This document shows, piece after piece, positions 1 through 36,233 of a stretch of DNA of 36,233 nt (positions within the stretch are counted from its first letter, which is position 1; every line of letters starts with the position of its first letter). Under the pieces are notes generated by a model. The model saw only the letters and a program-made list of their open reading frames with translations. It searched no databases and was not told the origin of the DNA. The DNA comes from an uncultured Oscillospiraceae bacterium (GTDB taxonomy: Bacteria; Bacillota; Clostridia; Oscillospirales; Oscillospiraceae). The DNA lies in assembly GCA_947628315.1 (NCBI GenBank), contig CANQZJ010000019.1:1-36233 (forward strand), written 5' to 3'. The position numbers and the translations under genes are program-made.

Positions 1-111
1 ATGAAGATCTCCGGCGGCGAGGCGGACACCGAGCGGATGGCGAAGGTGCTGCTGGACGAGTTCCGCTCCGGAAAGCTGGGCCGGTTCACCCTGGAGACGC
101 CGGAGGAGTAA
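1..111 (+). CDS. rbgA: Ribosome biogenesis GTPase RbgA (YlqF), C-terminal end only
   Basis: Only the last 36 codons are in the window; the rest lies upstream, so the ATG at position 1 is probably an internal methionine. The visible peptide has a helix followed by LLDEFRSGKLGRFTLE, which matches the C-terminal tail of RbgA, the circularly permuted GTPase needed for late 50S ribosomal subunit assembly. The next gene is rnhB, 13 bases downstream, and ylqF-rnhB is the order known in Bacillus and many other Bacillota. The call rests on this short tail and the neighbour; no GTPase motif is visible. Confidence 0.75.
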   Translation: MKISGGEADTERMAKVLLDEFRSGKLGRFTLETPEE

Positions 112-124
112 GGAGGGGTTCCCC

Positions 125-730
125 ATGCCCGACTACAAGATCGAACAGGCGGCCCGGTCGAAGGGATATTCCCTGATCTGCGGCTGCGACGAGGCGGGGG
201 CCGGCCCCCTGGCGGGGCGGGTATACGCCGCCGCCGTCATCCTGCCGGAGGGGTTGGAGCTGCCCGGCCTCAACGACTCCAAGCAGCTCACCGAGAAAAA
301 GCGGGAGGCGCTGTTTCCCATCATTCAGGAGAGAGCCGTGGCCTGGGCGGTGGCATACGTGGAGGCGGAGGAGATCGACGCCACCGACATATTGAGCTGC
401 CGCATGAAGGCCATGCAGCTGGCCATCGACCGGCTGGATCCCCAGCCGGACTATGCCCTCATCGACGGCAGCCGGGATCACGGCAAGCAATTCGCCATCA
501 CCACGCCCCACGAATGCGTTGTAAAGGGGGATTCCCTGTCAGCGTCTATCGCGGCGGCGTCCATCCTGGCAAAGGTGAGCCGTGACCGGTACATGGCGGA
601 GATGGCTGCCCTCTACCCCCGGTACGAGTTTGAAAAGCACAAGGGCTATGGCACAAAACGGCACATGGAGCTGCTCCGGCAGTTTGGGCCCTCGCCCATC
701 CACCGCCGGACGTTTTTGAAAAAGTTATGA
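125..730 (+). CDS. rnhB: Ribonuclease HII
   Basis: Cleaves RNA in RNA-DNA hybrids and at single ribonucleotides embedded in DNA; a cytoplasmic, metal-dependent enzyme. The 201 residues match the usual length. Catalytic acids are visible: D22 and E23 in CDEAGAGPLAG, D114 in ALIDG and D136 in VVKGD, followed by the family signature ASILAKVSRD. The start is the ATG behind AAGGAGGGG at 110-118. The last four bases overlap the start of yraN (ATGA), so the two are probably translationally coupled. One oddity: the conserved Gly-Arg-Gly motif that senses the 2'-OH at the junction reads Gly-Ala-Gly (A26). Family assignment is secure; the effect of this change is unknown. Confidence 0.95.
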   Translation: MPDYKIEQAARSKGYSLICGCDEAGAGPLAGRVYAAAVILPEGLELPGLNDSKQLTEKKREALFPIIQERAVAWAVAYVEAEEIDATDILSCRMKAMQLAIDRLDPQPDYALIDGSRDHGKQFAITTPHECVVKGDSLSASIAAASILAKVSRDRYMAEMAALYPRYEFEKHKGYGTKRHMELLRQFGPSPIHRRTFLKKL

Positions 731-1119
731 GCGGCGAGACAAAAAAGCCCGCGGGCGGCGCCCAGGCCAAAGTCAAGGGCAATTACGGAGAGCGCCTGGT
801 CGCCTCCGCCATGGAGGACAGAGGCTGGACGATCCTGGAGCGCAACTTCCACAGCCGCTTCGGGGAGATCGACCTGATCGCCCGGGGCGCGGAGTACATC
901 GTCTTCGTGGAGGTCAAGCTCCGCAAGAGCCGGCGCTTTGCCGAGGCGCGGGAGTTCGTCACCCGGGACAAGCAGCGCAAGCTGAAGGCCACGGCGGAAT
1001 GGTATCTGTCCACCCACCCCAGCAGGCTCCAGCCCCGGTTCGATGTGGCGGAGGTCTACGCGCCGGACGGGGCCAAAACGGAACAGCCCGACATACGCTA
1101 TTACCAGAACGCGTTTTAG
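727..1119 (+). CDS. YraN/UPF0102 family nuclease-fold protein
   Basis: A 130-residue protein of the UPF0102 (YraN) family, which has the restriction-endonuclease-like fold and is often encoded next to rnhB, as here. Visible family marks are GNYGERLVASAMEDRGW near residue 20, the core RFGEIDLIAR, and VFVEVKLRKS, which supplies the D...ExK type active-site pattern. The C-terminal half holds the usual RFDVAEVY strand. The start overlaps the rnhB stop by four bases. The role is poorly defined in the family; a DNA-processing nuclease role is inferred from fold and neighbourhood only. The first 15 residues are polar and probably disordered. Confidence 0.9.
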   Translation: MSGETKKPAGGAQAKVKGNYGERLVASAMEDRGWTILERNFHSRFGEIDLIARGAEYIVFVEVKLRKSRRFAEAREFVTRDKQRKLKATAEWYLSTHPSRLQPRFDVAEVYAPDGAKTEQPDIRYYQNAF

Positions 1120-1130
1120 GGGGACTGAGT

Positions 1131-2051
1131 ATGGGTAAGATCCCGGTGTTCGACGCCCACTGCGACACCATCTCCCGATGTCTGCACACGGGGGAGGGGC
1201 TGGCGTCCAACGGCGGCATGGTCTCACTGGAGAAAACAGAGCCGGTCTTTGACCGTTACTGCCAGCTGTTCGCCCTGTTCGCCGCCGGCGACGGGGCAGA
1301 GGGGAAGTATCAGCCTCTGCTGGACTGCTTTAAGGCCCAGATGGCCGCCAACGCTGACCACATCGTCCGGTGCCGCACCGCCGGGGACGTCGAGGCCGCC
1401 CACAGATCGGGCAAAGCGGCGGCGTTCCTGTCGGTGGAGGGGGCGGAGCTGCTGGGCTGCGACCCCGCCCGGCTGGACGGGGCCGCGGCGGAGGGCGTGG
1501 TGGCCGTCAACCTGACCTGGAACCACGCCAACGCCCTGTCCGGCTCCCATAAGGATCACCCGGAGCGGGGCCTGACCCCTCTCGGCAGGCAGTTCGCCGC
1601 CAGGATGGAGGACTTACATATCCTCATCGACGTGTCCCATCTGTCGGAGCCGGGGTTCTGGGATGTGGCGGAACAGGCGCGGAAGCCCTTTATTGCCAGC
1701 CACTCCAACGCAAAATCGGTCTGGGATCACACAAGGAACTTGACGGATGAACAAATAACTGCGATAATAAATATTCAGGGTATCGTCGGCATGAACTTCT
1801 TTACGGACTTCGTGGGCGGCTCCCTGGATCTGGACGCTGTCCGCGCCCACCTGGATCACATCCTTGAACTGGGCGGAGAGCGCGTTCTCGCCCTGGGCGG
1901 CGACTGGGACGGCTGTGACACGATCCGTGATCTGCCCGCCATCGACGCGCTGCCCCGGCTGTACGACCATCTTCTATGCCACGGGTACTCCGAGACCCTG
2001 GTGCGGGATATCTTTTACAACAATCTGATGAGAGTGGTGACCACGAGATGA
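1131..2051 (+). CDS. Membrane dipeptidase family (M19) zinc peptidase
   Basis: A 306-residue member of the renal/membrane dipeptidase family (peptidase M19), binuclear zinc enzymes that cleave dipeptides, including some with a D-amino acid. Metal-binding motifs are visible: DAHCDT (H10, D12) at the N terminus, SVEG (E103), DVSHLS and SHSN in the second half, then GGDWDG near the end. No signal peptide or membrane segment is seen, so it is likely cytoplasmic. The frame is open further upstream, but the start chosen is the ATG at 1131 behind AGGGGG at 1118-1123, because the family begins just before DAHCDT. Its stop overlaps the thrC start (ATGA). An AT-rich stretch near 1740-1770 carries a near-consensus promoter, listed separately. 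The exact substrate is unknown. Confidence 0.9.
   Translation: MGKIPVFDAHCDTISRCLHTGEGLASNGGMVSLEKTEPVFDRYCQLFALFAAGDGAEGKYQPLLDCFKAQMAANADHIVRCRTAGDVEAAHRSGKAAAFLSVEGAELLGCDPARLDGAAAEGVVAVNLTWNHANALSGSHKDHPERGLTPLGRQFAARMEDLHILIDVSHLSEPGFWDVAEQARKPFIASHSNAKSVWDHTRNLTDEQITAIINIQGIVGMNFFTDFVGGSLDLDAVRAHLDHILELGGERVLALGGDWDGCDTIRDLPAIDALPRLYDHLLCHGYSETLVRDIFYNNLMRVVTTR
1740..1768 (+). promoter_or_regulatory. Putative internal sigma-A promoter ahead of thrC
   Basis: Inside the dipeptidase gene, TTGACG (1740-1745) and GATAAT (1763-1768) are separated by exactly 17 bp. The surrounding codons use ATA, AAT and ATT, rare choices in this GC-rich window, which suggests the bases are kept for a reason other than the protein. 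It would start transcription about 270 bp upstream of thrC, which has no intergenic promoter of its own. Chance cannot be excluded. Confidence 0.4.
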
Positions 2052-3535
2052 ATTATGTGAGCACGCGGAACAAAGACCTGCGGATGACCCCCGCCCAGGC
2101 CATCGTCAAGGGCCTGGCTCCCGACGGCGGCCTGATGACCCCGGGCGTGATCCCCCGTCTGCCGGCCAACGCCATGGAGACCATGAAGGATATGTCCTAC
2201 CGCCAGCGGGTGGTGTATATCCTCAACAGCTATCTGGAGGGCTTTTCCAGCTCGGAGCTGAACAACTACGCGTCGGCGGCCTACGGCGGCGAGCGCTTCA
2301 GCGACCCGGACGTGGCCCCTGTCATGCAGATCGACGGCACGACCTACTGCATGGAGCTGTGGCACGGCCCCACCTGCGCCTTCAAGGATATGGCGCTCCA
2401 GATGCTGCCCCATCTGCTGTCCGCCTCCCTGGGCAAAAGCGACGAGAAGAAGTCCGCCTGCATCCTGGTGGCCACCTCCGGCGACACCGGCAAGGCCGCC
2501 CTGGAGGGCTTCCGGGACGTGGATCGCACCAGGATCCTGGTGTTCTATCCCAAGGACGGCGTGTCCGAGATCCAGGAACTGCAGATGGTCACCCAGGAGG
2601 GCGGCAACGTGGGCGTCTGCTCCGTGGTGGGCAACTTTGACGACGCCCAGTCCGGCGTGAAGGCCCTCTTTTCCGACAAGCGCCTGGCGGACGAACTGGC
2701 CCAGCGGGGCTGGTTCCTGTCCTCCGCCAACTCCATCAACTGGGGGCGTGTACTGCCCCAGATCGTCTACTACGCCTCCGCCTACTGCGACCTGCTCCGG
2801 GCGGGCGCCGTCGGGAAGGGACAGGCCGTCAACTTCTGTGTGCCCACCGGCAACTTCGGCAACATTCTGGCGGGCTATTACGCCAAGCTGATGGGGGTGC
2901 CCATCAAGAAGCTGATCTGCGCCTCCAACTCCAACAACGTGCTCACCGACTTCATCAACTCCGGCGTGTACGACCGCAACCGCCCCCTGCACAACACCAT
3001 CTCGCCCTCCATGGACATCCTCATCTCCAGCAACCTGGAGCGCCTGCTGTTCGAGCTGTCCGGCCGGGACGACAAGCTGGTTGCCGACTACATGGCCCAG
3101 CTCAGCGAAAACGGCACCTACCGGGTGGAGCCCGCCCTGCGGGATCGCATCCAGAAGCAGTTTTACGCCGGCTATACCGATGAGGATCAGACAAAAGCCG
3201 CCATCGCAGAGATGTGGAAGGAGCACAGCTACCTGATCGACCCCCACACCGCCGTGGCATTCCACGTGCTGGAGCAGTACCGCGCGGAGACCGGCGACGA
3301 CACCCCTACTGTGGTGGTGTCCACCGCCAGCGCCTTCAAGTTCTGCGACAGCGTGCTGGACGCCCTGGGCGTGCGGGCTCCCAAGAAGGGCCTGGCGGCG
3401 CTGGATCAGCTGTCCGACATCACCGGCGTGGAGGTGCCCGCTCCGCTGGCGCGGCTGAAGGATCGCCAGGTGCGGTTCAACGCCGTGGTGGAGAAGAAGG
3501 ACATGGAGATCCCCGTCCAGGCGTTTCTGGCCTGA
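2048..3535 (+). CDS. thrC: Threonine synthase
   Basis: Pyridoxal-phosphate enzyme that converts O-phosphohomoserine and water into threonine and phosphate, the last step of threonine biosynthesis. The 495 residues fit the longer, E. coli/yeast-like class. Family marks: YVSTRN at the N terminus, APDGGLMTP, and the PLP-binding lysine K113 in HGPTCAFKDMALQ. SGDTGKAALEGF follows, and PTGNFGN forms the phosphate cup. The start overlaps the dipeptidase stop (ATGA) and has only a weak Shine-Dalgarno, so translational coupling is likely. No hom or thrB is next to it. It may also be served by the internal promoter at 1740-1768. Confidence 0.95.
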   Translation: MNYVSTRNKDLRMTPAQAIVKGLAPDGGLMTPGVIPRLPANAMETMKDMSYRQRVVYILNSYLEGFSSSELNNYASAAYGGERFSDPDVAPVMQIDGTTYCMELWHGPTCAFKDMALQMLPHLLSASLGKSDEKKSACILVATSGDTGKAALEGFRDVDRTRILVFYPKDGVSEIQELQMVTQEGGNVGVCSVVGNFDDAQSGVKALFSDKRLADELAQRGWFLSSANSINWGRVLPQIVYYASAYCDLLRAGAVGKGQAVNFCVPTGNFGNILAGYYAKLMGVPIKKLICASNSNNVLTDFINSGVYDRNRPLHNTISPSMDILISSNLERLLFELSGRDDKLVADYMAQLSENGTYRVEPALRDRIQKQFYAGYTDEDQTKAAIAEMWKEHSYLIDPHTAVAFHVLEQYRAETGDDTPTVVVSTASAFKFCDSVLDALGVRAPKKGLAALDQLSDITGVEVPAPLARLKDRQVRFNAVVEKKDMEIPVQAFLA

Positions 3536-3554
3536 CCGCCCGTGAGGTGACGGA

Positions 3555-4244
3555 ATGGCTCTGTACGCCATCGGCGACACCCACCTGGCGCTGGGGACGC
3601 CGGACAAGTCCATGGAGGTGTTCGGCGCCGGCTGGGAGAACTATGTGGATCGTCTCCGGGAGGGTTTTAGCCCGGTGGACGACTCCGACACGGTGATCCT
3701 CTGCGGCGATCTGTCCTGGGGCATGGATCTGGAGGGCGCCAGGGAGGATTTCGCCTTTCTCGACAGCCTGCCGGGGGAAAAATGGATCGTCAAGGGCAAC
3801 CACGACTACTGGTGGAACACCGCCGCCAAGATGAACGCCTTTTTTGCCGCCAACGGCTTTGCAAAGCTCCACATCCTCCACAACAACTGCGCCTTTTACG
3901 GAGAGACCGCCCTCTGCGGCACCCGGGGCTGGTTCTTTGAGGAGAACGGCACCCCCCACTGGGAGAAGATCTTCAACCGGGAGCTGATCCGGCTGGAGGC
4001 GTCCCTCAAGGCGGCGGGGGAGGCGGAGAAGCTGTGCTTTCTCCACTACCCGCCCCTGTATAAGGGCTACCGGTGCGGGGAGATCATCGCCCTGCTGGAG
4101 CGGTACGGCGTGAAGACCTGCTGCTACGGCCATCTCCACGGCCCCAGCCACCGCCTGGCGGTGGAGGGAGAGCAGAACGGAGTGGACTATCAGCTGGTGT
4201 CGGCGGATTTTGTCGGATTCCGGCCGAAAAAAATCATGGATTAG
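3555..4244 (+). CDS. Calcineurin-like metallophosphoesterase
   Basis: A 229-residue cytoplasmic phosphoesterase of the calcineurin-like superfamily, similar to the COG1768 group. The metal-binding motifs appear in the standard order: AIGDTHLA at residues 5-12, LCGDLSWGMD, VKGNHDYWWN, LHYPP and GHLHG near the C terminus. It contains no extra domain and no secretion signal. The start is the ATG behind GTGAGGTGA, 19 bases after thrC. The substrate cannot be read from the sequence; nothing in the context links it to threonine synthesis. It ends just before the tig promoter. Confidence 0.85.
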   Translation: MALYAIGDTHLALGTPDKSMEVFGAGWENYVDRLREGFSPVDDSDTVILCGDLSWGMDLEGAREDFAFLDSLPGEKWIVKGNHDYWWNTAAKMNAFFAANGFAKLHILHNNCAFYGETALCGTRGWFFEENGTPHWEKIFNRELIRLEASLKAAGEAEKLCFLHYPPLYKGYRCGEIIALLERYGVKTCCYGHLHGPSHRLAVEGEQNGVDYQLVSADFVGFRPKKIMD

Positions 4245-4256
4245 CGAAAAAAACAG

Positions 4257-4285
4257 TGGAAATTTTTCCGCTCATCTGATAGAAT
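4257..4285 (+). promoter_or_regulatory. Putative sigma-A promoter of tig
   Basis: TGGAAA (4257-4262, 4 of 6 matches to TTGACA) and TAGAAT (4280-4285, 5 of 6 to TATAAT) with a 17-bp spacer, in an AT-rich gap between the phosphoesterase and tig. The inferred start near 4292 would give a leader of about 50 bases ending in the GGGAGGAAACC ribosome-binding site at 4327-4337. Confidence 0.55.
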
Positions 4286-4341
4286 ATCCTGGCGATTTAG
4301 AAAGAAGGCTCTGCGAGGGCCGATTTGGGAGGAAACCAACC

Positions 4342-5784
4342 ATGAACATCAAGAGCAACGAGAAGAAAGAGAACAGCGCTTACGAGCTGGTCATCGAGGT
4401 GGGGGCCGCCGAGTTCCAGGCCGCCATCGACAAGGTGTACAACCGGCAGAAGAAGAGCATCTCCATCCCCGGCTTCCGCAAGGGCAAGGTGCCCCGCAGG
4501 ATGGTGGAGAAGTTCTACGGCGAGAGCGTGTTCTATGAGGACGCCATCTCCGAGGCCTATCCCGACGCCTATGAGGCCGCGCTGAAAGAGGCCGGCATCG
4601 ACCCCGTGGCCTATCCCCAGCTGGAAGTGCTGGAGGTGGGCAAGGACGGCTTCACCTTCAAGGCCACCGTCACCGTGCGCCCCGAAACCTCCATCAAGGA
4701 CTACAAGGGCCTGTCCGTGCCCAAGACCGAGGTGAAGGTCACCGACGCCGACGTCGAGAACGAGCTGAAGCCCTACATCGACCGGGCCTCCCGCCTGGTG
4801 AGCGTGGAGCGCAAGGCCAAAAAGGGCGACATCGCGGTCATCGACTTCGAGGGCTTTAAGGACGGCGTCCCCTTCGACGGCGGCAAGGGCGAGAACTACA
4901 GCCTGGAGCTGGGCTCCGGCTCCTTCGTCCCCGGCTTCGAGGATCAGGTCGTCGGCATGAAGGCCGGCGAGGAGAAGGACATCGACATCACCTTCCCCGA
5001 GAACTACACCCCCGAGCTGGCCGGCGCCGCCGTGGTGTTCAAGGTGAAGGTCAACGAGGTCAAGGAGAAGGAGAAGCCCGAGGTGGACGACGAGTTCGCC
5101 AAGGACGTGTCCGACTTCGACACCCTGGACGAGTTCAAGAAGGATCTGGGCGCGAAGCTGGCCAAGCGCCGCCAGGATCAGGCCGACCGGGACTTCGAGG
5201 AGGCCGTCACCGACGCGCTGATCGAGAAGCTGGAGTGCGATGTGCCCCAGGCCATGGTGGACTACCGCGCCGACAAGATGCTGGAGGACTATGCCAATCA
5301 GGTGCAGTCCCAGGGCATCAAGTTCGACCAATACCTGCAGATGATGGGCATGTCCATGGACATGATGCGGGAGCAGGCCAAGACCGCCGCCGGCCGCAGC
5401 GTCCGCCGTGAGCTGGCCCTGGAGGCCGTGGCTGCCGCCGAGAAGATCGAGGTCACCGACGCCGACGTGGACGCCGAGTACGCCCGCCTGGCCGACCAGT
5501 ACAAGATGGAGCTGGACGCGGTGAAGGCCGCCGTCCCCGCGGAGGACATCAAGAAGGATCTGGCCGCCCGCAAGGCGTTCGACCTGGTGAAGGATTCCGC
5601 CAAGCCCGCCAAAAAGACGGCCAAAAAGGCCGCCAAGGCCGAGGAGAAGGCCGAGAAGGACGAGGCCAAGGAGACCAAAAAGACCGTGAAGAAGGCCGCC
5701 AAGGCCGCCGAGAAGGACGCCGAGGGCGAGGAGAAGCCCAAAAAGCGCGCCGCCAAGAAAAAGGCCGAGGAGAAGGCGGAGTAA
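4342..5784 (+). CDS. tig: Trigger factor, with a Lys/Ala/Glu-rich C-terminal tail
   Basis: Ribosome-bound chaperone and peptidyl-prolyl isomerase that meets nascent chains at the exit tunnel. The ribosome-docking signature GFRKGKVP is at residues 44-51. The FKBP-type isomerase domain covers about 150-245 (GDIAVIDFEGFKDG, SGSFVPGFEDQVVGM). The helical chaperone domain runs to about residue 415. After that comes an extra tail of about 60 residues built from KKAAKA/EEKAEKDE-type repeats ending in KKRAAKKKAEEKAE, which resembles histone H1 tails and is not part of the usual trigger factor. The start is the ATG behind GGGAGGAAACC. The frame continues upstream, but that stretch holds the promoter. 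clpP and clpX follow, the usual protein quality-control grouping. Confidence 0.96.
   Translation: MNIKSNEKKENSAYELVIEVGAAEFQAAIDKVYNRQKKSISIPGFRKGKVPRRMVEKFYGESVFYEDAISEAYPDAYEAALKEAGIDPVAYPQLEVLEVGKDGFTFKATVTVRPETSIKDYKGLSVPKTEVKVTDADVENELKPYIDRASRLVSVERKAKKGDIAVIDFEGFKDGVPFDGGKGENYSLELGSGSFVPGFEDQVVGMKAGEEKDIDITFPENYTPELAGAAVVFKVKVNEVKEKEKPEVDDEFAKDVSDFDTLDEFKKDLGAKLAKRRQDQADRDFEEAVTDALIEKLECDVPQAMVDYRADKMLEDYANQVQSQGIKFDQYLQMMGMSMDMMREQAKTAAGRSVRRELALEAVAAAEKIEVTDADVDAEYARLADQYKMELDAVKAAVPAEDIKKDLAARKAFDLVKDSAKPAKKTAKKAAKAEEKAEKDEAKETKKTVKKAAKAAEKDAEGEEKPKKRAAKKKAEEKAE
5599..5781 (+). repeat. Degenerate low-complexity repeat encoding the trigger factor tail
   Basis: DNA made of repeated AAG, GCC and GAG codons (blocks such as AAAAAGGCCGCCAAGGCC), encoding about 60 residues of Lys, Ala and Glu. 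The units are imperfect, with no fixed period. Such tracts tend to vary in length between strains. Confidence 0.7.
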
Positions 5785-5825
5785 AAAGCCTTTTTGAGAG
5801 AGTGGGAATAGGTTCCTGCCTGACC

Positions 5826-5841
5826 GGGGTATAATGACCCC
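5826..5841 (+). promoter_or_regulatory. Putative clpP promoter -10 region within a small inverted repeat
   Basis: A perfect TATAAT lies at 5830-5835, about 36 bases before the clpP ATG. No convincing -35 hexamer is found at 16-18 bp. The -10 box sits inside GGGGT-(6 bases)-ACCCC (5826-5830 and 5837-5841). No CtsR or CIRCE operator was recognised. Confidence 0.5.
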
Positions 5842-5870
5842 ACCATTTCCCATCGAAAGGAGTTTTTCTT

Positions 5871-6452
5871 ATGAGTTTGGTACCCTACGTAGTGGAGCAG
5901 ACCAGCCGGGGCGAGCGCTCCTATGATATCTTCTCCCGTCTGCTGAACGACCGCATCGTCTTTCTGGGCGAGGAGGTCAACGCCACCACCGCCGCCCTCG
6001 TGGTCGCCCAGCTGCTGTATCTGGAGGCCCAGGATCCCGACAAGGACATCCAGTTCTACATCAACAGCCCCGGCGGCTCCGTCACCGACGGCATGGCCAT
6101 CTACGACACGATGCAGTACATCAAGTGCGACGTGTCCACCATCTGCGTCGGCATGTGCGCCTCCATGGCGGCCTTCCTGCTGTCCGCCGGCGCCAAGGGC
6201 AAGCGCATCGCCCTGCCCAACGCCGAGATCATGATCCACCAGCCCTCCGCCGGCACCCAGGGCCAGATCACCGACATGGCCATCCACCTGAAGCGGCTGG
6301 AGACCATCAAGAAGCGGATGAACGAGATCCTGGCCGCCAACACCGGCAAGAGCGTGGAGGAGGTCACCGCCGCCTGCGAGCGGGACAACTTCATGTCCGC
6401 CGAGGAGGCAAAGGAGTTCGGCCTCATCGACAAGATCATCACCAATCGCTGA
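5871..6452 (+). CDS. clpP: ATP-dependent Clp protease proteolytic subunit
   Basis: Serine protease that forms a 14-subunit barrel and degrades proteins fed in by ClpX or other Clp ATPases. At 193 residues it has the normal length. The catalytic triad is complete: S98 in [12 protein letters not shown]123 in MIHQPSAG and D172 in [11 protein letters not shown]. The N terminus [24 protein letters not shown] is the family standard and begins right after the start codon, with little or no propeptide. The ribosome-binding site GAAAGGAG is at 5855-5862. A -10 box lies upstream and a hairpin follows, with clpX 64 bases downstream. Confidence 0.98.
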
Positions 6453-6461
6453 TCGACGGGA

Positions 6462-6487
6462 AGAGAGCGGAGGAGACTCCGCTCTTT
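6462..6487 (+). terminator. Hairpin between clpP and clpX (attenuator or processing site)
   Basis: Perfect 9-bp stem AGAGCGGAG / CTCCGCTCT with a GAGA (GNRA) tetraloop at 6464-6485, extendable by a G-T and an A-T pair. Only three T follow before GCCCG, so it is a poor intrinsic terminator. It may attenuate read-through or stabilise the clpP mRNA end. clpX has no other visible promoter. Confidence 0.55.
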
Positions 6488-6516
6488 GCCCGTTTGACCC
6501 GGAAAGGAAGGATCCT

Positions 6517-7830
<1,314 letters not shown>

Positions 7831-7836
7831 CGCTTT

Positions 7837-7864
7837 AGGGGTGGGCGTGAGCCCGCCCCTTTTT
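7837..7864 (+). terminator. Intrinsic terminator after clpX
   Basis: A 10-bp stem, AGGGGTGGGC / GCCCGCCCCT, with one G-T pair and a GTGA tetraloop (7837-7860), runs straight into TTTTT. It lies between clpX and lon. No promoter is seen between it and lon, so termination is probably partial. Confidence 0.8.
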
Positions 7865-7884
7865 CCCCATTGAGGAGGGATATT

Positions 7885-10281
7885 ATGACCGAATATAACG
7901 TGATGCCTGCGCTGGCGCTGAGGGGACTGACCGTGTTCCCCCAGCTGACCCTCCACTTCGACGTGGCGCGGGACGCTTCCATCAAGGCGTTGGAGGCCGC
8001 CATGGCGGAGAACCGCGCCATCTTCCTTGTGACCCAGCGGGACGTGACCGTTGAAGACCCGAAAGGGAAAGACCTTTACACCATTGGCACCATTGCCGAC
8101 GTGAAGCAGATCCTCCGCCTGCCGGAGAACAGCGTCCGTGTGATGGTGGAGGGCCGCAGCCGGGGCCGCATGGTGCGGCTCACTGCCACCGAACCGTACC
8201 TGACGGCGGAGGTGGAGCCCATCGCCCCGCCGGAGAAGCTGCGGGGGAACTCCACCCGTACCGAGGCCGCCATCCGCCAGGTGTACGCCTCTATGGAGCG
8301 CTACACCGAGCTTTCCGACCGGGTGCCGCCGGAGATCTATCTGCGGCTGCTGGCCAGCGACGACCCCGCCTATCTCTCCGACTACGCCGCGCAAAATCTC
8401 CCTCTGCGGTTCGAGGACAAGCAGGCGGTGCTGGAGGAGCTGCGCCCCGCCCGGCGGATCGCCCTGCTGTGCCGGATCCTGAACCGGGAAGTGGAGATCC
8501 TGGAGGCGGAGGCCGACCTCGCCGCCAAGATCCATGAGCAGGTCGCCACCTCCCAGCGGGACTATTTCCTGCGGGAGCAGATGCGGGTCATCCAGCGGGA
8601 GCTGGGAGAGGGCGACGACCAGGACGAGATCGGCGAGTACCGCCGCCGCGTGGTCGAGGCCGACCTGCCCGACGTGGTGCGGGAGAAGCTGGAGAAGGAG
8701 ATCAAGCACCTGGAAAAGCAGCCCTTCGGCTCCGCTGAGGCCGCTGTGATCCGGGGCTATCTGGACACCTGCCTGGAGCTGCCCTGGAAAGTCAGGACGA
8801 AAGAGCGCGTCAGCGTGGACGCCGTGTCCAGAGCGCTGGACGCCGACCACTACGGCCTGGAGAAGGTCAAGGAGCGCATTCTGGAGTTCGTGGCCGTCAA
8901 GCAGATGGCCCCGGATCTGAAGGGGCAGATCATCTGCCTGGTGGGCCCTCCGGGGGTGGGCAAGACCTCCGTCGCCATGAGCGTGGCGAGGGCCATGAAC
9001 CGCAAGCTGGCCCGCATCTCCCTGGGCGGCATCCGGGACGAGGCGGACATCCGCGGCCACCGCAAAACCTATATCGGCGCTATGCCGGGCCGCATCATCG
9101 CCGGCGTCAGGCAGGCGGGCAGCGCCAACCCGGTGCTGCTGCTGGACGAGATCGACAAGGTGGGCTCCGACTACCGGGGCGACCCCTCGGCGGCGCTGCT
9201 GGAGGTGCTGGACGGCGAGCAGAATTCCACCTTCCGGGATCACTATCTGGAGCTGCCCTTCGACCTGTCCGACGTGATGTTCATCACCACCGCCAACACC
9301 ACCGAGACCATCGCCCGGCCCCTGCTGGATCGGATGGAGGTCATCGAGCTGCCCAGCTACACCGACAGGGAGAAGCTGGAGATCGCCAAACGCCACCTGC
9401 TGTCCCGGGAGCTGAAGCGCCACGGCCTCACCAAATCCAAACTGAAGATCACCGACGAGGCGATCCTCGCCATCATCACCGGCTACACCCGGGAGTCCGG
9501 CGTGCGGCTGCTGGAGCGGCGTCTGGCCGCCCTGTGCCGCAAGGCGGCGGTGAAGATCGTCAGGGACGGCGCCAAGCGGGTCACCGTGGACGAGGGCGGC
9601 CTCCAGGAGCTGCTGGGGCCCCGCCGCTATCAGGATGATGCCCCGGACAAAGAGCCGCTGGTGGGCGTGGTCAACGGCCTTGCCTGGACGTCCGTGGGCG
9701 GAGAGATCCTCGAAGTCGAAGTGAATGTTGTCCCCGGCGCCGGCAAGATCAACCTCACCGGCAACCTGGGGGACGTGATGAAGGAGTCCGCCCAGGCAGC
9801 GCTGTCCTTCATCCGGGGCCACGCGGCCCGGCTGGGGGTGGAGGAGGACTTCTACAAGACGAAGGATATCCACGTCCACTTCCCGGAGGGCGCGGTGCCA
9901 AAGGACGGCCCCTCCGCCGGCGTGGCCATCGCCACCGCGATGGTGTCCGCCCTCACCGGCATCCCCGTGCGCCGGGACGTGGCCATGACGGGGGAGATCA
10001 CCCTGCGGGGCCGTGTCCTCGCCATCGGCGGCCTGCGGGAGAAGACAATGGCCGCGCTGCGCAGCCACATCGGCACCGTGCTGATCCCCGCCGACAACGT
10101 GAAGGATCTGGACGACATCGACCAGACCGTCCGGGCCGCGCTGAGATTCGTCCCCATCAAGCAGGCGGACGAGGCCCTGGCGGAGGCGCTGGTGACGAAA
10201 CCCGCCCCCGTGGACGCCAAAAACGCCCCGGTCACGGAGCAGTCCATCCCCGCCGTCAACCCCATCGGCCTGTGCCAGTGA
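7885..10281 (+). CDS. lon: ATP-dependent protease Lon (LonA type)
   Basis: Homo-oligomeric AAA+ serine protease that degrades misfolded and regulatory proteins in the cytoplasm. The order is complete: N-terminal substrate domain (about 1-200), coiled-coil middle, AAA+ module with Walker A GPPGVGKT at 354-361 and Walker B LLLDEIDKVGSDYRGDPS, then the protease domain. The catalytic pair is S677 in PKDGPSAG and K720 in REKTMAAL, the same numbering as in Bacillus LonA. There are 798 residues. The start is the ATG behind AGGAGGG at 7873-7879; an in-frame TTG at 7870 would put that site inside the gene. engB follows, as in Bacillus, but no lonB is present. Confidence 0.97.
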   Translation: MTEYNVMPALALRGLTVFPQLTLHFDVARDASIKALEAAMAENRAIFLVTQRDVTVEDPKGKDLYTIGTIADVKQILRLPENSVRVMVEGRSRGRMVRLTATEPYLTAEVEPIAPPEKLRGNSTRTEAAIRQVYASMERYTELSDRVPPEIYLRLLASDDPAYLSDYAAQNLPLRFEDKQAVLEELRPARRIALLCRILNREVEILEAEADLAAKIHEQVATSQRDYFLREQMRVIQRELGEGDDQDEIGEYRRRVVEADLPDVVREKLEKEIKHLEKQPFGSAEAAVIRGYLDTCLELPWKVRTKERVSVDAVSRALDADHYGLEKVKERILEFVAVKQMAPDLKGQIICLVGPPGVGKTSVAMSVARAMNRKLARISLGGIRDEADIRGHRKTYIGAMPGRIIAGVRQAGSANPVLLLDEIDKVGSDYRGDPSAALLEVLDGEQNSTFRDHYLELPFDLSDVMFITTANTTETIARPLLDRMEVIELPSYTDREKLEIAKRHLLSRELKRHGLTKSKLKITDEAILAIITGYTRESGVRLLERRLAALCRKAAVKIVRDGAKRVTVDEGGLQELLGPRRYQDDAPDKEPLVGVVNGLAWTSVGGEILEVEVNVVPGAGKINLTGNLGDVMKESAQAALSFIRGHAARLGVEEDFYKTKDIHVHFPEGAVPKDGPSAGVAIATAMVSALTGIPVRRDVAMTGEITLRGRVLAIGGLREKTMAALRSHIGTVLIPADNVKDLDDIDQTVRAALRFVPIKQADEALAEALVTKPAPVDAKNAPVTEQSIPAVNPIGLCQ

Positions 10282-10288
10282 GGCGGCT

Positions 10289-10888
10289 ATGGCGGTGAAT
10301 TGGAATAAAGCGGAGTTCGTCCGCTCGGCGTCGGCGCCCGCCGGCTTCATCCGGGACGGCCTGCCCCAGGCGGTGTTCGCGGGGCGGTCAAATGTGGGCA
10401 AGTCGTCGGTCATCAATAAATTGCTGAACCGCAAAAACTTCGCCCGGGTGGGCGCCGCCCCCGGCAAGACCACCCAGATCAACTACTTCCGCATCGACGG
10501 CAGGCTGTACCTGGTGGATCTGCCCGGTTACGGCTACGCCAAGGTGTCCAAGGCGGAGCGCGACCGCTGGGGAAGGCTCATGGAGCAGTGGTTTGCCGAT
10601 GTGGGGAAGATGGCGCTGGGCATCCTTGTAGTGGACGCCCGGCACAGACCCACCGCCGACGACCGCACCATGTCCGACCTGTTTTTGAGCACGAATCAAC
10701 CCTGCGTGGTCGTTGCCAACAAAATGGACAAACTGAAAAAGAGCGAGATCGAGGGAAATCTTGCCCTCATCCGCGAGACGCTGGAACTGCCGGATCAAAC
10801 GCCGCTGGTGCCCTTTTCCGCCGAGAAAGGGGAGGGCCGGGAGCGGCTGCTGGGCCTGATCCTGGAACATGTGGAGGGAAACCTATGA
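10289..10888 (+). CDS. engB: Ribosome biogenesis GTPase EngB (YsxC/YihA)
   Basis: Small GTPase required for maturation of the 50S ribosomal subunit. The 199 residues hold all the G motifs in order: GRSNVGKSS at 32-40 (G1), TTQINYF (G2), DLPGYGYAK (G3), NKMDK (G4) and PFSAEKGEG (G5). It starts seven bases after the lon stop, behind a weak ribosome-binding site, and its own stop overlaps the next start (ATGA). lon-engB adjacency is widespread in Bacillota. Confidence 0.95.
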   Translation: MAVNWNKAEFVRSASAPAGFIRDGLPQAVFAGRSNVGKSSVINKLLNRKNFARVGAAPGKTTQINYFRIDGRLYLVDLPGYGYAKVSKAERDRWGRLMEQWFADVGKMALGILVVDARHRPTADDRTMSDLFLSTNQPCVVVANKMDKLKKSEIEGNLALIRETLELPDQTPLVPFSAEKGEGRERLLGLILEHVEGNL

Positions 10889-11637
10889 AATATGCGCGCA
10901 TCGACCTGCCGGGCGGCGCCCGGTGGGGCGTGGTGAAGGGGGAGGATGTCCTCACCCTGAAAAAAGCCCCCTTTGAGGGCATCGAGTACGACGGCGGCAG
11001 CTATCCGCTGACCGGCTGCAAGCTGCTGGCCCCCTGCGAGCCGACAAAGATCGTCTGCGTCGGCAAGAACTACGCCGACCACGCCCGGGAGATGGGGGCC
11101 GAGCCCCCAGGATTCCCGGTGCTGTTCATCAAGGCCCTCAACACCCTCAACCGGCACGAGGGCTCCGTCCACGCCCCGGATTTTGTCCAGCGGCTGGACT
11201 ACGAGGGTGAGCTGGCGGTGGTCATCAAGCGCCGCGCCAAGAATGTAAAGGCAAAAGACTTTGCGGACTATGTTCTGGGCTACACCTGTCTGAACGACGT
11301 CACCGCCCGGGATGTCCAGCAGCACGACGGCCAGTGGACAAGGGGCAAGTCCATGGACGGCTTCTGTCCCATCGGCCCCTGGGTCACCGACGAGGTGGAG
11401 CCCTCCAGGCTGAAGGTGGAGACCCGGCTCAACGGCAAGGCCGTCCAGCGGGGGAACACCGCCGACTTCATCACCGATATCCCGAAGCTGGTGGAGTTTA
11501 TCACCGCCTGCATCACCCTGGAGCCGGGTGACGTCATCGCCACCGGCACCCCGGCGGGCATCGGCCCCATGGTGCCCGGCGACACCGTGGAAGTGGACAT
11601 CGAGGGCGTCGGCGTTCTTGTGAACCATGTGATCTGA
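10885..11637 (+). CDS. Fumarylacetoacetate hydrolase family protein
   Basis: A 250-residue member of the FAH family, Mg2+-dependent enzymes that act on beta-diketo or oxo acids as hydrolases, isomerases or decarboxylases. The catalytic domain starts at CVGKNYADHA. Metal-binding residues lie in YEGELAVVI, and further signatures are NDVTARD, GKSMDGFCPIGPW and TGTPAGIGPM. The N-terminal 50 residues match the usual small FAH N-terminal domain. The frame is open for about 300 bases upstream inside engB, but the start chosen is the ATG that overlaps the engB stop, behind GGAGGG. Possible activities include oxaloacetate decarboxylation and acylpyruvate hydrolysis; the substrate cannot be named from the sequence. 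A strong terminator follows. Confidence 0.9.
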   Translation: MKYARIDLPGGARWGVVKGEDVLTLKKAPFEGIEYDGGSYPLTGCKLLAPCEPTKIVCVGKNYADHAREMGAEPPGFPVLFIKALNTLNRHEGSVHAPDFVQRLDYEGELAVVIKRRAKNVKAKDFADYVLGYTCLNDVTARDVQQHDGQWTRGKSMDGFCPIGPWVTDEVEPSRLKVETRLNGKAVQRGNTADFITDIPKLVEFITACITLEPGDVIATGTPAGIGPMVPGDTVEVDIEGVGVLVNHVI

Positions 11638-11641
11638 GGTA

Positions 11642-11676
11642 ATCCCCGGCGGAGGATATCTCCGCCGGGGATTTTT
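11642..11676 (+). terminator. Strong intrinsic terminator after the lon-engB-FAH operon
   Basis: A perfect 13-bp GC-rich stem, ATCCCCGGCGGAG / CTCCGCCGGGGAT (11642-11654 and 11660-11672), with a GATAT loop and a TTTTT tract. It begins four bases after the upstream stop codon. Confidence 0.93.
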
Positions 11677-11783
11677 GCGCCCTACAGAGCGTCGATTTCT
11701 GTCAAATTGGAAGAAATGACGGAAAAATATGGGGATAAATTGGGTAAATCATAAATATTTTTCCACAAAAATGCGAAAAACGC

Positions 11784-11812
11784 TTGCAAATCTTCCAAGG
11801 ATCTGGTATATT
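11784..11812 (+). promoter_or_regulatory. carD promoter (sigma-A type, extended -10)
   Basis: TTGCAA (11784-11789) and TATATT (11807-11812) with a 17-bp spacer. TGG immediately precedes the -10 box, giving an extended -10 element. It lies in an AT-rich leader (about 11690-11830) between a strong terminator and carD. Nothing else was recognised in this gap. Confidence 0.75.
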
Positions 11813-11850
11813 AGTGATGGGTTCGTATATCGTCAAAAGGAGGTGATGGC

Positions 11851-12330
11851 GTGTATCAGGTCGGGGATAAGGTGGTTCACCCCATGCACGGGGCCGGGAT
11901 CATCGATTCCATCGTCCAGAAGAAGGTGGCCGGACAGACACAGGACTACTACCTGTTAAAGCTGTCCGCCGGGAGCATGATGGTGATGATCCCCACCGGA
12001 AGCACCGAGGAGATCGGCGTCCGCCCCATCGTCACCGGCGAGCAGGCGGAGCACATTCTCAGTGAAATGGAACACATCAAGGTCGATATGACCCAGAACT
12101 GGAATCGCCGTTACCGGGAAAACATGGTGCGGCTGAAGAGCGGCGATTTGCTTGAGGTCGCCACGGTCATCAAGGGTCTGATGGCACGGGAGGGCGAAAA
12201 AGGCCTCTCCAACGGGGAGCGGAAGATGCTCCACATGGCAAAACAGATCCTGATTTCCGAACTGGTGCTGGCTCAGAGCCTTCCCTATGAGACGGTGGAG
12301 GCCAGCGTGGACAGTGTCCTGCGTCAGTGA
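11851..12330 (+). CDS. CarD/CdnL-family RNA polymerase-binding regulator
   Basis: A 159-residue protein of the CarD/CdnL family, which binds the RNA polymerase beta subunit and stabilises open promoter complexes. The N-terminal Tudor-like domain is recognisable: VGDKVVHPMHGAGIIDSI, then YYLLKLSAGSMMVMIPTGS. A helical C-terminal domain follows, with ERKMLHMAKQILISELVLA. The start is a GTG set behind an almost perfect anti-16S match (AAAGGAGGTGAT, 11836-11847). An ATG inside that site is out of frame. The gene has its own promoter and terminator and stands just upstream of ispD-ispF, as carD-like genes often do in Bacillota. Confidence 0.92.
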   Translation: MYQVGDKVVHPMHGAGIIDSIVQKKVAGQTQDYYLLKLSAGSMMVMIPTGSTEEIGVRPIVTGEQAEHILSEMEHIKVDMTQNWNRRYRENMVRLKSGDLLEVATVIKGLMAREGEKGLSNGERKMLHMAKQILISELVLAQSLPYETVEASVDSVLRQ

Positions 12331-12338
12331 TCGAGCGG

Positions 12339-12362
12339 AAGGAGCCGGAAGGGCTCCTTTTT
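12339..12362 (+). terminator. Intrinsic terminator after carD
   Basis: An 8-bp perfect stem, AAGGAGCC / GGCTCCTT (12339-12346 and 12352-12359), with a GGAAG loop, continues into a T run ending at 12362. No clear promoter for ispD is seen after it. Confidence 0.82.
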
Positions 12363-12396
12363 CGCATACGCATATTGTGCTTTGGAGGATATCGTC

Positions 12397-13122
12397 ATGC
12401 TGAAACAACTGCTGCAAAAACTGACGGGTAAGGCCGACCCGGTGAAGTGCTCCGTTGTGGTGGTGGCGGCGGGCAGCTCCACCCGGATGGGCTTTGACAA
12501 GATCATGGCCAACGTGGGCGGCGAGCCCGCAATCATCCGCTGCCTCCGCGCCTTCCAGGCCGCCCCCTCCGTTGAGGAGATCGTGGTGGTCGCCCGGGAG
12601 GACGCCATCGGCCAGATCGCGGGGCTGTGCAAAGAGGCCGGCCTCGACAAGGTCACCAAGGTCATCCGGGGCGGTGAGAACCGCACCCAGTCCGCCCGCC
12701 TGGGCACGTTGGAAGTGAAGAACAAGGCGAAGCTCATCGCCATCCATGACGGGGCGCGGCCCTTCGTCACCGTGGAGGTCATTGAGGAGGCGGTGGCACA
12801 GGCGGTCTTTTGCGGCGCGGCGGCGCCCGCCCTCCCGGTGAAAGACACCATCAAGCGGGTGGCGGACGGCTATGTGGCGGAGACGCCCGACCGCGCCACG
12901 CTGTACGCCGTCCAAACCCCCCAGGTGTTCGACGGCGATCTGATCCGAGCCGCCCTGCAAAAAGCCATCGACGACGGGGTGGAGCTCACCGACGACTGCG
13001 CCGCCGTGGAGCGGCTGGGCATGAAGGTGGCGCTGGTGGCGGGCGACGAGCGGAATATCAAGCTCACCACGCCCGCCGACCTGGCCATTGCCAGGTGCCT
13101 GATGGAGGAATACGGCCAATGA
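12397..13122 (+). CDS. ispD: 2-C-methyl-D-erythritol 4-phosphate cytidylyltransferase
   Basis: Third enzyme of the MEP isoprenoid pathway; joins CTP and 2-C-methyl-D-erythritol 4-phosphate to give CDP-methylerythritol. There are 241 residues. Motifs: [12 protein letters not shown] (nucleotide loop), [31 protein letters not shown] and LTDDCAAVE. The N terminus has about 20 more residues than the shortest homologues. The start is the ATG behind GGAGGAT; an in-frame TTG at 12382 lies before that site and is rejected. Its stop overlaps the ispF start, so the two MEP enzymes are probably co-translated. Confidence 0.96.
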
Positions 13123-13595
13123 TGCGCATCGGACACGGATACGACGTACATAAGCTGGCGCCGGATCGGAAACTGATCCTGGGCGGGGTGGAGGTGCCGC
13201 ACGCCCTGGGCCTGCTGGGCCACTCCGACGCCGACGTGCTCACCCACGCCGTCATGGACGCCCTGCTGGGGGCGGCCGGCCTGTGGGACATCGGCCACGC
13301 CTTCCCGGACGACGACCCCGCCTATGAGGGTATCTCCAGTCTGCTCCTGCTGGAGCGGGTGATGGGGATGCTCGGCGACAGGGGTTATACAGTGGGCAAC
13401 GTGGACGCCACCGTCATCGCCCAGCGCCCCAGGCTGTCACCGTTTATCCCGGCCATGCGGGAAAAGCTGGCCGCGGTCATGGGGATCCCGGCGGATCGGG
13501 TGAACGTGAAGGCCACCACCGAGGAGGGGCTGGGCTTTACCGGGGCTGGGGAAGGGATAGCCGCCCACGCGGTGGCTCTCATCACAGACAAGTGA
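13119..13595 (+). CDS. ispF: 2-C-methyl-D-erythritol 2,4-cyclodiphosphate synthase
   Basis: Fifth MEP-pathway step: cyclises CDP-methylerythritol 2-phosphate with loss of CMP; a zinc-dependent homotrimer. All family motifs are present: RIGHGYDVH (metal ligands), [41 protein letters not shown], and [21 protein letters not shown] at the C terminus. There are 158 residues. Two ATG codons stand in tandem (13119 and 13122); the first overlaps the ispD stop and is better spaced from GGAGGAA, but the second is equally possible. No ispE is nearby. A long hairpin terminator follows. Confidence 0.96.
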
Positions 13596-13609
13596 ACAGC
13601 GCGCACCAG

Positions 13610-13650
13610 CGCTCCTCGCGAGGCATACAATGCCTTGTGAGGAGCGTTTT
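13610..13650 (+). terminator. Long-stem intrinsic terminator after ispF
   Basis: A 17-bp stem from CGCTCCTC...GGCAT (13610-13626) to ATGCC...GAGGAGCG (13630-13646), with two G-T pairs and an ACA loop, followed by TTTT. It separates the ispD-ispF genes from the next cassette, whose first gene starts 36 bases later without a visible promoter. Confidence 0.87.
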
Positions 13651-13685
13651 CGCGCCCCTTGAATGAGGAAAGGAATGATGGGCCG

Positions 13686-13940
13686 ATGGTTCACTATCTG
13701 ATCGTTTGCCGCTCGCTGACCCACGCGCAGCGCACCGCCCATCTGCTGGAGCGGGCGGGCATCGCCGGCTCTGTGATCCGCGCCCCCAAGGTGATCTCCA
13801 GGGAGGGGTGCGGCTACTGCGTGCGGGTGGCGGAGCGAAAGCTCACCGACGCGCTGGTGATCCTCCGCCGGGAGGGGATGCCCCCCCGGCAGGTGTTCCT
13901 CCAGTCCGCGGAGGGGGTCTACAGCGAGGTGGCCCCATGA
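13686..13940 (+). CDS. DUF3343-like small protein (putative Se/S carrier-like)
   Basis: An 84-residue protein resembling the DUF3343 family, described as a putative selenium/sulfur carrier-like domain. It has an N-terminal strand YLIVCRSLTHAQRTAHLLERAG, a CGYCVRV motif (C42 and C45) and a compact alpha/beta end. The next gene, a class V aminotransferase related to cysteine desulfurases, is the usual partner in Clostridia, and the two overlap by four bases. The start is the ATG at 13686, about 11 bases after GAGGAAAGGA. A TTG at 13659 would place that site inside the gene. No selD, selenocysteine or molybdenum-hydroxylase gene is in the window, so the chemistry here is unknown. Carrying a persulfide handed over by the partner is an inference. 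Confidence 0.72.
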   Translation: MVHYLIVCRSLTHAQRTAHLLERAGIAGSVIRAPKVISREGCGYCVRVAERKLTDALVILRREGMPPRQVFLQSAEGVYSEVAP

Positions 13941-15067
13941 TCTATCTGGACAGCGCCGCCACCACCCTGGAGAAGCCGAAAACAGTCCCGGCGGCCGCCG
14001 CCTGGGCCATGACCCACATGGCAAGCCCCGGGCGGGGCGGGCACCCGGCCAGCGCCCTGGCCGCCGACGCCATGTACCGCTGCCGGGAGCTGGCGGCGGA
14101 GCTGTTCGGCGTAAGCGACCCGGAGCGGGTGATCCTCACCTCCAACGCCACCCACGGACTGAATATCGCCATCCACTCGCTGGCGGGGCCGGGGGCCACG
14201 GTGCTGATCTCCGGGTACGAACACAACGCCGTCACCCGGCCGCTCCGCGCCCGCACGGACATCAAGGTGAAAGTCGCCGCCGGCCCGCTGTTCGATTCAG
14301 ACGGCGTCTATGAGGCGTTCCGCCGGGAGCTGACCACGGATGTGAGCCTGGTCATCTGCAACCACGTCTCCAACGTGTTTGGATTTGTCCAGCCGGTGGA
14401 GCGCATCGCCGCACTCTGCAAAGAGCGTCACGTGCCGCTGATCGTGGACGCGTCGCAGTCCGCAGGGGTGCTGCCGGTGGATATGGAGCGCTGGGGCGCG
14501 GCCTTCGTGGCGATGCCGGGGCACAAGGGGCTGTACGGCCCTCAGGGCACCGGATTGCTGCTCTGCGGGGCGGATACAAAGCCCGTGCTGTTTGGCGGCA
14601 CCGGCAGCCTGTCACGCCGGCAGGAAATGCCCGCCTTCCTGCCCGACCGGCTGGAGGCGGGCACCCAGAATGTGTGCGGCGCCGCCGGTCTGCTGGCCGG
14701 GATGCGCTTCATCAAAGAGAAGGGGATATCCCGCATCCACGCCCACGAGGTCAGACTGGCCCGCCGTATGATGGACCGGCTGTCCACCGTCTCCGGCGTG
14801 ACGGTGTACCGTGGTTCGGATCAGAGCGGCCTGTTTTCCGTCACCGTGGACGGTATGGACTGCGAGGACGTGGGCGCGGCGCTGGCACGGCGCGGCGTAG
14901 CTGTCCGGGCGGGGCTCCACTGCTCGCCGCTGGCGCACCGCACCGCCGGCACGGAGGAGAGCGGCACCGTCCGGTTCAGCCTTTCGGCGTTCAACACCGC
15001 CCCGCAGATCGACCGGGCGGCGGAGATTTTCAGACAGATCGTTTCAAACAGGGGACAGGCGCGGTGA
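13937..15067 (+). CDS. Class V aminotransferase, cysteine desulfurase-like
   Basis: A 376-residue fold-type I PLP enzyme resembling the cysteine desulfurase family that includes Enterococcus EF2568. Motifs: YLDSAATT at the start, TSNATHGLNIAI, YEHNAVTRPL, VDASQSAGVLPVD and the PLP lysine K197 in MPGHKGLYGPQGTG. A candidate sulfur-accepting cysteine, C329, sits in RAGLHCSPLAH, placed as in the SufS-like class. The start overlaps the small DUF3343-like gene (ATGA), which could be the acceptor of the released sulfur or selenium. No iscU, sufU or tRNA-thiolation gene is adjacent. Desulfurase or selenocysteine-lyase activity is probable but not shown by sequence alone. Confidence 0.85.
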   Translation: MIYLDSAATTLEKPKTVPAAAAWAMTHMASPGRGGHPASALAADAMYRCRELAAELFGVSDPERVILTSNATHGLNIAIHSLAGPGATVLISGYEHNAVTRPLRARTDIKVKVAAGPLFDSDGVYEAFRRELTTDVSLVICNHVSNVFGFVQPVERIAALCKERHVPLIVDASQSAGVLPVDMERWGAAFVAMPGHKGLYGPQGTGLLLCGADTKPVLFGGTGSLSRRQEMPAFLPDRLEAGTQNVCGAAGLLAGMRFIKEKGISRIHAHEVRLARRMMDRLSTVSGVTVYRGSDQSGLFSVTVDGMDCEDVGAALARRGVAVRAGLHCSPLAHRTAGTEESGTVRFSLSAFNTAPQIDRAAEIFRQIVSNRGQAR

Positions 15068-15088
15068 AAACCGCGTCTGTTCTCATTT
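15055..15088 (+). terminator. Hairpin overlapping the aminotransferase stop codon
   Basis: An 11-bp stem, ACAGGCGCGGT / ACCGCGTCTGT (15055-15065 and 15070-15080), with one G-T pair and a GAAA tetraloop, followed by TTCTCATTT. The TGA stop lies in the loop end of the stem. Probable terminator of the two-gene cassette. Confidence 0.7.
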
Positions 15089-15124
15089 GTGGCCGGATTT
15101 TACCTCAAAATTTTACCGTTTTAC

Positions 15125-15159
15125 TTGCCATATGGGGGCAGGATATGGTATAATACCAT
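15125..15159 (+). promoter_or_regulatory. cdaA promoter with a palindrome over the -10 box
   Basis: TTGCCA (15125-15130) and TATAAT (15149-15154) with an 18-bp spacer; TGG precedes the -10 box, giving an extended -10. The perfect inverted repeat ATGGTATAATACCAT (15145-15159) is centred on the -10 box and could be an operator. The leader to the cdaA ATG is about 70 bases. The rest of the 15089-15228 gap shows no gene. Confidence 0.75.
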
Positions 15160-15228
15160 GAATGATTTTGCACACACGTCGGACGCGGGAACGCGCCAAT
15201 CGATTTGACACGGAGAGAGGGTCGGGAC

Positions 15229-16116
15229 ATGGACGCTATTTTGAGATTTTTGGGGCAGCTACCGGAGTACTTAAAGCTGATCGGCCCCTTTGACGTGCTG
15301 GACATGATCCTGATCGCCTTTGGCGTGTACTATCTGTGCATGTTCGCCCGGCGGAGCCGCGCCGGTCAGCTGGTGCGGGCGGTGGTGATCATCCTGGCGG
15401 CGATGCTGCTGGCAAACCTGCTCCGCCTCCGGGTGGTGAGCTATGTGCTCAACCGCACGGTGGAGCTGGGCGTCGTCGCCCTCATCATCCTGTTCCAGCC
15501 GGAGCTGCGCCGTTTCCTGGAGCAGATGGGCAGCGGCCGCATCAAGGAGCTGTTCGTCTCCGAGCGTTCCGGCGACGATATGGAGCAGGCCGTCGTGGAG
15601 ACGGCGGCGGCCTACGAGAGCCTGTCCGCCGACAAGGTGGGGGCGCTGATGGTGTTCGAGCGCAAAACCATTCTGGACGATATGCTGAAGACCGGCACCA
15701 CCCTGGACGCGGCGGTATCCGCCCAGCTGCTGAAAAACCTGTTCTGGAACAAGGCCCCCCTCCACGACGGGGCGGTCATCGTCCGGGCGGGTCGCATCGT
15801 GGGCGCAGGCTGTATGCTCCCCCTGTCCGGCAACGTGAATCTGAGCCGGGATCTGGGCATGCGCCACCGGGCGGCCATCGGCGCCAGCGAGAACTCCGAC
15901 GCGGTGGTGGCCGTGGTGTCCGAGGAGACCGGTTCCATCTCTGTGGCCATCAACGGCGTGCTGAAGCGGGGCCTGACCCGGGCGGAGCTGGAGCAGATCC
16001 TCCGGGAGGAGCTGATCACCGGCTCGGAGGCGCCCACCGCCACCGCCGCCGCCAAGATCACCAGCGTATTCAAGGGCTTCAAGGGGGAGGGTGCAAATGG
16101 GAAAGAAAATCCTTAA
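15229..16116 (+). CDS. cdaA: Diadenylate cyclase CdaA
   Basis: Membrane-bound enzyme that makes cyclic di-AMP from two ATP; this messenger controls potassium and osmolyte balance and cell-wall homeostasis. The 295 residues comprise about three N-terminal membrane segments (roughly 23-40, 48-67 and 76-90) and a DisA_N cyclase domain with its key motifs DGA (180-182, in PLHDGAVIV) and RHR (212-214, in LGMRHRAAIG). The start is the ATG behind GAGAGAGGG; the in-frame TTG at 15205 lies before that site. Its 3' end overlaps cdaR by 20 bases, matching the conserved cdaA-cdaR pairing. Confidence 0.96.
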   Translation: MDAILRFLGQLPEYLKLIGPFDVLDMILIAFGVYYLCMFARRSRAGQLVRAVVIILAAMLLANLLRLRVVSYVLNRTVELGVVALIILFQPELRRFLEQMGSGRIKELFVSERSGDDMEQAVVETAAAYESLSADKVGALMVFERKTILDDMLKTGTTLDAAVSAQLLKNLFWNKAPLHDGAVIVRAGRIVGAGCMLPLSGNVNLSRDLGMRHRAAIGASENSDAVVAVVSEETGSISVAINGVLKRGLTRAELEQILREELITGSEAPTATAAAKITSVFKGFKGEGANGKENP

Positions 16117-17371
16117 CAGCAAGATCCTTTATGTGCTCCTCTCCATCGTCGTCTCTGTGGGCCTGTGGCTCTATGTGACCGCTACCGACACCACGCCCCA
16201 CACCCAGACCATCCACAACATCCCCGTCAACTTCACGGGCGTGGGGATCCTGGAGAACCGGGGCCTCATGCTGGTGGGCGAGCGGTATTACGCGCAGGTG
16301 ACCGTACAGGCCACCAACCGGGTGCTGGCGACCCTCACCAACAGGACTGTGCAGGTGACCGCCGACGTGTCCGGCATCGCCGAGGAGGGCACCCACACGC
16401 TGAGCTATGCCGTGACCCTCCCCGCCGGCGTAGACCAGAGCCATGTGACCATCGTCAGCGGTGTCAACGGCAACGTCCTGGATGTTGAGGTGGCCCGGTT
16501 CATCAGCCGGGAGATCGAGATCCGGGGCGAGTTCAACGGCACCGTAGCCGAGGGCTATCTGGCCGGCGACGATGAGGACTTCATGTTCTCACCGGATCAC
16601 ATCGTGATCAGCGGCCGGCAGGAGCTGGTCAACCAGGTGGAATACGCCCGGGTCACGGTGGGAGGGGACAGCCTGACCGAGTCCGTCAGCGGCGAGTACG
16701 GCTATGATCTCATCGACCCCAGCGGCGATATCCTGTCCACGTCGGATCTGCTCCGCGATGTGGATACCGTCCACACGTTCTTCCCCATCCAGGCGACCGC
16801 GGAGATCCCGCTGGCCGTGTCCTTCACGGACGGCGGCGGCGTGTCCGCTGAGACTGCCACCGCGAAGCTGTCTGTGGACAGCATCCGGGTGGCCGGAACC
16901 ACCGAGGCGGTGGAGGCGGTGAAGGCCGCGGGAACCATCAGCCTCGCCACCATCGACCTGGCCGCCGTCAGCGACGGGGAGGAGCTCACCTACCCGGTGC
17001 CCCTGGCCGATGAGCTGACCAACATCACCGGTGTGGACAAGGTGAAGGTGAAAGTCAGCTTCAACAAGCAGCTGGTGGAACAGACTTTTGACGTGACCAA
17101 CATCACCTGCATCAACGTGCCCGAGGGCTGGACGGCGGACGTCATCACTCAGATGCTCTCGGTGACCGTCCGGGGCAGCGCCGCCCAGGTGGAGGCCCTC
17201 ACCGTTGACAGCTTCCGGGCGGTGGCCGATCTGCAAAGCCTGACGCCCGCCGCCGGACAGTACACCGCCACGGTGTACGTCTATCTGGACAGCGTGCCCT
17301 CCGCCGCCGAGGTGGGGGTGCTGGCGGGGGACTACCGCATCGCCGTCAATCTGGTGGAGGCCGGGGAGTAA
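16097..17371 (+). CDS. cdaR: CdaA regulatory protein CdaR (YbbR-domain)
   Basis: Membrane-anchored regulator of CdaA. An N-terminal segment (ILYVLLSIVVSVGLWLYVTA, about residues 10-29) anchors it, and the remaining 395 or so residues are a chain of YbbR beta-rich repeats lying outside the membrane. Repeat signatures include IHNIPVNFTG, IEIRGEFNGTVAEGYLAG and a C-terminal NITCINVPEGW segment. The start is the ATG at 16097 behind GGGGGAGGG. Overlap with cdaA suggests coupled synthesis. In most Bacillota glmM comes next in this operon; here a DUF5685-like gene begins directly after the stop codon. Confidence 0.92.
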   Translation: MGKKILNSKILYVLLSIVVSVGLWLYVTATDTTPHTQTIHNIPVNFTGVGILENRGLMLVGERYYAQVTVQATNRVLATLTNRTVQVTADVSGIAEEGTHTLSYAVTLPAGVDQSHVTIVSGVNGNVLDVEVARFISREIEIRGEFNGTVAEGYLAGDDEDFMFSPDHIVISGRQELVNQVEYARVTVGGDSLTESVSGEYGYDLIDPSGDILSTSDLLRDVDTVHTFFPIQATAEIPLAVSFTDGGGVSAETATAKLSVDSIRVAGTTEAVEAVKAAGTISLATIDLAAVSDGEELTYPVPLADELTNITGVDKVKVKVSFNKQLVEQTFDVTNITCINVPEGWTADVITQMLSVTVRGSAAQVEALTVDSFRAVADLQSLTPAAGQYTATVYVYLDSVPSAAEVGVLAGDYRIAVNLVEAGE

Positions 17372-18881
<1,510 letters not shown>

Positions 18882-18882
18882 C

Positions 18883-19398
18883 ATGAGACGGAAAAGCGCT
18901 GCGGCAAACGTGGCCTATCCGGCGATCCTGTCGGCGGTGGCGCTGGTGCTGGTCTACCTGGGCTCTATCGCGCCGCGGGGGAACATCGGCATCGTGGCGG
19001 CGGCGGGGGTGCTGATGGCGGGGGCGGTGGTCTCCGTCGACCTGCGGGCGGGCTTTTTGAGCTGGGCCGCCGTGTCTGTGCTCTCCCTTTTGCTGGTGCC
19101 GGATAAGTCCTATCCGGTGATGTTCGCGGTTCTGTTCGGGCTCTATCCCATGGTCAAGTCACTGATTGAGGGCCGCAGGCTCAAAAAGCCGCTGGAATAT
19201 CTGCTCAAGCTGGCGTTTTTCAATGCCGCGCTGACCATTCTGTGGCTGCTTCTGTGGCTGCTGGTCGGCCCGGAGGCGATGGGCAATGCCTGGTGGCTGG
19301 CGTATCCCATCGGAAACGTGATTTTCCTGTTGTATGACTTCGGGTTTAGCAAGCTGATCGCTTTTTATATCGCCCGGGTGGACAAGAACATCCGATAA
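18883..19398 (+). CDS. Uncharacterised multi-pass membrane protein
   Basis: A 171-residue hydrophobic protein with about five or six predicted membrane segments (roughly residues 10-30, 35-52, 56-70, 75-92, 105-128 and 138-158). Charged loops sit between them, and the C terminus is basic (YIARVDKNIR). No family was recognised. It starts one base after the J-domain gene and has no ribosome-binding site of note, so it is probably co-translated with it. It closes the run that begins at cdaA. It might be a small transporter component or a membrane anchor for its neighbours; neither is supported by a motif. Confidence 0.7.
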   Translation: MRRKSAAANVAYPAILSAVALVLVYLGSIAPRGNIGIVAAAGVLMAGAVVSVDLRAGFLSWAAVSVLSLLLVPDKSYPVMFAVLFGLYPMVKSLIEGRRLKKPLEYLLKLAFFNAALTILWLLLWLLVGPEAMGNAWWLAYPIGNVIFLLYDFGFSKLIAFYIARVDKNIR

Positions 19399-19428
19399 AT
19401 TTTCCCCTGTGAAGGAGAGAACGTCAAT

Positions 19429-20313
19429 ATGGTTAGAAGCATGACCGGCTACGGCCGGGGAGAGCTGGCCTACGAGGACATGACCGTCACCGTGGAGCTG
19501 CGCTCGGTGAACAACCGCTATCTGGACTGCACCGTCAAGATGCCCCGCAGCTATATCTTCGCCGAAGACGCCATGAAGGCCAAAGTCCAGGCGGGCATCG
19601 GCCGGGGCAAGGTGGACGTGTTCGTCACCGTCACCCACGCCGGCGGGGACGACATGACCGTCACCGTCAACGAGGCGCTGGCGAGGAACTACATCGCCGC
19701 CCTGTCCCAGCTCCGCGCCCTGGGCGGGGAGACCATCCGCTTCGACTACGAGGTCACCGATCTGGCCCGCTTCCCCGACGTGCTGACCGTGGAGAAAAAA
19801 GAGGAGGATGCGGAGCAGATGAAGGAGCGGCTGCTGGCCTCTCTTGATCTGGCCATCGCCGACTTCAACGCCATGCGGGAAAAGGAGGGCGCCAGGCTGG
19901 CCGAGGACATCCTGGGCAGGGCCGCCGCCATCGAGACCATGGTGGGCAGGGTGGAGGAGCGCTCCCCCCAGACGGTGGCGGAGTACCGGGCAAAGCTGGA
20001 GGCCCGCATGCAGGAGGTGCTCCAGAACACCCAGATCGACGAGAGCCGCATCCTCACCGAGGCGGCCATCTTTGCCGACAAGGTGGCGGTGGACGAGGAG
20101 ACAGTGCGTCTGCGCAGCCACATCTCCCAGCTCCGGGATCTGCTGGCGGGCGGCGGGGCCGTGGGCCGCAAGCTGGACTTCCTCATCCAGGAGTTCAACC
20201 GGGAGGCCAACACCATCGGCTCCAAGTGCTCCGATCTGGACGTCACCCGCACGGTGGTGGACATCAAGGCGGAGATCGAAAAGATCCGGGAGCAGGTGCA
20301 GAATCTGGAATAA
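19429..20313 (+). CDS. YicC/YloC family endoribonuclease
   Basis: A 294-residue member of the YicC (Bacillus YloC) family, shown in other bacteria to be an endoribonuclease acting in RNA turnover. Signatures: the N terminus SMTGYGRGE, LRSVNNRYLDCTVKMP, GRGKVDVFV in the first third, and the C-terminal domain with DESRILTEAAIFADKVAVDEE, GRKLDFLIQEFNREANTIGSK and VVDIKAEIEKIREQVQN. The start is the ATG behind GAAGGAGAG. It opens the conserved yloC-remA-gmk-rpoZ order. No promoter was found in the 30-base gap before it. Confidence 0.93.
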   Translation: MVRSMTGYGRGELAYEDMTVTVELRSVNNRYLDCTVKMPRSYIFAEDAMKAKVQAGIGRGKVDVFVTVTHAGGDDMTVTVNEALARNYIAALSQLRALGGETIRFDYEVTDLARFPDVLTVEKKEEDAEQMKERLLASLDLAIADFNAMREKEGARLAEDILGRAAAIETMVGRVEERSPQTVAEYRAKLEARMQEVLQNTQIDESRILTEAAIFADKVAVDEETVRLRSHISQLRDLLAGGGAVGRKLDFLIQEFNREANTIGSKCSDLDVTRTVVDIKAEIEKIREQVQNLE

Positions 20314-20328
20314 CCGGGAGGACTTTCG

Positions 20329-20592
20329 ATGAAACTGGTAAACATCGGGTTCGGCAACCTGGTCAACCCCCAGCGGGTGGTGGCCGTGGTCAGCCCGGAT
20401 TCCGCCCCGGTGAAGCGGCTGGGCCAGGAGGCCAGGGAGCGGGGCGTGCTCATCGACGCCAGCTTCGGCCGCAAGACCCGGGCCGTGCTGGTGACGGACA
20501 GCGGCCACGTGATCTGGTCGTCTCTGACCTGCGACCAGCTCTCTGAACGCTTCAACGGCGGCGACGATACGGAGGAGAGATCCAATGAGTGA
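20329..20592 (+). CDS. remA: RemA family DNA-binding regulator (DUF370)
   Basis: An 87-residue protein of the DUF370/RemA family. In Bacillus, RemA is a DNA-binding activator of biofilm-matrix and osmoprotection genes; in Clostridia the targets are unknown. The family core is clear: LVNIGFGNLVNPQRVVAVVSPDSAPVKR, DASFGRKTRAVLVTDSGHVIWS and SLTCDQLSERF. The start follows GGGAGGAC, and the last eight bases overlap gmk. Position between yloC and gmk is the standard one. Confidence 0.95.
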   Translation: MKLVNIGFGNLVNPQRVVAVVSPDSAPVKRLGQEARERGVLIDASFGRKTRAVLVTDSGHVIWSSLTCDQLSERFNGGDDTEERSNE

Positions 20593-21214
20593 GGCAACGA
20601 AAAAACGCGGCGAGCTGATCGTGCTGTCCGGCCCATCCGGGGCGGGCAAAAGCACCGTCATCGCGGAGCTGCTCAGCAGCCGCCCGGACATCCACTTTTC
20701 GGTGTCTTTTACCACCCGGCAGCCCCGGGTAGGCGAGGAAAACGGCGTCAACTACAACTTTGTCTCCCGGGAGGAGTTCGAGCGGATGATCGCCGCGGAC
20801 GAGCTGCTGGAGTACGCCGAGTACGTGGGCAACTACTACGGCACCTCGCTGAAGGTCATCCGGGAGCAGCTGGATCGGGGCGTGGACGTGCTGCTGGACA
20901 TCGAGGTGCAGGGCGCGGCCAAGGTGAAGGAGAAGTGCCCGGAGGCGGTGACGATCTTCCTGATCCCGCCCTCCGTGGAGGAGCTGTCCCGCCGGCTCCA
21001 CGGCCGCCATACCGACGGCGAGGACGCCATCGCGCAACGTCTGGCCCAGGCCAGGGAGGAGTGCAGGGAGTGCCATCGGTACGACTATCTGGTGGTGAAC
21101 GACACGGTGGTATCCGCCGCCCATCAGCTCCAGTCCATTCTGGAGGCGGAGCGGTGCCGCACCCCCAAGCAGCTCCATCTGGTGGAGAGCTTTCTCCACG
21201 ATCAAAACGGTTAA
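20585..21214 (+). CDS. gmk: Guanylate kinase
   Basis: Phosphorylates GMP to GDP with ATP; essential for GTP and dGTP supply. The 209 residues include the P-loop LSGPSGAGKST at about 14-24. The GMP-binding section is SVSFTTRQPRVGEENGVNYNFVSREEFE, followed by YAEYVGNYYGTS. LLDIEVQGAAKVKEKCPEAV and IFLIPPS follow, then the lid HGRHTDGEDAIAQRL. The ATG lies inside the end of remA, behind GGAGGAGA. rpoZ follows after 34 bases. Confidence 0.97.
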   Translation: MSEATKKRGELIVLSGPSGAGKSTVIAELLSSRPDIHFSVSFTTRQPRVGEENGVNYNFVSREEFERMIAADELLEYAEYVGNYYGTSLKVIREQLDRGVDVLLDIEVQGAAKVKEKCPEAVTIFLIPPSVEELSRRLHGRHTDGEDAIAQRLAQAREECRECHRYDYLVVNDTVVSAAHQLQSILEAERCRTPKQLHLVESFLHDQNG

Positions 21215-21248
21215 GTCCACATTTGTGTTTCAACAGGAGGAATTTGTC

Positions 21249-21476
21249 ATGTTGCTTTATCCCGCCATTCGTGATCTGCTCGACAAGGTGCCCAGCCGCT
21301 ATATGCTGGTGAATCTGGTTGCCAACCGGGCCCGGAAGCTCTCCAGCGAGGCCGAGCACGAGGGAGAGCCCCTTCAGGAGAAAGCGGTGTCCCTGGCCAT
21401 CAAGGAGGTCGCCGACGGCACGCTGACCACCGAGTCCGCCGAGGCGGACGGGCAGGCCGGGGAGGCCGAGGCGTAA
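21249..21476 (+). CDS. rpoZ: RNA polymerase omega subunit
   Basis: A small (75-residue) subunit that helps the beta' subunit fold into RNA polymerase. Core motif: YPAIRDLLDKVPSRYMLVNLVANRARKL, then EKAVSLAIKEVADGTLT; the acidic tail (ESAEADGQAGEAEA) is typical in its low complexity. The start is the ATG behind AGGAGG at 21235-21240. A GTG at 21225 would put this site inside the gene. A terminator hairpin follows at once. Confidence 0.93.
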   Translation: MLLYPAIRDLLDKVPSRYMLVNLVANRARKLSSEAEHEGEPLQEKAVSLAIKEVADGTLTTESAEADGQAGEAEA

Positions 21477-21487
21477 TCGACAAATAT

Positions 21488-21516
21488 GGGCAAGCAGGGC
21501 GACCTGCTTGCCCTTT
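21488..21516 (+). terminator. Intrinsic terminator after rpoZ
   Basis: A perfect 11-bp stem, GGGCAAGCAGG / CCTGCTTGCCC (21488-21498 and 21503-21513), with a GCGA tetraloop, then TTT and a GC interruption. Probably a partial terminator, since priA starts only 28 bases later and no promoter is seen. Confidence 0.78.
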
Positions 21517-21544
21517 GGCCGTTTTGTGACAGGGGGTGGGGAGC

Positions 21545-24013
21545 ATGGTGAATATCGCGAAGATCGTGGTGTCGTCGGCCCCCTACGCCATCGACCGGCC
21601 CTACGACTACCTGATCCCTCCGGAACTGGACGGCGTGACGCGCCCCGGGATGCGGGTGGCGGTGCCGTTCGGCGCGGGGAACAGGGGGACGGACGGCATC
21701 GTGCTGTCCCTGGGCCAGCGGGAGGATGGCAGGCGGCTGAAATCCATCCAGGCGCTGCTGGACGATGAGCCGGTGCTGGACGAGCGCTCCATCCAGCTGG
21801 CGCTGTGGATGCGGGAGCAGTATTTCTGCACCGTGTACGACGCGCTTCGCATCATGCTCCCGGCGGGCCTGTGGTTTTCCCTGATGGACTGCTGGAAGAT
21901 CGCCCCCGGCGTGGACCGGGAGGCGGCCTACGGCGCGGCGGGCCGCTCCAACAACGCCGTCAAGCTGGTGGAACTGCTGTACGCCAACGGCGGCTCGGCG
22001 GAGGTCAGCAGGATCCGCATGGCTTTTGGCACCGCCGACCCCAACCCTGCCATCAAGGCGCTGGCCGAGCAAAAAGTCATCGTCAAGGAGACCCGGGCCG
22101 CCCGGAACATCGGCGACAAGTCGGAGCAGGTCGCGGAGCTGGCCATGCCCCCCGCCGACGCCATGGCGCTCGTCACCCCCAAGCGGAGCAGAGCGCCCCT
22201 GCAGTACGCCGCCTGTGAGGCGCTGTGCACGGTGGGGGTCATCTCCGCCAAGGAGCTGTGTTACTTCACCGGCGCGTCCATGACCACCCTGCGCTCGTTG
22301 GAGAAGCGGGGCATTTTGACCCTCTCCAGGCGGGAGGTCTACCGCCGGCCCGACCTGCCGGAGCTGCCCCAGGCGGCGCCCATCGTCCTGAACAGCCAGC
22401 AGCAGGCGGCCTATGACGGCCTGTGGAAACTGGTGGAGGGAAAGAAGCCCGCGGCGGCGCTGCTCTACGGCGTTACCGGCAGCGGCAAGACACAGGTGTA
22501 TCTCCAGCTCATCCATACCTTGCTGGACGTGGGCAGGACGGCGCTGGTGCTGGTGCCGGAGATCGCCCTGACCCCCCAGCTCATGCGCATCTTCACCTCC
22601 CACTTCGGCCGGGATGTGGCCATCCTCCACAGCTCCCTGTCCGCCGGGGAGCGCTACGATGAGTGGAAGCGCGCCAGGCGCGGAGAGGCGAGAGTCGTCG
22701 TCGGCACCCGCTCGGCGGTGTTCGCGCCGCTGCCCAGGCTGGGGGCCATCGTCATCGACGAGGAACAGGAGCCCACCTACAAATCCGAGCAGACGCCCCG
22801 CTATCACGCCCGGGATGTGGCGCGTTACCGCTGCTTCAAGGAGAACGCCCTGCTGGTGCTGGGCTCCGCCACGCCGTCGGTCGAGACCATGTACCACGCG
22901 AAACAGGGGGACTACCACCTGTTCCAGCTGGATCACCGGTTTAACGAGAAAGCTCTCCCCAACGTGACCATCGTGGACATGAAGCAGGAGCTTCGAAAGG
23001 GCAACGGCGGCAGCGTCAGCGGTGTTTTGGCTTCTGAATTGGAGGAGACGATCGACAGGGGAGAGCAGGCCATCCTGTTTCTCAACCGCCGGGGGGCCCA
23101 TCGGATGGTCACCTGCGGCGAGTGCGGCGAGACGCCCACCTGTCCCCGGTGCTCGGTGAGTTTGACCTACCACTCCGCCAACCGGCGGCTCATGTGCCAC
23201 TACTGCGGCCACTCGGAGCCCCTGCCGGAGGAGTGCCCCAACTGCGGCGGCATTTTGAACTTTGTGGGCACCGGCACCCAGAAACTCCAGGAGGAGCTGC
23301 GGGATCTGTTCCCCGGCGCGGAGACCCTCCGCATGGACGCGGACTCCGTCTCCGCCACCCACAGCCATGAGAAGATCCTGGGGGACTTCCGCCGCCGCCG
23401 GGTGCCCATCCTGCTGGGCACCCAGATGGTGGCAAAGGGGCTGGACTTCGAGAACGTCACCCTGGTGGGCGCGGTGTCCGCCGACCAGTCTCTGTACAGC
23501 GGGGACGTCTATGCCGGGGAGCGCACCTTCTCCCTCCTCACCCAGGTGGTGGGGAGAGCGGGGCGGGGCGGCAAGGAGGGCCGGGCGGTCATCCAGACCT
23601 TCACCCCGGAGAACGAGGTCATCCAGTGCGCCGCCCGCCAGGATTACGACAGCTTCTACGAGCAGGAGATCGCCATCCGCAGGGCCAGGGATCTCCCGCC
23701 CTACAGCGATCTGTTCGTGCTGTGCGCCTCCGGCCTGGAGGAGACGGCGGTGCTCCGCGCCTGCCTCCGGCTCCGGGACGCCCTCGGCGGGGCGCTGCGG
23801 CAGCCGCCCTATTCCGATCAGCCCTGGCAGCTGCTGGGGCCCGCCCCGGCGGCGGTGGCAAAGGTGAACAACCGCTACCGCTACCGGCTGATTTTGAATA
23901 CCAGGAATACGAAAGACATCCGCCAGCTCACGGCGCACCTGCTGCGGCAGGCCCAGGCGGATAAAGCCAACCGGGGGGTCACCGTTTTTGCCGACGTGAA
24001 CCCGCAGGATTGA
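21545..24013 (+). CDS. priA: Primosomal protein N' (replication restart helicase PriA)
   Basis: A 3'-to-5' DNA helicase that reloads the replisome at collapsed forks. The 822 residues show the N-terminal DNA-binding domain (AKIVVSSAPYAIDRPYDYLIP), Walker A YGVTGSGKT around residue 315, a Walker B box, and the YKSEQTPRYHARD aromatic-rich loop. The eight zinc cysteines are CGECGETPTCPRC, CHYC and CPNC. Helicase motifs LGTQMVAKGLDFENVTLV and TQVVGRAGRG are also present. Walker B reads DEEQ (405-408), where most PriA proteins have DEEH. The start is the ATG behind AGGGGG; a GTG at 21536 is a weaker option. coaBC, usually between rpoZ and priA, is absent. Confidence 0.97.
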   Translation: MVNIAKIVVSSAPYAIDRPYDYLIPPELDGVTRPGMRVAVPFGAGNRGTDGIVLSLGQREDGRRLKSIQALLDDEPVLDERSIQLALWMREQYFCTVYDALRIMLPAGLWFSLMDCWKIAPGVDREAAYGAAGRSNNAVKLVELLYANGGSAEVSRIRMAFGTADPNPAIKALAEQKVIVKETRAARNIGDKSEQVAELAMPPADAMALVTPKRSRAPLQYAACEALCTVGVISAKELCYFTGASMTTLRSLEKRGILTLSRREVYRRPDLPELPQAAPIVLNSQQQAAYDGLWKLVEGKKPAAALLYGVTGSGKTQVYLQLIHTLLDVGRTALVLVPEIALTPQLMRIFTSHFGRDVAILHSSLSAGERYDEWKRARRGEARVVVGTRSAVFAPLPRLGAIVIDEEQEPTYKSEQTPRYHARDVARYRCFKENALLVLGSATPSVETMYHAKQGDYHLFQLDHRFNEKALPNVTIVDMKQELRKGNGGSVSGVLASELEETIDRGEQAILFLNRRGAHRMVTCGECGETPTCPRCSVSLTYHSANRRLMCHYCGHSEPLPEECPNCGGILNFVGTGTQKLQEELRDLFPGAETLRMDADSVSATHSHEKILGDFRRRRVPILLGTQMVAKGLDFENVTLVGAVSADQSLYSGDVYAGERTFSLLTQVVGRAGRGGKEGRAVIQTFTPENEVIQCAARQDYDSFYEQEIAIRRARDLPPYSDLFVLCASGLEETAVLRACLRLRDALGGALRQPPYSDQPWQLLGPAPAAVAKVNNRYRYRLILNTRNTKDIRQLTAHLLRQAQADKANRGVTVFADVNPQD

Positions 24014-24029
24014 CAAGGAGGAACCATAT

Positions 24030-24566
24030 ATGGCAGAGAGGATCATTTTGACCCAGGGCGACCCGGCGCTGGAGAAGAAGTGCCGCCCGGTGACCAAATT
24101 TGACAGGCGGCTCCACACCCTGATCGACGACATGAGGGAGACGCTTCTTATCTCCAACGGCGTGGGTCTGGCCGCCCCCCAGGTGGGCATTTTGCGCCGG
24201 GTGGTGGTGGTCATGGACGTGATGGACGAGGGCCAGGAGCATATCCTGGAGCTGGTGAACCCAGAGATCGTCGCCCGGGAGGGGGAGCAGACCGATTTTG
24301 AGGGCTGCCTCAGCGTCCCCGGCCAGTACGGCATGGTGACCCGGCCCAATGTTGTCACCGTCCGGGCCCAGGATCGGGACGGCAACTGGTTTGAGGCCAC
24401 CGGCGAGGAGATCGTGGCCCGGTGCTTCTGCCATGAGCTGGAGCATCTGGACGGCCATCTGTTCACCGAGCACGTCCAGGGCCGCCTGTATACCGCCGAG
24501 GAGGTACAGGCCATCCGGGATCGTGAGGCGGAGGAGAACGGCGGCGCGCCGGAGGGCGGCGCATGA
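24030..24566 (+). CDS. def: Peptide deformylase
   Basis: Metal-dependent hydrolase that removes the formyl group from the first methionine of new proteins. The 178 residues have the three family motifs: GVGLAAPQVG (44-53), EGCLSVPG (91-98, metal ligand C93) and the HEXXH box HELEHLDG (from 135). Most homologues have Asp rather than Glu before the second His, a mild variation. The C-terminal 20 residues are Glu/Gly/Ala-rich and probably flexible. The ribosome-binding site is AAGGAGGAACC. The end overlaps fmt by four bases, and the two enzymes act in the same formyl-methionine cycle. Confidence 0.97.
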   Translation: MAERIILTQGDPALEKKCRPVTKFDRRLHTLIDDMRETLLISNGVGLAAPQVGILRRVVVVMDVMDEGQEHILELVNPEIVAREGEQTDFEGCLSVPGQYGMVTRPNVVTVRAQDRDGNWFEATGEEIVARCFCHELEHLDGHLFTEHVQGRLYTAEEVQAIRDREAEENGGAPEGGA

Positions 24567-25489
24567 GGATCGTGTTCATGGGCACCCCGGAGTTCGCGGT
24601 GCCCTCCCTGCGGGCGCTGGTGGGTGCCGGACATGAGGTCTGCGGCGTGTTCACCCAGCCTGACAGACCGGTGGGACGCCATCAAAACAGCCTTCAGCCT
24701 TGCCCTGTGAAGGAATATGCCTTGTCGAGGGATATCCCTGTGTTCCAACCCGCCAAGATGCGGGACGGGGAGGCGCTGTCCATTCTGAAGGAGCTGGCCC
24801 CGGAGCTGATCGCGGTGGCCGCCTACGGAAAGATCCTGCCCCCGGATATCCTGGCGCTGCCCAGGTACGGCTGTGTCAACGTCCACTCGTCGCTGCTGCC
24901 CAGGTACCGGGGGGCGGCGCCCATCAACTGGGCGATTTTGAACGGGGAGGATCGCACCGGCGTCACCATCATGTATATGGCCGAGGGGCTGGATACCGGC
25001 GATATCCTGATCCAGGGCGAGACCGCCATCGGCATCGACGAGAACGCCCAGGAGCTGACCGCCCGTCTGGCGGAGCTGGGCGCCGACCTGCTCATCAACG
25101 CCGTAGACGAGATATCCGCCGGAATGGCGCTCTCCGAGCCCCAGGACGACGGGCAGTCCTGTTACGCCCCCATGCTGTCCAGGGAGCTGTCCTCCATCGA
25201 CTGGAACCAGTCCGCCCGGCACATCCACGACCAGGTGCGGGGGCTGTATCCCTGGCCGGCGGCGACGGCGGAGCTGGACGGCGTCCGCTGTAAGATCCTG
25301 AAGACGAAGCTGACGGGGGAGACCGCCAAAAAGCCCGCCGGCACGGTGCTTCAGGCCGACAAGAAGGGCCTGAAAGCGGTCTGCGGCGACGGCGGCGTCC
25401 TGGAGATCATCGACCTCCAGCCCGACGGCAAAAAGACCATGGCCGCCGCGGCCTTCCTGATGGGCCACCCGGTGAAGGGGCCGCTATGA
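24563..25489 (+). CDS. fmt: Methionyl-tRNA formyltransferase
   Basis: Transfers a formyl group from 10-formyl-tetrahydrofolate to initiator Met-tRNA. The 308 residues begin with IVFMGTPEFAVPSLRAL. The catalytic region has N106 and H108 in VNVHSSLLPRYRGAAPINWAI and D144 in GLDTGDIL. The C-terminal tRNA-binding OB-like domain starts near DWNQSARHIHDQVRGLYPWP. Four-base overlaps with def upstream and rsmB downstream show a tightly coupled operon. A short stretch around 24680-24750 uses less GC-biased codons than its surroundings, without loss of motifs. Confidence 0.97.
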   Translation: MRIVFMGTPEFAVPSLRALVGAGHEVCGVFTQPDRPVGRHQNSLQPCPVKEYALSRDIPVFQPAKMRDGEALSILKELAPELIAVAAYGKILPPDILALPRYGCVNVHSSLLPRYRGAAPINWAILNGEDRTGVTIMYMAEGLDTGDILIQGETAIGIDENAQELTARLAELGADLLINAVDEISAGMALSEPQDDGQSCYAPMLSRELSSIDWNQSARHIHDQVRGLYPWPAATAELDGVRCKILKTKLTGETAKKPAGTVLQADKKGLKAVCGDGGVLEIIDLQPDGKKTMAAAAFLMGHPVKGPL

Positions 25490-26823
25490 GCGATACCCGT
25501 ACCATGTCCGCCCGGGAGGCGGCCATGCTGACCCTGGCCGCCTGTGAGCGCCAGGGGGCCTGGTCAGAGGGCTTTCTGAAAAAGACCCTTCGGGAGGGAA
25601 AGCTGGATCGCCGTGAGGCGGCGCTTGCCACCCGGCTGTGCTTCGGGGTACTCCAAAACCAGATGCTGCTGGACTGGTATCTGGCCCGGTTCTGCAAAAT
25701 GAAACTGGACAAGCTGGAGTTGAATGTGCGGTGCAGTCTGCGGATCGCCGCCTATCAGTTGCTGTTCCTGGATAAGATCCCTGCCAGCGCCGCCGTCAAT
25801 GAGGCGGTGGAGCTGACCCGGCGGTATTGCAGGAACCCCCGGGCCGCCGGGATGGTCAACGGCGTCCTCCGGGCCATGCTTCGGGCGGGGGAGCTGCCCG
25901 AGCCGGAGGGAAAAGACCCCATTGAGACGCTCTCCATCCGATACAGCCACCCCCGGTGGCTGGTGGAGGAATTTGTTTCCCGCCTGGGGGTTGACGGCGC
26001 TGCCGCGCTGTTGGCGGCGGACAACGGGCAGCCCCCGGTCACCGCGCAGGTGAACACGGTGAAAACGACGGCTGAGGCGTTGACCGACACCCTTCAAACC
26101 GAGGGCGCTGAGGCGGAACTCCATCCGTGGCTGCCGGACTGCCTGATCTTAAAGGGCACCGGCGACCTGGAACATTTGAGATCCTTCCGGAATGGTCTGT
26201 TCTATATCCAGGATCCGGCGGCGCGGCTGGCGGTGACCGCTGCCGACCTCACGCCCGGTATGCGGGTGCTGGACGCCTGCGCCGCCCCCGGCGGCAAGTC
26301 CTTTGCCGCCGCCATCGACCTGCGAAACCGGGGACAAGTTGTATCCTGCGACATCCACCCGCATAAGATAAAACTGCTGGAGGCCGGCCGGGATCGGCTG
26401 GGACTGTCCGTGATGGAGCCCACCCTCCAGAGCGCGTCGGAGTTCAGCCCGGAGTGGGAAAACGCCTTTGACGCGGTGCTCACCGACGTGCCGTGTTCCG
26501 GGCTTGGGGTCATCCGCAAGAAGCCGGACATCCGGTACAAAGACCCCGGGCCTATGGAAGGGCTGCCCGCTATCCAGGGCGCCATCCTGAGCAACTGCGC
26601 ACGGTATGTCAAGCCAGGCGGGGTGCTGATCTACTCCACCTGCACCCTGCTGGAGCGGGAGAACGAGGGCGTGGTGGAGGCGTTCCTGGCAGACCATTCC
26701 GAGTTCGCTTTGGAGCCCTTTGAACTGCCCCATTTTGCGGAACAAGACGGCATGATGACCTTCTGGCCCCACGTCCACCACACCGACGGCTTCTTTGTTG
26801 CCAGGCTTCGAAAGAGAGGGTGA
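25486..26823 (+). CDS. rsmB: 16S rRNA (cytosine967-C5)-methyltransferase RsmB
   Basis: Methylates C967 of 16S rRNA with S-adenosylmethionine. The 445 residues start with a NusB-like RNA-binding domain (about 8-135, ARLAFGVLQNQ-type helices). The methyltransferase domain follows, with the SAM loop CAAPGGKS at 265-272, the motif IV cysteine in DVPCSGLGVIRKKPDIRY, and the motif VI cysteine in YSTCTLLEREN. The start overlaps the fmt stop (ATGA). It ends six bases before the rlmN start codon. Confidence 0.96.
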   Translation: MSDTRTMSAREAAMLTLAACERQGAWSEGFLKKTLREGKLDRREAALATRLCFGVLQNQMLLDWYLARFCKMKLDKLELNVRCSLRIAAYQLLFLDKIPASAAVNEAVELTRRYCRNPRAAGMVNGVLRAMLRAGELPEPEGKDPIETLSIRYSHPRWLVEEFVSRLGVDGAAALLAADNGQPPVTAQVNTVKTTAEALTDTLQTEGAEAELHPWLPDCLILKGTGDLEHLRSFRNGLFYIQDPAARLAVTAADLTPGMRVLDACAAPGGKSFAAAIDLRNRGQVVSCDIHPHKIKLLEAGRDRLGLSVMEPTLQSASEFSPEWENAFDAVLTDVPCSGLGVIRKKPDIRYKDPGPMEGLPAIQGAILSNCARYVKPGGVLIYSTCTLLERENEGVVEAFLADHSEFALEPFELPHFAEQDGMMTFWPHVHHTDGFFVARLRKRG

Positions 26824-26829
26824 ACCCCT

Positions 26830-27855
26830 TTGACCGATCTGAAATCCATGACGCCCGACGAGCTGACCGCCTGGTTCAAGGGGCTGGGACAGCCCGCCTT
26901 CCGGGCCAGACAGGTGTTCGCGTGGCTGAACCAGGGCGTCTCGTCTTTTGACGAAATGACCAATCTCCCCAAGGATCTGCGGGAGAGGCTGGCGGGGGAG
27001 TGCCGCCTGTTCGCGCCGGTCATCGAGCGCAAACAGGTATCCAGGATCGACGGCACCGTCAAGTACCTGTGGCGGTTATACGACGGGAACTGCGTGGAAA
27101 CGGTTTTGATGCGCTACCATCATGGGAATACTGTGTGCGTGTCCTGCCAGGTGGGGTGCAACATGGGCTGCGTGTTCTGCGCCTCCACCCTTGGTGGCAA
27201 GGTAAGAGACTTGACAGCAGGCGAGATACTTGACCAGATCATCTTCGCCCGGAAGGACAGCGGGGAGAAGATCTCCAACATCGTGATGATGGGCATCGGC
27301 GAGCCGCTGGACAACTTCGACAACGTGCTCCGCTTCCTGGAGCTGGTCAACCACCCCGACGGATTGAACATCGGCATGCGGCATATTTCCCTCTCGACCT
27401 GCGGCCTCATCAAGAGAATTGACAAACTGGCGTCACTTGGGTTACAATTAACGCTCAGCGTATCCCTCCACGCCCCGGACGACGAGACCCGCTCCCGGCT
27501 GATGCCGGTGAATCGCTCGGTGGGTGTGGACGCGCTGATGGAGACCTGCCGCCGGTATTTCGAGACCACCGGACGGCGCATCTCCTATGAGTACGCCATG
27601 ATCGACGGCGTCAACGACAGCGACGCTGACGCGGATCGTCTGGCGGAGCTTTTGAAGGGCCAGCCGGGACACGTGAATCTGATCCCGCTGAACGACGTGG
27701 CAGAGTCCCCGCTGAAACCCAGCCGGCGGGTCAGACAGTTCCAGCAGCGGCTGGAGAGCCACGGCGTCACCGCCACGGTGCGCCGGAAGCTGGGCAGCGA
27801 TATTGACGCCTCCTGCGGCCAGCTTCGGCGGCGGCAGATGGAGGCGGGGAGGTAA
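26830..27855 (+). CDS. rlmN: 23S rRNA (adenine2503-C2)-methyltransferase RlmN
   Basis: Radical-SAM enzyme that methylates A2503 of 23S rRNA and A37 of some tRNAs. The 341 residues contain the Fe-S motif CNMGCVFC (CxxxCxxC) in VSCQVGCNMGCVFCASTLGG, the stretch NIVMMGIGEPLDNFDNV, SLHAPDDETRSRLMPVN, and the C-terminal catalytic cysteine in DIDASCGQLR. The start is a TTG at 26830: it follows AGAGAGGGTG at a good distance and gives the family N terminus TDLKSMTPDELT. The first ATG (26848) would drop conserved residues. A strong promoter-like sequence lies inside it at 27419-27448. Confidence 0.95.
   Translation: MTDLKSMTPDELTAWFKGLGQPAFRARQVFAWLNQGVSSFDEMTNLPKDLRERLAGECRLFAPVIERKQVSRIDGTVKYLWRLYDGNCVETVLMRYHHGNTVCVSCQVGCNMGCVFCASTLGGKVRDLTAGEILDQIIFARKDSGEKISNIVMMGIGEPLDNFDNVLRFLELVNHPDGLNIGMRHISLSTCGLIKRIDKLASLGLQLTLSVSLHAPDDETRSRLMPVNRSVGVDALMETCRRYFETTGRRISYEYAMIDGVNDSDADADRLAELLKGQPGHVNLIPLNDVAESPLKPSRRVRQFQQRLESHGVTATVRRKLGSDIDASCGQLRRRQMEAGR
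27419..27448 (+). promoter_or_regulatory. Putative internal sigma-A promoter for prpC-prkC-rsgA
   Basis: A perfect TTGACA (27419-27424) and TACAAT (27443-27448, 5 of 6) with an 18-bp spacer, inside rlmN. The codons here (ATT GAC, TTA CAA TTA) are less GC-biased than the gene around them. Transcripts would begin about 400 bp upstream of the phosphatase-kinase pair, which has no promoter of its own. Confidence 0.45.
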
Positions 27856-27859
27856 TCTT

Positions 27860-28597
27860 GTGAAGCTGTATGGCATGACCGATGTGGGCAGGGCCCGCCG
27901 GGACAATCAGGACAGCTACGCTTTCCGCCAGCTGGGGGACGACCTTGCCATCCTTGTGGTGTGCGACGGCATGGGCGGCGCCCAGAGCGGCAGCGTGGCC
28001 AGCGCCGTGGCGGCGGAGGCCTTTACCGCCGCTGTGGAGGAGCGCTGCGCCGGCGGCCTGCCCCAGGACGACGGCGGACGCCAGCGGATGCTGATCGAGG
28101 CCTGCGACGCCGCCAACCGGCAGGTATTTGATATGGCCCAGCAGAATGAGGAGTGCCAGGGCATGGGCACCACCCTGGTGGGCGCACTGGTCACCCCGAC
28201 GGAGGCCTATGTGCTCAACGTGGGGGACAGCCGCTGCTACCTCCTGCGGGACGGCGCGGCCAGACAGCTGACCACCGACCACTCCTATGTGCAGCTGCTG
28301 GTGAGCCGGGGGGAGATCACCCCGGAGGAGGCCCGCCATCACCCCAAGAAAAACATCATCACCCGTGCCGTGGGGGTGGACAGCGAAGTGGGCTGCGATA
28401 TCCAGCGCCTCGACCTGTGCCCCGGCGACCGGCTGCTGCTGTGCTCCGACGGGCTGACCAACGTGCTGGACGACAGCGTGCTGGCGGAGCAGTCCGCCGG
28501 TGAGGAGGACGCGGAGCGATATGTCCGCACGCTGCTGGATATGACCCTGGAGGGCGGCGCCCCCGACAACGTCACCGTCGTGCTGGCGGAGATTTGA
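27860..28597 (+). CDS. prpC: PP2C-type serine/threonine protein phosphatase (PrpC/Stp)
   Basis: Metal-dependent phosphatase that removes phosphate from targets of the kinase encoded next to it. The 245 residues hold the PP2C motifs in order: RRDNQDSY (11-20 region), VVCDGMGGAQSG (D36), GMGTTLVGALV, LNVGDSRCYLLRDG, TTDHSYVQ, ITRAVGVD, LLLCSDGLTN, and GAPDNVTVVL near the end. The start is a GTG four bases after the rlmN stop, behind GGGGAGG at the normal distance. prkC follows after 17 bases, the conserved phosphatase-kinase pairing of Bacillota. Confidence 0.95.
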   Translation: MKLYGMTDVGRARRDNQDSYAFRQLGDDLAILVVCDGMGGAQSGSVASAVAAEAFTAAVEERCAGGLPQDDGGRQRMLIEACDAANRQVFDMAQQNEECQGMGTTLVGALVTPTEAYVLNVGDSRCYLLRDGAARQLTTDHSYVQLLVSRGEITPEEARHHPKKNIITRAVGVDSEVGCDIQRLDLCPGDRLLLCSDGLTNVLDDSVLAEQSAGEEDAERYVRTLLDMTLEGGAPDNVTVVLAEI

Positions 28598-28614
28598 CGA
28601 GGAGGATTTACACT

Positions 28615-30588
28615 ATGGATCAGTACATAGGTAAAATGCTCGATAACCGATATGAGATACTGGAGTGTATCGGCAACGGCGGCATGGCCGTGGTATATAA
28701 GGCCCGGGATCACCGGCTGAACCGTCTGGTGGCGGTGAAGATCCTGAAGCCCGAGCTGGCCAGCGACGCGGACTTCCGCCGCCGCTTCCACGACGAATCC
28801 CAGGCCGTCGCCATGCTGTCCCACACCAATATCGTCTCGGTGTACGACGTCAGCCAGTCCGACGGGCTGGACTACATCGTCATGGAGCTCATCGACGGCA
28901 TGACCCTCAAGCAGTATATCCGCAAGCGTGGCGCGTCCCTGAACTGGCGGGAGGCCATCCACTTCATCACCCAGATCCTGCGGGCGCTGGATCACGCCCA
29001 CAGCCGGGGCATCATCCACCGGGATATCAAGCCCCAGAACGTTCTGATTTTGCGGGACGGCAGCGTGAAGGTCACCGACTTCGGCATCGCCCGCATCGCC
29101 AGCGCCGCCCAGCACACCATGACCGCCGAGGCCATCGGCTCGGTGCACTATATCTCCCCGGAGCAGGCCAAGGGCAGCCATGTGGACGCCCGCACCGACA
29201 TCTATTCCGCCGGCGTGGTGCTCTATGAGATGCTCACCGGCCGCCTGCCCTTTGAGGGCGACAACCCGGTGAATGTGGCCATTCAGCACATCAACTCCAT
29301 CCCCATTCCGCCCAGAGAGCTGAACCCGGACATCCCGCAGGGGCTGGAGGACATTGTTCTGAAGGCCATGGCGCCCGATCTGAACCAGCGCTATTCCTCC
29401 GCCGAGGTCATGCTGGAGGACATCAACGAGTTCCGCAAGAACCCCGCTATGCGGGCGGCAGTCCCCGTGCGGGAAGAGGCGGTGGACGAGCCCACTGTGA
29501 TCATTTCCTCGGCGAGACAGGCGGATCCCGAGCCGGTGCAGCAGCGTCCGGCGGTTCGGACGCGGGAGCAGGTTCCCGTCCGGGAGAACCGCTATCCCGC
29601 CCGCCGGGAGGAACCGGAATACGAGGACGATTACGGCGAGGGCGTCGGCAGCCGTTTGGCGTCCTTTGCCCCGGTGATCGCGGTGGCCGCCATTGTGATC
29701 TTTGTGATCGGCATGGGCCTGTTCGTGTGGAATGTATTCATCAAGGATATCGTCACACCGGGGCCTCCGGAGCTGCCGGAGGAGTTCACCGTGCCCAATT
29801 TGCTGGGCCTCACCATGGACGATGTGAGGAGGAACCCGGATCTCCTGGAGGGGTTCACCCTGGAAGCGGGCAGTGAGATCTACAGCGAGGAATATGAAAA
29901 GGGCCAGATCTGCAACCAGTCCCCTGAGGCCGGCGAGAAGGTCAAAGAGGGCGACGGGAAGGTCATCCGGGTCAATATCAGCAGCGGCGTCGAGGAGCTG
30001 AGGATGCTCTACCTGATCAACCAGGAGTACCATGACGCGGAGCTGAAGCTCACCAACATGGGCATCGAGGTCGTCGAGCGGCGCGAGAACTCCGATACCA
30101 TCACCAAGGACTATGTGATCCGCACCGACCCGGAGGAGGGCGAGGTGCTGGAGAAGGGCCAGACCGTCATTGTGGTCATCAGCGACGGCCCCGCCACCAA
30201 GCTGGTGAATGTGATCAGTTTTGTGGGCCTCGATCTGGATAACGCCAGAAAGATGATCGAAAAGATGGGCCTGGTGGTGGGCGAGGTTTCCCCCAACCCC
30301 AGTAATGAGTATGCCGCGGGCAGGGTCATGTGGCAGAGCGTGCCCAGCACCAGTTCCGTGCCGGAGGGGACCGCCATCGATCTGTGGGTGTCCACCGGGC
30401 CGGAGCCTACGCCGGAGCCCACACCGTCTCCCACGCCTGAGCCCACACCGTCGCCCACGCCGGAACCGACGCCGGAGCCGACTCCGACCGAAGCTCCGCC
30501 CACCGAGGCGGTTCCTACGGAGGAGCCGCCCCATGACGAGCCCGTGCCTCCGGGTGAGCAGGGCGCCGAGGGCGGAGAAGGCCAGTGA
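28615..30588 (+). CDS. prkC: PASTA-domain serine/threonine protein kinase PrkC
   Basis: Membrane kinase that senses muropeptides and controls cell-wall synthesis, and in Bacillus also germination. The 657 residues show the kinase domain (about 12-270: glycine loop GNGGMAVV at 20-27, K42, HRDIKPQN with D137, DFG at 155-157, [13 protein letters not shown]). A linker rich in Glu/Arg/Pro follows, then one membrane segment (351-375) and three PASTA repeats (about 391-457, 458-525 and 526-595). The tail is rich in Pro-Thr-Glu (from about 600). The start is the ATG behind GAGGAGG. The first residues, [15 protein letters not shown], fit the family. The repetitive tail may span or bind the wall. Confidence 0.96.
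30408..30495 (+). repeat. Tandem Pro-Thr/Pro-Glu codon repeat in the prkC tail
   Basis: About seven imperfect copies of a 12-base unit of the type CCNACGCCGGAG, encoding PTPE/PTPS steps of the extracellular tail of the kinase. The period follows codons, with no frameshift. Confidence 0.75.
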
Positions 30589-30590
30589 GC

Positions 30591-31475
30591 ATGACCGGAC
30601 AGATCGTCAAGGCGCTCAGCGGCTTCTACTACGTGGACACGGGGAAGGGAGAGCCCATCCCCTGCCGGGGGCGGGGCAAGCTCCGCCACCAGAAGATGAC
30701 GCCCCTGGTGGGCGATCAGGTGGAGATCACCGCCATGCCGGACGGCACCGGCATGGTAGACGCCGTACATCCCCGCAAAAACCAGTTCCAGCGGCCCATG
30801 GTGGCCAACATCGACCAGCTCATCATCGTGGCATCCGGGGCTGTCCCGGTGACCGACCCGTTCCTCATCGACCGCATGGCGGCGGTGGCGGAGTGGAAGG
30901 GCTGCGAGCCCGTCATTTGCTTCAATAAGTGGGATCTCGCCCAGGTGGACGGCCTGGCGGCGCTGTATCAAAAGGCCGGATTTACCACGTTGAAGGTCTC
31001 TGCCGAGACCGGCGAGGGCGTCCCTGAGCTGGCCGCCCTGCTGGCGGGAAAGCTGTCCGCGTTCACCGGGAACTCCGGCGTGGGCAAGTCCAGCATCCTG
31101 AACGCCATCCAGCCGGACTTCTCCATCCAGGTGGGGGAGGTCAGCGAGAAGCTGGGCCGCGGCCGGCACACCACCCGCCATGTGGAGCTGTTCCGCGTGG
31201 GCGACGGCCTGGTGGCGGACACGCCGGGGTTCTCCTCCTTCGATGTGGATCAGATGGAGGCCATCCCCAAGGAGGATCTGGCCGCCGCTTTCCGGGAGTT
31301 CCGGCCCTGGCTGGACAGGTGCCGTTTCCGGGGCTGCGCCCATGTGAAGGAGAAGGGCTGCGCCGTGCGGGAGGCCGTCAAAGCGGGGGAGATCGATCCC
31401 AGCCGCCATAAAAGCTATGTGCGGCTCTATGAACAGGCAAAGGACATCAAACCCTGGGAAAACAAAACCGAATAA
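30591..31475 (+). CDS. rsgA: Ribosome small-subunit GTPase RsgA (CpgA/YloQ)
   Basis: Circularly permuted GTPase that acts late in 30S subunit assembly. The 294 residues contain an N-terminal OB fold (GQIVKALSGFYYVDTG). The G motifs come in permuted order: NKWD at 112-115 (G4), SAETGEG (G5), GNSGVGKSS at 160-168 (G1), the TT of GRHTTRHVE (G2) and DTPGFSSF at 210 (G3). The zinc finger is CRFRGCAHVKEKGC at the C terminus. The ATG at 30591, behind GGAGAAGG, is preferred to the GTG at 30585. It follows prkC as in Bacillus, where RsgA is a PrkC substrate. rpe and thiN, the next genes in Bacillus, are missing. Confidence 0.96.
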   Translation: MTGQIVKALSGFYYVDTGKGEPIPCRGRGKLRHQKMTPLVGDQVEITAMPDGTGMVDAVHPRKNQFQRPMVANIDQLIIVASGAVPVTDPFLIDRMAAVAEWKGCEPVICFNKWDLAQVDGLAALYQKAGFTTLKVSAETGEGVPELAALLAGKLSAFTGNSGVGKSSILNAIQPDFSIQVGEVSEKLGRGRHTTRHVELFRVGDGLVADTPGFSSFDVDQMEAIPKEDLAAAFREFRPWLDRCRFRGCAHVKEKGCAVREAVKAGEIDPSRHKSYVRLYEQAKDIKPWENKTE

Positions 31476-31477
31476 AT

Positions 31478-31507
31478 GTCACTGGACAGCCCTCTTTCTC
31501 ATATGCT
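31478..31507 (+). promoter_or_regulatory. Candidate sigma-E promoter of spoVM, inside the hairpin
   Basis: GTCACTGG (31478-31485) and CATATGCT (31500-31507) with a 14-bp spacer. Match to the sigma-E consensus is modest (GTCA in the -35, CATA and the last T in the -10). The spacing is identical to the better sites before sipL and spoIVA, and CTCATAT recurs in the sipL site. Initiation would fall near 31513-31515, within the hairpin loop. Confidence 0.42.
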
Positions 31508-31538
31508 GGTGTAAAGCCATGAGAAAGGGGGCTGTTTT
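31486..31538 (+). terminator. Hairpin after rsgA that covers the spoVM ribosome-binding site
   Basis: 17-bp stem: 5' arm ACAGCCCTCTTTCTCAT (31486-31502) and 3' arm ATGAGAAAGGGGGCTGT (31519-31535), with one G-T pair, a 16-base loop that can pair GCT with AGC, and then TTTT. It can act as the terminator of the prpC-prkC-rsgA transcript. The 3' arm contains GAAAGGGGG, the only ribosome-binding site for spoVM, so the folded RNA would also block spoVM translation. Confidence 0.75.
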
Positions 31539-31539
31539 C

Positions 31540-31620
31540 ATGCGGATCGTGGTGGTCAAATTCCCGAAGATGATATGCGGATTGCTCCGCAAGCTGTTCC
31601 ACATGGACGGGGAGAAGTAG
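31540..31620 (+). CDS. spoVM: Stage V sporulation protein M
   Basis: A 26-residue amphipathic peptide that recognises the curved membrane of the forespore and anchors SpoIVA there, starting spore-coat assembly. It reads MRIVVVKFPKMICGL then LRKLFHMDGEK. Length, K7, P9, K10, G14 and R17 coincide with Bacillus SpoVM (also 26 residues), and P9 is the residue known to matter for its membrane placement. The start ATG lies eight bases after AAAGGGGG. The position just after rsgA matches Bacillus, where spoVM closes the same gene run. sipL and spoIVA, its partners, follow. It is easily missed because of its size. Confidence 0.9.
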   Translation: MRIVVVKFPKMICGLLRKLFHMDGEK

Positions 31621-31623
31621 TCA

Positions 31624-31653
31624 GTCATATCGGAGCTGCACCGCTCATATAGT
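31624..31653 (+). promoter_or_regulatory. Putative sigma-E promoter of sipL
   Basis: GTCATATC (31624-31631, 7 of 8 to the sigma-E -35) and CATATAGT (31646-31653, 6 of 8 to the -10) with a 14-bp spacer. A start near 31660 would leave a leader of about 27 bases containing AAGGAGTGG (31671-31679) before the sipL ATG. Sigma-E is the early mother-cell sporulation factor, consistent with the gene. Confidence 0.75.
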
Positions 31654-31686
31654 TGGTTAGAAATACGCCTAAGGAGTGGACAGCTT

Positions 31687-33189
31687 ATGGATATGGAATT
31701 GCAGCGTGTGGCCGTAGAGGGCTACCGGCCCCTCTATCACACCGCCTTTACCCAGGAGGAGACCCTGGAGAGCATCGTGCCCGACGCCCTGCCCGACGTG
31801 TCCCGCATCGTGGCGGCCTGGGGCAGAGCGCACCTGAAGGACTGTGAGACGGGCGAGGGGGCGATCCGCCTGAGCGGTTCGGCCCAGGTGACGGTGCTGT
31901 ACATCCCGGAGGGCGAGGACGCGCCCAGGTCGCTGGAGGTGACCATCCCCTTCCAGTGCGCGAAGGACGACCCCAGCCTCCACGCCGGGTTCCCGGCTGC
32001 GGCGGACGTCACCCTGTCCTCCGCCGACGCCCGCACCCTCAACCCCCGGAAGCTGCTGACCCGGTGCCAGCTCTCGATCTGGGCGGCGGCCTATGAGGAG
32101 GGCGTCCAGCAGCTCGCCTCCGACGCAATGGGCGAGGGGCTGGAAAAACAGATGATCCCCCGGAAATTCTGGCGCATCCCCGCGGTGCGGGAGAAGGCCT
32201 TTACCTTCTCCGATGTGCTGCGGCCCCCGGCCTCCAAGCCGGAAATGGAGGAGCTGCTGAACGCCCGGGTGGAGCTGGGTTCCGTGGACGCCAAATTCAT
32301 CGGCCGGAAGCTGGTGCTGAAGGGGGATGTGGTGCTCACCGCCCTGTACAGAAACGGAGATCAGATCGTCACCGCCCGGTTCGAGCTGCCCTACTCCCAG
32401 ATCGTGGACATGGGGGACGCGCCGGAGGACTCCGAGCCGGAGGTGACGGTGGCCCTCAAGGCCGCCGACTGCCAGTTGACGGACGGCGAGCTGGAGGTGA
32501 ACATCGAGGCGCTGATTCAGGCGGTGCTGTGGGCGCTCCAGCCGGTCAATGTGCTGGCGGACGCCTATGGCGTGGGTCAGTGCGTGAATGTGGAGCGCGC
32601 CCCGGAAATGATGTGTACCCTGGCGGAGCGCACCACCCGCCGTGAGATGGGCCGCAGGCTGTGTGAGTCAGGCATCCCGGCCAAACAGGTGTTGGACTGC
32701 GCCGTGGCGGTGTCCTCCGTCACGGAGGCGCCCGCCGAGGGGGGGATCGAGTATACCGCCCAGGTGGAGGCAACCGTCCTCTACCTCAGCGAGGACGACG
32801 CCCTCTGCGGGGTGGACGTCACCATCCCCGTGGTGAGCCGCGTGGAGGTGCCCGCGGAACACAGCCGGAGCATCTGCCACTGCCGGACGGTGGGGGAGCC
32901 CACGGCGGTGCCCGTCACCGGCGGCATCGAGGTGCGGTGCGAGGTGGAATTTTCCTTCAACGTCGTCCAGGCGGAGCCGGTGTGGGCGGTGTCGTCGCTC
33001 GCCCCGGGGACGGCACCGGAAAACGTCCAGCGCCCCTCGGTGGTCATCCGCCGGATGATGGACGGGGAGACGCTGTGGGACGTGGCGAAGGCCTGCGCCT
33101 CCACGGTGTCGGATATCCAGGCCGCCAACGATCTGCCAGACCCGGCGGGCGCGGCGGGCGCGCTGCTGCTCATCCCCACAAAACGGTAA
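31687..33189 (+). CDS. sipL: SipL-like spore coat morphogenetic protein (SPOCS/DUF3794 and LysM)
   Basis: A 500-residue protein with SPOCS (DUF3794) type beta-rich segments and a C-terminal LysM domain (about 450-498: DGETLWDVAKACASTVSDIQAANDL, ending LLLIPTKR). This is the layout of Clostridioides SipL, which binds SpoIVA through its LysM domain and joins the coat to the forespore. SPOCS-like repeats are visible as paired stretches such as VEATVLYLSEDDALCGVDVTI and AQVTVLYIPEGED. No signal peptide is seen, as expected for a mother-cell protein. It has a sigma-E promoter and lies between spoVM and spoIVA. Other DUF3794-LysM proteins exist in Clostridia, but the neighbours favour SipL. Confidence 0.85.
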   Translation: MDMELQRVAVEGYRPLYHTAFTQEETLESIVPDALPDVSRIVAAWGRAHLKDCETGEGAIRLSGSAQVTVLYIPEGEDAPRSLEVTIPFQCAKDDPSLHAGFPAAADVTLSSADARTLNPRKLLTRCQLSIWAAAYEEGVQQLASDAMGEGLEKQMIPRKFWRIPAVREKAFTFSDVLRPPASKPEMEELLNARVELGSVDAKFIGRKLVLKGDVVLTALYRNGDQIVTARFELPYSQIVDMGDAPEDSEPEVTVALKAADCQLTDGELEVNIEALIQAVLWALQPVNVLADAYGVGQCVNVERAPEMMCTLAERTTRREMGRRLCESGIPAKQVLDCAVAVSSVTEAPAEGGIEYTAQVEATVLYLSEDDALCGVDVTIPVVSRVEVPAEHSRSICHCRTVGEPTAVPVTGGIEVRCEVEFSFNVVQAEPVWAVSSLAPGTAPENVQRPSVVIRRMMDGETLWDVAKACASTVSDIQAANDLPDPAGAAGALLLIPTKR

Positions 33190-33202
33190 AAAGGACAAAA
33201 AG

Positions 33203-33238
33203 GCCCCCTGGCGCGGTTTCGCGTCAGGGGGCGTGTTT
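33203..33238 (+). terminator. Hairpin after sipL, probable terminator
   Basis: A 13-bp stem, GCCCCCTGGCGCG / CGCGTCAGGGGGC (33203-33215 and 33220-33232), with one G-T pair and a GTTT loop, followed by a weak T run (GTGTTTG). A-rich bases precede it. It separates the sipL transcript from the spoIVA promoter. Confidence 0.7.
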
Positions 33239-33275
33239 GCGGATCAGATGAGCGGAAAACCGGATGATCAGTTTA

Positions 33276-33304
33276 GCATATTTGAGGGCTTATCCCCATA
33301 CATA
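33276..33304 (+). promoter_or_regulatory. Sigma-E promoter of spoIVA
   Basis: GCATATT (33276-33282, full match to the sigma-E -35 core) and CATACATA (33297-33304, CATACA perfect) with a 14-bp spacer. The predicted start is near 33311. The -10 box includes the first base of an upstream in-frame ATG (33304), so that ATG would not be on this transcript. Confidence 0.83.
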
Positions 33305-33320
33305 TGGAACAAGCACGGGC

Positions 33321-33328
33321 AAGGAGGG
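33321..33328 (+). promoter_or_regulatory. Ribosome-binding site that sets the TTG start of spoIVA
   Basis: AAGGAGGG lies eight bases before the TTG at 33337. It would be inside the coding region if translation began at the ATG at 33304. Confidence 0.85.
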
Positions 33329-33336
33329 TTTTGAGC

Positions 33337-34812
33337 TTGGAAAACAAACTGTATGAGGATATCGCCCAGCGCACCCAGGGCGACATCTATATCGGCGTGG
33401 TGGGGCCGGTTCGGACGGGCAAGTCCACCTTCATCAAGCGGTTCATGGAGACCATGGTGCTGCCCCGCATTGAGAACGGCTACGTTCGGGACAGGGCCAG
33501 GGACGAGCTGCCCCAGAGCGGCTCCGGCCGGGTGGTGATGACCGCCGAGCCGAAATTCGTCCCCGAGGACGCGGTGGAGATGGCCATGGAGGACGGCGGC
33601 GTGTTCTCCGTGCGGCTCATCGACTGCGTGGGGTATATGGTGCCGGGCGCCCTGGGTCAGATGGACGGCGATATGCCCCGGATGGTGCGGACGCCCTGGT
33701 TCGACCACGACATCCCCATGACCCAGGCGGCGGAGTACGGCACCCAGAAGGTCATCACCGACCACTCCACCATCGGCATCGTGGTGACCACCGACGGCTC
33801 CATCGCCGACATCCCCCGGGAGGACTACCTGGAGGCGGAGGAGCGGGTCATCAGCGAGCTGAAGGCCATCGGCAAGCCCTTCATGGTGCTGCTGAACTCC
33901 GCTGAGCCCTATGGCGAGCGGGCCCAGACCCTCCAGGCGGACATCGCCGAGCGGTATGACGTGACGTGTCTCGCCGTCAACTGCCTGACCCTGGACGAGG
34001 GGGCTGTGACGGACATCATCCGGGGTGTGCTCCACGAGTTCCCCATGAAGGAGATGGACGTGTTCCTGCCGCCCTGGGTGGACGTTCTCCCAATGGATCA
34101 CCCCATCAAAAGCGGGCTGTACGCCATGCTGCGCCAGGAGACGGCGAACCTGGAGCGGCTCCGGGACGCGGAGAAGTCGGTGCAGGCCATGGCCGACCAT
34201 GAGGAGATCGGCACGGCCGCTCTCACCAGGATGGACATGGGCAGCGGCGTGGTGACCGTCAACCTGGAACTGCCCCGCAGCCTGTTCTACGCCACCGTAT
34301 CCGAGCGGTGCGGCCTGGACATCCGGGACGACGGCGACCTGATCGACCAGCTCACCCAGATGGCCGCCATGAAGAAGAAATACCAGAAGGTGGAGGGCGC
34401 CCTGGCGCAGATGGAGGCCACCGGCTACGGCATCGTCATGCCCGACCCGGAGGAGATGACCCTGGAGGAGCCGGAGATCGTCAAACAGGGGGGGCGGTAC
34501 GGCGTCCGGCTCCGGGCCTCGGCGCCGTCCATCCACATGCTCCGGGCGGATATCAAGACGGAGGTGTCCCCCATCATGGGCACCGAAAAGCAGTCGGAGG
34601 AGATGGTGGACTACCTGCTCCGGCAGTTCGAGGGGGACACGGGGAAAATCTGGGATTCCAACATCTTTGGCCGCTCCTTCCACGAGCTGGTGGGAGAGGA
34701 TCTGAACGGCAAGCTGAAGCGGATGCCGGAGGACGCAAGGGAGAAGCTGCGGGAGACCCTCCAGCGCATCATCAACGAGGGCTCTGGCGGACTGATCTGC
34801 ATCATCCTTTGA
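33337..34812 (+). CDS. spoIVA: Stage IV sporulation protein A (spore coat ATPase)
   Basis: Cytoskeletal ATPase that polymerises on the forespore surface to form the coat basement layer. From the TTG the protein has 491 residues (492 in Bacillus) and its first residues, MENKLYEDIAQRT, align with Bacillus MEKVDIFKDIAERT. Walker A is GPVRTGKST (K29). Other conserved stretches are DELPQSGSG, MTAEPKFVPEDA, VRLIDCVGYMVPGA, HSTIGIVVTTDGSI, and the C-terminal IMGTEKQSEEMV and RIINEGSGGLI. The promoter and ribosome-binding site support the TTG start over the upstream ATG. Its 3' end overlaps the convergent oxidoreductase gene by 11 bases. Confidence 0.96.
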   Translation: MENKLYEDIAQRTQGDIYIGVVGPVRTGKSTFIKRFMETMVLPRIENGYVRDRARDELPQSGSGRVVMTAEPKFVPEDAVEMAMEDGGVFSVRLIDCVGYMVPGALGQMDGDMPRMVRTPWFDHDIPMTQAAEYGTQKVITDHSTIGIVVTTDGSIADIPREDYLEAEERVISELKAIGKPFMVLLNSAEPYGERAQTLQADIAERYDVTCLAVNCLTLDEGAVTDIIRGVLHEFPMKEMDVFLPPWVDVLPMDHPIKSGLYAMLRQETANLERLRDAEKSVQAMADHEEIGTAALTRMDMGSGVVTVNLELPRSLFYATVSERCGLDIRDDGDLIDQLTQMAAMKKKYQKVEGALAQMEATGYGIVMPDPEEMTLEEPEIVKQGGRYGVRLRASAPSIHMLRADIKTEVSPIMGTEKQSEEMVDYLLRQFEGDTGKIWDSNIFGRSFHELVGEDLNGKLKRMPEDAREKLRETLQRIINEGSGGLICIIL

Positions 34813-36232
34813 GGTTCGTCTGCGCCGGGCCGGAGATCAGCGTTCCGTCACAGTCGAACCGGGAGCCGTGGCATGGGCAGTCCCAACTCAGTTCATCCTG
34901 ATTCCACTCCACCTGGCAGCCCAGGTGGGGACAGCGCGGGTCTATTACATGGAGTGTGCCGTTCTGTTCTTTATAAACGCCCACCTTTTTACCGCCCAGA
35001 AATACGATCCCGCCGTGGCCAGGGGGCAGTTTGTCCGCGGTAGTGGAGGGGACTTGCAGGTACAACCTGGACAGTCCGGCGGCCGAATGCCCGGTCTCCT
35101 TTAGAACGCCGCCCATGGCGCTCGCCCCAAATCGCGCGGGGGAGAAGACGGAAGCGTAAGGATCACGCCGCCCGCGGATCATTTCGGTGATGATTTTAGC
35201 GGCCGCCATGGAGGAGGTCATCCCCCACTTGCCGAAACCGGTCGCCACATACCACCGGGGACGGGAGGGGGCGTACCGCCCGATATAGGGCGCGCCGTCG
35301 GCGGTCACGCAGTCCTGGGCCGACCAGTGGGCGACCTCACGACAGTTCGAAAATAATTCTGCGGCTTTACGGCGGAGGGCGTCATAGCGCCCTCCGCTCT
35401 CGTTTTCTCCGGCGCGGTGGCCTTCGCCGCCGAACAGCAGCAGGCCGTTCCAGGTGCGGAGGGAATACCCGTCCTTGCCGGCGCCCAGGAACATCCCGTC
35501 CGCCGGCGCGGCGTTTTGGAGCGCCAGCACATACGATCGCTGCTGATACATCCGGGTAAAATAAAGGCCGGGGAAGTTGATGAAGGGGTAATGGCAGGCA
35601 AACACCACATGCTCCGCCTGGACGGTGTGCCCACCGGCTTTCAGGATATTGTCCTCCACAACCTGCACCGGGGTATGCTCGTAAATGGTGAGGCCGTCAG
35701 CCAGCGCTTTGATGAATTTCAGCGGGTGGAACTGGGCCTGCCCGGTAAAACGCACCGCCCCGGCGCAGGGGAAGGGCAGAGAGGTATGGGTGATCAGTTC
35801 CGCGGGCAGATCCAGACGTTTTGCGGCCTCAACCTCTGCGGAGAGGCTGATCAGATCGTCCCCGTACAGGTAAGCGTCCCGCTCCTCAAAATCGCAGTCG
35901 ATATTCCGAGATTCAATCAGTTCTTTATAGGCGGTCACTGCCTCCTGATTGGCTCTCGCGTACTGTTCCGCACGGGGAATGCCAAAGGACTGGATCATTT
36001 TTTGATAGATCATCCCGTGCTGGGAGGTGATTTTGGCGGTGGTGTTCTGGGTCTGACCGCCCGCGATGCGGTTCGCCTCAAGGATCACCACCCGCTTTCC
36101 TGCGTTTTGCAGGGCGTCGGCGATCAGGACGCCCGCCATACCCGCGCCGATGACAACTGCCTCTGTTTTGATGTTCTCCTCCAGCCGTGGCCGGGGTGGA
36201 ATGTCGCAGCTCTGCCGCCAGATGGATTCCAT
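34802..36232 (-). CDS. FAD-dependent oxidoreductase with C-terminal Rieske 2Fe-2S domain
   Basis: A 476-residue flavoprotein of the DAO type. The FAD-binding motif VVIGAGMAGVLIADAL is at about 26-41, followed by VVILEANRIAGGQTQNTTAK, and a second FAD stretch WYVATGFGKWGMTSSMAA near 330-350. The last 90 residues form a Rieske domain with CPHLGC and CPCHGS, 15 residues apart, which should hold a 2Fe-2S cluster. The start ATG is one base from the window edge; MESIWRQSC fits the known N terminus, but an upstream extension and the promoter cannot be seen. It is the only minus-strand gene and converges on spoIVA. The substrate is unknown. Confidence 0.9.
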   Translation of the reverse strand: MESIWRQSCDIPPRPRLEENIKTEAVVIGAGMAGVLIADALQNAGKRVVILEANRIAGGQTQNTTAKITSQHGMIYQKMIQSFGIPRAEQYARANQEAVTAYKELIESRNIDCDFEERDAYLYGDDLISLSAEVEAAKRLDLPAELITHTSLPFPCAGAVRFTGQAQFHPLKFIKALADGLTIYEHTPVQVVEDNILKAGGHTVQAEHVVFACHYPFINFPGLYFTRMYQQRSYVLALQNAAPADGMFLGAGKDGYSLRTWNGLLLFGGEGHRAGENESGGRYDALRRKAAELFSNCREVAHWSAQDCVTADGAPYIGRYAPSRPRWYVATGFGKWGMTSSMAAAKIITEMIRGRRDPYASVFSPARFGASAMGGVLKETGHSAAGLSRLYLQVPSTTADKLPPGHGGIVFLGGKKVGVYKEQNGTLHVIDPRCPHLGCQVEWNQDELSWDCPCHGSRFDCDGTLISGPAQTNLKG

Positions 36233-36233
36233 A

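Follow-up and report, generated by a model that had tools for sequence, protein, structure and literature searches.

Housekeeping operons often lie right next to developmental genes, and the question of how the latter are protected from read-through during growth is seldom considered. The spoVM gene of an uncultured Oscillospiraceae bacterium raises this question. In the window, by which we mean the whole 36,233-nt stretch of DNA analysed, the ORFs of a prpC/Stp1 phosphatase gene (27803-28597, + strand; NF033484), the PASTA kinase gene prkC (28594-30588, +; Pkinase and PASTA domain matches) and rsgA (30585-31475, +; RsgA_GTPase match) overlap one another (27803..31475, +). The three genes are probably co-transcribed and are the presumed source of read-through RNA. 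They are followed by spoVM, a small ORF of 26 aa (31540..31620, +) that is conserved in relatives and matched NCBIfam NF033436 (SpoVM_broad) with an E value of 5.3e-6 and 26.3 bits, below the curated cut-off of 31. Further downstream lie a SipL-like SPOCS/LysM gene (31624..33189, +; ORF 31687-33189), in which three stretches matched PF12673 and the LysM match fell slightly below its cut-off, and spoIVA (33275..34812, +; TIGR02836, 686 bits), whose true start is probably further inside its ORF (33304-34812). Going by literature titles on SpoIVA-SipL, we take spoVM, the SipL-like gene and spoIVA to be a coat-base gene set. The stretch 31440-31640 was present once in the window's genome.

The hairpin over the spoVM Shine-Dalgarno sequence

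A single hairpin fills the gap between the rsgA stop (31475) and the spoVM start codon (ATG, 31540). Its stem has 18 bp, pairing 31485-31502 with 31519-31536, and the loop region (31503..31518, +) contains a small inner stem (31505-31507/31515-31517). The fold of 31484-31545 had a free energy of -33.5 kcal/mol, compared with -16.1 kcal/mol (sd 2.7) for dinucleotide shuffles (z -6.4); none of 200 shuffles was as good. The Shine-Dalgarno sequence of spoVM, GAAAGGGGG (31523-31531), lies entirely inside the 3' arm (31519..31536, +), and the sequence TTTTC (31535-31539) overlaps the end of this arm. A reading made from the sequence only had proposed a hairpin after rsgA that hides this site; the hairpin and the burial were borne out, and its stem was confirmed at 18 bp rather than the 17 bp given. 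Our terminator scan accepted loops of 3-8 nt only, so the loop of this hairpin was outside its reach.

We then compared the predicted accessibility of the Shine-Dalgarno sequence in read-through RNA and in RNA starting in the loop. For the window, the read-through RNA had a predicted probability of 0.001 of leaving the site unpaired, and opening the segment from the site to the AUG would cost 23-25 kcal/mol; for RNAs starting at 31508-31516, the predicted values were about 0.57 and 4.5-5.0 kcal/mol. Over 47 elements, the mean probability was 0.047 in read-through RNA versus 0.452 in the short RNA, and the mean opening cost was 21.3 versus 8.9 kcal/mol. The site was more open in the short RNA for 46 of the 47 elements, and one element gained little from a start in the loop (at least 0.2 kcal/mol). 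An RNA that starts in the loop would lack the 5' arm, and its Shine-Dalgarno sequence would therefore be free. Thus the sequence, the comparison and the predicted accessibility all support a site that is hidden in read-through RNA and freed in loop-start RNA.

Promoter-like blocks in the 5' arm

The 5' arm (31485..31502, +) consists of the spacer and the start of the -10 element of conserved promoter-like blocks and, as judged from the folds and its co-evolution with the 3' arm, acts as an anti-Shine-Dalgarno strand. The -35 element CACT (31480..31483, +) contains an AC (31481-31482), 16-17 nt upstream of CATA, that is invariant in 46 aligned elements. The -10 element CATATGCTG (31500..31508, +) is located at the stem tip; AC-N16/17-CATANNCTG was kept in 37/37 same-genus genomes while the spacer sequence varied, and 11 further named loci have CGTATACTG. 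Counting from the -10 element, transcription is expected to start at about 31512-31516, within the loop.

The earlier reading had placed a sigma-E promoter with a -35 element of GTCACT (31478-31483) here. Its -10 element proved to be conserved, but only the AC of its -35 element was, and the sigma-E assignment did not hold: AC, without ATA, is found at -35 in 46/46 aligned elements. According to a study of Clostridioides difficile, sigma-E and sigma-K promoters share a common -10 element and differ at -35, with ATA for sigma-E and AC for sigma-K (PMC3789822). An ATA-type -35 element about 14 nt before CATA is absent from the spoVM promoter, whereas the SipL-like gene, which served as a control, and spoIVA have their own sigma-E-type promoters with CATA-type -35 elements, GTCATATC-N14-CATATA (31624-31651, +) and AGCATATT-N14-CATACA (33275-33302, +), respectively. 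The SipL-like promoter pattern gave 34 matches among the loci listed, 7 of these being duplicates. Because the spoVM promoter has AC and lacks the ATA of its neighbours, we read it as not sigma-E-like. It fits AC-N16/17-C[AG]TANNCT, with a sigma-K-type -35 and a CATA-type -10 element, and is putatively sigma-K-like by its AC. Bacillus subtilis spoVM, which encodes the same small coat protein, is listed as turned on by sigma-E (PMC517825); the gene studied here differs from it in the sigma-K-type -35 element and the proposed read-through guard.

The sigK model had matches in 14/14 genomes, with none above the cut-off, and also matched other sigma factors (11/14 control genomes); yabG (TIGR02855) was absent from 14/14 genomes and gave no sigma-K comparison. 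The best sigK-model match appeared to be split in G001:C81, G018:C102 and G014 (C12, C65); the pieces lay on different contigs or at distances of tens of kilobases, a pattern expected of a skin-type insertion.

ECF sigma factors have the consensus GAACC...CGTATA. An ECF sigma factor was considered for the spoVM promoter and rejected, as AC alone is invariant and AAC is not. Searching with the -10 element alone stayed at chance level (81 matches versus 85 for the control). The stricter pattern MACM-N16/17-CRTATACTG gave 0-2 matches per genome in 7 genomes, in total 10 versus 5 for the reversed pattern, so no large regulon was visible. Three of the 10 matches were hairpin elements near spoVM (L139, L145, L146), and five preceded a small conserved ORF without a Shine-Dalgarno hairpin. 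This ORF (motif DVDDLI; L137, L138, L140, L141, L144) has CAC-N16/17-CATATACTG upstream, lies in some loci immediately before a release-factor-like gene, and perhaps has another promoter of the same sigma class.

Conservation, pairing and recurrence of the element

The search for RsgA covered the window's genome, 36 others of its genus and 23 from its order, 60 in total. Each of the 37 same-genus loci had one and only one match to [AC]ACN-N16/17-C[AG]TANNCTG after rsgA, within the stretch searched; these elements lie 0 to 589 nt past the rsgA stop, and spoVM, as judged by eye, comes next. No such element was seen in the 13 order-level loci read. A scan of named genomes, which were uncultured Oscillospiraceae, Pseudoflavonifractor and kin, returned 27 loci: 7 repeats of known elements, 11 new ones with CGTATACTG (L059, L061-L070) and 9 unmatched. 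Several of the named loci have a small ORF between the hairpin and spoVM, and the Shine-Dalgarno sequence of this ORF is then part of the 3' arm; a Pfam search with one of these ORFs found nothing at E 0.1. A small hydrophobic ORF (MLSEEMKRDLALAAACTGG...-like) occupies this position in L059, L062, L065, L066 and L068-L070, and has apparently been lost from L063, L064 and L067, where the hairpin is retained.

A covariance model built from 46 elements matched 88/300 family genomes and 47/106 genera at E 0.01, with ordinary hairpins among the weak matches. We also assembled a sample based on SpoVM and independent of the hairpin, in which 130 family genomes gave 56 matches, of which 50 were fetched and 43 located. 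An AC-N15-17-CRTA-type match was present within 650 nt in 29/43 (the best-pairing match being taken) and absent from 14/43; 20/43 folded at -18 kcal/mol or lower, and only 12/43 had z < -3. By these counts, the layout is frequent in the family without being universal. Genome sampling found 1795 strong hairpins in about 1.2 Mb, of which 217 cover a Shine-Dalgarno sequence and start codon; CRTA was at the tip of 14/217 of these versus 51/1578 other hairpins. Since a number of the 14 are apparently spurious and the scan did not pick up the spoVM hairpin in G003, it shows only that such a layout is rare within a genome.

To determine whether the arms belong together, we used a register-free test in which each spacer was paired with its own leader and with those of other elements. 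Among 46 elements, pairing with the own arm averaged -22.8 kcal/mol versus -16.9 kcal/mol with other arms. For 26, 23 and 17 representatives with spacer identity below 80, 70 and 60%, own pairing averaged -19.3, -19.0 and -18.3 kcal/mol and cross pairing -14.2, -13.8 and -14.0 kcal/mol, an advantage of 5.0, 5.2 and 4.3 kcal/mol (z -8.2, -8.0 and -5.8), and p reached the lowest value that 20,000 permutations allow (5e-5). Eighteen members of the pool had been added regardless of pairing. The own partner was the single best for only 8/26, 10/23 and 7/17 representatives. Control promoters of the sipL-like gene showed an own-partner preference of about 1 kcal/mol (z about -2). The spacer-to-leader pairing z averaged -4.05 over the 47 spoVM elements, with 79% below -3; z < -3 was found in 4/27 sipL, 0/8 spoIVA and 0/12 yabP promoters, which served as sigma-E-type controls. 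Column-based signals were modest: 81.8% of cells were paired versus 79.5% after shuffling, with fewer pair types than in the shuffled arms; parsimony counted 11 double compensations versus 1-10 with the arms slid; and RNAalifold kept only 7 pairs on the A1 alignment, probably because the alignment loses the register of the low-complexity arms. The sequence-only reading had looked to relatives for a conserved -10 element and compensatory changes in the stem. The former was found in 37/37 same-genus loci; for the latter, the own-versus-cross comparison indicated co-evolving arms, and the signal in columns and parsimony was modest.

In six same-genus loci, a terminator-like hairpin (the call required a stem but did not ask for a T run) or a gene separates rsgA from spoVM, the gap being >390 nt in five. 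Their hairpins averaged -22.2 kcal/mol versus -35.2 kcal/mol at the 30 other loci (Mann-Whitney p 2.8e-4), in a small sample of loci that are not independent; the spacer duplex alone gave p 5.3e-4. Every separated locus has a -35 element of the AACA/AACG type, and within this type (6 versus 6 loci) the separated hairpins ranged from -15.1 to -32.8 kcal/mol and the others from -26.9 to -40.3 kcal/mol (exact p 0.004). One separated locus, L017, has a strong stem (-32.8 kcal/mol). L037 (-26.9 kcal/mol) was scored as unseparated solely because N letters interrupt its upstream hairpin; visual inspection shows it to be separated, and its reassignment leaves no overlap between the two groups. In L010 and L037 the upstream hairpin is present and the values are -25.2 and -26.9 kcal/mol, versus -36.1 kcal/mol in both of the similar loci L012 and L038, in which it is truncated by eye. 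Loss of the stem in relatives keeping the gene order, which the earlier reading had regarded as evidence against it, occurred in 0/30 unseparated loci: the fold energy is at or below -30.8 kcal/mol in 29, and the remaining one is L037. The promoter blocks remain in loci with the weaker stem. Such weakening of the stem at separated loci is expected of a read-through guard, whether it acts by locking or by terminating, and is not predicted for a structure that acts in the sporulation message. The own-versus-cross test and the weaker stems at separated loci indicated that the arm pairing is selected, not incidental. In L015, a seventh locus counted apart from these six, about 170 nt with an inverted repeat lie between the -10 element and the 3' arm; the hairpin is split and the promoter blocks are intact.

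A similar layout was found at a second gene, which we call spoVB-like, as its best SpoVB-model match was below the curated cut-off in 41/41 genomes. A CATA -10 element was detected by regular expression in 28/30 loci read, and in most folds the -10 element lies in the 5' arm and the Shine-Dalgarno sequence in the 3' arm of a hairpin. The window's genome has such an element (G000:C1:81139-81194, - strand; L263, L122, L218); it starts where the upstream gene, YycI-like by eye, has its stop codon. The spacer-leader z was < -3 in 19/28, and the co-evolution was weaker than at spoVM (z -2.3 to -2.8), near that of the sipL control. Single cases with the same layout, in various genomes, were yabP (L130), murA (L124), TIGR04086-like genes (L123, L125) and small ORFs (L112, L120), all named by eye. 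yabP was rejected as a further case in this genus, with 0/25 loci showing the layout by eye and 5/30 not located. The leader at the yabP loci (L264-L293) is structured differently: it has a CCCCATA-type promoter and, in many loci, a short downstream hairpin (GACCATC...GATGGTC) whose loop contains or adjoins the Shine-Dalgarno sequence.

A proposed guard against read-through and its alternatives

We propose, with a probability of roughly 0.7, that the hairpin element guards spoVM from read-through and carries its developmental promoter. Read-through RNA from prpC-prkC-rsgA would copy both arms, fold and hide the spoVM Shine-Dalgarno sequence; in lineages with a U-run it may additionally terminate at the hairpin. 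The promoter in the 5' arm would be used in the mother cell by a sporulation sigma factor, which the AC -35 element suggests is sigma-K-like. The resulting RNA would start in the loop without the 5' arm, leaving the Shine-Dalgarno sequence free for translation of spoVM. The stem, the buried site, the invariant promoter blocks, the co-evolving arms and the weaker stem where read-through is blocked were all observed by computation; read-through presumably does occur, and the lock is probably strong enough to matter.

Alternatively, the hairpin might simply be the intrinsic terminator for the rsgA operon, incidentally holding the spoVM promoter and Shine-Dalgarno sequence, with selection acting on termination rather than on hiding the site. 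We consider this unlikely. The GC-rich stem is followed by TTTT in the window, the 9 nt ahead of the start codon contain a T run of at least 4 in 31/47 elements (4 in 25, 5-6 in 6), a weaker stem beside another terminator is likewise predicted, and L063, L064 and L067 keep the hairpin with T6-T7 although the spoVM Shine-Dalgarno sequence is outside it. However, the longest T run is 3 or less in 16/47, so termination can account for no more than part of the effect, and L012 and L038 retain strong stems with GTTGTTATC tails. The terminator role in the earlier reading may apply to the window, with its GC-rich stem and short U-run (TTTTC), and is doubtful for these 16 members. At the spoVB-like gene, the longest T run within 12 nt of the last GGGG, on its downstream side, is 3 or less in 18/28 loci, which favours locking over termination, and several folds pair the start-codon region too.

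Two further explanations dispense with the escape of a loop-start RNA or with selection. All spoVM RNA might start upstream with the full hairpin, to be opened by an unknown factor as in a riboswitch or thermosensor, with CATATGCTG as an RNA or protein site. The near fixation of CATATGCTG in the genus and the inner stem retained in most members agree with this, but the AC stays at a fixed 16-17 nt from CATA despite a changing spacer, which is promoter-like; loci with blocked read-through have weaker hairpins and retain the promoter blocks; the L015 insertion separates the arms and preserves these blocks; and the window had no Rfam match at the gathering threshold. We regard this explanation as very improbable. 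Still less credible is pairing as a by-product of composition, in which C/T-rich promoter spacers meet G/A-rich Shine-Dalgarno sequences. Mismatched arms do pair at about -14 kcal/mol and many pairs survive in slid alignments, but the advantage of own over cross pairing is 4.3-5.2 kcal/mol, with p at the permutation floor, shuffled spacers pair about 10-15 kcal/mol worse (6 elements tested), and neighbouring promoters rarely show such pairing.

Beyond the guard at spoVM, we tentatively suggest, at somewhat less than even odds, a recurring Oscillospiraceae design in which the spacer of a mother-cell promoter is the anti-Shine-Dalgarno strand of its own gene. One stretch would then be promoter, lock and sometimes terminator, used at spoVM, the spoVB-like gene and perhaps yabP, murA, TIGR04086-like genes and others in various genera, and strong only where housekeeping read-through threatens.

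The transposase genes of IS10 and IS50 follow a related logic: read-through RNA folds over the ribosome-binding site, and RNA from the own promoter does not. These are cases of mobile-element self-protection without a developmental sigma factor, unlike spoVM. For phage T4 I-TevI, early and middle RNAs fold and hide the ribosome-binding site, while RNA from the late promoter lacks enough of the hairpin; soc and e are also cited for such hiding (PMC2988022). The candidate spoVM promoter may likewise be placed so that its RNA would escape; however, the T4 genes use viral late promoters in a phage temporal switch, and spoVM is a cellular developmental gene after a housekeeping operon. For B. subtilis sigG (spoIIIG), a hairpin of 20+ bp has been proposed that keeps read-through RNA from being translated; RNA made from the sigG promoter itself cannot form it (PMC5942855). 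Like spoVM, sigG is a sporulation gene downstream of another operon with a proposed read-through hairpin that own-promoter RNA would escape. Unlike spoVM, it is described there as a single proposed case of a forespore gene with a sigma-F/sigma-G promoter, whereas spoVM is a coat gene with presumed mother-cell expression in another family, with many genera and a second, spoVB-like gene of similar layout. With both locks spoVM shares a stable hairpin predicted to cover the Shine-Dalgarno sequence in read-through RNA, and it has its own conserved promoter-like blocks in the 5' arm. Among the matches listed in open-licence literature (titles and starts of abstracts), no description of a spoVM promoter within a hairpin was found. 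The logic of a read-through lock is known from T4 I-TevI and proposed for sigG; spoVM adds a broadly conserved case and a comparative clue to function.

The answer to the read-through problem at spoVM is seemingly built into the promoter DNA itself. According to the model, stray RNA from the growth genes next to spoVM should yield no SpoVM, and translation should be confined to the spore-stage message. The element has been kept in many genera of a major gut family, is weaker at loci that do not need it and recurs at another spore gene, so it makes a clear prediction that reporters can test. In addition, spoVM in Oscillospiraceae may use a sigma-K-type rather than a sigma-E promoter, which bears on the timing of coat assembly.
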